The translations under genes were made by a program, and so were the position numbers. Below are positions 1 to 64,000 of a stretch of 64,000 bases of DNA, piece after piece. Source of the stretch: Halomonas cerina. Its GTDB lineage: Bacteria; Pseudomonadota; Gammaproteobacteria; Pseudomonadales; Halomonadaceae. Within the stretch, counting starts at the first letter, position 1; each line of letters starts with the position of its first letter. The stretch covers positions 1-64,000 of the forward strand of contig NZ_JACHXP010000013.1 in assembly GCF_014192215.1 (NCBI RefSeq). Reading direction: 5' to 3'. The notes beneath the pieces are model-generated. The model was not told where the DNA came from and did no database searches. It saw only the letters and a list, made by a program, of their open reading frames with translations.

Positions 1-1
1 C

Positions 2-1018
2 GCGATACGACAAATTGGCCAGCAGCTTCAGGGCCATGGTATGCCTGGCGTGCATAGACCGTTGCCTCCGGGCAGACTTTTCGGACAAAACCTAGTGCGC
101 TACACGCCTTCCACCGGATTGTTCGACGTTTCCTGTTCAGCCGCCTGGGAGTTGGGGCGATTGTTGGCGCTGGCCAGCAAATCGGTCTCCGTCAGCCTGT
201 ACAAATGGAAACGCACCGTTACCCAACATTGGCTGAAACAGCGTCACCGGGGTTTCCATGACCACCCCTTGGGGGACACGGGGCGATCTTCGGAGCTCCC
301 TCCGCCGCCCGATGAAGTGCTGGGATGGTTTTCGGGGCTGGGCCTGTTGGAACAGATTCCGTTTAACTACCTGGTCCCGGACGAGGCGCTGCTGCCGATG
401 GAGTCGATCCGCTTCTTTCGGGTCGATTCGCTCTGGATGGAGTGTCTGTTCGACGGGGCCTTCAGCATTGGCCGGGTCATCGGGCAGGATCTCGAGGTCG
501 AGAAACAACTGGAGCACCGGTTCTTCCGCTATCGCTATTCCACCACCGGGCTCAGCGGCGTGCTGATCCGTTCCGAATTGGTGGCTGGTTGGCCGGGCCT
601 GCACGTCGATGCCCATGATTCGGCAGCTTCGCAGACCGGCAAGCCGCCCCTGCGGCGAGAGTTGTATTCCAGCAATGTCCTGTGCTGTTTGTTTGAAGGG
701 GACTTGAAGGCCGTGGATATCTATTTGAAGCCCGAAACCCTGCACTTTGGTTTGGATGCTTCCATGAAAAAGGCGGGTGAGTTTGCCAGAAAGCTCCGCG
801 CAGCGGACGGCAGCAGTGTCGGCAACAACGACAAAACCATCGATCCTGTTCCACGGCGCGAGAACGCTGGCCGGGTAATCGATATCGCTGGACTGTCCGT
901 TAAGCTGAAGGAGGCGCAGAACCTGAATCGGTCGTTGACTTCCGACATGTTCGCCCTGGAAATGATCGAAGGGTCGGTGAAAGTGCGCTTCACGCCGGCT
1001 CCAGAGGTCAGCTCGTAG
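2..1018 (+). CDS. 3' part of a large uncharacterised protein (cut by window edge)
   Basis: The frame is open from the first bases of the window, so this is the C-terminal part (about 338 residues) of a longer protein; the first ATG at 41 need not be the start. From memory, the segment with FDVSCSAAWELGRLLAL, the segment with PFNYLVPDE and MESIRFF, and the segment with LFDGAFSIGR resemble large hypothetical proteins found in some extracellular contractile injection (phage-tail-like) loci. No enzyme motif, signal peptide or membrane segment is visible. The last 60 residues are a tail ending in a short beta-rich segment. It is followed by decayed transposase pieces, which suggests the edge of an accessory island. 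The function is unknown and the injection-system link is inference. Confidence 0.6.
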   Translation, partial: AIRQIGQQLQGHGMPGVHRPLPPGRLFGQNLVRYTPSTGLFDVSCSAAWELGRLLALASKSVSVSLYKWKRTVTQHWLKQRHRGFHDHPLGDTGRSSELPPPPDEVLGWFSGLGLLEQIPFNYLVPDEALLPMESIRFFRVDSLWMECLFDGAFSIGRVIGQDLEVEKQLEHRFFRYRYSTTGLSGVLIRSELVAGWPGLHVDAHDSAASQTGKPPLRRELYSSNVLCCLFEGDLKAVDIYLKPETLHFGLDASMKKAGEFARKLRAADGSSVGNNDKTIDPVPRRENAGRVIDIAGLSVKLKEAQNLNRSLTSDMFALEMIEGSVKVRFTPAPEVSS

Positions 1019-1039
1019 CCGCCGAAACGGCTTTCAGCG

Positions 1040-1490
1040 CTCTTTCACGGGCCGTCTACGCTTTACTCTCCGCCCAACCATAGCCCCAATCAATATTAAG
1101 TTAACTGAACACCCCGCCGTGTCAGGTTATTTGTCGCAGATGATGGCCTGAAGCTTGGCTTCCTGAGCGGGAGACAGCAGCCGGTCCTCGCCACTTCGAT
1201 GGCCACGTTTGCCCAACTGTATGCCGTTCTCACCCTGTTGTTTCCTGCACGACCAGCACGACGCGTCGCGGCGACGGCCAGGAGCCCGCCTGGTACATCA
1301 GGTCATAACACCATTTCCGGGGTTGTTCGGGAGAGCCTCGCGCAGCAGCAAGGCACGCTGTCGCTGGTGGTGCGCTGGCCATCAAGCTCAACGCGGATGG
1401 ACTCGTTGCAGATCGGGACCCAGGGAGATACGCTTTCACCCATAGCGGATGGTCCTCTGGAATCAGGTTCTTGTCGGAACACACTGATTT
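1040..1490 (-). mobile_element. Decayed transposase fragments (IS630-like and IS1380-like)
   Basis: This stretch has no intact gene. On the minus strand, 1127-1240 encodes GHRSGEDRLLSPAQEAKLQ and ends in ICDK, which resembles the N-terminal part of IS630-family transposases; a stop follows at once. Just upstream in another frame, 1233-1313 encodes YDLMYQAGSWPSPRRVV, which resembles IS1380-family transposases. Around 1360-1400 a third frame encodes VELDGQRTTSD, similar to the start of the same family. Frames are broken and internal parts are missing, so nothing functional remains. Family names come from memory of motifs, and exact element ends could not be found. Confidence 0.5.
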
Positions 1491-1593
1491 CTCAAGAGAA
1501 TACCATCCGCTATCTTAATTTTCTGGCCTACCACATGAATAAGCCGGGTCAACCGCTATGCTGGGCGCTGACCTAAGAGGGGACAAGACGCCG

Positions 1594-2163
1594 ATGCTAG
1601 AAAGCTATAGCGCCATGGCCGGGCAGTTCTTTGGTCTGGTCTCGCTGCTGCTCTGCCTGCTGGCCTTCGCCAGCAGGCAGGACGAGCGGCTGATGGTGCT
1701 GCTGATCGGCGCCAACGTGGCGTTCGCCCTGCAGTTTTTATGCTTCGCGAGTTGGACCGCCGCCGCGCTGACGGTGCTGGTGATCGTGCGTATCGCCCTG
1801 GCCCGCCGCTATCCGGGACACCCGGGCGTGATGGTCGGCGTGCTGGCCGCCAGCGGCCTGGCGGCACTGCTGACCTGGCAGGGCTGGGCGGACCTTCCCG
1901 CCGTCGTGGCGATGGTGCTGGGCACGGTGAGCATGTTTCTGCTGCGCGGCATTCCCATGCGAATCTTTCTGGGGCTGGCGGCACTGGCGTGGATGCTCAG
2001 TCATGCGCTGGTGGGCGCCGTGGGCGGAACCGTGGCCGAGGCACTGGTGGTCATCACCAATGCCATCACCATCTGGCGTCTCGCCCGCGCCAGGCGCCGC
2101 CATGCGGAGGTGTTCGAGCCGATGTCGCCCGCGGAGTCAGCCGACTCGCGCACCGGCCCCTGA
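1594..2163 (+). CDS. YgjV-like inner membrane protein
   Basis: This 189-residue protein is almost entirely hydrophobic, with about six membrane-spanning stretches (roughly residues 10-30, 33-52, 60-80, 85-110, 115-130 and 135-155) and a short charged C-terminal tail rich in Arg and His. The arrangement and the start MLESYSAMAGQFFGLVSLL resemble the YgjV family of bacterial inner membrane proteins, whose role is unknown. ATG 1594 was chosen because AGAGGGG (1576-1582) sits at a plausible distance; an in-frame ATG at 1558 lacks a clear ribosome site. It stands alone, convergent with the nitroreductase gene downstream. Confidence 0.75.
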   Translation: MLESYSAMAGQFFGLVSLLLCLLAFASRQDERLMVLLIGANVAFALQFLCFASWTAAALTVLVIVRIALARRYPGHPGVMVGVLAASGLAALLTWQGWADLPAVVAMVLGTVSMFLLRGIPMRIFLGLAALAWMLSHALVGAVGGTVAEALVVITNAITIWRLARARRRHAEVFEPMSPAESADSRTGP

Positions 2164-2176
2164 CGGGGCCTGCCGC

Positions 2177-2908
2177 TCACTTCATCTCGAAGCCACGCTC
2201 GATCAAAAACTCGCGCATATGGGCGCGCAGCTTGGTATCGAACAGCGGCGTAAGGCTCTGCGACCAGGTGGCATCTTTGTTACCGCCCTTGCGCTGGCCG
2301 TAGTAGGTACGCATGGCCGCGTCGTAGGCCTCCACCTGTTCGCGGTCGTCGCTGTAGGTGTCCTCCTTGAGGATCGCCTCGACCGGCAGGCGCGGCTTCA
2401 CGTCGGGCTCGTGGGCCGGGTAGCCGAGGCACATGCCGAACACCGGGTAGACGTGACTGGGCAGGCCCAGCAGGTCGCTGACCGCCTGGGGGTTGTTGCG
2501 GATGCCGCCGATGTAGCAGATGCCCAGTCCCTCGGATTCGGCGGCGATGGCCACGTTCTGGGCCATCAGCGCGGTGTCCACGCTGGCCACCAGCAGCTGC
2601 TCGGTCATGCCGCGCACCACCCGGCCGCCGCTGTTCTCGGCGGCCTCGGTGGGACGTTTCATGTCGGCACAGAAGACCAGGAAGGCACCGCAGGTGGCCA
2701 CATAGCCCTGCCCCCCGGCCAGCTCGGCGATCTTCTTGCGGTTGTCAGGGCTTTTGACGTGAATGATGCTGTAGGCCTGAACGTGGCTGGAGCTGGCCGC
2801 GGCCTGCCCGGCCTCGATCAAGGTCACGAGCAGCTCGCGGGAGACCGGCTGGTCGGTGAACTTGCGGATCGAGCGGTGGGACTTCAGCAGTTCGATGGTG
2901 GGGTTCAT
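2177..2908 (-). CDS. nfsA: Oxygen-insensitive NADPH nitroreductase, NfsA type
   Basis: At 243 residues this matches the usual length of the NfsA group of FMN-dependent nitroreductases, which reduce nitroaromatics and quinones in the cytoplasm by two-electron steps. The N-terminus has the family FMN-binding signature (SHRSIRKFTDQPV, about residues 10-22). A segment with SVDTALMAQNVAIAAESEGLG and a C-terminal half with FGMCLGYPAHEPDVKPRLP also fit NfsA/Frp. ATG at 2908 is preceded by a GAGG ribosome site. The gene is divergent from the DUF1499 gene, sharing a roughly 160-base promoter region. Physiological substrate is not evident from sequence. Confidence 0.88.
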   Translation of the reverse strand: MNPTIELLKSHRSIRKFTDQPVSRELLVTLIEAGQAAASSSHVQAYSIIHVKSPDNRKKIAELAGGQGYVATCGAFLVFCADMKRPTEAAENSGGRVVRGMTEQLLVASVDTALMAQNVAIAAESEGLGICYIGGIRNNPQAVSDLLGLPSHVYPVFGMCLGYPAHEPDVKPRLPVEAILKEDTYSDDREQVEAYDAAMRTYYGQRKGGNKDATWSQSLTPLFDTKLRAHMREFLIERGFEMK

Positions 2909-3068
2909 GGAACCTCGCGGTAAGTGGTATCGAGACGTGAGGGCCGTCGCCGCCCCTATCGTTAACTCGCTTATTGTCCTTGATCGCGCGCGCCATTGCA
3001 CGGCCCTTGTCGGGGGGGAGCGCAGCAGGTTGCTAAGCTGTAGGAAGGCACCTCGATCGGGAGATATC

Positions 3069-3845
3069 ATGTCGACCTTACGCCTGACCCCCGGACCACG
3101 CGGCGGCCGCTGGCCACTGATTCTCGTCGGACTCGGCGTGATACTGCTCGCCCTGGCGGCACTGCTGATGGGCGGTGCGGGCCCGGCCTATCGATGGGAG
3201 TGGGTGTCGCTGTCCACGTCGTTCTCGGTGCTGCGCCAGGGTGCGCACCTGGCCGTGGCAGCCGGTGGCGTGGGGCTTCTCGCCCTGATCGTCGCCGTAT
3301 TCTGCCGCCGCTGGCGCCCGGCGCTAGCCGGCGCGCTGGTGATGGTCGCGGGGGTGGCTATGGTGGCGCAGCCCTGGCAGCTGATGCAGCGCGCCCAGGT
3401 CGTGCCGCCGATCCACGATATCACCACCGACACCCAGAACCCGCCCGCCTTTGAGGCGCTGGCCGCCGCTCGCGAGGCGGCCCCCAACGCGGTGGCCTAC
3501 CCTGGGGAAGCCACCGCCCGCCAGCAACGGGCCGGCTATCCGCGGCTCGGGCCGATCACCCTCGAGATGCCGCTGGACCGGGCCATGGCGGCCGCGGAAG
3601 CCACGGCGCGGGAGATGGGCTGGGAGATCGCTGCCGTGACCGAGCGCAGGCTCGAGGCCACCGCCACCACCCGCTGGTTCGGCTTCAAGGACGACGTGGC
3701 GATTCGCCTGACCGAGACCGGCAACGGCGTGCGGGTGGACGTGCGCTCCGCCTCACGGGTCGGCAGAAGCGATCTGGGCACCAACGCCGCGCGCATCCAG
3801 GCCTACCTGGAGGCGCTGGCGGCCCGGGGGGAAGGGGCCCGGTAG
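3069..3845 (+). CDS. DUF1499 domain membrane protein
   Basis: The 258-residue product has three hydrophobic segments near the N-terminus (about residues 16-38, 55-78 and 84-103), then a periplasmic or cytoplasmic domain. That domain contains IHDITTDTQNPPAFEAL and ends with DLGTNAARIQAYLEAL. The combination IHDITTDxxxPPxF ... SRVGxSDLGxNAxRI is the mark of DUF1499 proteins, whose function is unknown. ATG 3069 has GGGAG just upstream. Earlier in-frame starts lie within the divergent promoter and were rejected. The gene ends 5 bases before the convergent NAD(P)-binding protein gene. Confidence 0.8.
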   Translation: MSTLRLTPGPRGGRWPLILVGLGVILLALAALLMGGAGPAYRWEWVSLSTSFSVLRQGAHLAVAAGGVGLLALIVAVFCRRWRPALAGALVMVAGVAMVAQPWQLMQRAQVVPPIHDITTDTQNPPAFEALAAAREAAPNAVAYPGEATARQQRAGYPRLGPITLEMPLDRAMAAAEATAREMGWEIAAVTERRLEATATTRWFGFKDDVAIRLTETGNGVRVDVRSASRVGRSDLGTNAARIQAYLEALAARGEGAR

Positions 3846-3849
3846 CCGC

Positions 3850-4482
3850 TCAGCGCAGGGCCTCGGCGATGGGCCGCTCGCCGTCGAGCAGCACGAACTC
3901 GCGATCGACCACCTGCGTGGCCTTCACCAGGTGCAAGAGGGCGTGGGCCACGTTGGCGCGGGACGCCGTGTTCTCGCCGCCGGTCTCCTCGAGCGAGGTG
4001 GCCACCCGCTGGGTGGCCGGCTCGTCGGTGAGCCGACCCGGCTTGAGGATCACGTGAGGCACGCCGGCCGTGCGCAGGTAGGCATCGGCGGCATGCTTGG
4101 CCACCATGTAGGGGCGCAGTTTCTCCGGGGCCTCCATGGGGTTCTCGGCACGCATGGCGCTGACCAGCAGAAAGCGCTCGAGCCCCAACTCGCTGGCGAT
4201 ATCCACGGCGCGCATGGCGCCGTAGAGGTCGATGAGCAGAGTCTTGTCGGGACCGGTGTGGGGGCCGGAGCCGGCGGTGAACACCACCTGGTCGCAGCCC
4301 TCGTAGGCATGGCGGAAATCACCTTCCAGGTCGGCGATGACCGTGACGATGCCGTGTTCTTCGAACCAGGGCTGCTGGTCCTCGTGGCGGATCATGGCCT
4401 TGATCGGCTCGCCCGCTTCCCGGGCGAGCTCACAGAACTGTCGGCCGATCTGGCCGTTGGCACCGATCACCAGGGTGGGCAT
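3850..4482 (-). CDS. NAD(P)-binding (NmrA/atypical SDR) family protein
   Basis: A 210-residue Rossmann-fold protein. The N-terminus MPTLVIGANGQIGRQFCELA carries the glycine-rich GxxGxxG dinucleotide-binding loop of atypical short-chain dehydrogenases. Later segments, VVFTAGSG and RFLLVSAMRAENP, then PYMVAKHAADAYLR, follow the YhfK/YwnB-like pattern of sugar-epimerase-related proteins, with an S...Y-x-x-x-K arrangement (SAM ... YMVAK). Role unknown; many relatives are oxidative-stress or regulatory proteins. ATG 4482 has an excellent AAGGAGAG site. It is a single gene, convergent with the DUF1499 gene. Confidence 0.78.
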   Translation of the reverse strand: MPTLVIGANGQIGRQFCELAREAGEPIKAMIRHEDQQPWFEEHGIVTVIADLEGDFRHAYEGCDQVVFTAGSGPHTGPDKTLLIDLYGAMRAVDIASELGLERFLLVSAMRAENPMEAPEKLRPYMVAKHAADAYLRTAGVPHVILKPGRLTDEPATQRVATSLEETGGENTASRANVAHALLHLVKATQVVDREFVLLDGERPIAEALR

Positions 4483-4594
4483 GATTCTCTCCTTACGTGC
4501 TGGATTCAGGAATTGGCTGTCCACTGGCAGAAGTTGGCGCCGAGGACAGATGCCTTCAAGGCTCGCCCGCCGATTATCGTCCTCTCCGGTCCGG

Positions 4595-5179
4595 TTATCC
4601 TTCCCCCAGACGGCGGGTCATTAGCACCCAATCCTCCCCGGTCTGACAGCCCGGCCAGGGCACCACCGGCAGGGCGTCGACCTCGCGGAAGCCTCGACGC
4701 TCTTGGAACACTCGGGCCACGCGGTTCTCCGACGCGACGATCAGGCTCATCTCGTCACAGCCCTCGGCGATCGCCGAAGCCTCGGCCTGAGACATCAGCA
4801 GGCTGGCCACGCCCTTGCCGCGCGACGTCTCGTAGGTGGCGAGCGCCCGAATGTACCAGCTGCCCGGCACCCGCGCCTCGAGACGCCTGAGCGGCTGTAC
4901 CACGCTCGGACTGTCGGTCAGGTCAGCGAGAGGATAGGGATCGGGCAGGCGATAATCCACGATCATCCCCATCAGGCGGCCGCGATGGGAACAGATCTGC
5001 GCGTGGCGATAGCTGAAACCGCCCTCCTCGCGCCTGGCCCGTTGCTCGCCGACATCCAGAGGAGACTCGTTGCCCTTCGCCCTCTGGCTCCAGAGGTATT
5101 CCGGCAGCCCTTCCCCTGCCAGGCTGAACAGATACGCCAGCTCTCTGGCGTTGGCCTTCACGGCTTGTCGGATCTGCAT
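4595..5179 (-). CDS. GNAT family N-acetyltransferase
   Basis: The 194-residue product begins MQIRQAVKANARELAYLFSLAGEG and has the acetyl-CoA loop region at ATYETSRGKGVASLLMSQAEA (Q/RxxGxG/A-like, about residues 127-147), followed by NRVARVFQERRGFREVD, the typical GNAT C-terminal strand and helix. Acyl acceptor unknown. The chosen ATG 5179 has GGGGAGGA upstream; longer in-frame starts at 5269 run through low-similarity sequence. The gene is divergent from the amino-acid dehydrogenase. Confidence 0.82.
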   Translation of the reverse strand: MQIRQAVKANARELAYLFSLAGEGLPEYLWSQRAKGNESPLDVGEQRARREEGGFSYRHAQICSHRGRLMGMIVDYRLPDPYPLADLTDSPSVVQPLRRLEARVPGSWYIRALATYETSRGKGVASLLMSQAEASAIAEGCDEMSLIVASENRVARVFQERRGFREVDALPVVPWPGCQTGEDWVLMTRRLGEG

Positions 5180-5340
5180 ACGTCCTCCCCCACAACGGCA
5201 TGTCCCGTGTTCCTTCAGCGTAGTCGCGGGCCAGGCGAACGGGAGACGGCCAGAGATGATCCCGATCACCCCCCGACCGGCGGATCCGCTGCTAGCTTGA
5301 AGATACGAGCTTGGACTTGGCAGCGGCGGGAGCGACGACC

Positions 5341-6447
5341 ATGGGCGATGCCTTCGAGATCAGCGACGAATTGGGGCCGGAGAAGGTCATGTATCTCCAC
5401 GACCCGTCGACAGGCCTGCGCGCCATCCTGGTGGTGGACAACGTTGCCACCGGCCCGGCGATCGGCGGGACGCGCATGGCACCGGACGTGAGCCTGGCGG
5501 AGTGTGCGCGCCTCGCCCGTGCCATGACCTTCAAGAATGCGGCCGCCGGGCTGCCCCATGGCGGCGCCAAGGCGGTGATCTTCGCCGATCCCCGCCTGCC
5601 CACCGCCGACAAGGAACGCCTGATCCGCGCCTATGCGTATGCGATCCGGGAGATCACCGACTACATCCCCGGCCCGGACATGGGCACCGACGAGATCGCC
5701 ATGGCCTGGGTGCACGATATGATCGGGCGCTCGGTGGGCCTGCCGCGGGAACTCGGCGGCATCCCGCTGGACGAGATCGGCGCCACTGGCTACGGGCTGG
5801 CGGTGGCCATCGAGACGGCCCAGTCACATGGTGGCCTCCCCCTCGACGGCGCGCGCATCGCCATCCAGGGCTTCGGCGCCGTGGGCAGGCACGCGGCGCG
5901 CTATCTCGCCCAGCGAGGCGCCGTGCTGGTGGCGGCCAGCGACTCCCGCGGCACCCTCGTGCAGGAGGATGGCCTGGATGTGGAGGCGCTGATCGACTGG
6001 AAGCGCCGCGGCCACCCACTGGCCGACTTCGAGGGCGGCGAGGCCCGTGACCGCGACGCCATCATCGATGTCGACTGCGACGTCTGGATTCCGGCGGCGC
6101 GCCCCGACGTCATCCACGAGGGCAACGTGGACCGGCTCAAGGCCAAGGTGGTGGCCGAGGGCGCCAATATCCCGGCGACCGAGGCGGCGGAGCGCCGCCT
6201 CGCCGAGCGCGGCGTGTTGGTGCTGCCCGACTTCATCGTCAACGCCGGCGGAGTGATCTGCGCCGCCGTCGAGTACGCCGGAGGCAGCCAACGCGAGGCC
6301 CTGTCCCGCATCGAGGAGAAGGTTCGCCACAACCTGGACGAGGTGCTGACTCGTGCCAAGGCCGAGGGGACGCTGCCACGCCAGGCGGCCGTCGACATGG
6401 CCCGAGAGCGGGTCTGTACCGCCATGCGCTTCCGGCGACCCTGGTGA
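5341..6447 (+). CDS. Glu/Leu/Phe/Val dehydrogenase family protein (leucine/valine dehydrogenase-like)
   Basis: The 368-residue length fits the short octameric leucine/valine/phenylalanine dehydrogenases, which oxidatively deaminate branched-chain amino acids to 2-keto acids with NAD+. Visible motifs are AMTFKNAAAGLPHGGAKAVI, with the substrate and catalytic lysines near K65 and K77, then PGPDMGTDE, and a Rossmann loop IAIQGFGAVGRHAARYL about residue 173. The C-terminus has VLPDFIVNAGGVI. ATG 5341 has GGGAG upstream, and the longer 5311 start lacks one. A 24-base palindrome follows the gene. Exact amino-acid specificity cannot be read from sequence. Confidence 0.85.
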   Translation: MGDAFEISDELGPEKVMYLHDPSTGLRAILVVDNVATGPAIGGTRMAPDVSLAECARLARAMTFKNAAAGLPHGGAKAVIFADPRLPTADKERLIRAYAYAIREITDYIPGPDMGTDEIAMAWVHDMIGRSVGLPRELGGIPLDEIGATGYGLAVAIETAQSHGGLPLDGARIAIQGFGAVGRHAARYLAQRGAVLVAASDSRGTLVQEDGLDVEALIDWKRRGHPLADFEGGEARDRDAIIDVDCDVWIPAARPDVIHEGNVDRLKAKVVAEGANIPATEAAERRLAERGVLVLPDFIVNAGGVICAAVEYAGGSQREALSRIEEKVRHNLDEVLTRAKAEGTLPRQAAVDMARERVCTAMRFRRPW

Positions 6448-6497
6448 GGCGGGCCATCGGCGCCGTGGGCGGGGAAGGGTATCGGCCGCTGGATGGC

Positions 6498-6521
6498 TCG
6501 GCCCGGAGGCCTCCGGGCCGA
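6498..6521. terminator. GC palindrome between convergent genes
   Basis: A perfect 24-base palindrome (TCGGCCCGGAGG and its complement) lies between the amino-acid dehydrogenase and the convergent secreted-protein gene. It can form a 12-bp hairpin on either strand. There is no strong T-run after it, so it is a possible bidirectional terminator rather than a clear one. Confidence 0.4.
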
Positions 6522-6535
6522 CAAGGCACGCCGCA

Positions 6536-6985
6536 CTATTCGAAGGTGTCACAGACCGCGGTCTGGGCGGAGGGATCGTGGGTCACGACCTGAGTGACGG
6601 GGTTACCGATGCCCTCCAGCGCGACGAGCCACTGGTGATCGACGCCCACCTCGTCACAGCTGCCTTCGCTGCCCCCACCGAAGTTGGAGTCGATCCAGTA
6701 GTGCACCTCGTAGCTGTTGCCCTCCTCGAGGGCAGCGGGGAACTCGAAGGAGAAGGTCGGGTCGTTCTCCGGTAACACCGTGCCGGTGGCGGTGTCCATG
6801 ACCTCGCCGCTGGTCACGTTGACCAGCGCCACCTCGATCGTCTGCCCCCCATGGGGCCCAGCGAAGCTGGCATCGCCCTGGAAGATCAGGTCCTCGTTGG
6901 CCAGGGCGGTGGTCGCCAGCAGCGGCAGGGCTAGCAGACCGGCCAGCGTAGCGCCACGCCTGGTAGGAACGGTAGGGATTGTCAT
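6536..6985 (-). CDS. Secreted hypothetical protein
   Basis: A 149-residue protein with a clear Sec signal peptide: TRR, a hydrophobic core (GATLAGLLALPLLATTA), and a likely cleavage after ALA near residue 29. The mature part is acidic, beta-rich (VEVALVNVTSGEV, FSFEFPAALEEGNSYEVHYWID) and has only two cysteines, which could form one disulfide. The pattern resembles small periplasmic beta-sandwich proteins, but I do not recognise a family. ATG 6985 has a perfect AGGAGGT ribosome site 8 bases upstream. Single gene. Confidence 0.7.
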   Translation of the reverse strand: MTIPTVPTRRGATLAGLLALPLLATTALANEDLIFQGDASFAGPHGGQTIEVALVNVTSGEVMDTATGTVLPENDPTFSFEFPAALEEGNSYEVHYWIDSNFGGGSEGSCDEVGVDHQWLVALEGIGNPVTQVVTHDPSAQTAVCDTFE

Positions 6986-7085
6986 GCCATACACCTCCTG
7001 AAAGGTGACAGGTGAGTCTTGAACCCGGTCGGGCACCCCTCAGCATAGTGTCCACCGGGGTGGCCTGCTGTCCTGAACCTGCCGC

Positions 7086-8138
7086 TCACTCCTCCGCGGG
7101 AGGATGACCACTGGTGAGGATATGATGCAGGCCGGTGCACTCCACCATGGGGTCCTCGCAGTTGACCACCACCTCCGAGCGGGCCAGCACATAGCCCTTG
7201 CCGGTGATGGTGTTCTCCAGCACCTGGTGGCTGCCCTCCTGGCGGGTCCCGATGATCGTGCCGATGAAGCCGGTCTCGCGCAGGGAGACGGTCTCCAGCC
7301 TGTCACCGGCTTTCATGCGGCCCTCATGGTGCAGCAGCGCCAGGCGCGCCGAGGTGCCGGTGCCGGTGGTGCTGCGACAAATCACCCCGGGATGCACATA
7401 GGTGGTCGAGCGTGAGCGGAAGAAGTCATCGGCCACCTGCTCTACCGGCCCCATGAAGTGCAGGAAGGGCAAGGGCCCCACGTCGCCCAGGGTATAGTGG
7501 GAGAAGCCCTGCCCGGCCTGGATCGCCTCGACGATCTTGTGGGCGCAGTTCGCCAGGTCGCGTTCCTCGTCCCGGGTCAGGTGGAAGCCCAGATCAATGG
7601 CATCCACCAAGGCGTAGAAGCCACCGCTGTAGGCGACGCTATAGGTCACGTTGCCAAGCAGCGGCACATGCACCGTGGCCCGGTAAGTGTCGATGTAGCT
7701 GGGCAGCCCCCCGCAGGTGATCGCCTCCACCACGCCGTTCTCCACCCGGGCCTCGATGTGCACCAGCCCCGCGGGTGCCTCCAGAGTGAAGTGCTGCACG
7801 CCCTCCCGTTTGGGGATGATGCCGCTCTCCAGCAGCGCCGTGGCGGTACAGATGGTGTTGGAACCCGAGTAGATGGGATAGCCCATCACCTCCATGATGA
7901 TATAGCCCGCCTGCGCCTCGACATCGGTGGCCGGCACGATCAGATCCACCGACATCTCGGGAATGCCATGGGGCTCGTTGAGCAGCAACCGGCGCAAGCC
8001 GTCGGCATCGTCACGCAGGTACTCCATCTGGGCCCGCACGGTGGCCCCGGGCAAGGTGTCGATGCCCCCCAGCACGATGCGACTCACGTCACCGCCGGCA
8101 TGGGTGTCCATCAGCCGAAAGCTCAGCTCGTTGCGCAT
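7086..8138 (-). CDS. Proline racemase family protein with Ser/Thr at the two catalytic cysteine positions
   Basis: This 350-residue protein has the proline racemase/hydroxyproline epimerase fold signature (RLMDTHAGGDVSRIV at the start, then PHGIPEMSVDLIVPA). Canonical racemases use two cysteines, in MCGHGT and PCGTGTSA. Here the first site reads YSGSNTIC with Ser91, and the second CRSTTGTGTSA with Thr258. Known variants include Ser/Cys epimerases and Cys/Thr 3-hydroxyproline dehydratases; Ser with Thr suggests a different or altered reaction. The start codon overlaps the upstream alcohol dehydrogenase stop (TGATG), so the two are translationally coupled and probably act together. Substrate unknown. 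Confidence 0.85.
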   Translation of the reverse strand: MRNELSFRLMDTHAGGDVSRIVLGGIDTLPGATVRAQMEYLRDDADGLRRLLLNEPHGIPEMSVDLIVPATDVEAQAGYIIMEVMGYPIYSGSNTICTATALLESGIIPKREGVQHFTLEAPAGLVHIEARVENGVVEAITCGGLPSYIDTYRATVHVPLLGNVTYSVAYSGGFYALVDAIDLGFHLTRDEERDLANCAHKIVEAIQAGQGFSHYTLGDVGPLPFLHFMGPVEQVADDFFRSRSTTYVHPGVICRSTTGTGTSARLALLHHEGRMKAGDRLETVSLRETGFIGTIIGTRQEGSHQVLENTITGKGYVLARSEVVVNCEDPMVECTGLHHILTSGHPPAEE

Positions 8139-9304
8139 CAGGCTGTCTCCAGGGCGAAGGGGGCACCATGCTCGGACCACTGGGCATCGGGGACGACGAC
8201 GATCTTGCCGAGGAAGTTGCTGCCACGATTGACGAAGTAGGTCTCGGCCCGGTGAAGGTCGGAGAGCTTGAAGGCCGCATGCAGCACCGGTTTTAGCTGA
8301 CCACCGCGGATCCACTCGACCAACTGCTCGGCCTCCTCGCGGGTGCCGTGGGAGACCCCGAAGATCTGCACCTGGTAGAGGTAGATGCGCGTCCACAGGA
8401 TCTCGGTGATGTTGCCGCCGCTGGCGCCGGCGATTGAAAGTCGCGGGTAGGTGGTACGGCGCTTCATGTCGAAGATCATGGCGTCGATAAAGCGATCGGT
8501 CATCTCGCCACCCACCAGGTCCATCACCGCATCGATGGGGGCATCGTCGGTCGCCGTGCGCACTCGCTCGACGAAGGTGGGAAGGTCACCGCGGTCGATC
8601 ACCGCCTCGGCGCCCAGCGCCAGCAAGGCATCGGCCTTGTCGGGCTGGCTGACGGCATAGGGAATGGCCCCGACGATGCGGCACAGCTGGATCAGCGCGG
8701 TGCCCACGCCACCACTGGCGCCGCTGACCAGCACCCGCTCGCCGGCGGCAACGTTCGCCGAGGTCATCATGTGATAGGCGGTCTGGTAGGAGCACATGCC
8801 CATGGCGGCGAGTTCGGCGTCATGCAGGTCCGGGTTGGGCACATGGTGGAACTGGTCGGACGGCACGGCGATGTACTCGGCAAAGCCGCCATCGGCGCCG
8901 TGACCGTAGTAGTCGGGCGTCAGATTGAGGTCGCGACGTGCATCCGGATAGAGGTTGAAGTCGAGTAACCCCCGCTCGCCGATTCGCGTGTCAGGCACGC
9001 CCTCGCCCACGGCCACCACTCGGCCGGCCACATCGGCCCCCTGGATGCGCGGAAAGGTCAGGGTCGGCTCACCGCCCATGGCGAAGGAGGCCACCTCGCC
9101 CTTCTTCGTGGGATAGAGCCCCTCGCGGGCCTTGCGGTCGGTATTGTTCTTGGCGGTGGCGGTCACCTGCACCAGCACCTCGCCGGCGCCCGGCCTCGGG
9201 GTGGGCACATCCTGGTGATACTCCAGCTTGTCGATGCCGCCATGCCCGGTCAGCAGCATGGCTGCCATGGTCTCGGGGATATCCGGATACCGTTCGGAAA
9301 CCAT
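8138..9304 (-). CDS. Zinc-independent MDR-type alcohol dehydrogenase / quinone oxidoreductase-like
   Basis: A 388-residue medium-chain dehydrogenase. It has the GroES-like N-terminal domain (LTFPRIQGADVAGRVVAVGEGV) and a Rossmann domain with VLVSGASGGVGTALIQLCRIVGA (about residues 190-212), which binds NAD(P)H. The catalytic-zinc cysteine and histidine of true alcohol dehydrogenases are not in the expected place, so a quinone- or enoyl-reductase type of reaction is more likely. ATG 9304 has AGGAGGTGG upstream. Its stop overlaps the start of the racemase-family gene, suggesting a two-step catabolic pair. Confidence 0.82.
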   Translation of the reverse strand: MVSERYPDIPETMAAMLLTGHGGIDKLEYHQDVPTPRPGAGEVLVQVTATAKNNTDRKAREGLYPTKKGEVASFAMGGEPTLTFPRIQGADVAGRVVAVGEGVPDTRIGERGLLDFNLYPDARRDLNLTPDYYGHGADGGFAEYIAVPSDQFHHVPNPDLHDAELAAMGMCSYQTAYHMMTSANVAAGERVLVSGASGGVGTALIQLCRIVGAIPYAVSQPDKADALLALGAEAVIDRGDLPTFVERVRTATDDAPIDAVMDLVGGEMTDRFIDAMIFDMKRRTTYPRLSIAGASGGNITEILWTRIYLYQVQIFGVSHGTREEAEQLVEWIRGGQLKPVLHAAFKLSDLHRAETYFVNRGSNFLGKIVVVPDAQWSEHGAPFALETA

Positions 9305-9432
9305 CTGCCACCTCCTCTTGCGGCTCACTGTCAGGGACGAAGATAGCAAACCCTGGCGTTGTCACGACAAGGAAATCGGCACGCTGGCGGCCGAACCGCA
9401 AGATCATGGCCTGCGGGCAGGCATGAATAATG

Positions 9433-9461
9433 TTGCACTGCACAAAAAGTCCTGCTATTGT
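9433..9461 (+). promoter_or_regulatory. Promoter of the phasin gene with TTGCA/TGCAA repeats
   Basis: A sigma70-like promoter, TTGCAC (9433-9438), 17-base spacer and TATTGT (9456-9461), precedes the phasin gene. Around it are TTGCACTGCA and TTGTGCAACGCA, TGC/GCA-rich repeats like those bound by PhaR repressors at phasin promoters in other PHA-storing bacteria. The PhaR assignment is inference; the repeat itself is seen. Confidence 0.5.
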
Positions 9462-9549
9462 GCAACGCAGCATAAGACGAAAGGCACCGCTGGCGCCGCC
9501 AGGGCCTTCGACATGCCACCATCCAGATAGCACCCGGGGAGGGTCAATC

Positions 9550-9957
9550 ATGCAAAAGTTCGATACCAAACAGCTTACCGATCAGTTCGAATCCATGTTC
9601 TTCGGTCCGGCACGTGCCTATGCGTCGCTGTCCGTGGACTACACCGAAAAGCTGGTCAATGCACAGCTCGAAGCCGGCAAGGCCTACACCGACACCGGCC
9701 TGGCACAGCTTCGCAACCTGCTGAGCGTCAAGGACGCCGAAGGCCTGCGTAGCTACCTGGAAGGTCAGCAGAAGGTTGCCAAGGACCTGACCGAGCGCCT
9801 GAAGGACGATGCCCAGAAGGTCGCGGCCCTGCAGCAGGACTTCGTCCAGCAGAGCCAGAAGCTGACCGAAGAAAGCGTCAAGCAGGGTCAGGAACTGACC
9901 AAGAAGAACGTCGAGCAGGTGAGCGAGACCGCCACCAAGGCCGCCAAGCAGGCCTGA
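9550..9957 (+). CDS. phaP: Phasin family protein
   Basis: A 135-residue, entirely helical protein with no cysteine or membrane segment. It starts MQKFDTKQLTDQFESMFFGPARAYASLSVDYTEKL and ends in a long charged amphipathic helix rich in Lys, Gln and Glu. This matches the TIGR01841-type phasins, which coat polyhydroxyalkanoate granules and control their size. GGGAGGG is the ribosome site. It has its own promoter and a strong terminator, so it is a single-gene unit. The amphipathic C-terminal repeats are typical of granule-surface or PhaR-interacting segments. Confidence 0.85.
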   Translation: MQKFDTKQLTDQFESMFFGPARAYASLSVDYTEKLVNAQLEAGKAYTDTGLAQLRNLLSVKDAEGLRSYLEGQQKVAKDLTERLKDDAQKVAALQQDFVQQSQKLTEESVKQGQELTKKNVEQVSETATKAAKQA

Positions 9958-9996
9958 TCCGAGGCCGGCGCCGCCGGCCTTCCGAGACGGCCTGAA

Positions 9997-10036
9997 CCAG
10001 GGCCGCCGATCACCGATCGGCGGCCCTGGTTTTTTT
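9997..10036 (+). terminator. Rho-independent terminator after phasin gene
   Basis: A 14-bp perfect stem (CCAGGGCCGCCGAT, 9997-10010, with its complement at 10016-10029) and a short loop are followed by a run of seven T residues. It lies about 40 bases after the phasin stop codon. Confidence 0.9.
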
Positions 10037-10110
10037 GGTAGCCTCCTCGGCGCCGAGGGCACAGCGATATGCTATGGTGCCACGCATCCACGCTTGAGCA
10101 CGAGGTCGAC

Positions 10111-10524
10111 ATGCTGACCATCTCCAATACCGTGGAACTGGGCGATTGGGAAATCGACATCAGCCAGATCCGCGCCCAGGGGGCCGGTGGCCAAAACGTC
10201 AACAAGGTGGCCAGCGCCGTGCACCTGCGCTTCGACATCCCTCGCTCCAGCCTGCCGCCCTTCTACAAGGAGCGCCTGATGCGCCTGACCGATCAGCGCA
10301 TCAGCAAGGAGGGGGTGGTGATCATCAAGGCACAGCGCTACCGCACCCTGGAGCAGAACAAGGAAGACGCCCTGGAACGCCTGCGGGAGCTGATCCGCCA
10401 GGCGGTAAAACAACACAAGGTGCGCAAGTCCACCCGTCCCACCCGGAGCGCCAAGCGACGCCGGGTGGACAACAAAACCCGCAAGGGACGGACCAAGGCG
10501 TTGCGCGGTAAGGTGACGCCGTGA
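10111..10524 (+). CDS. arfB: Alternative ribosome-rescue factor ArfB (YaeJ)
   Basis: A 137-residue protein with the release-factor GGQ motif in RAQGAGGQNVNKV (GGQ at 26-28), which hydrolyses peptidyl-tRNA on stalled ribosomes. The C-terminus is a long basic tail rich in Lys and Arg (RKSTRPTRSAKRRRVDNKTRKG), as needed to enter the empty mRNA channel; these two parts together distinguish ArfB from true release factors. ATG 10111 has GAGG upstream. The stop codon overlaps the GTG start of the next gene (GTGA), so the pair is coupled. Confidence 0.93.
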   Translation: MLTISNTVELGDWEIDISQIRAQGAGGQNVNKVASAVHLRFDIPRSSLPPFYKERLMRLTDQRISKEGVVIIKAQRYRTLEQNKEDALERLRELIRQAVKQHKVRKSTRPTRSAKRRRVDNKTRKGRTKALRGKVTP

Positions 10525-11528
10525 ACCGGCCATCCCCCGCCTCGCGACCGCGCCATCTGGCCCTGGAACGGCTGCACCTCGCCTGGGACCTGCTGATCCT
10601 CTGTCTGGTGGTGGTCAACCTGGCCCTGCTGCTGTTCGACAGCCTGTTCCTGCTGCCCCCGCTGAATGCCGCCTTCGAGGCCTTGTCGCCGACCCTGCAC
10701 GGTGCCTACGATCGCTATATCCATGCCCACTTCATCGCCATCGACTTGGCCTTCGTCAGCGTCTTCCTGCTCGATGTGCTGCTGGGCTGGGCGGTGGCCA
10801 TTGCCGAGCACCGCTATCATCGCTGGTTCTTCTACCCCTTCGTGCACTGGTACGACGTGCTCGGCTGCATTCCCCTGGGCGGCTTCCGGCTGCTGCGCAT
10901 CCTGCGTGCCATCTCGTTGCTGCATCGCCTGCAGCGCATGGGACTGATCGATGTCCGCCGCTGGCGGCTGTATGCCATCTTCGCCAAGTACTACGACATC
11001 CTGCTGGAGGAACTCTCCGACCGCATCGCCATCCGGCTGCTCGACAACGTCCAGGATCAAGTGCGTTCCAGCGACTCGCTCTCCCGACGACTCATCGATG
11101 ATGTGGTCATGCCTCGCAAGCAGCAGCTGATCAGTGAGGTGACCCGCCGTCTGGAGGACATGGCCGGCAGCGCCTATGCCAGCAACCGCGCCGACCTGAT
11201 GCGCTACGTGAGTGCCCTGGTCGGTCGCACCCTGGCCGAGAGCCCCGAGATACGCCGCCTGAAGCGGCTACCCATGGGCAGCCAAGTGGCGAAAGGCCTG
11301 GACGAGGCGCTCCGTGATCTGGCTTGCCGACTGGTCGACGAGGCCGTGGAGGGCATGCGTGCCCTCGAGTTCACCGCCCTCATGGAGCACCTGACCGAGA
11401 GCGGCTTCGATGCCTGGGTGCGGGTCGACAAGCACACCGACCGGGTGACCGAACAGGTGCTGGTCGACATGCTCGAGATGCTCAAGGAACAGGTCGCGGT
11501 CAAGCAGTGGCGGGATCGCTACGAGTGA
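10521..11528 (+). CDS. Voltage-sensor-like (ion transporter) membrane protein
   Basis: This 335-residue protein has two long hydrophobic helices (about residues 20-45 and 70-95), then a segment WYDVLGCIPLGGFRLLRILRAISLLHRLQR. There, arginines recur every third residue, like the S3-S4 voltage sensor of ion channels. No pore helix or selectivity filter follows; instead there is a soluble alpha-helical domain of about 180 residues. It resembles proteins often labelled ion transporter in gammaproteobacteria. Starts with GTG overlapping the arfB stop. Function unknown; voltage or membrane-state sensing is inference. Confidence 0.65.
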   Translation: MNRPSPASRPRHLALERLHLAWDLLILCLVVVNLALLLFDSLFLLPPLNAAFEALSPTLHGAYDRYIHAHFIAIDLAFVSVFLLDVLLGWAVAIAEHRYHRWFFYPFVHWYDVLGCIPLGGFRLLRILRAISLLHRLQRMGLIDVRRWRLYAIFAKYYDILLEELSDRIAIRLLDNVQDQVRSSDSLSRRLIDDVVMPRKQQLISEVTRRLEDMAGSAYASNRADLMRYVSALVGRTLAESPEIRRLKRLPMGSQVAKGLDEALRDLACRLVDEAVEGMRALEFTALMEHLTESGFDAWVRVDKHTDRVTEQVLVDMLEMLKEQVAVKQWRDRYE

Positions 11529-11602
11529 CATATCGCGCCCGCCGGCCGTCGCCATGGGAGTGCCGTCGCTGCTCGACCCGCGACTGGCCGGATCGGCCTG
11601 GG

Positions 11603-12838
11603 TCAGTGGCGTTTGACCCGCCAGATTCGCCAGGCCAGGAGGCCGATGATCAGCACGGCCAGCGGGCCGAACACCGCCGTGGCCAGCCACGGCTCCAGCG
11701 GCATGCCGAGCGCCTCCAGGCTTCCCAGGGCCAGCTTGATCAGGCTGAAGAGGTAGTAGCTGATGACGATGATCGACAGGCCCTCGACGGCCTTCTGGAT
11801 CTTCAGCTGGCTGCTGGTGCGCTCGTTGAGACTCTTGAGCATGGTCGCGTTCTGTTCCTCGATCTCCACCTGGGCGCGGGTCCGCAACAGATCGTTGAGG
11901 CGGGCGACACTGTGGGCAAGACGCTCCTGGCGACGATCGATGGCCGCACAGTAGCGCACCGTGGGCAGGAAACGACGCATCAGGAAGGTACCGAGCCGCT
12001 GGCAGTCGCCCACCCGGGTCTCGCGCAGTTCCTCGATCCGGGCGAAGACGATCTTGGCGTAGGCCTCGGTGGCGCCGAAGCGGTGCCGGCTGCGGGCCCC
12101 GCTGCGCTCGAGCCGCGCCGAGAGCGAGGCGATGGCCGCCAGCAGCGGGCGCGGCCCCTCGGGATGATCCTCGGCGTTGCGATCGGAGAGCTCGCCGAGC
12201 TCCGCCTCGAAGCCCGCCAGCTCACCGCCCAGGACCTTGGCCTGGGGCAGCGCCAGCGATGCCATCATGCGATAGGTCTCGATCTCCAGCAGCCGCCGGG
12301 CCATGCGTCCCAGGCGGAAGTCGTTGAGAGCCCGATTGACGATTAGCAGCCGGTTGATCCCCCGCTCGTCCAGGCGGAAGTCGCTCCATACCGTGGCGTC
12401 GCCGTCGCCGATGCGCGAGCCGGCGGGATCACGGAAGCCGTAGGGGGCGGTGTCGCCGGCCCACTTCGCCTCGGTCTCGACCAGAATCAGGGAGGCGTTG
12501 ATCAGGGCCTCCCGGTGGGTCTCGGCGATCTCGGCCAGCCGTGGCGGAGGCGCGGGCCAGGTCTCGTCGCTGTCCCGCCGGGGCACCATCAGGGTAAGGG
12601 TGAAGAACTCCGTGTGACGCTCCCACTTCAGCACCTGGCCGTCCTCGAGGGTGAGGATGCCCTGCACGGCATCGGGGCCCAGGGAGGTGCCGGCCAGCTC
12701 GCAGAGACGCTGGACGATGCCGTCGCAGACGCCGTTGGTGTCGAGGAAGGCATAATGGTGAAGGTGAGCCGGCCCCGCGAAGTAGATCGAGGGCCGGGCA
12801 TGGAGCTCGTTGTGCAGCTGTTCTCGCTGAGGGTGCAT
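11603..12838 (-). CDS. DUF3422 family membrane protein
   Basis: The 411-residue product begins MHPQREQLHNELHARPS, contains WERHTEFFTLTLM and ends with two transmembrane helices (about residues 345-365 and 377-402) before a basic tail. That head and tail pattern is typical of DUF3422 proteins, which have a cytoplasmic N-terminal domain and a C-terminal membrane anchor and whose role is unknown. The central region (about 190-340) is helical and may form a coiled coil. No good ribosome site precedes the ATG at 12838, though the N-terminus fits the family start. It is co-directional with the CorA gene, 86 bases downstream of its stop. Confidence 0.8.
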   Translation of the reverse strand: MHPQREQLHNELHARPSIYFAGPAHLHHYAFLDTNGVCDGIVQRLCELAGTSLGPDAVQGILTLEDGQVLKWERHTEFFTLTLMVPRRDSDETWPAPPPRLAEIAETHREALINASLILVETEAKWAGDTAPYGFRDPAGSRIGDGDATVWSDFRLDERGINRLLIVNRALNDFRLGRMARRLLEIETYRMMASLALPQAKVLGGELAGFEAELGELSDRNAEDHPEGPRPLLAAIASLSARLERSGARSRHRFGATEAYAKIVFARIEELRETRVGDCQRLGTFLMRRFLPTVRYCAAIDRRQERLAHSVARLNDLLRTRAQVEIEEQNATMLKSLNERTSSQLKIQKAVEGLSIIVISYYLFSLIKLALGSLEALGMPLEPWLATAVFGPLAVLIIGLLAWRIWRVKRH

Positions 12839-12924
12839 GTCGGTGTGCCTGGTGAAGAGAAGGAGGCCTTCGAGACTAAAGTCTGACCCTTGTCAGGCCA
12901 ATCGTGAGCCGTCAACGGTATCGC

Positions 12925-13893
12925 CTACAGCCACTTCTTGCGCCGGAACAGCCACAGCAGGCCAAGGCCGATGGTGAGCATCACCGCCAGCACGAGGAAG
13001 TAGCCATGGCGATAGGCGAGCTCGGGCATGTGGGCGAAGTTCATGCCGTAGATGCCGGCGATGAAGGTCAGCGGCACGAAGATGGCGGTGATCACGGTGA
13101 GCACCCGCATGGTGCGGTTGAGCTGGTGCGAGGAGAGTGAGATGTAGCCGTCCACCAGGTCACCGCAGATCGCGTAGTACATCTGGGTGAGGCTGTGCAA
13201 GCGCTCGAAACGCTCGTGCACGTCGTTGATGGCGTGCAGGGTGTCCTCGTCTGCTCGGGGGAGGTGCGCGTAGTCGTAGGCGGTCAGCTCCTGGGTGATC
13301 CCGACATGGTAGTTGAAGATCCGGCGCATCTTGACCAGCCGCGAACGAAAGGCGATGACCCGACGCATCAGGGCATCGCTGCCGTCCTCCATCAGCGCAT
13401 CTTCCAGGTCGCTGAGCGCGTTCTCGAACTCCAGCAGGCTATCCAGGTAGTAGCCGGCGGAGGCGTACATGACCCGCAGCGCCACGTGTTCGGGCGAGCG
13501 CTTGAGCAGGGTGCTACCTTCGTGCTCCCTGAGACGATCGATACTCATCGCCAGCCCCGGGTGCAGGCTGATCAGGAAGCATTCGCCGAGGAGGAAGGCG
13601 ATCTGCTGGGGCACGTAGTTGAGCTCGGCATCGAAGGAGGAGATGCCGCGATAAAGGATCAGGGTGTGATCCTCGAACTCCTCGATCTTCGGCGGATGGC
13701 GTTCCCGCTGGGCATCGTCGATGGCCAGGGGATGGCAATCGAAGGCCTCGAGCATTGCTCGCTCCTCGGCCATGGACTCGCCCTGTAGATCGATCCAGAT
13801 GTGGCTCTGCGGCGCCTCGCGCCAGCGCACGAACAGCTCCTGGCCGCCATGCGTGACCCGGCCATCGGCCTCCACCAGCAGGGTACGTATCAT
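12925..13893 (-). CDS. CorA-family divalent metal transporter (ZntB-like)
   Basis: A 322-residue protein with a large cytoplasmic N-terminal domain and two C-terminal membrane helices separated by the CorA signature YGMNF (GMN at about 283-285), which forms the pore selectivity loop. The protein ends in FRRKKWL, the basic C-terminal tail typical of the family. Segments HPLAIDDAQRERHPPKIEEF and LILYRGI resemble ZntB/CorA homologues. It transports Mg2+, Co2+ or Zn2+; ZntB-type is favoured by overall look, but substrate cannot be decided. ATG 13893 has AAGGATGA upstream; the longer 13938 start lacks a site. Confidence 0.85.
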   Translation of the reverse strand: MIRTLLVEADGRVTHGGQELFVRWREAPQSHIWIDLQGESMAEERAMLEAFDCHPLAIDDAQRERHPPKIEEFEDHTLILYRGISSFDAELNYVPQQIAFLLGECFLISLHPGLAMSIDRLREHEGSTLLKRSPEHVALRVMYASAGYYLDSLLEFENALSDLEDALMEDGSDALMRRVIAFRSRLVKMRRIFNYHVGITQELTAYDYAHLPRADEDTLHAINDVHERFERLHSLTQMYYAICGDLVDGYISLSSHQLNRTMRVLTVITAIFVPLTFIAGIYGMNFAHMPELAYRHGYFLVLAVMLTIGLGLLWLFRRKKWL

Positions 13894-13982
13894 CGTGGGG
13901 TCATCCTTTTCCGAGGGCGTGGCCGCATGATGCGACAAGCGGGCGGCACCCGTTCAGCCTCACCGGCCCGCCAGGCTCGGGA

Positions 13983-14696
13983 TCAGCTTTCGGCCTCATG
14001 AGCTGCACGCAGGCGATAGAACTCGGCGACCACGTCCTCCATCGCCTCGGGGTCGTAGTCGCACAGACCACTGACCACCAGCTTCTTGGAGCCGATGCCG
14101 ATCTCCTCTCCCTCCGCGGTGATGCGAAACTCCAGCAGCACCTCGCCACGCTTCCCGGCCACCTCGAGCGAGGAGTCGGCCAGCTCCAGTCGGGGAGCCA
14201 CGCCGTCCAAGCGCGTCAGGGAAAAACCCATGCTGTCGTAGATGACCAAGGGGCGACGCGGATTGAACATCACCCGCTGTTCTTCCATCAACGGCTTGAG
14301 ATAGTGGGGGAAGTTCTTGCCGGAGAAGGCGACGTAGCAGCGGGTGAAGGCCTCCACCACGGCCTCGTCGCGGGTCATCTCACCGCGACGCTGGACCTCG
14401 AGGTAGCACTTGCCGTGATCGTCACGGACCCGGATGAGGCCGTCCTCCTCCTCCCGGAAGGCCAGCGGCGTGCCGTCCCCCACCATGCTCAGGAAACGGA
14501 AGCTCATGTGCTGCGACAGGCCGAAGCGGGCCAGCACCAAGGCGAACAGCAGATCGCCGGGAACACAGAAGCGGCGGGCGTCCGGATTGTGGATGGGATT
14601 GAAATCACCGGCGACACGCTTGGCGAAACGGCTGGCCTGATCCGCGGAAACACGGATCCAGGTCCCCGTGCGCGTGTGAAATTCATCGAGAAACAT
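13983..14696 (-). CDS. DUF3581 protein, MaoC-like hot-dog fold
   Basis: The 237-residue protein contains GDFNPIHNPDARRFCVPGDLLFALVLARFGLS, very close to the hydratase-2/MaoC signature (D-x-N-P-x-H followed by G-x-L), which carries the catalytic Asp and His of enoyl-CoA hydratases. The rest resembles DUF3581 proteins of marine gammaproteobacteria. An acyl-CoA or acyl-ACP substrate is likely but unproven. Ribosome site before 14696 is weak. It is divergent from nhaD with a 265-base shared upstream region. Confidence 0.72.
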   Translation of the reverse strand: MFLDEFHTRTGTWIRVSADQASRFAKRVAGDFNPIHNPDARRFCVPGDLLFALVLARFGLSQHMSFRFLSMVGDGTPLAFREEEDGLIRVRDDHGKCYLEVQRRGEMTRDEAVVEAFTRCYVAFSGKNFPHYLKPLMEEQRVMFNPRRPLVIYDSMGFSLTRLDGVAPRLELADSSLEVAGKRGEVLLEFRITAEGEEIGIGSKKLVVSGLCDYDPEAMEDVVAEFYRLRAAHEAES

Positions 14697-14961
14697 GCGT
14701 CGTGTGCCTGCCCTGAGTCGTTGCTGATCCTTAAGCCCGGAATGAGCCGGAAGGGGCAGATGATGCCATAAAAACTTCCCGGGTGGGGTTTCCCTCACCC
14801 CCTGGATGTCCGGGGTCAACCCCCGTCACCCGAGGCACTCTCCTACGAAAGGGGCATGCCAGAGAGAGGCACCCGCCATACGGCAGTGCAGCATAGCGTG
14901 GTAGAATCCGTTGGCTTTCCAACCCTTTCCCTCCACCTCCTATTTCAGGATGACTCCAGCC

Positions 14962-16446
14962 ATGCTGACCACCTGTCGATCCACCTGCCCGCCACGGCAT
15001 GCTGCCCGATGGCCGGGCATCGTCGTGCTTTTCACCCTGACATTGCTCTTCAGCGGCACCGCCCATGCGGTAACCGGCGAGCTCGACCTGACTGGCTCCT
15101 TCGTGGGCCTGTTGGCCGTTGCCGTCTTCGTGCTGGCCTATGCCCTGGTCATGGCCGAAGAGAAGATCCACATGCGCAAGTCCAAGCCGGTACTGGTCGC
15201 CGCCGGCATCATCTGGGCCCTGATCGGCTGGGTCTACGTCAAGTCGGGCATGCCGGCCGAGTCGGAGCACGCCTTCCGTGTGACCCTGCTCGAGTTCACG
15301 GAACTGATGCTATTCTTGCTGGTGGCGATGACCTACATCAACGCCATGGACGAGCGTCGGGTGTTCGATGCCCTGCGCTCATGGATGGTCCGCAAGGGCT
15401 TCAGCTACCGGCAGCTCTTCTGGATCACCGGCCTGCTAGCCTTCGTGATCTCGCCAATCGCCGACAACCTGACCACCGCCCTGCTGATGTGCGCCGTGAT
15501 CACCAAGGTGGCCGAAGGCGACAAGCGCTTCATCAACCTGGCCTGCATTAACATCGTGGTAGCGGCCAACGCCGGCGGTGCCTTCAGCCCCTTCGGCGAT
15601 ATCACCACGCTGATGGTCTGGCAGGCCGGTCTGATCGAGTTCCAGGAGTTCTTCGAGCTGTTCGTTCCCTCTCTGGTCAACTTCCTGATCCCGGCCGTGT
15701 TGATGAGCGCCTTCATCAAGAACCGTTATCCCGACAGCGTGGAGGAGGATGTCTACCTCAAGCGCGGCGCCCGGCGCATCATCGGGCTGTTCCTGCTGAC
15801 CGTGGCCACCGCCGTGGCCTGCCACGTCCTGCTGCACCTGCCGCCGGTGCTGGGCATGATGACGGGCCTTGGCTATCTGCAGTTCTTCGGCTACTACCTG
15901 CGCCAGAGCCTGCCGCGCTCGCTGGAGCGCAAGCGGAGCCGCTACACCCAGCGCGGCGACTGGAAGAAGCTCGAGCAGCTCGGCAGCGTGGTGCCCTTCG
16001 ACGTCTTCAATCGTGTGGCACGGGCCGAGTGGGACACCCTGCTGTTCTTCTACGGCGTGGTGATGTGCGTCGGCGGCCTCGGGTTCATGGGCTATCTCGG
16101 CATGCTCTCCGAGTTGCTGTATACCGGCTGGAACGCCACTTGGGCCAACATCGCCCTCGGGGTGATCTCGGCCGTCGTGGACAACATCCCGGTGATGTTC
16201 GCCGTGCTGACCATGGAGCCCGACATGTCCCACGGTCACTGGCTGCTGATCACCCTGACGGCCGGCGTGGGAGGCAGCCTGCTGTCGATCGGCTCCGCGG
16301 CCGGGGTCGCGCTGATGGGCCAGGCCCGTGGCAACTATACCTTCATGGGCCACCTGCGCTGGAGCCCGGTGATCGCCCTGGGCTATGCTGCCAGCGTGGC
16401 GACCCACCTGTGGCTCAATGCCGGCAGCTTCGCTCTGCACGGCTGA
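14962..16446 (+). CDS. nhaD: Na+/H+ antiporter NhaD
   Basis: A 494-residue polytopic protein that expels Na+ (or Li+) in exchange for protons, an important function at high salt and alkaline pH. There are about 12 hydrophobic segments. Conserved NhaD-like stretches include SPIADNLTTALLMCAVITKVAEGDKRFI and NAGGAFSPFGDITTLMVWQAG in the first half, and ISAVVDNIPVMFAVLTM and GGSLLSIGSAAGVALMGQARG in the second, matching the inverted repeats of the IT superfamily with charged residues in the membrane. An N-terminal signal-like segment ending GTAHA precedes the first helix. ATG 14962 has AGGATGA upstream; ATG 14950 is a possible alternative. Confidence 0.92.
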   Translation: MLTTCRSTCPPRHAARWPGIVVLFTLTLLFSGTAHAVTGELDLTGSFVGLLAVAVFVLAYALVMAEEKIHMRKSKPVLVAAGIIWALIGWVYVKSGMPAESEHAFRVTLLEFTELMLFLLVAMTYINAMDERRVFDALRSWMVRKGFSYRQLFWITGLLAFVISPIADNLTTALLMCAVITKVAEGDKRFINLACINIVVAANAGGAFSPFGDITTLMVWQAGLIEFQEFFELFVPSLVNFLIPAVLMSAFIKNRYPDSVEEDVYLKRGARRIIGLFLLTVATAVACHVLLHLPPVLGMMTGLGYLQFFGYYLRQSLPRSLERKRSRYTQRGDWKKLEQLGSVVPFDVFNRVARAEWDTLLFFYGVVMCVGGLGFMGYLGMLSELLYTGWNATWANIALGVISAVVDNIPVMFAVLTMEPDMSHGHWLLITLTAGVGGSLLSIGSAAGVALMGQARGNYTFMGHLRWSPVIALGYAASVATHLWLNAGSFALHG

Positions 16447-16454
16447 GGTCCCTT

Positions 16455-16479
16455 GCCCGGCGGCCGATGGCCGCCGGGC
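16455..16479 (+). terminator. GC-rich hairpin after nhaD
   Basis: An 11-bp perfect stem (GCCCGGCGGCC at 16455-16465, complement at 16469-16479) with a 3-base loop lies 9 bases after nhaD. No T-run follows, so termination would be inefficient or rho-assisted. Confidence 0.5.
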
Positions 16480-16815
16480 CTCCCGCCTGCGTTCCCCCCG
16501 CCTGTAAATTGCCTCGAAGTGATGTAGCTTATAAGAATGACTTGTGCCGTTATGGCACAATGGCAATCTTGATGTACACCTGGTCACGGCAATACGCATC
16601 GAGAGCATAACAATATCATGCCCGCTTCGGGCCGCAGGGAGGCTACGTCATCGACTCATACACGCCTGATGTGCAGCGACCTTCTGCACCGTGCATGAAC
16701 CTGACGTTCACCGGACAACGGGGGCACACGCTCCGATGTGCCTGCTTGTCATGAACCGCTCCAGCTCTCCGAGGGGGGGTGGCGACCTCTTGTGTGACGC
16801 GTGGAGGTATGACGC
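16480..16815. other. Gene-free upstream region of the sensor cluster
   Basis: About 336 bases without a convincing gene. It contains a perfect inverted repeat TTGTGCC-gttat-GGCACAA (16542-16560), a likely operator or short hairpin. The last part holds the ribosome site GGAGGT at about 16803 for the next gene. No convincing -35/-10 pair could be assigned. Confidence 0.5.
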
Positions 16816-17271
16816 ATGGCATGGCTGAAGGCTAGCCGACATGGGTGCTGGATGCTGCTGGCGATGCTCTATGCCGTGCTGGGCAGTGCAACGATGAGTC
16901 TGGCGCAGGAGCCGGATGTGCTGCTGGTGGCCAATGATGGCGTGGAGACCCACCACCTGACCCGGGATACCACCCGAGCCATCTTCGCCATGCGCCAGCG
17001 GACCTGGCCCGACGGGCAGGCCGTGCGCGTGTTCGTATTGAACAATGACCACCCGGTGCATGGCCGCTTCGTCAAGGAACGCCTGTCGGTCTATCCCCAC
17101 CAGTTGCAGCTGGCCTGGGATCGCGTCGTGTTTTCCGGCATGGGCCAGGCCCCTAACCGGGTACGAGACCAGCAGGAGATGCTCGAGCGCATCGCCGAGA
17201 CCCCCGGCGCCCTGGGATATCTGGAAAGGGAGTACCTGGATGATCGCGTCCAAGTCATATCGATGGACTGA
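16816..17271 (+). CDS. Small phosphate-binding-like periplasmic protein
   Basis: At 151 residues, this is far shorter than a full PstS protein. It has a hydrophobic N-terminal signal (about residues 12-30, cleavage near SLA-QEP), then DVLLVANDGVETHHLTRDTTRAIFAMRQRTWPDGQAVRVFVLN, which resembles the PBP-like domain annotated as phosphate ABC transporter substrate-binding protein. The region ending ETPGALGYLEREYLD also fits. It is the first gene of a cluster with a beta-barrel protein and a c-di-GMP enzyme; no transporter genes are near, so a sensor or ligand-presenting role is more plausible than transport. The downstream start lies inside its 3' end. Confidence 0.7.
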   Translation: MAWLKASRHGCWMLLAMLYAVLGSATMSLAQEPDVLLVANDGVETHHLTRDTTRAIFAMRQRTWPDGQAVRVFVLNNDHPVHGRFVKERLSVYPHQLQLAWDRVVFSGMGQAPNRVRDQQEMLERIAETPGALGYLEREYLDDRVQVISMD

Positions 17272-18454
17272 TACCCGCCTCGGTATCATGACCATCCTGC
17301 TGCTGGCCGTCGTGGGCGGTTCAGCCAGGGCCGAGGATAACGTGCTCGACTCGCTGCAGCTGCACGGCTTCTTGAGCCAGGCACTGATCCTCACCGACGA
17401 CAATGACTTCTTCGGGCCCAGCAGCCGCGATGACGGCAGCTTCAAGTTCACCGAGATCGGTGCCAACGTCTCCCTGCGCCCCCATGAGGACGTGCTGGTG
17501 GCCGCGCAGGTGCTGAGCCGACGGGCGGGGGGTGACGGCAGCGAAGCCAGCCCGGAACTCGACTACGGCCTGATCGACTACCAGATCCAGTCGAGCCAAC
17601 GGCGCAATTTCGGTATCCAGGTCGGCCGCTTCAAGAACCCGTTCGGCTTCTACAACCAGACCCGGGATGTGGCCTTCACCCGTCCCAGCATCCTACTGCC
17701 ACAATCGATCTATTTCGATCGTACCCGTTCACTGGGTCTGGCCGGCGACGGCATCAGCCTGTATCACGAAGAACGCCTGCAGGCCGGTACGGTTCGGACA
17801 CAGGTTGGCTTTGGCCGTACGCGTATCGAGGAAGACGTAGACAGAACCCTCGGACTCGACCGGTTCCCGGGCTCCCTGGAAGCCGACACCTCGGCTATCG
17901 GCCAGGTTCGTTATGAGCATGACGGTGGGCGTATCATTACAGCGCTCAGTGCCGCCAGCGCGAATGCCGACTATGACTCGCCAGGCGCCATTCCCGGCGA
18001 TGGTGACTTTCACTTCCAACCCTGGGTTCTGTCTTTCCAGTATAACCAGGAGAAATGGAGCCTGACGGCGGAGTATGCCTTGCGCACACTGGAGCTTAAG
18101 GGTTTCAACAGCTTCCCCGATAAGGACAAGACGGGGGAAAGCTGGTACGTGCAATACACTCGACGCTTCCTCGATGATTGGCAGTGGCTGGTGCGCTATG
18201 ACAGCTTGGTCAATGATCGTAATGACCGCGATGGTGAGGCATTCGAGGCCAGTGGCGCAGGGCCCGCTCACTCCCAGTTTGCAAAGGACGTCACCCTGGG
18301 CCTGCAGTGGACCCCGCATCCCAGATTGATGCTGGCCGGCGAATACCATAATGTCGACGGCACCGGCTGGCTTCCGACCCAGGATAACCCGGACCCGACG
18401 GAAACCAGCCGATACTGGAACATGGTGCTGTTCCAGCTCTCCCTGCGCTTCTGA
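17240..18454 (+). CDS. Outer-membrane beta-barrel (porin-like) protein
   Basis: The 404-residue product has a signal peptide (LGIMTILLLAVVGGSARA, cut near residue 31). It then has many short alternating beta strands and ends SRYWNMVLFQLSLRF, with a C-terminal phenylalanine as recognised by the BAM complex. The segment QVGRFKNPFGFYNQTRDVAFTRPSI resembles phosphate-selective or other porins and TonB-independent barrels. The ATG at 17240 lies 32 bases inside the phosphate-binding-like gene and has AAGGGAG before it, which implies coupling. It probably delivers or samples the ligand seen by the preceding protein. The substrate is unknown. Confidence 0.72.
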   Translation: MIASKSYRWTDTRLGIMTILLLAVVGGSARAEDNVLDSLQLHGFLSQALILTDDNDFFGPSSRDDGSFKFTEIGANVSLRPHEDVLVAAQVLSRRAGGDGSEASPELDYGLIDYQIQSSQRRNFGIQVGRFKNPFGFYNQTRDVAFTRPSILLPQSIYFDRTRSLGLAGDGISLYHEERLQAGTVRTQVGFGRTRIEEDVDRTLGLDRFPGSLEADTSAIGQVRYEHDGGRIITALSAASANADYDSPGAIPGDGDFHFQPWVLSFQYNQEKWSLTAEYALRTLELKGFNSFPDKDKTGESWYVQYTRRFLDDWQWLVRYDSLVNDRNDRDGEAFEASGAGPAHSQFAKDVTLGLQWTPHPRLMLAGEYHNVDGTGWLPTQDNPDPTETSRYWNMVLFQLSLRF

Positions 18455-18502
18455 CACTCCTCTTTCCCCGACTCGTTCACCCTGGCCCAGGGAATCGCAG
18501 AG

Positions 18503-21439
18503 ATGACCTCTTCACCACTCGCCGGGCATCGCCCCCGCTTCAGCCTGACCTGGCGTGTCATGACGCTCAGCAGCCTACTGCTGCTCGCGCTGGTCTCGCT
18601 GTTCACCTGGCTCGGCCACGAGAACCTGACGCGCCAGTTCCAGGAGAGCCGGACCCAGCACCACATGCGTCAGCAGCAGGCGATTCAGCTCGCCCTCAGG
18701 CGCTCGCTGGACAACCTGCGCCAGCTGGCCGGGCTGGTGGCGGCCTCACCACGGCTCGGCCCGGCGCTGGAAACCGACGAGCCGGTCCTCATCAAGGCCG
18801 CCCTGGCCTCCCAGTGGCCCACGCTGCAGCTGGAGACGGGTATCGATGAGATCCTGGTCTTCGATGCTGCCGGCGTCGGGATGGGCACCTGGGGAGAACA
18901 GATCCAGAGTCACCGCCCTCTGCAGGCCTGGGTGGATGAGGTCATGGACACGGAACGGCCATTAACCGCCCTGCGCTGCTCGACGGACTGCCGGCAGTAC
19001 GCCGCCGTTCCGGTGCTGGTAGAAGGCAAGAGCGTCGGCCTGGTGATCCTCTCGCGCTCGCTGGCCGACGTGATCCGCCAGGCGCGCGCCGTATCCAACA
19101 GCGAGGTGGCGCTGCTGGTCACCAGCGGTATGCCGGCTCAAGGTCTTCCGGCCGAGCGTTACCTGCAGGACTGGAATGGCCACCTGGTGGCCCTGACCCA
19201 GCAGGAGGAGAGCCTGCCCGTACTAAAGCAGGCCTCGCCGATGAGCTCCGTTCACGGCCTGACGCAAGCCCCCCTCTACCTGAGCCATGAAGGCCGTCAA
19301 CTGGAAATCGCCGCGGTGCGCATGGAGGAGGACGCGGACCAGCGCAGCACCGGCCACTTCCTGCTGGTCTCGGATATCACGGCCCAGCTCCGTGCCATCA
19401 ATCAGGACACCCGCACCTTGCTCGTCGTGGGCCTGATCGGATGGCTCGCCGCTGAGCTGCTGCTGCTCGTCATCCTGCTGCGCCCCATGGCGCGACTAAG
19501 ACGGATTGCCGGCGTGCTGCCGACCCTGGCGCGCGGCGGCTTCGCGGAGGTCAGATCGGCGATCCCCAGTGTCGAAAGGCGCCTGCCGGACGAAATCGAT
19601 GTACTCGAGCACACGACGCTGGCGCTGTCCCGGCAGCTGGAGGAACTGGAAGGTGAAGTCCAGGCCCGCGGGGATCAGCTGGCGGAGCGTGTCGACGAGC
19701 TCGCCCGGGAGCGGGATTTCGTCGGCAGACTGCTGGATACCGCGCGGGTCTTCATCATCGCCCAAGATGCCCGGGGCCGGATCACGCTGGTCAATGACTA
19801 CACCCTGACGGTACTGGAACTCGACGAACAGCTGCTGATCGGTCGCCATTTCAACGATATCTTCGAGGCCCCCGATGCCTCGCCCGTCGGTCCGCTCGAG
19901 ACGGGCCCCCTGCAGGAGGAGCGCACCCTGCTGACCCAGGACTTCCGGCAGCACACCATCGCTTGGTACCACGCCCCGTTACCCGCCGGCAAGGATGGTC
20001 GCCAGGAGCGCATCTCGGTGGGCCTGGACATCACCGAGCGCAAGGCCGCGGAGGCTCGTCTGACTTGGCTGGCCGAGCGGGACCCGCTCACCGCCCTCTA
20101 CAACCGCCGCTTCTTCCAGGATGCCGTGCTGCAGGCCCTGCAGCGAAGCCCCCGCGGCGCCGTGCTGATGCTCGACCTGGACCAGTTCCGGGATGTCAAC
20201 GAGCTCAGCGGCCATCAGGCCGGCGATCGGCTCCTGCGCGATGTGGCCGAGACACTGTCGCGCAATCTGGCGCATGAGGGCGTGATTGCGCGCCTGGGAG
20301 GCGACGAATTTGCCGTGCTGCTGGAGGGAGCCGATGGCGACCGGGCCGTGAAGGTAGCGCAGCTGTGCAACCAGTTGCTCGACGGACTCGGCTTCATGGC
20401 GGAAGGCCGGCGACACCGGGCCATCGCCAGCATCGGCATCGCGCTGTTCCCGATGCACGGTAACAATCCGGTCGACCTGATGGCCAGTGCCGATGTTGCC
20501 ATGTACAAGGCCAAGGAGAGTGGCCTGCAGCGCTGGCACCTGCTGTCCACCCTGGAGAGTGCCAAGGACGAACTGCAGGAACGGGTCTACTGGGTCGAGC
20601 GCCTGCGGCGCGCCTTGCAGGACGACGACTTTATGCTGATGGTACAACCCATCGTGCGCCTGGAAGACCGGGACGTGAAGCACTATGAGGTCCTGATCAG
20701 GATGCGCGAGGCCGATGGTCACCTGGTGTCGCCCGCCAACTTCATCCCCGTGGCTGAGCGCAATGGCATGATCGTCCAGCTCGACCGCTGGGTGCTGCAC
20801 CATAGCCTGCTCGCCCTGCGGCAATTGCAGGAACAGGGGATAAGCCTGGCGGTGAACCTCTCGGGCCAGTCACTCCATGACAAGGGACTGGAGCAGTTCC
20901 TCGCCGACGAGCTGACCACCAGTGGCGCCGATCCTCACCACCTGATCCTGGAGATCACCGAGACGGCAGCCGTCACCGACTTCTCCACGGCACGTGGCGT
21001 ACTTCAGGCCATTCGGGATCTGGGTTGTCGTACCGCCCTGGACGACTTCGGCGTGGGATTCAGCAGTTTCCACTACCTTGGCCAGCTGCCGGTGGACTAC
21101 ATCAAGATCGACGGCTCCTTCATCCGCAGCCTGAAGCTCAGCACGGATAGTCGTGTGATCGTACGTGCCATTGCGGATATTGCCGCCGGCTTCGGCAAGC
21201 AGGCGATCGCCGAATTTGTTGACCAGGAATCCTTGATTCCCATCCTGCATGAGTATGGCATCACCTATGGACAAGGCTTCCACCTTGGTCGACCAAAAAG
21301 CCTGCTTGAGACATTCGGTGAAGACGTGCCCTTCCGTTCAGATGAAAAATGCTGCAAGAAAGGCTCCATTGCAGGACCAGCCGGGGGCTTGGTTACCGCC
21401 AAGGCAATTTCGTCCCAAGGAAAGTTTCATGACAACTGA
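18503..21439 (+). CDS. Membrane GGDEF/EAL bifunctional c-di-GMP protein with periplasmic sensor and PAS domain
   Basis: The 978-residue protein has an N-terminal membrane helix (about 18-37), a periplasmic sensor region of roughly 265 residues, a second membrane helix (about 305-327), a linker that may be a HAMP region, and a PAS domain (about 405-520). It then has a GGDEF domain with an intact RLGGDEFAVLL motif (GGDEF at 599-603) and an EAL domain whose first motif reads YEVLIRM (EVL at 729-731). The phosphodiesterase motifs LEITETAAVTD, DDFGVGFSSFHYLG and YIKIDGSF are present, so it probably both makes and breaks c-di-GMP. No RxxD inhibitory site is seen before GGDEF. It overlaps the next gene by 11 bases. 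Confidence 0.88.
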   Translation: MTSSPLAGHRPRFSLTWRVMTLSSLLLLALVSLFTWLGHENLTRQFQESRTQHHMRQQQAIQLALRRSLDNLRQLAGLVAASPRLGPALETDEPVLIKAALASQWPTLQLETGIDEILVFDAAGVGMGTWGEQIQSHRPLQAWVDEVMDTERPLTALRCSTDCRQYAAVPVLVEGKSVGLVILSRSLADVIRQARAVSNSEVALLVTSGMPAQGLPAERYLQDWNGHLVALTQQEESLPVLKQASPMSSVHGLTQAPLYLSHEGRQLEIAAVRMEEDADQRSTGHFLLVSDITAQLRAINQDTRTLLVVGLIGWLAAELLLLVILLRPMARLRRIAGVLPTLARGGFAEVRSAIPSVERRLPDEIDVLEHTTLALSRQLEELEGEVQARGDQLAERVDELARERDFVGRLLDTARVFIIAQDARGRITLVNDYTLTVLELDEQLLIGRHFNDIFEAPDASPVGPLETGPLQEERTLLTQDFRQHTIAWYHAPLPAGKDGRQERISVGLDITERKAAEARLTWLAERDPLTALYNRRFFQDAVLQALQRSPRGAVLMLDLDQFRDVNELSGHQAGDRLLRDVAETLSRNLAHEGVIARLGGDEFAVLLEGADGDRAVKVAQLCNQLLDGLGFMAEGRRHRAIASIGIALFPMHGNNPVDLMASADVAMYKAKESGLQRWHLLSTLESAKDELQERVYWVERLRRALQDDDFMLMVQPIVRLEDRDVKHYEVLIRMREADGHLVSPANFIPVAERNGMIVQLDRWVLHHSLLALRQLQEQGISLAVNLSGQSLHDKGLEQFLADELTTSGADPHHLILEITETAAVTDFSTARGVLQAIRDLGCRTALDDFGVGFSSFHYLGQLPVDYIKIDGSFIRSLKLSTDSRVIVRAIADIAAGFGKQAIAEFVDQESLIPILHEYGITYGQGFHLGRPKSLLETFGEDVPFRSDEKCCKKGSIAGPAGGLVTAKAISSQGKFHDN

Positions 21440-22241
21440 GCAGGAAAAGCACAGAAAAAAAGCCATCAGCCAAGCTCTTCTCAAACGATTCGAGCAGGAC
21501 TACGAGTTTATTCTCGCCACGAAAGATGAGGATAGAAAGAAGGTCTACGCACTTCGCCATGAGGTTTTTCTTCGCGAACTGCATTACGACATGCGCGAAG
21601 ATAAATCCCACCACCTAGAGCAGGATGAGTACGATAACTCGTCGATACACTGCCTGATAAAACACCGAGCGAGTGGTTTATCGGCTGGCTGCATGCGCCT
21701 GGTTATTCCCACTCCTGACGAAGACTCTCCCCTGAAGCGACTTCCTGTCGAGATCCACGGACGAAAGCATTTCGATCATCCAGATATTCACCCACGCGAC
21801 CTCCCCAGCTTACAACTATGCGAAGTCTCACGTCTTGCCATTGCGCGTCCCTTTCGCGCCACCCATAATAAGGAAAGACCTTTACCCTATGACGGCGACG
21901 GCTATCGCTTTTCCCTGGCAGAAGCGAAAACTTTTCCGCTGATCTCTATCGGCTTGTTTCTTTGTACTTACTCGCTGGTCGGGCTTACTGGCCGAAGGCA
22001 CGTCTTCGCCATGATGGAGCCACGCCTTCCCAGGCTGCTTGCCCTCTCAGGCTTCCATTTCACCAAAGTCAGCCAAACAATCGAGTACCACGGCACTCGG
22101 AATGCCTATTATATCGATCACCGCAAGGCGGAGCAGGAGATGCACCAGGACCTGATGCCTCTTTACCTCCATATTCAAAAGGCCCTGGCACCACAGTTGG
22201 ATGCCGCCTTGCCTCCCCTGGCCGCCACACTCCTCTCTTGA
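21429..22241 (+). CDS. FeeM / PEP-CTERM-exosortase-associated type acyltransferase (autoinducer-synthase fold)
   Basis: A 270-residue protein with the N-acyltransferase pattern of LuxI-fold enzymes. KKVYALRHEVFLRELHY occupies the position of the acyl-homoserine-lactone synthase start, followed by EQDEYDNSSIHCLIKHRASG and GCMRLVIP, and then LQLCEVSRLAIARPFR. This resembles the long-chain N-acyl amino acid synthase FeeM and the exosortase-associated acyltransferase family, which join acyl-ACP to an amino acid. Composition is markedly poorer in GC than its neighbours (26 of 60 bases are G or C at 21481-21540), suggesting transfer. ATG 21429 overlaps the GGDEF/EAL gene, and its end overlaps the convergent DUF3541 gene by 67 bases. 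Confidence 0.72.
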   Translation: MTTEQEKHRKKAISQALLKRFEQDYEFILATKDEDRKKVYALRHEVFLRELHYDMREDKSHHLEQDEYDNSSIHCLIKHRASGLSAGCMRLVIPTPDEDSPLKRLPVEIHGRKHFDHPDIHPRDLPSLQLCEVSRLAIARPFRATHNKERPLPYDGDGYRFSLAEAKTFPLISIGLFLCTYSLVGLTGRRHVFAMMEPRLPRLLALSGFHFTKVSQTIEYHGTRNAYYIDHRKAEQEMHQDLMPLYLHIQKALAPQLDAALPPLAATLLS

Positions 22242-23305
22242 AAGGACAGTTCCAGCAGAGGACCAGGATGCAGCCGCTCCGGCCAGTCGAGCAGCATGAT
22301 CGCCAGCACGTTACGATGCTCCCCGGTGGCCAGGTCCGTGCCACCGTCCTCGGCCGGCACCATCCCGGCCCCTGGATCATAGGCCATCAGCAGGGCGTCG
22401 CGTAGCCGCCTCACCACCGGGTGCGCCTCCTGTCCCGCCAGCAGGAAGCTGATCCCCACCTCCGTGTAGATATCTTCCTTCGTCTCGGCCAGGATGCGTG
22501 GCAGGTCGGCGGCGAAGTCATCGAGTATCCAGTCGAACATCTCGTCACTGACCGGCTTCTGGTAGTAATCGCTGGCCGCGATCACGAAGTGAGTCATGCC
22601 GTAGATCTTGTTGCGGTACGAGGCCCGGCTCAGGTGAGCATCGCGTTCGGGGGGATAGTGCCGCTGGAAGGCGTCGATCACCGTCTCCCGCAGATCGGCC
22701 ACCCCCAGGTCGTGCAGGTAGTAGACCAGGTTGGCCACCTGGGCCGCATAGACCTCCATCACGTCTGGATCGACGAGAAAGGCATGGAAGTCGACGGTGC
22801 CGAGATAGTCTAGCGCCCGCCGGTAGCCCGACAGGTGAGTGTCATCGAGCAGACCATGATAGTGCGCCTGGGTCAGCTCGAAGGCGAGATGCTTGGCATA
22901 GGCGATCTCGCCCCACTCGGCCAGCATTCGCTTGCGTCGCTGCTGCTTGGGCGTGCGCTCGGGATAGGCCGCGACGATCTGCCGTGCCCGTCGCTCGGGA
23001 TAGCCAGGCGTGGCCAGATGCCCGATCTCCACGCACAGGCTGTCGACGAGCCGGCGACCGAAGGCCCGGTTGAGCGGCAGGTAGCGCGCCTCCCCGGTAA
23101 TACGATAGAGCCGCTGGGCGTAGTGGCGCTGCTTGGCGGCCGGCAGGGTCGGCAAGGCTTCCTCGTAACGTTCCCGAATGGCCCCGGCCACCTCGACGTA
23201 CCGTGATGACGAATCGGGAAGCGTGGCCGCACAGCCGGCCAGCCAGATGGCCACCAGACTGGCCAGCCAGCGAACTCCTGGTCGACGAGGACATGCTAGG
23301 CTCAC
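22175..23305 (-). CDS. DUF3541 lipoprotein
   Basis: The 376-residue protein has a lipoprotein signal peptide (WLASLVAIWLAGCAAT, lipobox LAGC), which anchors it in a membrane facing the periplasm. The rest is helical, with Trp, Tyr and His spread through it (YAKHLAFELTQAHYHG, VYAAQVANLVYYLHDLG). The overall look fits DUF3541 proteins; no enzyme motif is recognised. GTG start at 23305 overlaps the stop of the TRIC gene, so the two are coupled. Its 3' end overlaps the convergent acyltransferase gene. Confidence 0.68.
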   Translation of the reverse strand: MSLACPRRPGVRWLASLVAIWLAGCAATLPDSSSRYVEVAGAIRERYEEALPTLPAAKQRHYAQRLYRITGEARYLPLNRAFGRRLVDSLCVEIGHLATPGYPERRARQIVAAYPERTPKQQRRKRMLAEWGEIAYAKHLAFELTQAHYHGLLDDTHLSGYRRALDYLGTVDFHAFLVDPDVMEVYAAQVANLVYYLHDLGVADLRETVIDAFQRHYPPERDAHLSRASYRNKIYGMTHFVIAASDYYQKPVSDEMFDWILDDFAADLPRILAETKEDIYTEVGISFLLAGQEAHPVVRRLRDALLMAYDPGAGMVPAEDGGTDLATGEHRNVLAIMLLDWPERLHPGPLLELSFQERSVAARGGKAASNCGARAF

Positions 23306-24048
23306 GGTTTTTTCCCCTTGCGCCGTGAGCGCTCCGGCGGAACCAGTCTGACCCGCGCCTTGGGTCGCAGCGGGGCGCTGCGACTCGCCTTCTCCGATCC
23401 CGGGTCCGGAGTCGGCATGGAGGGTCGTTGAATCACCACCCAGGCGAATACCGGCAGCGACAGCCGCCAGTGGATGGCGGCAAGACGCAGTCCCAGGGTA
23501 GTGAACAGCGCCAGGGCGATGGTCGGCATGAAGGGCACCCCGAGCGCCTCCAGGATCACGAAGACGGTGCCTCCGGCGATGGCGGCCGTGGCGTAGATCT
23601 CCTGGCGCAGCACCATGGGCATGCGCCGCGCCAGCACGTCACGTACCATGCCGCCGGCTACCCCGGTCAGAAGCCCCATCAGTACCGCCACGATGCCGGA
23701 CGAGCCCAGCAGCAGGGCCTTGTGGGTGCCGATCACGGTGAATAACGCCAGGCCGAAGGCATCGGCCACCGGCAGGAAACCCCGCGAGAGGCGGTGGATG
23801 TAATGGAACCCCAGGATCGACAGGCCGACGGTGCCCACTATCACCCACAGGTAGGTCGGATCCGTTACCCAGAACACCGGCTGCACCCCCAGCACCAGGT
23901 CGCGCAGGGTCCCGCCGCCAATACCAGTCACCGCGGCCAGCACCAGCATGCCGAACGGATCCATGCGCGAGCGGCAGGCGAGTACCACCCCGGAGAGGGC
24001 GAAGACGATCACTCCTGCCATATCCAGCCAATAGACCAGGTCCGTCAC
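23302..24048 (-). CDS. TRIC/UPF0126 family channel-like membrane protein (YicG-like)
   Basis: A 248-residue protein with two tandem repeats of a three-helix unit, each carrying the family motif G-x-x-G-G-x-x-R-D (TGIGGGTLRDLVLG near 41-54, and TGVAGGMVRDVLAR near 128-141). This is the UPF0126 pattern, related to trimeric intracellular cation channels. About six to seven membrane segments are present. The C-terminus is a basic, disordered tail (about 40 residues) rich in Arg, Pro and Lys, longer than usual. Coupled to DUF3541 downstream through a GTGA overlap. Confidence 0.85.
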   Translation of the reverse strand: MTDLVYWLDMAGVIVFALSGVVLACRSRMDPFGMLVLAAVTGIGGGTLRDLVLGVQPVFWVTDPTYLWVIVGTVGLSILGFHYIHRLSRGFLPVADAFGLALFTVIGTHKALLLGSSGIVAVLMGLLTGVAGGMVRDVLARRMPMVLRQEIYATAAIAGGTVFVILEALGVPFMPTIALALFTTLGLRLAAIHWRLSLPVFAWVVIQRPSMPTPDPGSEKASRSAPLRPKARVRLVPPERSRRKGKKP

Positions 24049-24161
24049 TCCCCTCCTCCCCTTTGCGTGTTGCCGCCATCATAGCAGGAGAAGAGGAATC
24101 GCCCTCATCGCAACCTGATGCAGGGCGACCCGCACCGCGCCGGTTATGCACGCGTCGCCGC

Positions 24162-25520
24162 TCAGGCCAGCTGGAAGGGATAGACATCGCCCAGCTTGAG
24201 GATGCGGGTCAGCTCATCCAGGGCGGTGAGCGTCTCGTGGGCCAACTGAGGATCGGCCAAGTCGGCCGGGGCCAGGCGGTCGCGATAGTGACGCTCGATC
24301 CAGGTGGTGAGATCAAAGTGCAGGGCATCGTCCAGCAGCACCCGGCCGGCGATCGCGGCCCGCTCCTCTCCGGAGAGCGCCACGCGAAGCCGCAGGCAGG
24401 CTGGCCCGCCGCCGTTGCGCATGGACTGCTTGACGTCCTTGACCACCACCTCGGCGATAGGGTTGCTGCCCGCCAGCAGGTGACCCTGCAGGCAGCGCCA
24501 CACCGCCTCGCGCTCCTGGCACTCCCCGGGCACCACCAGGGTCATGGTGCCGTCCGGGTTGCTGAGCAGCTGGGAGTTGAACAGATACGAGGCCACGGCG
24601 TCGTCCAGGCTCACCGCCTCCGCCGGCACCCGTACCGGGATCAGCGGGGTGGCCATCTTGGCGCGCAGCGCGTCCAGGGTGCCCTGCTCGTCGCGGAAGG
24701 CCATCTCGTGGTAGAGCAGCACCGGGCCGTTGCCCACCGCGATGACGTCGTTGTGGAAGACCCCGGCGTCGATGGCGTCGGGATGCTGCTGGGCGAACAC
24801 CGTCTGAGCCGCGCAGAGACCATGCTGGCGGGCCACCGCCTGGCTGGCTTCCAGGGTCTGGCGGGCGGGGAAGCGGCGGGGCTCAACGCCGTCGCCGCCG
24901 AAGGCCTGGCGGCCGTAGACGTAGAGATGCACCCCCGCCTCGCCATGGTCGCCGCACAGCCGGGTGTGGTTGGCCGCGCCCTCGTCGGAGAAGGCGGGAG
25001 TGGATGGCAGCACCGGATGGTGGGCGAAGTGACGCTCGTCGCGGAAGATCGCCGCCAGCACCCGGGCGGTGGTTTCCGGTTCCAGGTAGCGGTGGAAGCT
25101 CGACTGCAGGTTGGCCGGGGTGACGTGCACCCGGCGGTCGGGGGCATCCACGCTCGGCGTCACGGTGGCGGCATTGGCCGTCCACATGCTCGAGGCCGAG
25201 CACACCGCACGCAGCACCTGGGGCGCCTCCTCGGCGGCCCGGGACAGTACCCGGGCGTCGCTGCCGGTGAAGCCCAGGGCGCGCAGGGCGCCCAGGTCCG
25301 GCCGCTGCTGGGGCGGCAGCACCCCCTGGGCGTAGCCGGCATCCATCAGCGACTTCATCTTCTCGAGGCCCTGCAGGGCGGCCTCCCGGGGGTTGGCCAC
25401 CAGGCCCTCGTGGGTCATGGAGGCCACGTTGCCGTGGGCCAGGCCCGAGTAGTTGTGGGTCGGGCCCACCAGGCCGTCGAAGTTGACCTCGCACACCATC
25501 GGGTTCGGTTCCTGGCTCAC
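24162..25520 (-). CDS. astB: N-succinylarginine dihydrolase AstB
   Basis: A 452-residue enzyme that hydrolyses N2-succinylarginine to N2-succinylornithine, CO2 and two ammonia, step two of the arginine succinyltransferase pathway. It begins with [21 protein letters not shown], the AstB signature carrying the guanidino-binding region of the amidinotransferase fold. Segments ending [14 protein letters not shown] and [14 protein letters not shown] carry the catalytic His and Cys. The GTG start at 25520 overlaps the astD stop (GTGA). It is the last gene of the operon; the expected astE is absent after it. Confidence 0.93.
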
Positions 25521-26986
25521 AGCGTCACCCCCGGCGGCAGCTTGTCGGGCAGGTGCAGGTCCTCGCTCTCCATGGAGGCCACCGGATAGGCGCAGTAGTC
25601 GGCGGCATAGTAGGCACTGGGGCGATGGTTGCCGCTCTCCCCCACCCCGCCGAAGGGCGCGTCACCGGAGGCGCCGGTGGTCTGGCGGTTCCAGTTGACG
25701 ATGCCGGCGCGGATACGCAGCAGGAAGTCCTCCCAGTCGGCCTGCTCGCCGCCGATCAGACCGGCGGACAGGCCGTAGCGGGTGTCGTTGGCCAGGCGCA
25801 GCGCCTCGTCCCAGTCGCGGTAGCGATGGACCTTGAGCAGCGGACCGAAGTGCTCCTCGTCGGGAATCGCCAGGCCGGTGACATCGATCAGCGCGGGCGT
25901 GAGCAGACTGGTGCCCTCCGCCAGGCACTCCATGCGCGACAGCACGACGCCGCCCCGGGCCTCGAGGTCGTCCTGAACCGCGAGCAGGCCGTCGGCGGCC
26001 GCCACGCTCACCAAGCCGCCGTAGAAGGGGGCCGGGTCGCTGAACTGGCCGGCCACGTGCAGACGTGAGATGGCATCACTCAAGGCATCGAGCAGGTGGT
26101 CGCCCACCTGCCCCTCCGGCACGATCAGCCGACGCGCACAGGTGCAGCGCTGACCGCCGGAGAGGAACGCCGACTGCAGGATGGTCAGCACCGTGGCGTC
26201 CTGGTCGGGCACGTCCCGGACCACCAGCGGGTTGTTGCCGCCGAGCTCCAGGGCCAGGATCTTGTCGAGCTGCCCGGCGAACTGGCGATGCAGCATCCCC
26301 CCGACCCGGGCACTGCCGGTGAACAACAGGCCATCGATGCCGGAATGAGCGGACAGCGCCTGGCCCACCGGGGCCGCGCCCTGCACCAGGTTGACCACCC
26401 CCTCGGGCAAGCCGGCCTCGCGCCAGCACTGCAGGGTCAGGTCGGCGGTCAGCGGGGTCTGCTCGCTGGGCTTGAAGACCACGCTGTTGCCGGCCAGCAG
26501 CGCCGGCACGATGTGCCCGTTGGGCAGGTGGCCCGGGAAGTTGTAGGGGCCGAACACCGCCATCACCCCGTGGGGGCGGTGGCGTAGCACCGCCCGGGTC
26601 TCGCCCAGGTCGCGCTCGCGCTCGCCGGTGCGCTCCCGATAGGCGCGGATGGAAATCGCCACCTTGCCGATCATCGCCCCCACCTCGGTGCGCGCCTCCC
26701 ACAGCGGCTTGCCGGTCTCGCCGGCGATCGCCGTGGCCAGGGCCTCGCGGTGGCGCTCCAGCACCTCGCGGAAGCGCTCGACCAGCGCCTGGCGCTCGGC
26801 GAAGGGCTGGCGCGCCCAGGCCGTGGAGGCCGCCCGGGCCGCCTCCACGGCGGCGCCCACCTGGGCCTCGGAGGCGGCATGGCCCTGCCACAGCGTGTCG
26901 CCCGAGACCGGGTCCTGCTTGGCGAAAGCCTCGGCCTCGCCGTCTTGCCATTGGCTGCCGATCAGCAGCCGTTGCGTCGCCTTCAT
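25517..26986 (-). CDS. astD: Succinylglutamate-semialdehyde dehydrogenase AstD
   Basis: A 489-residue aldehyde dehydrogenase that oxidises N-succinylglutamate 5-semialdehyde to N-succinylglutamate with NAD+. It carries [22 protein letters not shown], the [12 protein letters not shown] nucleotide loop, the active-site [11 protein letters not shown], and the catalytic cysteine in [11 protein letters not shown]. Length and order fit AstD. ATG 26986 has GGAGG upstream and overlaps the stop of aruG by one base (TGATG), so expression is coupled. Confidence 0.93.
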
Positions 26987-28032
26987 CACGCCTCCTTCTC
27001 GGTATCCAGAATACGCAGGGTGTCACCGGCGCCGACCTCGAGGCACGCGGCCTCCGCCTCGTCGAGCGTCAGCACGCCGTTCGCATCGGGGCCGCGCCCC
27101 ACCCAGGTGGCGCGGAAATCGACCATCGCGGTGGTGGCGGCCAGCCAGCGCGGGCGCGGGGCCTGCGCCGGCTCGCCGGCCTTGACCTCCACCCGGCAGC
27201 GCTGCGACAGCCTCACCCCGCGTACGTCATCGATGTAGGCCTCCACGGTGGGGCCGCCGTCGAAGATGTCGACATAGCCTTCCCAGCGCAGGCCCTGCTG
27301 CTTGAGCATGGCCAGCGCCGGCCGCGTATGCTCGTGGACCTGGCCGATGCAGGCGCGGGCCGCCTCGGAGAGGAAGGGGGTATAGATCGGGAACTTGGGC
27401 ATCAGCTCGCCGATGAAGCTCTTTTGCCCCAGCCCGGTCAGTCGGTCGGCCTCATCGAAGTCGAGAGGAAAGAAGTGGCTGCCCAGGCATTCCCAGAAGG
27501 GGCTCTTGCCCCGTGCGTCGAAGACGCCGCGCATCTCGGCGAGCACCTTGTCGGGAAAGCGGTCGCGGAACTCGGCCATGAACAGCCAGCGCACCATCGA
27601 CAGCAGCCCCCCGTTGCGCTGGTGACGCCGGTCGCCGCCGCGATACTCGGGGCGCAGGAACAGCGAGGCCACCTCGGCGTCGCCGGTATGGTCGGAACTC
27701 AGGAACAGGGTATCGATGGTGCGGTGCAGGTCGAGCTGCACCGAGGAGTGAGCCAGGGTCCCCAGCCGATAATGGTAGAAGGGCACCTCGCGGCCCACCT
27801 GGCCCTCGATGGCGCAGCAACCGGCCAGCCGGCCGGTGGCATCGTCCTCGAGCACGAAGAAGTACAGGCGCTGGTCTACGGGGGTACGCTCCTCGAAGGC
27901 GCTCACCGCCGTCTCGATCTTCTGAGCCAGGAAGTCGCGATTGTCGGGCAGCGAAGTGAAGCCCACCCCGGTCTCCCGGGCCAGGGCCTGCAGCTCGTCC
28001 AGGTCGCCCTCGGCGATCGGTCGGATGCGCAT
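26986..28032 (-). CDS. astA: Arginine N-succinyltransferase, beta (AruG/AstA) subunit
   Basis: A 348-residue member of the GNAT-like arginine succinyltransferase family. It transfers succinyl from succinyl-CoA to the alpha-amino group of arginine, the first step of the pathway. MRIRPIAEGDLDELQALARETGVGFTSLP at the start and FPLDFDEADRLTGLGQKSFIGELMPKFPIY in the middle are typical. The GYVDIFDGGPTVEAY motif is close to the C-terminus. The paralogue upstream forms the other subunit, as AruF and AruG do in Pseudomonas. ATG 28032 overlaps the upstream stop. Confidence 0.9.
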   Translation of the reverse strand: MRIRPIAEGDLDELQALARETGVGFTSLPDNRDFLAQKIETAVSAFEERTPVDQRLYFFVLEDDATGRLAGCCAIEGQVGREVPFYHYRLGTLAHSSVQLDLHRTIDTLFLSSDHTGDAEVASLFLRPEYRGGDRRHQRNGGLLSMVRWLFMAEFRDRFPDKVLAEMRGVFDARGKSPFWECLGSHFFPLDFDEADRLTGLGQKSFIGELMPKFPIYTPFLSEAARACIGQVHEHTRPALAMLKQQGLRWEGYVDIFDGGPTVEAYIDDVRGVRLSQRCRVEVKAGEPAQAPRPRWLAATTAMVDFRATWVGRGPDANGVLTLDEAEAACLEVGAGDTLRILDTEKEA

Positions 28033-29102
28033 CACAGCTCTCCCTCGTCGTAGCCCGGGTCATGCTCGTCGCCCGGCAGTGTCAGCGGTGCGGCCAGCAC
28101 GGCACGTCCCTCTTCCACGCCCAGCCGCTCGGCGTGCTCCGGCGAGAGCATCAGCTGGCCGGTGGGCGACAGCGCATAGCGCGCCACCATGCAGCGGAAG
28201 TCGTGGAGCCGCTGGTTGGCCACCAGGGCCGGCTCGGCATCCGGCAAGGCATGGGTGGGGCGGATACGCACGGGGTGCCAGGCGGCGCGCCGGAAGCTCT
28301 GCAGGCGATCGCGTTCGCCCTTGATCACCGGGCCGGCATCGAAGATGTCGACGTGGCGCGAGCGCAGGAAACCCTCGGCGAGCATCTCGGCGATGGCATC
28401 TTCATGGTCGGGATGCTCACGGCCGATAGCGGCCCGGGCCATGGGCGTGAGCAGCGCTAGGTAGAGCGGGAACTGCGGCATCACCTCGGCGATAAAGCTC
28501 TTCGAGCGCACCCCCGCGATGTAGTTGATCTCCTGGTAGTCACGCACGAAGAAGTGGCGCCCCACGCTGTCCCAGAACGGTGACTGGTGATCGTCGTCCA
28601 GGTAGCCGGGCAGGGCCATGGCGAGGATCTCGGCGAAGCGTTCCGGGTACTGGGCGATGAACATCAGCCGCGCCCGGCGCAGTAAGCTCTCCGCACTGGT
28701 CCCCCGATAGCGCGGATCGAGCGAGTAGGCGCATAGCAGGCTCGCCTCCGAGACCTCGTGGGACAGCGACAGGGTCGGCACCTCGCGTCGCACATCGAGT
28801 TGCTGCGAAGCGTGGATCAGGGTCTCCTGACGATAGGTATAATAGGCTTCCCGGGCACCGGCCTGGGCACGGATGGTGGCCGTGCCGACCACCTCGCCGC
28901 GCTCCAGGTCCTCGAGCACGAAGGTATAGTGCTCGTCACCGGGAAACTCTACCTCGGCCTCGAAGGCGCGCTGGGAGCGCGCGATGCGCTCCTCGAGGCG
29001 GTCCCGGTGGGCCGGTAGATTGGTCAGTCGCGGCGTGGCGCTGCCGGCCAGCCGCTCCAGGGCCGGCAGGTCCGCCGGTCGGGTGGGTCGCACGACCAGC
29101 AT
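28032..29102 (-). CDS. aruF: Arginine/ornithine N-succinyltransferase, alpha (AruF) subunit
   Basis: The 356-residue product begins MLVVRPTRPADLPALERLAG, as AruF proteins do, and shares the family segments (SPFWDSVGRHFFVRDYQEINYIAG, SRHVDIFDAGPVIKGER) with its neighbour. The two form the heteromeric succinyltransferase; the alpha subunit is reported to be the ornithine/arginine-active partner in Pseudomonas. ATG 29102 was chosen for its GGAG 8 bases upstream. Longer in-frame starts at 29138 and a GTG at 29156 overlapping the astC stop are possible. Sequence similarity between the two subunits is moderate, reflecting an old duplication. Confidence 0.88.
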   Translation of the reverse strand: MLVVRPTRPADLPALERLAGSATPRLTNLPAHRDRLEERIARSQRAFEAEVEFPGDEHYTFVLEDLERGEVVGTATIRAQAGAREAYYTYRQETLIHASQQLDVRREVPTLSLSHEVSEASLLCAYSLDPRYRGTSAESLLRRARLMFIAQYPERFAEILAMALPGYLDDDHQSPFWDSVGRHFFVRDYQEINYIAGVRSKSFIAEVMPQFPLYLALLTPMARAAIGREHPDHEDAIAEMLAEGFLRSRHVDIFDAGPVIKGERDRLQSFRRAAWHPVRIRPTHALPDAEPALVANQRLHDFRCMVARYALSPTGQLMLSPEHAERLGVEEGRAVLAAPLTLPGDEHDPGYDEGEL

Positions 29103-29152
29103 GGCAGGGTCTCCGGAGGTGGCACGGGGGTCCGGCATCGCGGGGCCAGGGC

Positions 29153-30415
<1,263 letters not shown>

Positions 30416-30555
30416 TCATTGGAGTATAGGGACCCCCCACGCGGGGAGCTTTCAGCAATGGGACGGTGACTTGTGAAAACGCAACGGCGTGACATGGCTC
30501 CCCGCCTGCGTGCGTTTTCGGGTAGGCTTGAGCCCCTCAAGTGAGGAGTCCTGTC

Positions 30556-31173
30556 ATGTTCAATACCACGGCCTGGAACCGGATCCGCTACGGCCTCTAT
30601 GCGCCGGTCTACGACCTGGTGGCCGCGCGCGCCTTCCGTCGCGCGCGACGCGAGGCACTGGCCCAGGTCGCCTGGCGTCCCGATATGCGAGTGCTGCTGG
30701 TGGGCGCCGGTACCGGGCTCGACCTGGCCTTTCTGCCGCGGGATGTCGAGGTGCACGCCACCGACCTCGCCCCGGCCATGGTGCGCCGGCTCGAGCGCCG
30801 TGCCGCGGGGCTCGGCCGGGACGTTCGGGCCACGGTCATGGACGCCGAGGCCCTGCACTTCCCCGACGGCCACTTCGACGTGGTGGTGATGCACCTGATC
30901 CTGGCGGTGATGCCCGACCCGGCCCACGGCCTGGCCGAGGTCCGCCGGGTACTGAAGCCCGATGGCCAGCTGTGCGTGATGGACAAGTTCCAGGCCGATG
31001 ATCGCCCCGCCGGGCTGGCGCGGCGCGTTCTGAACGGCATCACCTCGGCCATCGCCACCGATATCACCCGCCAGGCCCGCCCGCTGCTCGAGGCGGGCGG
31101 CTTTGTCATAGAGCAGGATACCCCGGTGCTGGCGGGCTCGCTGTTCCGGGCCCTGCTGGCCCGTCCCAGCTAA
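30556..31173 (+). CDS. Class I SAM-dependent methyltransferase
   Basis: A 205-residue protein with the SAM-binding motif VLLVGAGTGLDLAFLP (about residues 46-61), VHATDLAPAMVRRLE (motif II) and DVVVMHLILAVMPDP (motif IV-like), ending with motif VLKPDGQLCVMDKF. It resembles UbiE-type and phospholipid N-methyltransferases, but the acceptor cannot be decided. ATG 30556 has GAGGAG 8 bases upstream. It is divergent from astC and followed by the convergent regulator gene, so it is likely a single transcript. Confidence 0.82.
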   Translation: MFNTTAWNRIRYGLYAPVYDLVAARAFRRARREALAQVAWRPDMRVLLVGAGTGLDLAFLPRDVEVHATDLAPAMVRRLERRAAGLGRDVRATVMDAEALHFPDGHFDVVVMHLILAVMPDPAHGLAEVRRVLKPDGQLCVMDKFQADDRPAGLARRVLNGITSAIATDITRQARPLLEAGGFVIEQDTPVLAGSLFRALLARPS

Positions 31174-31179
31174 GCGACG

Positions 31180-32157
31180 TCAGGCCAGCCGCTCCTCCCG
31201 GGGGGGAATCCCGAAGTGGTTACGATAGGCGGTGGAGAAGTGTGCCGCCGAGGAGAAGCCGGTGAGCAGCGCGATCTCCCCCGCCGGCCGGTCACTCTCG
31301 CGCAGCAGGCGCCGCGCCCGCTGCAGACGCAGGTCGAGGTAATAGCGACTGGGAACGGCCTGCAGGTACTTCTTGCAGAGGCGCTCGAGTTGGCGTCGGG
31401 AGATCCCCAGGTGCGCGGCCAGTTCGTGGGTGGTGAGCGGCTCCTCGATATTCGCCTCCATCAGCGCCACCGCCTCGCGAAGGCTTGGCGGCGCATGACC
31501 GAGTCGGGTGCGCAGCGATACCTGCGGGGGCTCGTCGCCCATGCGGATCCGCTCCAGCACGAAGTGCTCGGAGATACGTTCGGCCAGCCCCGTGCCATGC
31601 TGGCTGCCGACCAGGGTCATCATCATGTCCATGGCAGCCGTGCCGCCGCCACAGGTCAAGCGGTCACGGTCGATCTCGAACAACTGCCGGGAGAGCCGGA
31701 CCCGCGGGTAGGCTGCGGCGAAGGCCTCGAAACGCGACCAGGAGAGCGTGGCCCGGTAGCCATCCAGCACCCCCGCCCGAGCCAACACCTCGGGACCGCC
31801 ACCAATACCCCCGAGCACCACACGGGCGGCGGCCAGCCGGCGTAGCCAATCGAGTAGCGACGCGGGCACGCGGCCGGTCAGTGGCCCCGGAGCACAGATC
31901 AGCAGCAGGTCCAGCGTCTCGTCCGTCTCGCCGGCGCAGGCGTGGGGTACCAGGGCCTGTTGCGAGCCGCTGATGACCGGCCGCTCTTCCAGGCCGAAGA
32001 CGGTCAATCGATAGAGGGGCCGCGCCTGCAGGCGATTGGCGACGGCCAGCGGCTCGGTGGCGCAGGCCTGGGCCAACAGCGAGAAGCCGGGCAACACCAC
32101 GATCCCCACGTGCCGCATGACCGGCATGGCCGAGGTGGCAAAGGGGGCGTCGGACAT
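31180..32157 (-). CDS. GlxA/ArgR-type AraC-family transcriptional regulator
   Basis: A 325-residue protein with an N-terminal DJ-1/PfpI-like domain (about 15-200) and a C-terminal AraC DNA-binding domain with two helix-turn-helix units (LTTHELAAHLGISRRQLERLCKKYLQAVPSRYYLDLRLQRA, then GEIALLTGFSSAAHFSTAYRNHFGIPP). In Pseudomonas the ArgR protein of this architecture activates the aru operon in response to arginine and lies near it; the position 0.8 kb from astC here suggests the same role. The gene name is not assigned because related GlxA, CdhR and GbdR proteins look alike. Confidence 0.8.
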   Translation of the reverse strand: MSDAPFATSAMPVMRHVGIVVLPGFSLLAQACATEPLAVANRLQARPLYRLTVFGLEERPVISGSQQALVPHACAGETDETLDLLLICAPGPLTGRVPASLLDWLRRLAAARVVLGGIGGGPEVLARAGVLDGYRATLSWSRFEAFAAAYPRVRLSRQLFEIDRDRLTCGGGTAAMDMMMTLVGSQHGTGLAERISEHFVLERIRMGDEPPQVSLRTRLGHAPPSLREAVALMEANIEEPLTTHELAAHLGISRRQLERLCKKYLQAVPSRYYLDLRLQRARRLLRESDRPAGEIALLTGFSSAAHFSTAYRNHFGIPPREERLA

Positions 32158-32269
32158 TGCGGGCTCTCGTGACGGATCGGCTCTCCATTCTATCCGAAGG
32201 CGATCGCCACGACAGCCACGCGCTTTGTCCCCAAGCCGCCTGCCAGGCCAACCGTGGGGCCCTCACGAG

Positions 32270-32479
32270 CTAGCCGACGATCCCCATCACCAGCAGGGCG
32301 ATCACCAACACGACCACCGCCGCGATCAGCACAATCAGCAGCCAGGACATGCCCCCGGAGGACTGCCGGGCCTCGGGCTGGTCCTCGTCCGGCTCGGGGT
32401 GCTCGTAATCCTCGGGCTTGTGCACGCTCTTGAGGTGCGCGAGTTCCTCTTCCGGGGTCTTGCTTTCCCTGGTATCCAT
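32270..32479 (-). CDS. Small C-terminal-anchored membrane protein
   Basis: A 69-residue protein with an acidic N-terminus (MDTRESKTPEEELAHLKS) and one transmembrane helix at the end (MSWLLIVLIAAVVVLVIALLV, about residues 44-64). A perfect AGGAGGT ribosome site precedes its start, which strongly supports it as a gene. It resembles other small Halomonas-type tail-anchored proteins; function unknown. Confidence 0.65.
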   Translation of the reverse strand: MDTRESKTPEEELAHLKSVHKPEDYEHPEPDEDQPEARQSSGGMSWLLIVLIAAVVVLVIALLVMGIVG

Positions 32480-32534
32480 CCAGACCTCCTTGAGCTCAGT
32501 AGAGAATCAGGGCAGGGCGCCGGCAAGCCGGGCC

Positions 32535-33746
32535 CTATACCGTTACGACATCGAACTGCACCACGGGATCCACATCGGCCTCGTAATCGACGTCGTCGCG
32601 CTCGAAGCCGAACAGCTTGAGGAACTCGTGCTTGTACCCAGCATAGTCGGTGATCTCGAAGAGGTTGTCGGTAGTCACCTGGGGCCAGAGCTCCTTGCAG
32701 GCCTGCTGGACGTCGTCACGCAACTCCCAGTCATCCAGGCGCAGGCGGCCGGCCTCATCGGTTTCGAGCCTGCCACCCTGCCCTTCACCGGCATAGAGGC
32801 GCTCGGCGAACAGCCGGTTGAGCTGCTCGATGGTCCCCTCGTGAAGCCCCTTCTCCTTCATCACCCGGTAGACCATGGCGATGTAGAGCGGCATGACCGG
32901 GATGGCGGCGCTGGCCTGGGTGACCACCGACTTGAGCACCGCCACGTTGGCGCCGCCGCCCTTCGCGGCCAGACGCCGGTCGATCTCGCCGGCGGCACGG
33001 TCCAGGTCTTCCTTGGCCTTGCCCAGCGCCCCGTGCCAGTAGATCGGCCAGGTGATCTCGGTGCCGATGTAGCTGAAGGCGACACTACGGGCGCCGGGGG
33101 CGAGCACACCGGCACGGTCCAGAGCATCGATCCACAGCTCCCAGTCCTCACCGCCCATCACCGCCTTGGTGTCCTCGATTTCCTGCTCGGTGGCGGGTTC
33201 CACCTCGGCCTCGATGATGGCGTCCTTGTTGGTGTCGATGGCGGTGGCGCGGTAGGGCTCGCCGATCGGCTTGAGGACCGAGCGCTTCACTTCGCCGCTG
33301 TCGGGCAGCCGGCGCACCGGCGAGGCCAACGAGTAGACCACCAGATCGACCTGGATCAGGTCCTGCTGAATCAGCTCGATGGCCTTCTCGCGGACCTCGT
33401 GAGAAAAGGCATCACCGTTGATCGACCTGCTGTAGAACCCTTCGGCCTTGGCGAACCGATCGAAGGCGGCGCTGTTGTACCAGCCGGCGGTGCCCGGCTT
33501 CTTCTCGGTACCCGGCTTCTCGAAGAATACCCCCAGGGTGTCGGCGCCGTAACCGAAGGCGGCGGTGACGCGTGCCGCCAGGCCATAGCCGCTGGAGGCG
33601 CCAATCACCAGCACCTTCTTCGGTCCCTTCTCCGTGTCGAACTGACGGGCGCGGGTCGTCTCGATCTGCTCGAGCACGTTCCGCTCGCAGCCGACGGGAT
33701 GGGTGGTGGTGCAGATGAAACCGCGTACCTTGGGCTTGATGATCAC
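32535..33746 (-). CDS. fabV: Trans-2-enoyl-ACP/CoA reductase FabV
   Basis: A 403-residue enzyme that performs the last step of fatty acid elongation, reducing enoyl-ACP with NADH, and is naturally triclosan-resistant. It begins [23 protein letters not shown], followed by the cofactor loop [14 protein letters not shown]. The active-site Tyr-x8-Lys is seen in [20 protein letters not shown] at 33746 is chosen as start because AAGAGG precedes it and the family starts at this point; an in-frame ATG 15 bases upstream lacks a ribosome site. Ordinary FabI was not seen in the window. Confidence 0.93.
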
Positions 33747-33908
33747 GACAGACCTCTTCATTGGACGGGGCGCGCGTGAGGTGACGCCGCCCGGGATGTA
33801 CAGGGTTCGGTGGCGACATTCTAGCGGCCCGCGCCCGGACTGTCCGCCCTTGAGCGAGAACGATGGCTGGGGCAGGATGCTCGACACGCCCCCTTGCAGG
33901 AGACCCCC

Positions 33909-34295
33909 ATGGACGCGCAGACCCTGGTCGACGAGCGCGGCGAGCTCTGGCTGGCCCTGGCGCCACTGTGGCTGGAACGGGAGCCGCGGGAGACCGACTA
34001 CGCCCGCATGGTCGAAGTGATCCAGCGCCATGACCTGACGGTCCACGAGCTGGAATGGGTGTTTCGACTGGAGCTGGCCCCGGTGCTGGCCCGCCAGCAG
34101 ATGTCGGTGGTCGGCGAGTGGCGGGCCTTCGACGACTACAAGCTGATGCGCCAGCTGGTCGCCCACAACCTGCGCCTCACGGGATGGCGACGCAAGAGCT
34201 GGGCCCTGTTTTCCGGCCTCACCACCATGATGACGCGTCATCGCTGGCACGAGCTGATGGGACGCGTGCTGGTGGCCCGCGGCGAGACCCTGTGA
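33909..34295 (+). CDS. Conserved hypothetical protein (DUF7079-like)
   Basis: A 128-residue, helical and Trp-rich protein beginning [23 protein letters not shown]. The segment [45 protein letters not shown] resembles DUF7079-type proteins as I remember them, whose role is unknown. CAGGAG is 9 bases upstream of ATG 33909. It is divergent from fabV and followed by a convergent glutathione peroxidase gene three bases away. Confidence 0.6.
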
Positions 34296-34298
34296 GGC

Positions 34299-34784
34299 TC
34301 AGGTCTCGTCCAGGGCCTGCTCCAGTGCCTCGCGCAGCGCCGCCTCGCCGTCTCGCGGCGAGAAGCGCCGGATCACCCGGCCGTCGCGTCCTACCAGGAA
34401 CTTGGTGAAGTTCCACTTGATCATGCCGGTGCCCAGCACGCCGGGGGCCTTGTGTTTGAGCTCCACGAACAGCGGGTGCGCCTGGGGACCATTGACCTTC
34501 ACCTTCTCCATCAGCGGAAAGGTCACCCCGTACTCCCGGCTGCAGAAGGTACAGAAGTCCCGCGCCGACTCCGGCGACTGACGGGCAAACTGATTGCAGG
34601 GAAAGCCCAGCACCATGAAGCCTCGCTCGCGATAGCGACGATAGAGTCGCTCGAGATCACGCAGCTGGGGGGTAAAGCCGCACTGGCTGGCGACGTTGAC
34701 GATCAGCAGGACCTGGCCGCGCAGGGCGCGGAGATTGAAGGGTTCGCCGCCGTGGGTGCGGCAGTCGTGGTCGTGGATGGTCAT
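34299..34784 (-). CDS. Glutathione peroxidase family protein
   Basis: At 161 residues it has the usual bacterial GPx length. It has VNVASQCGFTPQ with the peroxidatic cysteine (C35), the conserved GFPCNQFARQSP containing the second Cys and Gln, and IKWNFTKFLVGRDG containing the Trp-Asn pair. Such enzymes reduce peroxides using thioredoxin or glutathione. It is probably cytoplasmic; no signal peptide. It overlaps no gene and is followed by the convergent DUF7079-like gene. Confidence 0.9.
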   Translation of the reverse strand: MTIHDHDCRTHGGEPFNLRALRGQVLLIVNVASQCGFTPQLRDLERLYRRYRERGFMVLGFPCNQFARQSPESARDFCTFCSREYGVTFPLMEKVKVNGPQAHPLFVELKHKAPGVLGTGMIKWNFTKFLVGRDGRVIRRFSPRDGEAALREALEQALDET

Positions 34785-34844
34785 GGAACGGACTCGCGGA
34801 CTTGACCTTCACGATGCCACGCCGCAACGATCAGCGCCAGTCCC

Positions 34845-36950
34845 TTACCGGCCAACCGGACGACGCGGCAAATGGCGACGGACCTCGCCCACCGAGCGCC
34901 GAAGGTGCCGTTGCCGTTCACGGCGCTCTGCGTCTTCGACAGGGGCATAGGCCAGGCGTTCCAGGTCCCGGGCACACGCCTCCAGCGCCTGCCCTGCGCG
35001 TCCCGCCTGCGGGACGATGCGCCGAAGGTGGGCAGCGGGCGATTCCCCCGGGCGCGCGCCCAGCCCGCGGCGGGCCAGCCAGGCCTGGAGCTCCCGGATC
35101 AGCATTCGCTCGTCACCTCGGACACGCAGGTAACGCCTGCCCCGACGGGCCAGCCGCGTCCCGCCGAGGGCCAGGACCAGCGCCCCGAGCAGCCCGAGGA
35201 ACGGTGACAGCGCCCCCTGGCCGGGCAGCCGAGCCGCCAGGAGGTCGAGCAGGCCCTCCAGTCGCCGGACCAGCTCGGCCACCAGCGTCCGCCGAGCCTC
35301 GTCCTGGTAGCCGACCACGCCGCGCTGCCAACGATACTCCAGCCGCTCCCAGCCCAGCCGCAGCTGATTGGCCCAGCCGAGTTCGCGCCATCGCAGGGGG
35401 GAGAAGGGGGCATCGGCCAGGAAGGCCTCGCTGCCGGCGACCGCCTGGGGTCCCTGCTCGATGCGCTCCGGGGCAATCGCCGCGGTGGGATCCAGGCGGC
35501 GCCAGGCACCGTGTCGCCAGACCTCGACCCAGGCGTGGGCATCGTAGTCGCGCACGGTGAAGTGACCCTCGGGATGGCGCTCGCCGCCCAGGAAACCGGC
35601 CACGACTCGCGCGGGAATGCCCGCCAACCGTGCCAGCATCGCGGTGGCCGAGGCGTAGTGGGTGCAGTAGCCAGCCCGGCTGTCGAAGAGGAAAGCGTCC
35701 ATGCGATCCGTGCCGGTCAGCCGCGGCGGCGACAGGGTGTAGCGGTACGGCGCCTGCCCGAAACGGGCCAGCACGGCACGCAGGTAGCGTTCCGGGTCGG
35801 CCCCGCTCTCGCGCCACAGGCGCCGGGCCAGCGCGCGGGTGCGGGGATTGCCGTCGCGGGGCAGCAGGGTGTGCCAGGTCAGGGGGACGGCACCGGGATA
35901 CGTCGGCGATATGCCACTGCTGGTCAACACCAGCAGGGCGCGGCTCTCCAGTGGCGCTCGCCCTTCCAGGGTGGCGTCCGACAAGAAGCGCTGGGGCTCA
36001 TCCACGGTCAACGGCGTTCCCAGGGAGGGCCGCCAGGGCCGACTGTCGGGCTCGAGCAGCAGCTCGGCCTCGAAGCGGGATTGCGCCTCGCCGGCCCAGG
36101 GCGAGCGCCGACCCGACCGAGCGACGCGCGCCGGCGGGACGCCAAGGGTGGCGGCCTGCTCCTCGGGGGTGACCCGGGACCAGCGGATGCCATCGAAGTG
36201 GGACAGGGTATAGACTCGCCAGTAGCGCTGCGCGGGGGAGGGCACCGGCCCCAGGAAGCGCGCCCGGAAGGCGCGGGCATCGCTGCGCGAGAGCTCGGCG
36301 ACATCTCCCGGGGCAATCGTGTCGGTCAGGCCAGTGGCGGCACGATCCAACTGCGGCATGGCCCATAGCGGCCCCAGCCGGGGCATCCCCAGAAACAGCA
36401 GGGCCATCAGGGGGGCCGAGAGCCCCAGCAACCAGGCCGTCTCGCCCCAGGCCTGGCGGAGGGTGGCGGCCCCCGCGAGCCAGATCAGCGACTGCACCAG
36501 CCAGGCCACCGCCACCAATGCGCCCGCCGCCATCAGCAGGCCTTGGTCATGAAGGAAAGCCACCGCCACCGCGACCAGGCCGATCATCACCAGCACCCGG
36601 GCATCTCGGCGATCGTGGGTTTCCAGCAGCTTGAGCAGGTAGACCCCGAGCAGCAGGCCGATCAGGCCTTCCATGCTGCCCAGGGTCCCGTACTGTGCCC
36701 TTAACCCCACCACCAGGCCGCCGACCGCCGCCAGTCGCAACAGCAGGCTCGCCCGGGGCAGGTGGCGACGCCGCTGCACGACCCGATAGCCGGCCACGCC
36801 CAAGGCTAGCCCCGCCAGCCAGGCCGGCAGGTACGCCAGGTGGAGGGCCAGCACCAGGCACTGGCCAATGAACAGGCGTCGCAGCATGGCCCCGTCGAGC
36901 CGGCGATTGTCGGTCAGCACGGTGGAGCAAGTGCCGCTGTGACGCCTCAT
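34845..36950 (-). CDS. TgpA-like transglutaminase membrane protein (DUF3488)
   Basis: A 701-residue protein with an N-terminal block of several transmembrane helices (about the first 190 residues), a periplasmic transglutaminase-like domain, and a C-terminal membrane helix plus a short cytoplasmic tail. The catalytic triad can be seen: Cys429 in AGYCTHYASA, His472 in HAWVEVW and Asp487 in DPTAAI. It resembles the essential Pseudomonas protein TgpA, which sits in the same MoxR-DUF58-TgpA gene order. ATG 36950 overlaps the DUF58 stop (ATGA). Substrate is unknown; likely a periplasmic peptide linkage. Confidence 0.88.
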   Translation of the reverse strand: MRRHSGTCSTVLTDNRRLDGAMLRRLFIGQCLVLALHLAYLPAWLAGLALGVAGYRVVQRRRHLPRASLLLRLAAVGGLVVGLRAQYGTLGSMEGLIGLLLGVYLLKLLETHDRRDARVLVMIGLVAVAVAFLHDQGLLMAAGALVAVAWLVQSLIWLAGAATLRQAWGETAWLLGLSAPLMALLFLGMPRLGPLWAMPQLDRAATGLTDTIAPGDVAELSRSDARAFRARFLGPVPSPAQRYWRVYTLSHFDGIRWSRVTPEEQAATLGVPPARVARSGRRSPWAGEAQSRFEAELLLEPDSRPWRPSLGTPLTVDEPQRFLSDATLEGRAPLESRALLVLTSSGISPTYPGAVPLTWHTLLPRDGNPRTRALARRLWRESGADPERYLRAVLARFGQAPYRYTLSPPRLTGTDRMDAFLFDSRAGYCTHYASATAMLARLAGIPARVVAGFLGGERHPEGHFTVRDYDAHAWVEVWRHGAWRRLDPTAAIAPERIEQGPQAVAGSEAFLADAPFSPLRWRELGWANQLRLGWERLEYRWQRGVVGYQDEARRTLVAELVRRLEGLLDLLAARLPGQGALSPFLGLLGALVLALGGTRLARRGRRYLRVRGDERMLIRELQAWLARRGLGARPGESPAAHLRRIVPQAGRAGQALEACARDLERLAYAPVEDAERRERQRHLRRSVGEVRRHLPRRPVGR

Positions 36951-37894
36951 GGTCCGCCCCCTTCGGGAGGCACCGCCTCGAAGCGCGCCAGGGCATCCAG
37001 CGCCGCCCGCCGGTGGGCCGCGCCCACCCCCGGCGCCAAGACTACGCCGGGCAGACGCAGGCCGAAGCGCTCCCCCGCCCGATGCAGGGCCAGCACGCGA
37101 CCACACAGCCGCGACAGTCGCTGCTCGGGGTCACCGACGTCGGCATCGTAGTCCAGCCACAGCGCCCCACGCGGCGGGGCGTCGAATACCTTGGTGGTGA
37201 GCACCCCCGTGCGGCTCCACGACTTCCAGGCCAGTCGCGTCGGACGGTCGCCCGGCATGAAGGGACGCAGGCCGGCGAAGTCGCGGGGCTCGAGCCCCGG
37301 GGTGTGGCCATGCCGTGACGGCGCGTCCTCCTCCAGGGGCCGGGGCCACACCAGCCACCCCGTGTCGGGCTCGATCCAGGCCACCACGCGGACCAGCCCC
37401 AGCGGCCAGGTGGAGTCGAGACGCAGACGTGGTGCCGTCATCCAACCACGGCGGGGTGTCGGCAGGGCCAGTTCGACCTCGCCGCGTCCGCCGCGGACGT
37501 CCACCCGGGCGACGCTATCGGCCGCCTGCAGCATCAGAGCCGAGCGATCGCGGCGGGCCTCAAGGATCACCCCCAGGCGGGCTCGCCCGCCGGCGAACAC
37601 CTCCCGGGGCAGGCGCAACCGTAGGCGCAGCCCGAGCAGGTTGCGCCAGGCACGCAACAGCCCTACCACCCCCACGGCGAACAGCCAGAAGGCCAAGCCA
37701 TGGGCCAAACTGTTTTGATAGTTGGTGCCGACTAGCAGCAGCAAGAACACCAGGACCACCCACCCCATCCCGAACCGGGTGGGCAGCAGGAACAGTCGGC
37801 GCTGGCGTAGCGGCGCCTCCAGCGGGGAGACTCGCCGCCGACGCCAGCGCTCGGCCAGCCGATCCCGCCAACCATGACCGGCGACGGGGCTCAC
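36947..37894 (-). CDS. DUF58 domain protein
   Basis: The 315-residue protein has two close membrane helices near the N-terminus (about 42-78). The DUF58 signature follows: RRGWMTAPRLRLDSTWPLGLVRVV and GLEPRDFAGLRPFMPGDRPTRLAWKSWSRTG, ending in a vWA-like strand (ALWLDYDADVG). DUF58 proteins work with MoxR-type ATPases and transglutaminases, but their molecular job is unclear. Both ends overlap neighbours (GTGA with the ATPase, ATGA with the transglutaminase), so stoichiometric synthesis is likely. Confidence 0.87.
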   Translation of the reverse strand: MSPVAGHGWRDRLAERWRRRRVSPLEAPLRQRRLFLLPTRFGMGWVVLVFLLLLVGTNYQNSLAHGLAFWLFAVGVVGLLRAWRNLLGLRLRLRLPREVFAGGRARLGVILEARRDRSALMLQAADSVARVDVRGGRGEVELALPTPRRGWMTAPRLRLDSTWPLGLVRVVAWIEPDTGWLVWPRPLEEDAPSRHGHTPGLEPRDFAGLRPFMPGDRPTRLAWKSWSRTGVLTTKVFDAPPRGALWLDYDADVGDPEQRLSRLCGRVLALHRAGERFGLRLPGVVLAPGVGAAHRRAALDALARFEAVPPEGGGP

Positions 37895-38817
37895 GGCATC
37901 ACCGGGACCCGAGTGAGCAGGTCCCGTGCCATCGCCTCCCCCTCCTCGCGACGTTCATGACCGAGCCGGTGGCCGACCACCGGCACCCAGACCGCCTGCA
38001 CGTCCTCGGGCAGCACATGATCCCGCCCCTCCAGCAGCGCCCAGCCCCGGGCCGCCCGCAGCAGTGCCAGCGCCCCCCGGGGCGAGAGGCCCCAGGCCAG
38101 GTCAGGATGTTCGCGGCTGGCGGCGGCCAGCGTCTGCACATAGTCGAGCAGCGCCTCGGCGACATGCAGCCGCTCCAGCCGGGCCTGCCAGGCACGCAGG
38201 GTGGCGGCATCCAGCAGGACCGGCAAAGCCTCGAGGGTCACGCGACCGGCCCGGCCGCGCAGGATCTCACGCTCGGCGGCCGGATCGGGATAGCCCAGCG
38301 AGAGCCGCATCAAGAAGCGGTCGAGCTGTGACTCCGGCAGGGGAAAGGTCCCGGCCTGCTCCCGGGGGTTCTGGGTGGCGATGACGAAGAAGGGATCCGG
38401 CAGCGGACGGGTCTCCCCTTCCACGCTGACCCGCCCTTCCTCCATGGCCTCGAGCAGCGCGCTTTGCGTCCGGGGCGTGGCCCGATTGATCTCGTCGGCC
38501 AGCACCAGGCCATGGAAGATCGGGCCGGGCTGGAAGCGGAAGCTCGCTGCGCGGGGATCGAAGATCGACACCCCCAGCACGTCGGCGGGCAGCAGGTCGC
38601 TGGTGAACTGCAGGCGCTGCATGTCAAGCCCGGTGACCCGCGCCAGGGCCTGGGCCAGGGTGGTCTTGCCGAGCCCCGGCAGGTCCTCGATCAGCAGGTG
38701 ACCCCGCGCCAGCAGGCAACACAGGGCCAGACGGACCTCACGGGACTTGCCGAGTACCACCCCCTCCAGGGCGGTGAGCACCGTCTCCAGGTCACTGAGG
38801 CGCGCCGGATGGTTCAT
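37891..38817 (-). CDS. MoxR-family AAA+ ATPase
   Basis: A 308-residue ATPase with Walker A (LPGLGKTTLAQALAR), Walker B (LVLADEINRATPRTQSALLEAMEE), sensor 1 (VIATQNPREQAGTFPLPESQLDRF) and the C-terminal lid. MoxR proteins act as chaperones that insert or remodel partners with vWA domains, here the DUF58 protein. It overlaps the NUDIX gene upstream (ATGA) and the DUF58 gene downstream. Confidence 0.92.
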   Translation of the reverse strand: MNHPARLSDLETVLTALEGVVLGKSREVRLALCCLLARGHLLIEDLPGLGKTTLAQALARVTGLDMQRLQFTSDLLPADVLGVSIFDPRAASFRFQPGPIFHGLVLADEINRATPRTQSALLEAMEEGRVSVEGETRPLPDPFFVIATQNPREQAGTFPLPESQLDRFLMRLSLGYPDPAAEREILRGRAGRVTLEALPVLLDAATLRAWQARLERLHVAEALLDYVQTLAAASREHPDLAWGLSPRGALALLRAARGWALLEGRDHVLPEDVQAVWVPVVGHRLGHERREEGEAMARDLLTRVPVMP

Positions 38818-39362
38818 GCCCGGGCCTCGAGCCGGCCGGCCTCGAGCAGCATCTCCACCGCCTGGCGCGTGTCCGGCGTGACCCCGTCCAGGGCCAGGGC
38901 CTCGCTTGGCGCCCGCCAGAAGGCCTCGGCGACCTCCTCGGCCTGCAGCCGCAGGGGACCGTCATGGTCGACCAGGAAGGCGCTGCCGAAGATGTGGTGA
39001 CCGCCTTGGGCGTGGACGAACTCCAGCACATGGCGCAGCGGCACGCCGGTGATGCCGAGCTCCTCGCCCAGTTCGCGGCGGGCCGCCACATGCACGGCCT
39101 CGCCGGCGCCCACCACGCCACCGGCCGCCAGGTCCAGCCCCCCCGGGAAGACCTCCTTGGTCAGGGTGCGGCGCTGCACGCAGAGCTCACCGGCGGCGTT
39201 GCGCACGACGATATAGGTGGCCCGATGCCAGAAGCGAAAGCGCCGCATGGCCACCCGGGGAGCGCTGCCGCAGGGGCGGTTGCGGGCATCCACCACCTGG
39301 ATACGCTCATCGGCGATCACGGGGGTCGGTGCCGCCTCGGCGGCGGGCGTCTCGGGGGTCAT
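38814..39362 (-). CDS. NUDIX hydrolase, YfcD-like
   Basis: The 182-residue protein carries the NUDIX box G-x5-E-x7-REUxEExGU, seen as GVVGAGEAVHVAARRELGEELGI (about residues 82-104). The remainder (RFWHRATYIVVRNAAGELCVQRRT) fits the YfcD and isopentenyl-isomerase-like branch, whose substrates are little known. It is the first gene of the four-gene unit with MoxR. No good function can be given beyond hydrolysis of a nucleoside-diphosphate-linked compound. A short in-frame lead (about 18 residues) is low in conservation. Confidence 0.8.
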   Translation of the reverse strand: MTPETPAAEAAPTPVIADERIQVVDARNRPCGSAPRVAMRRFRFWHRATYIVVRNAAGELCVQRRTLTKEVFPGGLDLAAGGVVGAGEAVHVAARRELGEELGITGVPLRHVLEFVHAQGGHHIFGSAFLVDHDGPLRLQAEEVAEAFWRAPSEALALDGVTPDTRQAVEMLLEAGRLEARA

Positions 39363-39480
39363 GGCGATCTCCAGGAAATGGCACCAGCCTACCCAGTGAC
39401 GGCCGGGGCGTCACGTCCGGGCGTTGACCCGCCCAACACCGGCGACCATGCTCAGAGGAGGCAGGCCACCCGGAGGTCCC

Positions 39481-41133
39481 ATGAGCGATCACGCCCCCCG
39501 CCACTGCCTGGCCACCCATGAGGTGACCAACCAGCCCGACGCGCCCGGCGAACGCGACCTGCTCGAGGACGACCTTCCGCTGCGGGAGGCCCTGGCCCGG
39601 GAGGCGCCGGAGTGGGTCGCCCGCCGGCTCGCTCCGCTGGGCCGAGAGGTGGGCAGCGAGCGGGTACAGGCTCTGGGCGAAGCCGCCAACCGCTATCCGC
39701 CGGAGCTGCGCCTGTTCGACCGCCACGGCCGACGCCTGGACGAGGTGTGCTACCACCCCGCCTACCACGAGCTGATGCACCTGGCCATCGACCATGGCTG
39801 GCACGCCGTGGCCTGGCAGGAGGAGGGGCGCGGCGGCCACCAGGCGCATGTGGCCGCCCTCTACCTGCTGACCCAGTCGGAGCCCGGCGTCTGCTGCCCG
39901 ATCACCATGACCCATGCGGCCATGCCGGTGCTGCGCCAGTCGCCGTCCCTGGCCTCCCGCTGGGGACCGGGACTGCTGGCCTGGGACTATGACCGCCGGG
40001 TGATCCCCCCGACCGACAAGACCGGCCTCACCTTCGGCATGGCGATGACCGAGAAGCAGGGCGGCAGCGACGTGCGCCGCAACACCACCCAGGCCGAGGC
40101 CGTCCAGGACGGCTGGCGACTGATCGGCCACAAGTGGTTCTGCAGCGCCCCCATGTCGGATGCCTTCCTGACCCTGGCCCGCACCGACGCGGGGCTCACC
40201 TGTTTCCTGGTGCCCCGCTTCACTCCGGACGGCGAGCGCAATGCCATCGAACTGCAGCGGCTCAAGGAGAAATGCGGCAACCGCGCCAACGCCTCGGCGG
40301 AGATCGAGTACCGCCACGCCTGGGCCGAGCCGGTGGGCGAGCCGGGGCGCGGCATCGCCACCATCCTGGCCATGGTGCAGCAGACCCGGCTGGACGCCGC
40401 CACCGCCCCGGTGGGCATGATGCGCCAGGCACTGGCCGAGGCCTGGCAGCATGTGCGCAGTCGACACGCCTTCGGCCGCGCCCTGGCCGAGCAGCCGCTG
40501 ATGCGCGTGCTGCTCGCCGACATGGCGCTGGAGGTGGAGGCCGGGGTGGCGCTGACGCTGCGCACCGCCCGGGCCTTCGATGGTGCCGCCCGCGGTGAGC
40601 CCGGTGAGCGGGCCCTGGCCAGGTTGCTGCCGGCGCTGGCCAAGTACTGGCACAACAAGCGTGGCCCGGGCTTCATGGCCGAGGCCATGGAGTGCCTCGG
40701 GGGAATCGGCTACGTGGAGGAAGCTCCGCTGGCTCGCCTCTACCGGGAGGCCCCCGTCAATTCGATCTGGGAGGGGTCGGGCAACGTGATCTGTCTCGAT
40801 GTGCTGCGGGTGCTGTCGCACCACCCCGAAGCGCTGGAGGCCGTGCGCCAGGAGCTTGCCGTGGCACAGGGCGCCTCCGCGGCGCTGGATCATGCCGTGA
40901 GCGCGCTGGAACGCCAGCTGCTGGCACCCCCGGAGACCCTCGAGCTCCGGGCACGCTGGCTGACCCAGCGGCTGGCCCAGTGCCTCCAGGGGGCCCTGCT
41001 GCTGCGACACGCCCCGACAGCGGTGGCCGAGACCTTCTGTCGTTCACGGCTCGGTGACGAGACGAGCCCGGTCTACGGCGTGCTGCCCGGCGACGCGCCG
41101 CTGGCCGCGCTGCTGGCGCGCATCGGCGACTGA
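39481..41133 (+). CDS. AidB-like acyl-CoA dehydrogenase
   Basis: A 550-residue flavoprotein with N-terminal extension typical of AidB (HCLATHEVTNQPDAPGERDLLEDD, where acyl-CoA dehydrogenases proper begin later). It has the FAD-binding segments LTFGMAMTEKQGGSDVRRNTT and IGHKWFCSAPMSDAFL, and the C-terminal PVNSIWEGSGNVICLDVLRVL. AidB binds DNA and is induced by alkylation; its catalysis is uncertain. GGAGGT precedes ATG 39481. The 3' end overlaps the convergent EAL gene by 61 bases. Confidence 0.82.
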   Translation: MSDHAPRHCLATHEVTNQPDAPGERDLLEDDLPLREALAREAPEWVARRLAPLGREVGSERVQALGEAANRYPPELRLFDRHGRRLDEVCYHPAYHELMHLAIDHGWHAVAWQEEGRGGHQAHVAALYLLTQSEPGVCCPITMTHAAMPVLRQSPSLASRWGPGLLAWDYDRRVIPPTDKTGLTFGMAMTEKQGGSDVRRNTTQAEAVQDGWRLIGHKWFCSAPMSDAFLTLARTDAGLTCFLVPRFTPDGERNAIELQRLKEKCGNRANASAEIEYRHAWAEPVGEPGRGIATILAMVQQTRLDAATAPVGMMRQALAEAWQHVRSRHAFGRALAEQPLMRVLLADMALEVEAGVALTLRTARAFDGAARGEPGERALARLLPALAKYWHNKRGPGFMAEAMECLGGIGYVEEAPLARLYREAPVNSIWEGSGNVICLDVLRVLSHHPEALEAVRQELAVAQGASAALDHAVSALERQLLAPPETLELRARWLTQRLAQCLQGALLLRHAPTAVAETFCRSRLGDETSPVYGVLPGDAPLAALLARIGD

Positions 41134-42302
41134 CGGCCAGCCAGATCAGGAATCGCCGCCGCCACCACGGGCCGCGCCAGGCCGAAGCCCTGCACGTGAG
41201 TGCACCCGAAGTGCGCCAGGGGCGCCAGCACGTCAAGGGCCTCGACTCCCTCGGCCACCACCCGGATACCGAGTCGCCGGCCGAGCAGGGCCACCGCCTC
41301 GACGATGGCGGCATCCTGAGCGTCCTCGTGCAGCCGGCTGACGAAGCTGCGGTCCACCTTGAGTTCACTGATCGGCAGCAGCTGCAATCGGGCCAGCGAG
41401 GAGAAGCCCACGCCGAAGTCATCCACCGATACTTCGAGACCATTGAGGTGCAGCCGGGCCGCCACCTCGCCGCCCAGCAGCTCATCCTGCATCGAGGCCG
41501 TCTCGGTGATCTCCAGCACCACGGGCATATCGCCGATGCGATCACGTCCCTCGCGGATCATCGCCAGCAGGTCGGGACACATCAGGTCGTCGGGCGTGAC
41601 GTTTACGGACAATGAGAGCCTGAGGCCGGCCTGGTACCAGCCGGCGGCATCCGCCATGGCCAGCTGCAGCACGCGGCGGGTCAGGGTGCGGCCCTGCTCG
41701 GCCGTCAGCAGCGGCAGGAAAGCCCCAGGCTCCAGCAGGCCCATCGCCGGGTGCGCCCAGCGCACCAGGGCCTCGACGCCGCTGAGGCGACCGGTGGCGA
41801 TCTCGAACTGGGGCTGGTAGTGAAGGATGAGCTCCCGGCGCGCGAGGGCACCATCGAGCTCCTCGCTGCGCCAGGGCATCGGGCGCTCCCCAGGCGGCGG
41901 CGCAGACGACCGGGCCAGAGCATCGAGCTGGCGGCGCAGCTCCTCCAGGCGCAGCGGCTTATCCAGCGCGGCCAGCATCTCCAATCCCAGGCGCCGGCCC
42001 AGCCGCTCGGCGATTCGGGTGATCTTGCGCTCCACTCCGCTGAGCAGCAGCACCCGGCCGCGGTAATGGCACCCGGCTAGGCAGCGAAGCATGGCGATAC
42101 CGTCCTGACCACCGACCTCCAGGCCCACAATCACCAGTCGCGGTCGACGCGTCCGCACCGCATCCACCAGCTGAGCGGCATGGCGACAGTGGTGCATCTC
42201 CATACCGAGAAGATGTAGCTGCAATGACAGGGTAGCGGCCGCCTCGGGGTCTTCCTCGACGACCACTGACACAGGGCGATCCTGCATTGATCGGTCATTC
42301 AT
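41073..42302 (-). CDS. EAL phosphodiesterase with degenerate receiver domain
   Basis: The 409-residue protein has an N-terminal response-regulator receiver-like domain (about 10-130) and a C-terminal EAL domain. The receiver pocket reads VVVEEDPE and keeps the lysine in ALDKPLRLEEL, but the phosphate-accepting aspartate position in LVIVGLEVGGQDG is Gly60. The EAL domain looks complete: GVEALVRW, LSVNVTPDDL, LEITETASMQD, DDFGVGFSSLARL, ELKVDRSF and VVAEGVE. c-di-GMP hydrolysis is therefore likely, but switched by something other than phosphorylation. Start ATG 42302 lacks a strong ribosome site; ATG 42287 is an alternative. Confidence 0.82.
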   Translation of the reverse strand: MNDRSMQDRPVSVVVEEDPEAAATLSLQLHLLGMEMHHCRHAAQLVDAVRTRRPRLVIVGLEVGGQDGIAMLRCLAGCHYRGRVLLLSGVERKITRIAERLGRRLGLEMLAALDKPLRLEELRRQLDALARSSAPPPGERPMPWRSEELDGALARRELILHYQPQFEIATGRLSGVEALVRWAHPAMGLLEPGAFLPLLTAEQGRTLTRRVLQLAMADAAGWYQAGLRLSLSVNVTPDDLMCPDLLAMIREGRDRIGDMPVVLEITETASMQDELLGGEVAARLHLNGLEVSVDDFGVGFSSLARLQLLPISELKVDRSFVSRLHEDAQDAAIVEAVALLGRRLGIRVVAEGVEALDVLAPLAHFGCTHVQGFGLARPVVAAAIPDLAGRQSPMRASSAASGASPGSTP

Positions 42303-42413
42303 GCGCAGCCGCTCATCCGCAAGCACCTCAGGCCGGGCGGGGTCCTGAGCGTAGCACCTTCGCCGGGAGTGCGCAGGCCGTCGGCGGCCCTTCTCCTGGC
42401 GTCCCGGTCGCCC

Positions 42414-43031
42414 CTATGCCAGCGGACCAGCCGCGACCCGCAGTGCCAGGGCCAGCAACAGCACGCCGGTGGCCCGGTTGATCCAGTGGGCTCGGGCACG
42501 CAGCCAGGGCAGCACCCGCGAATGCGAGAGGCTGACGGCCACCAGCACATACCAGCCGCCATCGATGATCATCGCCGTGAGCACGATGAGCGCCCGGGCC
42601 CCGAGGCTCATCTCGGGGGTCACGAACTGGCTGAGCAGGGCGATGAAGAACAGGATCAGCTTGGGATTGCCGAGCGCCACCAGCATGCCCTCACGGGCTG
42701 CCTGGCCAGGGGTGGTGGTAACGGTCGCGGCATTCAGCGCTCCCACCCGTCCAGCCCGCAGTGCCTGGAGCCCCAGCCAGGCCAGGTAGGCGGCTCCGGC
42801 CCAGGTGATCGCCTGGAACAGCATTGGAAAGCGCACGATCAGCGCGCCCAGCCCCCAGACCGTCAACAGGGCGTAGAGCCCTACGCCGAGTGCGTGTGAC
42901 AGGCCGGCCACCACACCGGGCGCACGGCCACCGCCCAGGGTATGGCGCAACACCAGGGCCAGACTGGGCCCCGGCGACATGGCGCCCAGGGTGCAGACCG
43001 CGGCCAGCGACAGCCACAGCGAGATCGGCAT
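42414..43031 (-). CDS. LysE/RhtB family amino-acid exporter
   Basis: A 205-residue protein with six membrane helices and the LysE-family start SLAAVCTLGAMSPGPSLALVLRHTLGGGR (residues about 8-36), followed by GLSHALGVGLYALLTVWGLGAL and NPKLILFFIALLSQFV. These exporters release amino acids or homoserine lactones; substrate unknown. GGAGGAG precedes the ATG. It lies downstream of rnk, on the same strand, 24 bases away, so both may share a transcript. Confidence 0.88.
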   Translation of the reverse strand: MPISLWLSLAAVCTLGAMSPGPSLALVLRHTLGGGRAPGVVAGLSHALGVGLYALLTVWGLGALIVRFPMLFQAITWAGAAYLAWLGLQALRAGRVGALNAATVTTTPGQAAREGMLVALGNPKLILFFIALLSQFVTPEMSLGARALIVLTAMIIDGGWYVLVAVSLSHSRVLPWLRARAHWINRATGVLLLALALRVAAGPLA

Positions 43032-43055
43032 GGGTGCTCCTCCGGTATCAGGACC

Positions 43056-43469
43056 TCAACGATGGAACTGGCCTTCCCGCTCGGGCTGCCAGAGCAGGGC
43101 ATCGAGGCGCAGCCGCGTCTTGCCGCCGCCTGGCAGGGGCCAATCGATGGTGTCGCCGATGCGCAGGCCGAGCAACGCCGCCCCCACCGGCGCCATCACC
43201 GAGATGGCGTCTTCCGTGGAGGCCAAGGCATGCGGGTAGACGAGGGTGCGAGTGATCTGGCGGCCACGCCCCAGATCGGTAAACTGCACTCGGCTGTTCA
43301 TGCTGACCACGTCCTCGGGCATCTCTTCCGGATCGAGCACTTCGCCACGCTCCAGCTCCGCCTCGAGCGCCTCGGCCACTGCTAGATCCTGGTCGTCGGC
43401 GGCATCGATGAGCCGCTGCAGGCGCTCGGCATCGAGCCGATTGATGATAAGGGGGGGACGCATCGTCAT
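43056..43469 (-). CDS. rnk: Nucleoside diphosphate kinase regulator Rnk
   Basis: A 137-residue GreA-like protein: an N-terminal helical arm (PLIINRLDAERLQRLIDAADDQ) and a C-terminal GreA-type domain (VVSMNSRVQFTDLGRGRQITRTLVYP, ending ISVMAPVGAALLGLRIGDTIDWPL). Rnk binds RNA polymerase and is thought to affect nucleotide pools. A perfect AGGAGGT ribosome site precedes the chosen ATG 43469; the longer 43514 start lacks one. Confidence 0.87.
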   Translation of the reverse strand: MTMRPPLIINRLDAERLQRLIDAADDQDLAVAEALEAELERGEVLDPEEMPEDVVSMNSRVQFTDLGRGRQITRTLVYPHALASTEDAISVMAPVGAALLGLRIGDTIDWPLPGGGKTRLRLDALLWQPEREGQFHR

Positions 43470-43524
43470 GGGACCTCCTGGGCCGTCAGCGCCGACGGGG
43501 CGTAGGGCGCGCAAATCAACGACA

Positions 43525-43558
43525 GCCGTCCTTCGCCCGCTGGCGGACGAAGGACGGC
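43525..43558. other. Long hairpin upstream of rnk
   Basis: An 11-bp perfect stem (GCCGTCCTTCG at 43525-43535 and its complement at 43548-43558) encloses a smaller CCGC/GCGG stem. It lies in the 200-base gap between rnk and the divergent small membrane protein. It may be a leader hairpin or a terminator-like element; no T-run follows on either strand. Confidence 0.5.
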
Positions 43559-43670
43559 ATGAACTTTATTTAACGTTACGCCATCCGCCGGAAAGTGGAC
43601 AGCCCCGGATGGCTGCAGTGTCGGCAGGCGCCGGTCTACACTGGTCGCCACACCTTGACCCGGAGCTTCC

Positions 43671-43826
43671 ATGACCACCCGGACCCTCGCCCTGGCCCTG
43701 TTGCTGCTCGGCCTTTTGCTGCTGATCGTCGGCTGGGTGACCACCCATCCTGTCGGCTTCGTGGGGCCGGCCCTGCTGCTGCTCGGCGGCGTGCTGATCG
43801 GGACGCGAGGTCGTCATGGCCGATAA
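43671..43826 (+). CDS. 51-residue membrane protein upstream of exoD
   Basis: A short frame encodes MTTRTLALALLLLGLLLLIV and a second hydrophobic stretch VGFVGPALLLLGGVLIG, giving two membrane helices joined by a short turn and ending in a basic tail. CGGAG precedes the ATG, and its stop lies 11 bases inside the exoD start, the usual sign of translational coupling. No similarity is recognised, so function is unknown; a helper of ExoD is conceivable. Confidence 0.55.
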   Translation: MTTRTLALALLLLGLLLLIVGWVTTHPVGFVGPALLLLGGVLIGTRGRHGR

Positions 43827-44430
43827 GACCACTGAAGCGCCGAATTCATCTGGCCCGGCCAGCCTGGAAGAGCTGCTGGACCGCGTCGAAAGGGCCGGAC
43901 GCCACACGCAGACCGTGAGCCTGGCCGCGATCCTCGACAGCATGGGTCGTCGCTCCTATGCCCCTTTCCTGCTGGTGGCCGGGCTGATCACCCTGACCCC
44001 CCTGCTCGGCGATATTCCCGGCGTTCCCACGCTCATGGCCTGCCTAGTGCTGCTCTCGGCCGGCCAACTACTGGCCGGGCGGAAACATATCTGGCTGCCA
44101 GGCTGGCTGCTGCGACGCCGGATCTCGCGCGAGCGCTTCACCCGCGTCCTGCGCTGGTTACGACGGCCGGCCTGCTGGGTTGACCGCCTGCTCAAGCAAC
44201 GGCTCACCTGGCTCACCCGACCGCCGGCCCATGTGCCGGTGGCGCTGACCTGCCTGCTGATCGCCCTGGCGATGCCGCCCATGGAGGTGGTGCCCTTCTC
44301 CGCCAACGGTGCGGGCCTTGTCCTGACCCTCTTCGGCCTGGCGCTGCTCGCCCGGGACGGGCTGATGGCTCTGCTGGGTTATGTCCTGACCGGGATCACG
44401 CTCGCCGCGGTGATCGCCGGCCTGATGTGA
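43816..44430 (+). CDS. exoD: ExoD family membrane protein
   Basis: A 204-residue protein with a soluble N-terminal part and several membrane helices. VSLAAILDSMGRRSYAPFLLVAGLITLTPLLGDIPGVPT at residues about 34-72 is typical of ExoD, first described for exopolysaccharide synthesis and nodulation in rhizobia. Its function is still poorly defined. The gene is followed by a small orphan and begins within the preceding 51-residue gene. Confidence 0.82.
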   Translation: MADKTTEAPNSSGPASLEELLDRVERAGRHTQTVSLAAILDSMGRRSYAPFLLVAGLITLTPLLGDIPGVPTLMACLVLLSAGQLLAGRKHIWLPGWLLRRRISRERFTRVLRWLRRPACWVDRLLKQRLTWLTRPPAHVPVALTCLLIALAMPPMEVVPFSANGAGLVLTLFGLALLARDGLMALLGYVLTGITLAAVIAGLM

Positions 44431-44510
44431 CAATTTCCTGACGGCAGTGAGCGAGTGCAGGAAAGAGAATCCACGCTACCCTTTGCAGGAGAGTATTCCG
44501 GAGGGCCGCA

Positions 44511-44735
44511 ATGATGTCCAAGTACCTGGTTGTCACCGACGACGAGACGACACCAAGAGCCATCGGCGAAGCACTGGAAGTCGCCAACATTAAAGGCCAG
44601 GCCCAGACAATGGATCTGGAGCGCCTCGCCCAACTGGCGGCAGCGTTAATCGCGGAATACCCTCCCGGCGAGCAGGCGCCGGCACGTGCGCGGCTTCATC
44701 ACATGATCGATGAGCATACGAGCCCGCGTGGATGA
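44511..44735 (+). CDS. Small hypothetical protein
   Basis: A 74-residue polar protein beginning MMSKYLVVTDDETTPRAIGEALEVANIKGQ. GGAGGG precedes the ATG at a good distance. The second half is helical with alanine and leucine repeats. No family recognised. Confidence 0.5.
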   Translation: MMSKYLVVTDDETTPRAIGEALEVANIKGQAQTMDLERLAQLAAALIAEYPPGEQAPARARLHHMIDEHTSPRG

Positions 44736-44899
44736 TCTCCCTCCGCGGCGATTGCGCTTGGCGCTGCGGGCCGAGGATGTTGCGCAAGGATTTCAAGACG
44801 AAGGCCATGACTCGCGGTTGAGCCATGGACGAGAAATGTTACCGCTTCATATCCCGGTATTCTTGCCTCGGCGGGGAGTGGCCATTTCAGGAGACGCCA

Positions 44900-44930
44900 G
44901 CGCAGCACTCGCCTCGGGCGAGTGCTGCGC
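44900..44930. other. Perfect 14-bp hairpin, unassigned
   Basis: GCGCAGCACTCGCC (44900-44913), the three-base loop TCG, and its exact complement (44917-44930) form an almost ideal hairpin in a region of uncertain genes. No T-run on either strand, and no promoter assigned. It may be a processing site or remnant of a mobile element. Confidence 0.5.
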
Positions 44931-44978
44931 GTCTGCTGGTCCTGCATTTACCGGGCAGCCACGGGCGAGAGTTCAGTG

Positions 44979-45170
44979 TCAACGCCACCAGGGATCGGTC
45001 AGCAAGGGCTTTGTCGGTGCCGCTGATGTCGCCGGAGCCTGAATGGATGCCGTCTGTTTTTCATGAAGACGTTTCATGCGCTCTTCCAGATACACCGAAT
45101 CTTCCGCCATGACGGGGGGCATGGCGAGTAGTGCGATGATCAGAGCCGAACCGCATACCGTGAGTTTCAT
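44979..45170 (-). CDS. Small periplasmic hypothetical protein
   Basis: A 63-residue product with a clear signal peptide (MKLTVCGSALIIALLAMPPVMA, cleavage before EDS) and a short hydrophilic, mostly helical mature part (VYLEERMKRLHEKQ) ending in PWWR. GAGG lies upstream of the ATG. There is a competing plus-strand frame here (44825-45112), but it lacks comparable features. The gene is likely but not certain. Confidence 0.5.
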   Translation of the reverse strand: MKLTVCGSALIIALLAMPPVMAEDSVYLEERMKRLHEKQTASIQAPATSAAPTKPLLTDPWWR

Positions 45171-45837
45171 GGGGTTTGCCTCGTTGGGGTATCGAGGAAG
45201 CACGTCGATCGGCAGCAGGTCCCTGATTCCGAATGACGTCCCGATACCGGGATGAGCCATCCGGCGCTATAACCCGCAGGAACACGGCAACATGTCATCG
45301 TTTGTGAGCTTGATGGTGCCTCGAGACGACAGTCAAGGGCCCGGAGGCTCCAATCCCTGAGACGGTGCTGCACGTTGCGGGTATCGCCGTACCATCAGCC
45401 TTGGGCATCTCGATGTAGAGCAACGTAGTCGCATACGCACGACAAGCCTGACCGCAGGGGCAAGTTCGATGTCGGTGCGCTGGGTCTCATGATCGCCGTC
45501 AGGGAGCGTCTGGCTTAGGCTAATTTATTGTAGTTCACGGTGGGCGAAGACGGATCGCCGCAGAAAGTGACTTTTCTGCAAGAGGAACATGAACCAGGTG
45601 CAGGGAAGGAACTGGCGTGTCGGCACAATCGCTCGTAAGCGACTGTCTGATCCTATCCAGCAATTATGGACACCGATTTACGCGATCATTCGGGCTTCGA
45701 AAGCCTCTGGGCTAATCATCCCAACCGCACTTGACGCCTCACCATGCATGACTATACCCACTAATGATTACCCTGGCGAATTACCTGTAAACCAGACCAC
45801 TTGAGCCTAACACAGGCAACCAAAGGCAGGTGACGAC
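45171..45837. other. Gene-poor, compositionally different stretch
   Basis: About 667 bases with no convincing gene. A 71-codon frame at 45589-45804 has a fair ribosome site (AAGAGGA) but its product (MNQVQGRNWRVGTIARKRLS at the start) matches nothing I recognise. Base composition is less GC-rich than around it. It probably contains degraded mobile or phage DNA. Confidence 0.4.
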
Positions 45838-46248
45838 ATGGAAGACACACAAGCGCCCCAGGTCCCGGCTAACGTGCCCCTCATGACCATCGAGCGTTTC
45901 GCCGAGCTCTCCGGCCTCGAACAAGGGGTGGTCTACGGCCACATCCGCAACGGCCACCTGCCCGCCGTGAAGGTCGGCAAATACCGCATGTTCAATATCG
46001 CCCTGCTGCAACGGCAGTGCCTTCATCAGGGGGACTGGGCAAAATCAGACCGTGAAACCGGCTATATCAGCTGCGATCCGCGCACCGACACCATGACCGT
46101 TCTTTTCCGTCAAGGTTGCCAGTGCGGCCTTTGCGCACGGTCTCCCTTCCCGAGAGGCCACCCTACCGCTCACGGGATAGCTCCAGCCCTTGCCACGCCG
46201 CCGCGGTACAGGCAGAATACCGGGCGCTGCTGGAGCGTGCGCCAGTGA
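45838..46248 (+). CDS. Pf1-like phage repressor / excisionase-type DNA-binding protein, extended into tRNA
   Basis: The first 70 residues, with MTIERFAELSGLEQGVVYG, IRNGHLPAVKVGKYRMFNIA and LLQRQCLHQG, match the pattern of repressor C of Pf1-like filamentous phages and related MerR/excisionase proteins (winged helix). Real homologues end soon after the final helix; here the frame runs on for about 65 Cys- and Pro-rich residues and ends 10 bases inside the tRNA-Leu gene. The tail is probably not natural, and the original stop may have been lost or the gene truncated. GCAGGTGA precedes the ATG. Probably a relic of an integrated element. Confidence 0.6.
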   Translation: MEDTQAPQVPANVPLMTIERFAELSGLEQGVVYGHIRNGHLPAVKVGKYRMFNIALLQRQCLHQGDWAKSDRETGYISCDPRTDTMTVLFRQGCQCGLCARSPFPRGHPTAHGIAPALATPPRYRQNTGRCWSVRQ

Positions 46249-46323
46249 TGGAATCGGTAGACATGAGGGATTCAAAATCCCTTGCCTTCGGGCGTGTGAG
46301 TTCGAGTCTCACCTGGCGCACCA
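46239..46323 (+). tRNA. tRNA-Leu (anticodon CAA)
   Basis: An 85-base cloverleaf. The acceptor stem GCGCCAG pairs with CTGGCGC and is followed by ACCA, encoded in the gene. The D-arm GAATCGGTAGAC and the long variable arm (TGCCTTCGGGCG) are typical of tRNA-Leu. The anticodon loop TTCAAAA gives CAA, reading UUG. The T-arm has GTTCGAGTC. Such tRNA genes are common insertion sites for genomic islands, in line with the phage-like gene just upstream. Confidence 0.95.
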
Positions 46324-46557
46324 ACCCGCCACCTGCAGCAACGCCTGCCCCACGGCCTCACTCTTCGCGGTAGCGGCTGGCCACAGGTGCAAGGCAGCCA
46401 CCCCGTCTGCTTCGCTCTTCAGCTCAACTGGCTCGTGGCATCTCGTTCGATCGCCTTCCCGCCTGACGAAAGCGCCTGGTGATGGGAGCCACCCATCGCT
46501 GACTTTGAGCGTTCGAGACGCTATCCTACAGGCCATTTTTTGACCGAACCGGATCCC

Positions 46558-47595
46558 ATGCAGCGCGCCGATTTCCACTACGAGCTCCCCGAGGCGCTGA
46601 TCGCCCGCTACCCCTCCGAACAACGCAGCGACTGCCGCCTGCTGTGCGTCGACGGCGAGAGCGGCCGGCTTGCGCACCGCCGCTTCCCCGACCTGCTCGA
46701 GATGCTCACGCCGGGCGATCTGCTGGTGTTCAACGACACCCGGGTGATCCCCGCCCGCCTGCATGGCCACAAGGCCAGCGGCGGGCGCGTGGAGATGCTG
46801 CTGGAGCGTCCCCTGGATGCCCATCGCGGCCTGGCCCACCTGCGTGCCAGCAAGTCGCCCCGGCCCGGCACCGAGCTCGTCTTCGAGGGCGGCATCCGCG
46901 CCGTGGTCGAGGGTCGGCGCGAGGCACTGTTCGAGCTGCGCTTCCTCGGCGAGACGCCGCTGATCGCGCTGCTCGAGGAGCACGGCCATATGCCGCTGCC
47001 GCCCTATATCACCCGGGAGGATGAGCTGGCCGACCGCGAACGCTACCAGACCGTCTATGCCCGCCGCGACGGCGCCGTGGCCGCGCCCACCGCTGGGCTG
47101 CACTTCGACGAGCCATTGCTCGGGCGGCTTGCCGAGAAGGGCGTGGAGAGCGCCTTCGTCACCCTGCACGTGGGCGCCGGCACCTTCCAGCCGGTGCGCG
47201 CCGACGACATTCGCGAGCATCAGATGCACAGTGAATGGATCGAGGTCTCCGAGGCGGCCTGCGACCAGGTACGCGCGGCCCGGGCCCGGGGCAACAAGGT
47301 GATCGCCGTGGGCACCACCAGCGTGCGCTGCCTGGAGTCGGCGTGCCTTAACAGCACCGACGGCACGATCGCGCCCTACCGCGGCGAGACCGATATCTTC
47401 ATCTACCCGGGCTATGAATGGCGCGTCGTCGATGCGCTGGTCACCAACTTCCACCTCCCGGAATCGACCCTGCTGATGCTGGTGGCGTCCTTCGCAGGCT
47501 TCGAGGCGGTGATGGCCGCCTACCGGGAGGCGGTCTGCGAGGGCTATGCGTTCTTTAGCTACGGCGACGCTATGTTCCTGACCCGAGCCCGCTGA
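46558..47595 (+). CDS. queA: S-adenosylmethionine:tRNA ribosyltransferase-isomerase QueA
   Basis: A 345-residue enzyme that transfers and isomerises the ribosyl group of SAM to make epoxyqueuosine in t[38 protein letters not shown] and [22 protein letters not shown] are typical, and it ends [14 protein letters not shown] 46558 fits the family; an upstream TTG lacks a site. It heads queA-tgt-yajC-secD-secF, the usual gammaproteobacterial order. Confidence 0.95.
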
Positions 47596-48753
<1,158 letters not shown>

Positions 48754-48819
48754 CCCGCGGCCGGCCCGTCAGGCCGACCGGCAACCATTCCCTTTTCACC
48801 ACCCAGGAGAGCGTCATAC

Positions 48820-49155
48820 ATGCTGGACTTCTTCATCTCCCCGGCCATGGCCCAGGACGCCGGCGCCGCCGGTGGCGGCATCGCCCAGATCGTCATGCTG
48901 GTCGGCTTCGTGGCCATCTTCTACTTCCTGCTGTGGCGCCCCCAGGCCAAGCGGGCCAAGCAGCATAAGCAGCTGGTCGCCGGCCTCTCCAAGGGTGACG
49001 AGATCGTCATCGGCGGCGGCATGCTGGGGCGTGTCACCAAGGTGAGCGACGAGAGCGAGTTTTTGACCATGGAGATCGCCGAGGGCACCGAGGTCAACGT
49101 GCAGAAGAACGCCGTGGCTGCCGTGCTGCCCAAGGGCACGCTCAAGTCCATCTGA
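48820..49155 (+). CDS. yajC: Preprotein translocase subunit YajC
   Basis: A 111-residue protein with one membrane helix (IVMLVGFVAIFYFLLWRPQAKRAK, about residues 26-49) and a cytoplasmic domain with the YajC signature KGDEIVIGGGMLGRVTKVSDE. It forms a complex with SecD and SecF. The ribosome site CAGGAG is upstream of ATG 48820. An N-terminal signal-like segment (MLDFFISPAMAQ) is typical of YajC. Confidence 0.95.
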   Translation: MLDFFISPAMAQDAGAAGGGIAQIVMLVGFVAIFYFLLWRPQAKRAKQHKQLVAGLSKGDEIVIGGGMLGRVTKVSDESEFLTMEIAEGTEVNVQKNAVAAVLPKGTLKSI

Positions 49156-49299
49156 CCGGGCCGCGCCTTCGCCACCGCCCTCGCCGGGGCGGTGCGTGGG
49201 CCGCCCCGCGGCCATCGGAGCGGGCGCCGGCCGGCCTGCCCCGCGGCCGCGCCCCGATCCGCCAGCCTCCATTGCCAGCAACCTGAGGGCAGGGCCCCC

Positions 49300-51150
49300 A
49301 TGCTCAACCGTTATCCCCTGTGGAAGTATCTGCTGATACTCCTCGTCCTTCTCGTCGGCCTGATCTACTCCCTTCCCAACCTGTTCCCTGCCGATCCGGC
49401 CGTGCAGATCAGTAGCGACCGGGGTGGCGTCACCGTCGACGAACGCCAGGTGGAGCGCATCCGTACCCGGCTCGATGAGGCCGGCATCGAGGTCCAGGCC
49501 GTCGAGCGCGAGCCCGCCAGCGTCCTAATCCGCCTCGAGAGCACCGATGATCAGGCACGGGCCCGCGACCTGATCAGCGATATGCTGGGTGGCGACTACA
49601 CCGTGGCGCTCAATCTCGCCGAGTCTACGCCGGAGTGGCTGCAGTCGCTCTCCGCCTCGCCCATGACCCTGGGCCTCGACCTGCGCGGCGGCGTGCACTT
49701 CCTGCTCGAGGTCGACATGGAAGCCGCCCTGGCCCAGCGCCTCGAGGTCAATGCCAGCGCCATGCGCGAGATGCTGCGCGACGAGCGGATCCGCTATCGC
49801 AATACCGAGATCGGCACACGCTCCATCCGCATGGACTTCATGAACGCCGAGGACCGCGATGCGGCGCGCCGGCTGATCAGCCGGGAGTACCCCGGGTTCG
49901 ACTTCCAGAACCGCGATGCCGGCCGGGGCGCCGCGCTGCGCATGACCCTCACCGACCAGCAGGTCGAGGAGATCCAGGACTACGCCATCAACCAGAACCT
50001 CACCACCCTGCGCAACCGGGTCAACGAGTTGGGGGTGGCGGAGCCGCTGGTCCAGCGCCAGGGCCCGGCGCGCATCGTGGTGGAGCTGCCCGGCGTGCAG
50101 GACACCGCCGCCGCCAAGCGCATCGTCGGCGCCACCGCCAACCTGGAGTTCCGTCTCGAGGCTCGCCCCGACACGCCGGAGGCCGAGACCCAGACCTTCC
50201 CGTTCCGCAACGAGCCCTCGCGCAGCGCCACCCTGATGCGCGACGTGATCATCACCGGCGACAGCGTCTCCAGCGCCAGCCGCAGCTTCGACGAGAACGG
50301 CCGGCCCCAGGTCAACATCGACCTGGACGGCACCGGCGGCACCCTGATGAACCGCGCCACCCGCACCAACATCGGCCGCAACATGGCGGTGCTCTACATC
50401 GAGCACAAGACCCGCGAACGCACGGTGATGGAAGACGGTGAGGCCGTCACCGTCCGTGACCCCTACACCGAGCGCGGCATCATCAGCCTGGCCACCATCC
50501 AGAGCGCGCTGGGCAACAGCTTCCGCATCACCGGCCTCGACTCGCCCACCGAGGCCGCCGAGCTGGCGCTGCTGCTGCGCTCAGGCTCCCTGGCGGCACC
50601 GATCTACTTCGCCCAGGAGCGCACCATCGGGCCGAGCCTCGGTGCGGAGAACATCGAGCGCGGCGTGCTCTCGGTGCAAATCGGCCTGCTGCTGGTGGTG
50701 GCCTTCATGCTGGTGCGCTACAAGGTGTTCGGCGTCTTCGCCACCCTCGCCCTGGCGCTCAACCTGACCCTGCTGGTGGCGGTCATGTCGATGCTCGGGG
50801 CCACCCTGACGCTGCCGGGGATCGCCGGCATCGTGCTCACCCTGGGGATGGCGGTGGACGCCAACGTGCTGATCTTCGAGCGCATCCGCGAGGAGCTACG
50901 CACGGGGCTGTCGGTTCAGCAGGCCATCCACGCCGGCTATGAGCGCGCCTTCACCTCCATCGTCGACGCCAACATCACCACCCTGCTGGTGGCGCTGATC
51001 CTGTTCTCGATCGGCACCGGGCCGGTCAAGGGCTTCGCCGTGACCCTGTCGCTGGGCATCCTGAGCTCGCTGTTCACCGCCTTGATGGTGACCCGAGCGA
51101 TGGTGAACCTTACCTACGGCGGCAAGCCGGTCAAGACGCTCCGGATATAA
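49300..51150 (+). CDS. secD: Protein translocase subunit SecD
   Basis: A 616-residue membrane protein that uses the proton gradient to pull preproteins across the inner membrane. It has one N-terminal helix (YLLILLVLLVGLIYSLPNLF), a large periplasmic domain containing LGLDLRGGVHFLLEVD, and five C-terminal helices with AGIVLTLGMAVDANVLIFERIREELR. ATG 49300 fits the family start; longer frames upstream are low in similarity. Overlap with secF is absent, with 9 bases between. Confidence 0.95.
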   Translation: MLNRYPLWKYLLILLVLLVGLIYSLPNLFPADPAVQISSDRGGVTVDERQVERIRTRLDEAGIEVQAVEREPASVLIRLESTDDQARARDLISDMLGGDYTVALNLAESTPEWLQSLSASPMTLGLDLRGGVHFLLEVDMEAALAQRLEVNASAMREMLRDERIRYRNTEIGTRSIRMDFMNAEDRDAARRLISREYPGFDFQNRDAGRGAALRMTLTDQQVEEIQDYAINQNLTTLRNRVNELGVAEPLVQRQGPARIVVELPGVQDTAAAKRIVGATANLEFRLEARPDTPEAETQTFPFRNEPSRSATLMRDVIITGDSVSSASRSFDENGRPQVNIDLDGTGGTLMNRATRTNIGRNMAVLYIEHKTRERTVMEDGEAVTVRDPYTERGIISLATIQSALGNSFRITGLDSPTEAAELALLLRSGSLAAPIYFAQERTIGPSLGAENIERGVLSVQIGLLLVVAFMLVRYKVFGVFATLALALNLTLLVAVMSMLGATLTLPGIAGIVLTLGMAVDANVLIFERIREELRTGLSVQQAIHAGYERAFTSIVDANITTLLVALILFSIGTGPVKGFAVTLSLGILSSLFTALMVTRAMVNLTYGGKPVKTLRI

Positions 51151-51159
51151 GAGGTGGTC

Positions 51160-52083
51160 ATGAAAACCCTCATCAATCGACAGTTCGACTTCATGGGCAA
51201 CCGCCGCATCGCCTTCGCGATCTCCGCGGCGCTGCTGGTGGTGTCGATCGCCGCCCTGGTGGTCAACGGGCTCAACCTGGGCCTGGACTTCACCGGCGGC
51301 ACCCTGGTGGAGGTCCGCTACGCCACGGCCCCCGCCCTGGACAGCATCCGCCAGACCCTGGAGGCCGCCGGCTTCCAGGATGTCTCGGTGCAGACCTTCG
51401 GCGCCGCCACCGAGGTGCTGATCCGCCTGCAGCAGGCCTTCGACCCCGATGTCGGCGAGCAGGTGGTGGCGCTGCTGCGCCAGGGCGGCGAAAGCGTCGA
51501 CCTGGTGCGCGCCGAGTTCGTCGGCGCCCAGGTGGGTGACCAGCTGCGCGACCAAAGCGGCCTGGGCATGTTGGTCGCCCTGGGCATCGTGATGCTCTAC
51601 GTGGCCGCCCGCTTCCAGTACAAGTTCGCCCTGGGCGCCCTGCTGGCCCTGCTGCACGACGTGATCATCGTGGTCGGCACCTTCGCGCTGTTCGGCTTCG
51701 AGTTCGATCTCACCGTGCTGGCCGCCGTGCTGGCGGTGATCGGCTACTCGCTCAATGACACCATCGTGGTCTACGACCGCATCCGCGAGAACATCCGCAA
51801 GTCGCGCATCGACGACATGCCGATCATCTTCAATGAGGCGATCAACCAGACCTTGTCGCGGACCCTGGCGACCTCCGGCACCACGCTGCTGGTGCTGCTG
51901 GCCCTGGTCACCCTGGGCGGTGACATGATCCACTTCTTCGCCGTGGCGCTGATCATCGGCGTGGTGATCGGGACCTTCTCGTCCATCTACGTGGCCGCGG
52001 CCCTGCTGCTACCGCTCAAGCTGCAGCGCGAGGACCTGATCCCGGCCAAGAAGGAAGACCCGGAGGCCGAGGAGCTGCCCTAG
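51160..52083 (+). CDS. secF: Protein translocase subunit SecF
   Basis: A 307-residue partner of SecD. It has the start INRQFDFMGNRRIAFAISAALL, the SecF motif NLGLDFTGGTLVEVRY, and helices with GYSLNDTIVVYDRIRENIRK. AAGAGGTGG precedes ATG 51160. The gene ends before a perfect palindromic terminator that also serves hmp. Confidence 0.95.
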   Translation: MKTLINRQFDFMGNRRIAFAISAALLVVSIAALVVNGLNLGLDFTGGTLVEVRYATAPALDSIRQTLEAAGFQDVSVQTFGAATEVLIRLQQAFDPDVGEQVVALLRQGGESVDLVRAEFVGAQVGDQLRDQSGLGMLVALGIVMLYVAARFQYKFALGALLALLHDVIIVVGTFALFGFEFDLTVLAAVLAVIGYSLNDTIVVYDRIRENIRKSRIDDMPIIFNEAINQTLSRTLATSGTTLLVLLALVTLGGDMIHFFAVALIIGVVIGTFSSIYVAAALLLPLKLQREDLIPAKKEDPEAEELP

Positions 52084-52129
52084 GCCGGCGCCTCTGCCTG
52101 CGCTGCGCCGCCAGCAGACGGCGCTGATG

Positions 52130-52165
52130 CGAAGACGCCACCCGGCATGCCGGGTGGCGTCTTCG
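52130..52165. terminator. Bidirectional terminator between secF and hmp
   Basis: A perfect 36-base palindrome (CGAAGACGCCACCCGGCA and its complement) gives a stem of up to 18 bp with no obligatory loop. It stands between the convergent secF and hmp genes. Short T-runs lie outside it (GTTTC on one side). Confidence 0.8.
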
Positions 52166-52183
52166 TTTCATGCCTGACTCTTG

Positions 52184-53383
52184 TCAGGGAGCCTCGCTGA
52201 AGCGGATACGCGGTCCGAAGATCTCGTAATGGAGCTGGTCGTCGCCATAGCCCATCCGCTTGAGCAGGATGTTCAGCCCCGCCATGAAGGCCGTGGGGCC
52301 GCAGAAATAGACATCGCCGCGACCCTCGAAGGGCAGCCACTTCTCGAGGATGGCCGAGTCAAGGTAGCCGAGATGGTCGGCCCCCTCCCCCTGCTCGTAG
52401 GCAACATAATACTTGAAGCCCTTCTGCGCACTCAGCGCGCGAAGCTCATCGTGCATGACATGGTGCGAGCGGTCGCGGCAGCAGTGGATGAACACCAGGT
52501 GCTCGAGATCCCAGCCTTGCTTTACCGCATTGAGCAACATGCTGACCAGCGGCGTGATGCCGATCCCCCCGCCGATCAGCACCGGCCTTTCGAAACGCCT
52601 CTCGACGACAAAATCACCGGTGGGCGGCCGCAGCCAGACCCTGTCACCGACACTGGCACCGTGCAGGAAGTTAGAGACCTGGCCGGGGAGCGAAGTGCCG
52701 GCGGCCTCCGCCTTGACGGTAATGCGATAGTAAGGCTCCCCGGGGGCACTGGATAGCGAGTACTGGCGGATCTCGTCGAACGGTGAGGACGGCGGCCGGG
52801 TCTTGACCCCCACATACTGACCGGGACGGAAGTCGGCGATCGGCTGGCCGTCTTCCGGTCGCAGGTAGAAGGACTTGACCTCGTCGGTCTCGCGCTCGGT
52901 CCTGTCGATGAGGAAGGCGCGATCACCGCGCCAGCCACCGGGTGTGGCCTCGTTCGCCTGATAGACCCCCTCCTCGGTCTGGATGAAGATCGCCGCCAGG
53001 GCCTCGTAGGCCTCTGCCCACGCCGTCAGCACGGGATCATCATCGTGCAGCTTGAGGTGGTCGCGAATCGCTTCCAGCAGATACTGGCCGACGATGGGGT
53101 AGTGCTCCGGGGCTACCTGCAGGCTGGCATGCTTGTGGGCGATGCGCTTGACCACCGGCCCCAGGGCCTCCAACTGGTCGATATGGCTGGCATAGGCGAA
53201 GACCGAATCGGCCAAGGCACGCGCCTGCTCCCCCTTCGCCTGGTTGGCCATGTTGAAGATGTGCTTGAGCTCGGGGTGGTGGCTGAACAGCTTATCGTAG
53301 AACAGGCGGGTGATCCTTTCCCCTTCATCCTCGAGTAGCGGGGCGGTGCTCTTGACCGTATCGATGGTGGACTGGGACAGCAT
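52184..53383 (-). CDS. hmp: Flavohemoprotein, nitric oxide dioxygenase
   Basis: A 399-residue cytoplasmic enzyme converting NO and O2 to nitrate. The N-terminal globin carries Tyr29, Phe43 and proximal His85, the same numbering as E. coli Hmp. The FAD domain has RQYSLSSAP, and the NAD domain has IGGGIGITPLVSMLL and the C-terminal VYFCGPTAFM segment. Its promoter region has an NsrR-like inverted repeat, in keeping with NO-induced expression. Confidence 0.94.
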   Translation of the reverse strand: MLSQSTIDTVKSTAPLLEDEGERITRLFYDKLFSHHPELKHIFNMANQAKGEQARALADSVFAYASHIDQLEALGPVVKRIAHKHASLQVAPEHYPIVGQYLLEAIRDHLKLHDDDPVLTAWAEAYEALAAIFIQTEEGVYQANEATPGGWRGDRAFLIDRTERETDEVKSFYLRPEDGQPIADFRPGQYVGVKTRPPSSPFDEIRQYSLSSAPGEPYYRITVKAEAAGTSLPGQVSNFLHGASVGDRVWLRPPTGDFVVERRFERPVLIGGGIGITPLVSMLLNAVKQGWDLEHLVFIHCCRDRSHHVMHDELRALSAQKGFKYYVAYEQGEGADHLGYLDSAILEKWLPFEGRGDVYFCGPTAFMAGLNILLKRMGYGDDQLHYEIFGPRIRFSEAP

Positions 53384-53410
53384 GCAACCCTCCGGTTTGA
53401 CGTGCGGGCC

Positions 53411-53437
53411 TTAAGTGGTATTCATAATACCTTTTTC
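53411..53437 (-). promoter_or_regulatory. NsrR-like operator upstream of hmp
   Basis: The inverted repeat GGTATT-CAT-AATACC (53417-53431), flanked by AAG and CTT-type bases, resembles NsrR operators, which control hmp in many gammaproteobacteria. It lies 34 bases upstream of the hmp start on the minus strand. No NsrR gene is in the window. The identification is inference from motif and position. Confidence 0.55.
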
Positions 53438-53444
53438 TGGCCGG

Positions 53445-53477
53445 ATCAAGCAGGAGGCAACATTCCTCCTGCTTGAT
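53445..53477. terminator. 13-bp hairpin between hmp and the small protein gene
   Basis: ATCAAGCAGGAGG (53445-53457), a 7-base loop and its complement (53465-53477) form a strong stem. It lies 54 bases after the end of the minus-strand small protein gene. No T-run, so likely a rho-assisted terminator. Confidence 0.5.
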
Positions 53478-53530
53478 GGCCCGGTCGCGTGGGACCGGCG
53501 GCACCCGGGGCGGGGCGGTTGAGAGTTGGC

Positions 53531-53875
53531 CTAGGCGACGCTCTGGGCGTCGGGAGAGAAGACTTCGCGAGCGTGGTGATAGAGCACGCCGGTATAACCG
53601 TTGCGCTGCATCAGCTTGAGGATCTTGGCGGGATTCTCGTCATCGAGGGCGCGGCGCAGCTTGTCCCGCTGCTCGGCATCGAGGGCCTCGTGCCAGGGGG
53701 GCGGCTCGCCATTCGCGCTGGCCTCCTCGGCCCGGCGAATCAGGTCCATCTCGACCCGGCCGCCGTAGCGATACAGGAGGTCATAGCCCTCCTGAAGATG
53801 CACGGCGGGGACATCGCAGGGTTTCTCCAGGCTTTCCAGCACATTGTGGTAATAATAGCTGAGCGGTTGCATCAT
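53531..53875 (-). CDS. Conserved hypothetical protein, 114 residues
   Basis: A helical protein with QPLSYYYHNVLESLEKP at the start, the central segment DVPAVHLQEGYDLLYRYGGRVEMDLIRRAEEA, and DDENPAKILKLMQRNGYTGVLYHHAREVF in the C-terminal half. It has one cysteine and no membrane segment. Ribosome site GAGGAG favours ATG 53875 over 53878. No family recognised; the pattern of aromatic residues suggests a compact soluble domain. Confidence 0.6.
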   Translation of the reverse strand: MMQPLSYYYHNVLESLEKPCDVPAVHLQEGYDLLYRYGGRVEMDLIRRAEEASANGEPPPWHEALDAEQRDKLRRALDDENPAKILKLMQRNGYTGVLYHHAREVFSPDAQSVA

Positions 53876-54028
53876 CACTCCTCTCGCGAGTGGGGTTCAT
53901 GGCCCGGCGAGGCCGGGGCGCATGAAACCGGGTGGCTGCAGGTCACTCCCTCCCCAAACCTATACCAACACACCGAGACAGAACAGTCCCGTCGACGCCG
54001 GGTCATCCGCCCCGAGCAGGCCCTGAAT

Positions 54029-54067
54029 GCAAGACGCCCCCGCGGCCAGGCCGCGGGGGCGTCTTGC
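54029..54067. terminator. GC-rich hairpin between convergent/downstream ends
   Basis: A nearly perfect long stem (GCAAGACGCCCCCGCGGCC at 54029-54047 with its complement at 54049-54067, minimal loop) lies just past the suhB stop on the minus strand. It is probably the suhB terminator; no long T-run is present. Confidence 0.65.
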
Positions 54068-54106
54068 GTGGCCATTCCGGCTCCACCGGACCGCCGAGCC
54101 TCGAGG

Positions 54107-54901
54107 CTAGAAGTGCGGCTTGAGCTGCTTGACCAACGCCTTGTAGAGGCGGGGGCCGGCGGCCATCAGCTGGCTTTCGGGCGTTACCGAAGGCTGGCCG
54201 TCGGGGGTGCCCATCAGCGCGCCGGACTCCTTGAGCAGCAGGGTCCCGACGTGCATGTCCTGCTCCTCCAGGCCCAGCACGAAGGCTGCCTCGACCCGCC
54301 CAGCAGCCAACTCGGCCAGGTCCAGCAGGCCACTACCCGAGGCGCGCTGCACCTCGATCTGCGGTGCGAGCTGCTCGACCAGGGTCAGGTAGGCGGGCAG
54401 CAGGCGGGCACGCAGCCAGGTCTCCGGCAGGCTCATGGCGATGCGGCTGCCGGCAATCGCCGTGCTCCTCGGCACGCGGATGCGCTTGCCGTTGAGCTGG
54501 GCACCGCGGCCACGGCTGGCCAGGTATTCATCATCGCTGAAGGGGCAGATCACCACCGCATGCTCCGGGCGGCCCTTGACCAGGCAGACCAGCGACAGCG
54601 CGAAGCTGGGCGAGGCGACGCACAGGTTGGAGTACCCATGGAAGGGTTCAATGCGCCACAGCACGTCGCTACCCTCGCCTTCCCCGCTGCGATGGGGGGT
54701 ATAGCGACCGACGACGCCATGCTGAGGGTAGCCGCGAGATAGCTGACGGGTGATCAGCGTCTCGGCGTTGCGGGCGGCGTCCTCGAGCAGGCGGTCGAGG
54801 TTGTGTTCTTCATGGGCGTTCTCGATGCGCTCGCGGATACGCAGGAACTGTTCGCCGGCGCTGCGCGCGGCGCGCAGCGCAAATTGGACCATCGGATGCA
54901 T
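54107..54901 (-). CDS. suhB: SuhB-like protein lacking inositol-monophosphatase metal ligands
   Basis: The 264-residue length, the start MHPMVQFALRAARSAGE, the sequence YPQH, GAQLNGKRIR, and AELAAGRVEAAFVLGL, and the neighbour trmJ all identify the SuhB orthologue. The active site is not kept. E. coli motif TEESG (metal ligand E67) reads GRYTP, and WVIDPLDGTTN (D84 and D87) reads WRIEPFHGYSN with Glu85 and His88. The W-D of PWDFAAG reads QDMHVG, with Asp215 kept. Catalysis is therefore very unlikely. SuhB also acts with Nus factors in rRNA antitermination, a role that does not need the phosphatase activity. Confidence 0.85.
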   Translation of the reverse strand: MHPMVQFALRAARSAGEQFLRIRERIENAHEEHNLDRLLEDAARNAETLITRQLSRGYPQHGVVGRYTPHRSGEGEGSDVLWRIEPFHGYSNLCVASPSFALSLVCLVKGRPEHAVVICPFSDDEYLASRGRGAQLNGKRIRVPRSTAIAGSRIAMSLPETWLRARLLPAYLTLVEQLAPQIEVQRASGSGLLDLAELAAGRVEAAFVLGLEEQDMHVGTLLLKESGALMGTPDGQPSVTPESQLMAAGPRLYKALVKQLKPHF

Positions 54902-55082
54902 GATCGGGCCTTGGGGAGTCGGTGGTGTTAAAGAACGGGGCTTTCGCTCGGAACGATGGCGCGAATCCTAGCAGAGCCCGGCCCGTAGCGCCACGGCCCT
55001 TGCCCCTCGGCGCTCGGCGCTCGGCGCTCGCAACATGCTAGACTCCCATTCCTGCCGTTCCACCAGCCTCACAGGAAGTTTC

Positions 55083-55841
55083 ATGCTCGACCGCATCCGC
55101 ATCGTCCTGATCGGCACCAGCCACCCCGGCAACATCGGCGGCACGGCCCGCGCCATGCACAACATGGGCCTCTCGGACCTGGCCCTGGTGGCCCCGCGCT
55201 GCAAGGCGATCACCGCCGACAGCGTCTCCCGGGCTTCGGGCGCCGACCGCCTGGTGCACGACGCTCGAGTGGTGGCCTCCCTCGAGCAGGCGGTGGCGGA
55301 CTGCACCCTGGTGGTGGGCGCCAGTGCCCGCTCGCGCACCCTGCCCTGGCCGATGATCACGCCTCGCCAGCTCGGCAGCCAGCTTCCCGAGGAGCTGGCC
55401 GACCCCGAGGCCCACGTGGCCCTGGTCTTCGGCCGCGAGGACAGCGGACTGACCAATGCCGAACTGCAACGTTGCCATGCCCACGTGCATATCCCCACCA
55501 ACCCGGACTTCAGCTCGCTGAACCTGGCCGCCGCCGTGCAGGTGCTGGCTTACGAGTGTCGGCTCGCCTGGCTCGAGGGGCGCCCGAGTGATGCCGACAC
55601 GGCCTCCGCCTCCGCCCTGGCCAGCCATGCGGAGCTCGAGCACTACTTCGCCCACCTGGAGCGTACTCTGATCGATATCGGCTTCCATGACCCGGCGACC
55701 CCCCGCCAGCTGATGGCCCGACTACGCCGCTTCACCCTGCGCGCCCGGCCGGAGCGCATGGAGCTCAACATCCTGCGCGGCATTCTCACCGCCACGCAGC
55801 AGCAGGCCGAACGCGCCACCGGCGACGACGGGACGCCTTGA
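55083..55841 (+). CDS. trmJ: tRNA (cytidine/uridine-2'-O-)-methyltransferase TrmJ
   Basis: A 252-residue SPOUT enzyme that methylates the ribose at tRNA position 32. It begins [36 protein letters not shown] (SPOUT motif 1), has [18 protein letters not shown] (motif 2) and [24 protein letters not shown] (motif 3 of the knot). AGGAAG precedes ATG 55083. It is divergent from suhB, the usual arrangement. Confidence 0.95.
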
Positions 55842-55863
55842 AGCGCCGCCGCCGTGCCCCCAC

Positions 55864-55885
55864 TATAAAAGCCTCTTCTATAAAA
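55864..55885 (+). promoter_or_regulatory. Tandem TATAAAA boxes before cysE
   Basis: Two copies of TATAAAA (55864-55870 and 55879-55885) spaced 15 bases lie in the short trmJ-cysE gap. Each could serve as a -10 element, but no matching -35 was found. They are unusual in such GC-rich DNA. Confidence 0.35.
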
Positions 55886-55920
55886 AACCTCCTCCTTCGC
55901 CCGCCACCAAGGACCGCTGC

Positions 55921-56787
55921 ATGCTTCAACGTCTGCGCGAGGACATCAACAGCGTATTCGCCCGCGACCCGGCGGCGCGCAACTTCCTGGAAGTGCTGAC
56001 CAACTACCCGGGCCTGCATGCCCTGCTGATCCACCGCCTGAGCCATCGACTATGGCAGCACAACCTCAAGTGGCTGGCACGGACCCTGTCGACCTTCTCG
56101 CGCTGGCTCACCGGCATCGAGATCCACCCCGGGGCGAAGATCGGCCGGCGCTTCTTCATCGACCACGGCATGGGCGTGGTGATCGGCGAGACCGCCGAAG
56201 TGGGCGACGACGTGACCCTCTACCAGGGCGTGACCCTTGGCGGCACCAGCTGGAACCAGGGCAAGCGCCACCCAACCCTGGAGGACGGGGTGATCGTCGG
56301 GGCCGGCGCCAAGATTCTAGGGCCCTTCAGCGTAGGCACCGGGGCCAAGATCGGCTCCAACGCCGTGGTCACCAAGGAGGTGCCCGCCGGCGCCACGGTG
56401 GTGGGCATCCCCGGCAAGATCGTCAAGCGCGACGAACCCGACAGCGCCGAGGCCCTCGAGGTGGATCCCGCACGCCGCGAGGCGATACGCCAGAAATTCG
56501 GCTTCGACGCCTACGGGGTCAGCCAGGACATGCCCGACCCGGTGGCCCGTTCGATGCAGGCGATGCTCGACCACATGCATGCGGTGGACGAGCGCATCGA
56601 GCGCATGTGCCAAACCCTGCGCAAGGTGGACGCCAGCTACCGCGACGGCCAGCTTCCCGAGCTGCGCGACGAGGACTTCGCCGAGATCCTCGACGACGTG
56701 GATAGCGGCTGCTCACCGGCAGAGCGCGAGGGAACCGCCACTTCCCGCCAGCGTGAGCCGAAGCCGCCCGCCCGGGGAAATGGTTGA
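55921..56787 (+). CDS. cysE: Serine O-acetyltransferase CysE
   Basis: A 288-residue enzyme that makes O-acetylserine for cysteine synthesis. It has the N-terminal helical domain, then left-handed beta-helix hexapeptide repeats ([43 protein letters not shown], about residues 67-108) that contain the catalytic His-Asp region, followed by [20 protein letters not shown]. The last 70 residues are a charged tail longer than in E. coli CysE. It lies directly ahead of iscR, linking cysteine supply with Fe-S assembly. Confidence 0.93.
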
Positions 56788-56813
56788 CCACGCTACTCGG
56801 TCTTTACCATAAT
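56781..56813 (+). promoter_or_regulatory. iscR promoter with type-1 IscR site
   Basis: TTGACC (56784-56789), an 18-base spacer and CATAAT (56808-56813) form a promoter. The sequence GGTTGACCACGCTACTCGGT across the -35 closely resembles the E. coli iscR operator AGTTGACCAATTTTACTCGG, so the [2Fe-2S] form of IscR probably represses its own operon. The site overlaps the cysE stop codon. Confidence 0.7.
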
Positions 56814-56898
56814 GTCGGTTCGACCCGACCTCTCCCAGGGACGTCGGCACGCTTCCATCGACCGCCGACCCACGCGTCGTCGCCGAGGTAACTTCCTC

Positions 56899-57369
56899 AT
56901 GCGCCTGACCACCAAGGGACGCTACGCCGTCACCGCCATGCTCGACCTGGCGCTGAATGCCAATGCCGGCCCGATCAGCCTCGCCGATATCTCGCGCCGA
57001 CAGGAGATCTCGCTGTCCTACCTCGAGCAGCTGTTCGCTCGCCTGCGGCGGGCGCGCCTGGTGGAGAGCGTGCGCGGCCCCGGTGGCGGCTACCTGCTGG
57101 CCATGGCGCCGGAGACAATCACGGTGGCCCGGGTCATCGATGCCGTCAACGAGTCGGTGGACACCACCCGCTGCGGGGGGTTGTCGGACTGCCAGCAGGG
57201 CGATACTTGCCTGACCCACCACCTGTGGAGCGAGCTCTCCGAGCAGATCCACGGCTTCCTCGAGAGCGTCACCCTGGGCCAGCTCGCCGGACGCCCCGAC
57301 GTCCAGGCGATCGCCGGCCGCCAGCGCCGCCGGCAGGACGGCGACACCATCCTGGCCTCGTCGCCCTGA
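56899..57369 (+). CDS. iscR: Fe-S cluster assembly regulator IscR
   Basis: A 156-residue Rrf2-type repressor. [19 protein letters not shown] is the standard start, followed by the winged helix ([21 protein letters not shown]) and the cluster site with Cys92, Cys98 and Cys104 plus His107 ([19 protein letters not shown]), the same numbering as E. coli. It senses cluster supply and controls this operon. A start at 56812 was rejected because it adds a low-similarity head. GAGG precedes ATG 56899. Confidence 0.95.
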
Positions 57370-57409
57370 GCGACCGGCCGCTTCACCTCCAGAATCCTCA
57401 AGCGAGCCC

Positions 57410-58567
57410 ATGAGCGCACCCGTCTATCTCGATTACGCCGCCACCACCCCAGTCGACCCACGGGTTGCGGAGGTCATGAGCCGCCACCTGACCCTGGACG
57501 GCATCTTCGCCAACCCCGCCTCGCGCAGCCACATGCCCGGCTGGCAGGCGGAACAGGCCGTGGAAGTCGCCCGTCGCCAGGTCGCCGACCTGATCGGTGC
57601 CGACCCCCGCGAGATCGTCTGGACCAGCGGCGCTACCGAGGCCGATAACCTGGCACTGACCGGCTTCATGCGCGCCAACCGGGCCCGCGGCCGCCACCTG
57701 ATAACCTCACGCATCGAGCACAAGGCCGTGGTCGACACGGCGACGGCGCTGGAGGCCGAGGGCGTCGAGGTAACCTGGCTGACGCCGGATCGTGATGGTC
57801 GCATCGCGCCACAGCAGCTGCGCGCCGCCATGCGCGAGGACACGGTGCTGGTGTCGCTGATGGCAGTGAACAACGAACTCGGCGTCATCCACGACCTGGC
57901 GGCGCTGGCCGAGGTGGCCCATGCCGGGGGCGCCGTCTTCCATACCGACGCCGCCCAGGCGGTGGGGCGCCTGCCCCTGGACGTGACGCGTCTGGGCATC
58001 GACCTGATGTCGCTGTCCGGCCACAAGGCCTACGGGCCCAAGGGCGTCGGCGCCCTCTATGTCCGGCGCGACCCGGACCTGCGCCTGGAGGCGCTGATCC
58101 ACGGCGGCGGCCACGAGCGCGGCATGCGCTCCGGAACCCTGCCGACCCACCAGATCGTCGGCATGGGGGAAGCCTTCACCCTCGCCGGTCGCGAAGGCGA
58201 GGCCGACCAGGCACGGATCCTCGCCCAGCGCGACCGCCTGCTGGCCGGGCTCGAGGGGCTGGAGGGCATCCATCACAACACGGCTCTCGACGTGGCGGTG
58301 CCCAATATCCTCAACCTGGCCTTCGAGGGCGTGGATGGCGAGTCGCTGCTGATGGCTCTGCGCGACATCGCGCTGTCCACCGGGTCGGCCTGCAACTCGG
58401 CCAGCGTCGAGCCATCCTATGTTCTGAAGGGCATCGGGGTGCCGCGGCACCTGGCACTGGCCTCGCTGCGCATCAGCCTCGGCCGCTTCACCACCGAGGA
58501 CGACATCGACCGGGCCATCGAGGCCCTGCGACACGCCTTCACCGGCCTGCGTCGTCAGACGTCCTGA
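57410..58567 (+). CDS. iscS: Cysteine desulfurase IscS lacking the C-terminal tail
   Basis: A PLP enzyme that takes sulfur from cysteine. Motifs include YLDYAATTPVDPRVAEVM, FTSGATE-like WTSGATEADNLAL, the PLP lysine in SLSGHKAYGPKG, and the catalytic cysteine in STGSACNSASVEPSYVLKG. It stops after ALRHAFTGLRRQTS at residue 385, while E. coli IscS (404 residues) goes on with SPLWEMYKQGVDLNSIEW, the tail involved in IscU contact. This fits with absence of iscU downstream. It is otherwise clearly IscS rather than SufS. Confidence 0.92.
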   Translation: MSAPVYLDYAATTPVDPRVAEVMSRHLTLDGIFANPASRSHMPGWQAEQAVEVARRQVADLIGADPREIVWTSGATEADNLALTGFMRANRARGRHLITSRIEHKAVVDTATALEAEGVEVTWLTPDRDGRIAPQQLRAAMREDTVLVSLMAVNNELGVIHDLAALAEVAHAGGAVFHTDAAQAVGRLPLDVTRLGIDLMSLSGHKAYGPKGVGALYVRRDPDLRLEALIHGGGHERGMRSGTLPTHQIVGMGEAFTLAGREGEADQARILAQRDRLLAGLEGLEGIHHNTALDVAVPNILNLAFEGVDGESLLMALRDIALSTGSACNSASVEPSYVLKGIGVPRHLALASLRISLGRFTTEDDIDRAIEALRHAFTGLRRQTS

Positions 58568-58593
58568 TCCACCACCGCTTGCAGGAGAACAGC

Positions 58594-58920
58594 ATGGCGC
58601 ACCTTTCGATCACCACTTCCGCCGCCGAGCAGATCCGCCGGGTGCTCGAGGAGCGTGGCCACGGCCTGGGCCTGCGGGTCTCGGTCAAGCCCAGCGGCTG
58701 CTCGGGCTACAGCTACGTGCTCGACTTCGCCGACGAGGCGGCCAATGACGACGTGGCCTTCAAGGAACACGGCGTCAGTGTCTTCGTGGCCCCCGAGGCC
58801 CTGGAGATGCTCGACGGCAGCGAGGTCGACTACGTATCCGAGGGCCTGAACCGGTACTTCCGCTTCAACAACCCCAACGTCAAGGACCAGTGCGGCTGCG
58901 GCGAGAGCTTCAGCGTCTGA
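58594..58920 (+). CDS. iscA: A-type Fe-S carrier IscA
   Basis: A 108-residue HesB/IscA protein with the three conserved cysteines: [13 protein letters not shown] (first) and DQCGCGESF (second and third). It binds and passes on iron or Fe-S clusters. AGGAGAA precedes ATG 58594. In other gammaproteobacteria iscU stands between iscS and iscA; here the two genes are 26 bases apart. Confidence 0.93.
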
Positions 58921-58969
58921 AGCCGCCAGGTGGTCGTCGTCAGAGTCGTGTGTTCGGGGCTACTCCGTC

Positions 58970-59054
58970 GACAGGTCTTCGAGGGGGCGCTGTGAACCCC
59001 TCCATGGGCGCTACCGATTCCATCCCTGGAATAGGACCCCCTCTTCGGCCTGTC
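58970..59054. repeat. Possible Halomonas-type intergenic repeat
   Basis: An element of about 85 bases with imperfect dyad symmetry: GACAGG and AGGGGG at the left, CCCCCT and CCTGTC at the right, and a core CCCTCCATGGGCGCTACC. From memory, very similar CCATCCATGGGCGCTAC motifs recur between genes in Halomonas-related genomes, like REP or BIME elements. Only one copy is visible here. It fills the gap left after iscA and before ndk. Confidence 0.45.
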
Positions 59055-59109
59055 CCCGGCGCTCCTCGCTTGTGCAATGGCGACGCCCCTCGTCGGAACC
59101 GGAGCGCGA

Positions 59110-59139
59110 TTGTTTATCGCCGCCCCGGGGCGGTATACT
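59110..59139 (+). promoter_or_regulatory. ndk promoter with palindromic GC spacer
   Basis: TTGTTT (59110-59115) and TATACT (59134-59139) are spaced by 18 bases. The spacer contains the perfect 14-base palindrome CCGCCCCGGGGCGG (59120-59133). The region explains transcription of ndk and the following genes apart from the isc promoter. Confidence 0.55.
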
Positions 59140-59267
59140 CTGCGCCCAGTCGGCGCCCGGCGCCGCGCCGCTTGATTCGCCACGCCGCGCCGTCCCCGCC
59201 TCCTCACCGGAGCACGGGGGCGGCGCGGCGTCATCCCGTACTTCCTTTTAACCGGAGATATGCCCCC

Positions 59268-59696
59268 ATGGCCAACCAGCGCACCCTGTCCATCATCAAG
59301 CCCGACGCCGTCGCCAAGAATGTGATCGGCGAGATCGAGAGCCGCTTCGAGAAGGCCGGCCTCAAGATCGTCGCCGCCAAGATGCTCCAGCTGTCTCAGG
59401 AGCAGGCCGAAGGCTTCTACGCCGAGCACAAGGAACGCCCCTTCTTCAAGGACCTGGTGGGCTTCATGACCTCCGGTCCGGTGGTCGTGCAGGTGCTGGA
59501 GGGCGATAACGCCATCGCCGCCAACCGCGACCTGATGGGCGCCACCAACCCCAAGGAAGCCGAGGCCGGCACCATCCGCGCCGACTACGCCCAGTCCATC
59601 GACGCCAACGCCGTTCACGGCTCCGACTCACCGGAATCCGCCGAGCGCGAGATCGCCTACTTCTTCGAGGACAGCGAGATCTGCCCGCGCGGCTGA
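59268..59696 (+). CDS. ndk: Nucleoside diphosphate kinase
   Basis: A 142-residue enzyme that phosphorylates nucleoside diphosphates. [27 protein letters not shown] and the active-site His in [20 protein letters not shown] are diagnostic. ATG 59268 follows GGAGATATGCCCCC. The usual upstream neighbour iscX is absent. It is followed by rlmN, as in related bacteria. Confidence 0.96.
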
Positions 59697-59756
59697 TCGC
59701 CTGTCACCGGCGGGGGGCTCCCACCCCCGCTCAGCCCCACCGACCCGCTGACTGCC

Positions 59757-60884
59757 ATGACCGCCATCCCTGCTCCGCAACGCACCAACCTGCTCGGCAT
59801 GACGCGCGAGGAGATGGAAGCCTTCTTCCTCTCCATCGGCGAGAAGAAGTTCCGTGCCACCCAGGTGATGAAATGGATCCACCACGAGGGCTGCGCCGAC
59901 TTCGCGGCCATGACCAACCTGTCCAAGGCGCTGCGCACGCGACTGGCCGAGGTCGCCGAGATCCGGGGCCCGAGGGTGGTCTACGAGGGCACCTCCAGCG
60001 ACGGCACCCGCAAGTGGGTGCTGGAGGTGGAGGACGGCAGCTACGTGGAGACGGTGCTGATCCCCGCCGAGAACGGCAAGCGCCGCACGCTGTGCGTGTC
60101 CTCCCAGGTCGGCTGCTCGCTGGACTGCAGCTTCTGCTCCACCGGCAAGCAGGGCTTCCAGCGCAACCTCACCGCCGCCGAGATCATCGGCCAGGTGTGG
60201 GTCGCCAGCAACAGCGTCGGCCCCCGCAAGGACACCGCCAACCGTCCGGTCACCAACGTGGTGATGATGGGCATGGGCGAGCCGCTGCTGAACTACGACA
60301 ACGTGGTGCCGGCCATGAAGCTGATGCTCGACGACAACGGCTATGGCCTCTCCAAGCGCCGCGTCACCCTCTCCACCTCTGGGGTGGTGCCGATGCTCGA
60401 CAGGCTTGGCGACGAGCTCGACGTGAGCCTGGCCATCTCGCTGCACGCCGCCAACGACGCGTTGCGCAACGAGTTGGTGCCACTCAACCGCAAGTACAAT
60501 ATCCGCACCCTGCTCGATGCCTGCCATCGCTACCTGGCCAAGTGCGACGACACGCGAATGGTCACCATCGAGTACACGGTGATCAAGGACGTCAACGATC
60601 AGCGAGAACATGCCGAACAGCTCGCCGCGCTGCTTGAGGAACTGCCCTGCAAGATCAACCTGATCCCGTTCAACCCCTTCCCCCACTCGGGATACGAGAC
60701 GCCGTCCCGCAACCAGGTGATGCGCTTCCAGCAGTGGCTCTATGAACTCGGCTACACGGCGCCGATCCGCTCCACCCGCGGTGACGACATCGATGCCGCC
60801 TGCGGCCAGCTGGTGGGGCGGGTCAAGGACCGCACCAAGCGTCACGCCCGTTATATCCAGTCGATCCAGCTGGATGCCGACTGA
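59757..60884 (+). CDS. rlmN: 23S rRNA/tRNA adenine-C2 methyltransferase RlmN
   Basis: A 375-residue radical-SAM enzyme that methylates A2503 of 23S rRNA and A37 of some tRNAs. It has the radical-SAM triad CSLDCSFC (residues about 121-128), [18 protein letters not shown], and the methyl-carrying cysteine near the C-terminus in [14 protein letters not shown]. Order ndk-rlmN-pilW is conserved. Confidence 0.96.
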
Positions 60885-61066
60885 GATCGGGCCACCTTGA
60901 CTTCGCCCAGGCACAGCGCTTTGATGGTCACGCCTTTTTCATCATCGGCCAGGCCTTCCGCCCGGGTCTCGGCATGCGCCTGGGGCGCGACGCCGTCGAT
61001 ACGCCCGACAGTCGCCGTCTACGTGAGCCGCCCATCACGAGCGTGTCTCCCATGAGAGAGCATGAC

Positions 61067-61810
61067 ATGTCGCGTCGCCCGAGCACGCCAGCCTCCCGTC
61101 CGTTGGCCTTGGTGGCCCTGCTGATCGCCTCCCTGTGGCTGGCCGGCTGCGCCACCCGCCCTGGGGGGGATGCGGGTCCCGGCGAGCCGGCCGAGGCCTA
61201 CGCGCGCCTTGGCGAGGCCTACCTGGAGCGCAACAACCTGCCGCGGGCGCTCTCGGCGCTGGACAAGGCGCTGGAACTGGATCCCGACGATGCCGAGGCC
61301 CTGCAGGCCATGGCCATGGTCTACCAGCGTCAGGGCGAGGCGCGCCTGGCTGACGAGACCTTCCGTCGCGCCCTCGATGCCGACCCCGGATTGACCCGAG
61401 CACACAACAATTACGCCGCCTTCCTGTATGATCAGGGGCGGATTCGCGAGGCCTGCGAGCAGCTCGAGCAGGCCGCCGACAACAGGCAATATGCCAATCG
61501 GGCCCAGCTGTTCGCCAACCTGGGGCAGTGCCGCCAGCAGCTGGGCGACATCGAGGCCGCCCGCGACAGTTACCGGCGCGCCCAGAGCATCGACCCGCGC
61601 CGCCCGCGCAGCTACCTGCTGCTGGCCGAGCTCGAGGCCGACCAGGGCAACCTCGCTCGCGCGCAGCAGCAGCTCGATACCTACATGCGATTGGCGGGCC
61701 CCCGGGAAGCGGCGCTGCGCCTGGCACTCGAGATCGCTCGGGCCCGAGGCGACCTGGCGGCGGCGGCCTTCTACCGGGAGCAGCTGGACGTGCCCCGTGG
61801 TACGCCCTGA
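61067..61810 (+). CDS. pilW: Type IV pilus biogenesis lipoprotein PilF/PilW
   Basis: A 247-residue lipoprotein (lipobox LAGC in SLWLAGCATR) with at least five TPR-like repeats (YARLGEAYLERNNLPRALSALDKALELDPDDAEALQAMAMVYQRQG is the first pair). It pilots the PilQ secretin to the outer membrane. ATG 61067 is chosen over 61052; both are weak in ribosome sites. Gene order rlmN-pilW-rodZ-ispG is standard. Confidence 0.88.
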   Translation: MSRRPSTPASRPLALVALLIASLWLAGCATRPGGDAGPGEPAEAYARLGEAYLERNNLPRALSALDKALELDPDDAEALQAMAMVYQRQGEARLADETFRRALDADPGLTRAHNNYAAFLYDQGRIREACEQLEQAADNRQYANRAQLFANLGQCRQQLGDIEAARDSYRRAQSIDPRRPRSYLLLAELEADQGNLARAQQQLDTYMRLAGPREAALRLALEIARARGDLAAAAFYREQLDVPRGTP

Positions 61811-61840
61811 CCACCGTTATCTGACGAAGGATGCTCAGCC

Positions 61841-62794
61841 ATGCGCGACACCGAAACCACCGATGACGCGGCCGTCACCACGCCCCAGGCCTCGCCTGGC
61901 GAGCTGCTCTACCAGGAACGCGAGCTCCAGGGCCTGTCCCTGGAAGAGGTCGCCGCGGCACTGAACCTGCGCCCCGCGGTCATCCGGGGCCTGGAACAGG
62001 ACAGCTACGAAGAGGTGCCAGTGGCGGCCTACCGGCGTGGCTACCTGCGCGCCTATGCCCGCCTGCTGGGCATGGACGAGCAGCATGTCATCGCCCTCTA
62101 CAAGGCCCGCTTCGGCAAGGAGGAGAGCGAACGCAAGGTCATCCCGGTGCAAGTCGCCAAGCCACCCTCCCGGCTGGGCGCCTGGGCCTTTCGCCTGGTC
62201 ACCCTGCTGGTCATCGCCGGGCTGGTCGGGCTGACCCTGCTGTGGTGGCAGAGCCGCGGCGGCAGCCAGCCACCGGCACCCGCCGATAGTGGGCCGGTCG
62301 CGGTGGATAGCCTCGATGGCCGTACCACCATCACCGAGGACGGCAGGGCCACCGATGACGTCGGCCGGCCGGCGGCCGAGACGGAGACGCCCCCGGCGCC
62401 GGACGCACCGTCACCGGACGGCGAAACCGCCACCGAGGCCTCGCCTACCATAGCCGCCGAGCCGGAAGTGCCGGCCGAGGTGGCCGGCGAGCCGGCCCCG
62501 GAGGCTGCCGAGGCGACCACGGCGGAGGCCACGCCCGAGCCCGCCGCCGACCCGCGGGTACTGAACTTCACCTTCAACGAACAGTCCTGGACCGAGATCT
62601 TCGATGCCGACAACCAGCGCATCTTCGTCGGCCTGCAGGAACCCGGCACCACGGCACGCGTCGAAGGCGAACCGCCCTTCCGCCTGACCGTGGGCAACGC
62701 CACCGGCGTCGAGCTGGTCTGGCGCGGCGAGGTCGTGGACCTCGGTGAACGCGCCGGGGCCAACAACGTCGCCCGCTTTACCCTGGGAGAGTGA
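61841..62794 (+). CDS. rodZ: Cytoskeletal protein RodZ
   Basis: A 317-residue protein: N-terminal Cro-type helix-turn-helix ([35 protein letters not shown], about residues 25-60), a membrane helix ([18 protein letters not shown], about 120-137), a Pro/Ala/Glu-rich linker and the periplasmic DUF4115 domain ([21 protein letters not shown]). It ties MreB to the cell wall machinery. The linker is unusually acidic. Confidence 0.93.
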
Positions 62795-62804
62795 TTCCGT
62801 CGCC

Positions 62805-63920
62805 ATGCATGCCCCATCGCCCATCATCCGTCGCCAGTCACGCCAGATTCACGTGGGCTCCGTGCCGGTCGGGGGCGGCGCCCCCATCTCCGTGCAGAGC
62901 ATGACCAACACCGACACCCTGGACGTGACCGCCACCGTGGCCCAGATCCGTCAGCTCGAGGCCGCCGGTGCCGATATCGTGCGGGTCTCGGTGCCAACCA
63001 TGGACGCCGCCGAGGCCTTCGGCCGCATCAAGCGCGAGGTCGAGGTCCCGCTAGTGGCCGACATCCACTTCGACTACCGGATCGCCCTGCGCGTCGCCGA
63101 GCTGGGCGTCGACTGCCTGCGCATCAACCCCGGCAATATCGGCAAGGAAGAGCGCGTCCGCGCCGTCGTCTCGGCCGCCCGCGATCACGGCATCCCGATC
63201 CGCATCGGCGTCAACGCCGGCTCGCTCGAGAAGGACCTGCAGAAGAAGTACGGCGAGCCCACCCCTGCGGCCCTGGTGGAATCGGCCATGCGTCATATCG
63301 ACCATCTCGAACGCCTCGACTTCCCCGACTTCAAGGTCAGCGTCAAGGCCTCCGACGTCTTCATGGCGGTGGCTGCCTACCGCGATCTGGCCACCCGGAT
63401 CGAGCAGCCGCTGCATCTGGGCATCACCGAGGCCGGCGGGCTGCGCTCGGGCACCGTCAAGTCCTCCATCGGTCTCGGTATGCTGCTGATGGACGGCATC
63501 GGCGACACCATTCGCGTCTCGCTGGCCGCCGACCCCGTCGAGGAAGTCAAGGTCGGCTTCGACATGCTCAAGAGCTTGCGCCTGCGCAGCAAGGGGATCA
63601 ACTTCATTGCCTGCCCGAGCTGCTCGCGTCAGAACTTCGACGTCATCGGCACCATGAACGCCCTGGAGGAGCGCCTCGAGGACATCATGACGCCACTCGA
63701 TGTCTCCGTTATCGGCTGCGTGGTCAACGGGCCCGGTGAGGCGAAGGAGAGCGATATCGGCCTGACCGGCGGCAGCCCCGCCAACCTCGTCTACCTCGAC
63801 GGCAAACCGGCCACCAAGCTGCGCAACGACCACCTGGTCGACGACCTGGAGCGGTTGATCCGCGACAAGGTGCGCGAGAAAGAGCAGGCCGAACAGGATG
63901 TGATCGCCCGAGACGCCTGA
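62805..63920 (+). CDS. ispG: 4-hydroxy-3-methylbut-2-enyl diphosphate synthase (flavodoxin) IspG
   Basis: A 371-residue [4Fe-4S] enzyme of the MEP isoprenoid pathway. It contains [42 protein letters not shown], and the cluster ligands in CPSCSRQNF and [13 protein letters not shown] 62805 agrees with the family; a longer frame from 62745 was rejected. Its order before hisS is standard. Confidence 0.96.
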
Positions 63921-63947
63921 CCCCGGCCGACCCTCAAGGAGCAAGCA

Positions 63948-64000
63948 TTGAGCAAGAAGATCCAGGCCATCCGTGGCATGAACGACCTGCTGCCGGCGCA
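63948..64000 (+). CDS. hisS: Histidyl-tRNA synthetase, N-terminus only
   Basis: The window ends 53 bases into this gene. The frame reads SKKIQAIRGMNDLLPA, the N-terminus of HisS, from a TTG start with AAGGAG upstream. It is the gene expected after ispG. Confidence 0.85.
   Translation, partial: MSKKIQAIRGMNDLLPA

Follow-up and report, generated by a model that had tools for sequence, protein, structure and literature searches.

Degenerate phosphatase sites in SuhB orthologs of Halomonadaceae and related families, and their probable retention as Nus factors

Introduction

The SuhB of Escherichia coli (structures 2QFL, 6IB7/6IB8, and 6TQN) is an active inositol monophosphatase (IMPase) with an intact two-metal site that also has a role in transcription. 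Its residues K251 and L254 contact the AR2 repeat of NusA (PMC6614801), and the phosphatase activity is dispensable for complementation in E. coli (PMC6614801); strains with IMPase-defective SuhB lack the cold-sensitive growth defect seen when suhB is deleted (PMC4807359). The suhB leader carries a boxA (consensus GYTCTTTAANA), and repression of the gene by the Nus complex has been demonstrated in E. coli and predicted for many gammaproteobacteria (Baniulyte et al., PMC5725501). The transcription role, the dispensability of the activity, and the leader boxA are therefore already known, and the inactive E. coli mutants are the laboratory precedent for the protein described here. The closest solved structure is the SuhB of Pseudomonas aeruginosa (8WIP, 8WDQ), in which the DPLDGT and EE motifs of the site are likewise intact. 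By analogy only, the eukaryotic pseudophosphatases STYX and MK-STYX, whose folds and pathways are unrelated to SuhB, kept a phosphatase fold for binding after losing catalytic residues.

Most lineages retain the SuhB phosphatase site although IMPase-dead mutants grow. A natural, clade-wide loss of this site and a co-occurring second IMPase are described below; no earlier report of either was found in a search that covered few subscription journals.

Results and Discussion

The suhB Locus of Halomonas cerina

The window analyzed here is a 64,000-nucleotide stretch of the draft genome of H. cerina (contig NZ_JACHXP010000013.1). Two of its genes are central to the comparison:

54107..54901, minus strand: suhB ortholog, IMPase fold, 264 aa (ATG at 54901, stop at 54107)
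55035..55841, plus strand: trmJ, divergent neighbor that served as the synteny anchor and the rate control

The extent of suhB agrees with that in the initial annotation, which gave no strand; the minus strand is added here. The predicted protein matches the Pfam profile PF00459 over its full length (95.4 bits against a cut-off of 27), and among solved structures it scores highest with SuhB of P. aeruginosa (174 bits), followed by that of E. coli (135 bits). The best protein family is NF008027, the NCBIfam SuhB equivalog, with a score (145.8 bits) far below its threshold of 332; the score of P. aeruginosa SuhB is also narrowly too low (323 bits). The fold was modeled with AlphaFold2 using 49 Halomonadaceae sequences as input, and the best of five models (mean pLDDT 89.7) was used alone because the remaining four reached only 47–61. 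With this model, the top Foldseek match was P. aeruginosa SuhB 8WIP (TM 0.90, 38% identity), followed by more P. aeruginosa SuhB entries and then by E. coli SuhB, including 6TQN (the rrn antitermination complex) and 6IB8 (the SuhB–NusA AR2 complex). The E. coli protein shares the fold and is similar over the full length, with 32% identity in the structural alignment.

The gene adjoins divergent trmJ, which is followed by cysE, and secD/secF lie upstream in the window. This trmJ-adjacent position, recognized as conserved in the initial annotation, is common to the suhB of every family sampled in which the site is degenerate (see below) and is found likewise among relatives of P. aeruginosa. Together with the best similarity and the grouping in a tree with SuhB of the same order, it identifies the window gene as a true suhB ortholog.

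Elsewhere in the window (56812–60884), an IscA-like ORF (58579–58920) comes after iscR and iscS, with ndk and rlmN immediately next; the genes iscU, hscB, hscA, and fdx, which are usual in the isc operon of Pseudomonas, are absent between iscS/IscA-like ORF and ndk.

Loss of the Two-Metal Site

The metal ligands scored were E67, D84, D87, and D212 (E. coli SuhB numbering). The corresponding parts of the window gene are:

54701..54706, minus strand: codons R66-Y67, in place of the E. coli E67-E68 metal site
54632..54649, minus strand: codons E85-P-F-H-G-Y90, in place of DPLDGT
54257..54259, minus strand: codon D215 (E. coli D212), the sole metal ligand kept

Relative to E. coli SuhB, the aligned window protein has E67 replaced by R66, E68 by Y67, D84 by E85, L86 by F87, D87 by H88, and T89 by Y90, whereas G88 and D212 (as D215) are retained. 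One of the four ligands is thus left, and the two-metal site with its DPLDGT and EE motifs, intact in both E. coli and P. aeruginosa SuhB, is gone. The change of DPLDG to EPFHG and of EE to RY, with at most the last aspartate kept, had been noted in the initial annotation, and the alignment agrees on each point. The missing ligands suggest that two-metal phosphatase catalysis has been lost and that these suhB genes are probably misannotated as inositol monophosphatases.

A match to the window SuhB was present in each of the 201 Halomonadaceae genomes searched. We aligned 140 Halomonadaceae sequences with E. coli SuhB, a check suggested in the initial annotation: 60 covering all 24 genus codes of the 201-genome sample, and 80 from named species of Halomonas, Billgrantia, Litchfieldella, Onishia, Vreelandella, Halovibrio, Modicisalibacter, Chromohalobacter, Salinicola, and Cobetia. 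Every one of the 140 retains at most one of the four ligands. The ligand that is left is less uniform than its replacements, the D215 position being D in 76/80 named sequences and in 50/60 of the second sample.

Breadth and Ancestry of the Loss

The comparison was widened to 245 genomes of the order. SuhB read from 38 other family codes has an intact site (the f12 sequence is partial), and all four ligands are present in each of the 48 aligned intact SuhBs, those of E. coli and P. aeruginosa among them. A degenerate SuhB occupies the same locus in seven further family codes (f6, f7, f20, f27, f38, f39, and f45), with replacement residues that differ between these families; at most two of the four ligands remain in the 25 sequences from degenerate lineages other than Halomonadaceae.

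In the tree, the degenerate SuhBs of the eight families form a single clade (support 99/97) nested within intact SuhB, and the clade was also found in a larger quick tree (SH-aLRT 97). Long-branch attraction could conceivably have brought together a few independent losses, as some of the branches in the clade are long. On a TrmJ tree taken as a proxy for the species tree, itself poorly resolved, four changes are needed, of which well-supported branches force just one. The phylogeny and the alignments point to an ancient, clade-wide loss of the active site comprising Halomonadaceae and at least seven related families. The lineage had initially been named as Halomonadaceae, which holds for all 140 sequences of that family but is much too narrow.

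Retained Parts of the Antitermination System

Two features of the window gene bear on a role in transcription:

54131..54142, minus strand: codons K254-A-L-V257 (E. coli K251 and L254), predicted NusA AR2 contact
54926..54936, minus strand: boxA GTTCTTTAACA within the 5′ leader of suhB, its first base 35 nt ahead of the start codon

The contact lysine is retained as K254, and V257 is a conservative change. At the E. coli K251 position, K or R is found in 45 of 48 intact SuhBs and 40 of 42 degenerate ones, and at the R139 position, R is found in 46/48 and 42/42, respectively. The partner is conserved as well: NusA aligns through the C-terminal AR2 in all 30 genomes compared, 27 of which have a degenerate SuhB, and the NusA of H. 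cerina has both acidic repeats. The draft genome of H. cerina gave no located rrn leader; in complete genomes of the same genus, the rrn boxA TGCTCTTTAACA lies 155–196 nt upstream of the 16S gene and again in the 16S–23S spacer. A mis-specified boxA pattern (TGYTCTTTANAA) had zero matches.

The boxA in the suhB leader, a feature shared with E. coli as is the contact lysine, matches the consensus GYTCTTTAANA exactly; no other exact match lies in the 64 kb of the window, where 0.03 would be expected. Exact leader matches occur in 80/80 named and 56/60 other Halomonadaceae (shuffled rate 0.00025), and boxA is the only block of the suhB leader that is fully conserved. Exact matches are also found in f27 and in three of five leaders of f39; they are absent from the sampled f6, f7, f20, f38, and f45 and from the Halomonadaceae genera g3 and g14, and near-matches occur where the exact consensus is missing. 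Among intact SuhB leaders of this order, 45 of 46 have no exact boxA and, unlike the window gene, neither do the three sampled genomes of the P. aeruginosa family code. The distribution of the leader boxA is therefore a strong argument for Halomonadaceae, but not for the whole degenerate clade. A promoter scan returned no sigma-70-like promoter near suhB.

We consider it likely that the window SuhB no longer performs two-metal catalysis and persists as a dedicated noncatalytic Nus factor. That the enzyme was dropped and the transcription role kept had been proposed at the outset, and the proposal gains support from purifying selection on the gene, the NusA-contact lysine, the AR2 of NusA, and boxA in both rrn operons and the suhB leader. 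The protein would dock on NusA AR2 as E. coli SuhB does and help to load NusB/NusE onto the boxA of nascent rRNA, which would support antitermination and cotranscriptional rRNA folding; in Halomonadaceae, the Nus complex would also act on the leader boxA to repress suhB. We infer this Nus function from its conserved parts, which likewise make membership of the Nus complex and autoregulation of suhB through the leader boxA predictions from comparative genomics.

The degenerate clade is the natural counterpart of the result obtained with IMPase-defective SuhB in E. coli. In at least eight families, which make up an apparently ancient lineage, the site has been lost while the gene and NusA AR2 were kept, and Halomonadaceae additionally keep boxA in their rrn operons and suhB leader. 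The two functions of SuhB have apparently been separated in nature and become separable by comparison, with the N-terminal helix, R129-G-x-G, N136, R139, and K251 (E. coli numbering) as candidate transcription-only residues. Degenerate SuhBs also provide natural proteins for complementation tests.

Invariant Residues at the Former Site

The replacement residues in Halomonadaceae are strikingly uniform. Positions 67, 84, and 87 are R, E, and H without exception in the 80 named sequences, in which R66, E85, P86, H88, and G89 are invariant, Y90 is 97% conserved, and the position of Y67 is always F or Y. Such agreement at the R, E, H, and G positions is more than chance, and the near-invariance of R66, E85, H88, and Y90 is not predicted by plain relaxation. 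The plain reading of this conservation, including that of G89, would be a salt bridge filling the old metal site; the bold reading would be a new ligand pocket.

The site may accordingly have been rebuilt, with R66, E85, H88, and Y90 forming a new ligand or catalytic pocket, perhaps beside the Nus role. An R at the E67 position in 24/42 degenerate SuhBs from several families is in keeping with this, as is the invariance itself. However, the pocket residues other than this arginine are not common to the other seven families, so a pocket function cannot extend to the clade as a whole, and an arginine replacing a metal may equally be plain structural compensation. We regard a new pocket as unlikely. 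Slightly more doubtful still is the specific version in which the Halomonadaceae pocket, rebuilt with invariant Arg-Glu-His-Tyr, would let SuhB make rRNA antitermination responsive to a metabolite that might be an osmotic-stress signal.

A Second, Intact IMPase

Besides the window SuhB, the H. cerina genome encodes two PF00459 proteins, a CysQ (assigned by TIGR01331 above its cut-off) and an intact IMPase of an orphan family, about 270 aa in length (L001, = L166; G000:C1:456464-457279). Proteins of the L001 type have 25–30% identity to the window SuhB, fall outside SuhB in the tree in a clade of their own (100/100), and keep all four metal ligands in 17 of 18 sequences; no conserved neighborhood was found for them in five genomes compared. 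Among the 245 genomes of the order, L001-type proteins (E <= 1e-57) are confined to families with a degenerate SuhB, the best L001 match in the remaining families being the intact SuhB itself or weaker, and none was found outside the degenerate-SuhB families among 299 genomes of the phylum. This restriction suggests that the second IMPase may have replaced SuhB in its enzymatic role and so freed it from constraint. The replacement is not required for a degenerate SuhB to persist, since L001-type proteins are absent from several genomes that have one. In two of high completeness (G412, 99%; G249, 100%), the degenerate SuhB (L370 and L371, respectively) is the sole PF00459 protein, so CysQ is apparently missing too.

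A second, intact suhB in the same genome, with the window copy unexpressed, had been named as one finding that would refute a separation of functions. An intact paralog does exist, and its complete ligand set and its limitation to degenerate-SuhB families could be taken to mean that it is the functional SuhB and the window copy dispensable. We consider this very improbable. The L001-type proteins share the PF00459 fold but lie outside the SuhB clade without suhB neighbors, mostly lack the NusA-contact residues (K/R at the K251 position in 2/18, R at the R139 position in 3/18), have a leader boxA in 1/18 cases, and are missing from several genomes with a degenerate SuhB, and the window suhB is itself under purifying selection. 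We therefore reject the paralog as the real SuhB on the tree, synteny, NusA-contact residues, and rarity of the leader boxA.

Selection on Degenerate suhB

Constraint on SuhB has changed. Comparisons among intact families show SuhB better conserved than TrmJ (median identity 58% vs. 51%); among degenerate families the relation is reversed (33% vs. 53%). Within Halomonadaceae, 56 SuhB columns are invariant across the 80 named species, and the median dN/dS of suhB is 0.17 over 431 within-genus pairs. A decaying pseudogene or sequencing artefact, which the fast evolution of degenerate SuhB relative to trmJ might suggest, can be dismissed for Halomonadaceae given this dN/dS, the identical replacement residues in 80/80 named species, and full-length open frames among the matches listed.

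A Probable Separate Loss in Family f40

The SuhB catalytic site has also been lost in genus g99 of family f40, represented by two genomes (loci L156/L387 in G303 and L388 in G353), in one of which the degenerate suhB lies between secF and trmJ. Because four other f40 genera have intact SuhB, this looks like a separate loss. The K251 position is R in the g99 protein.
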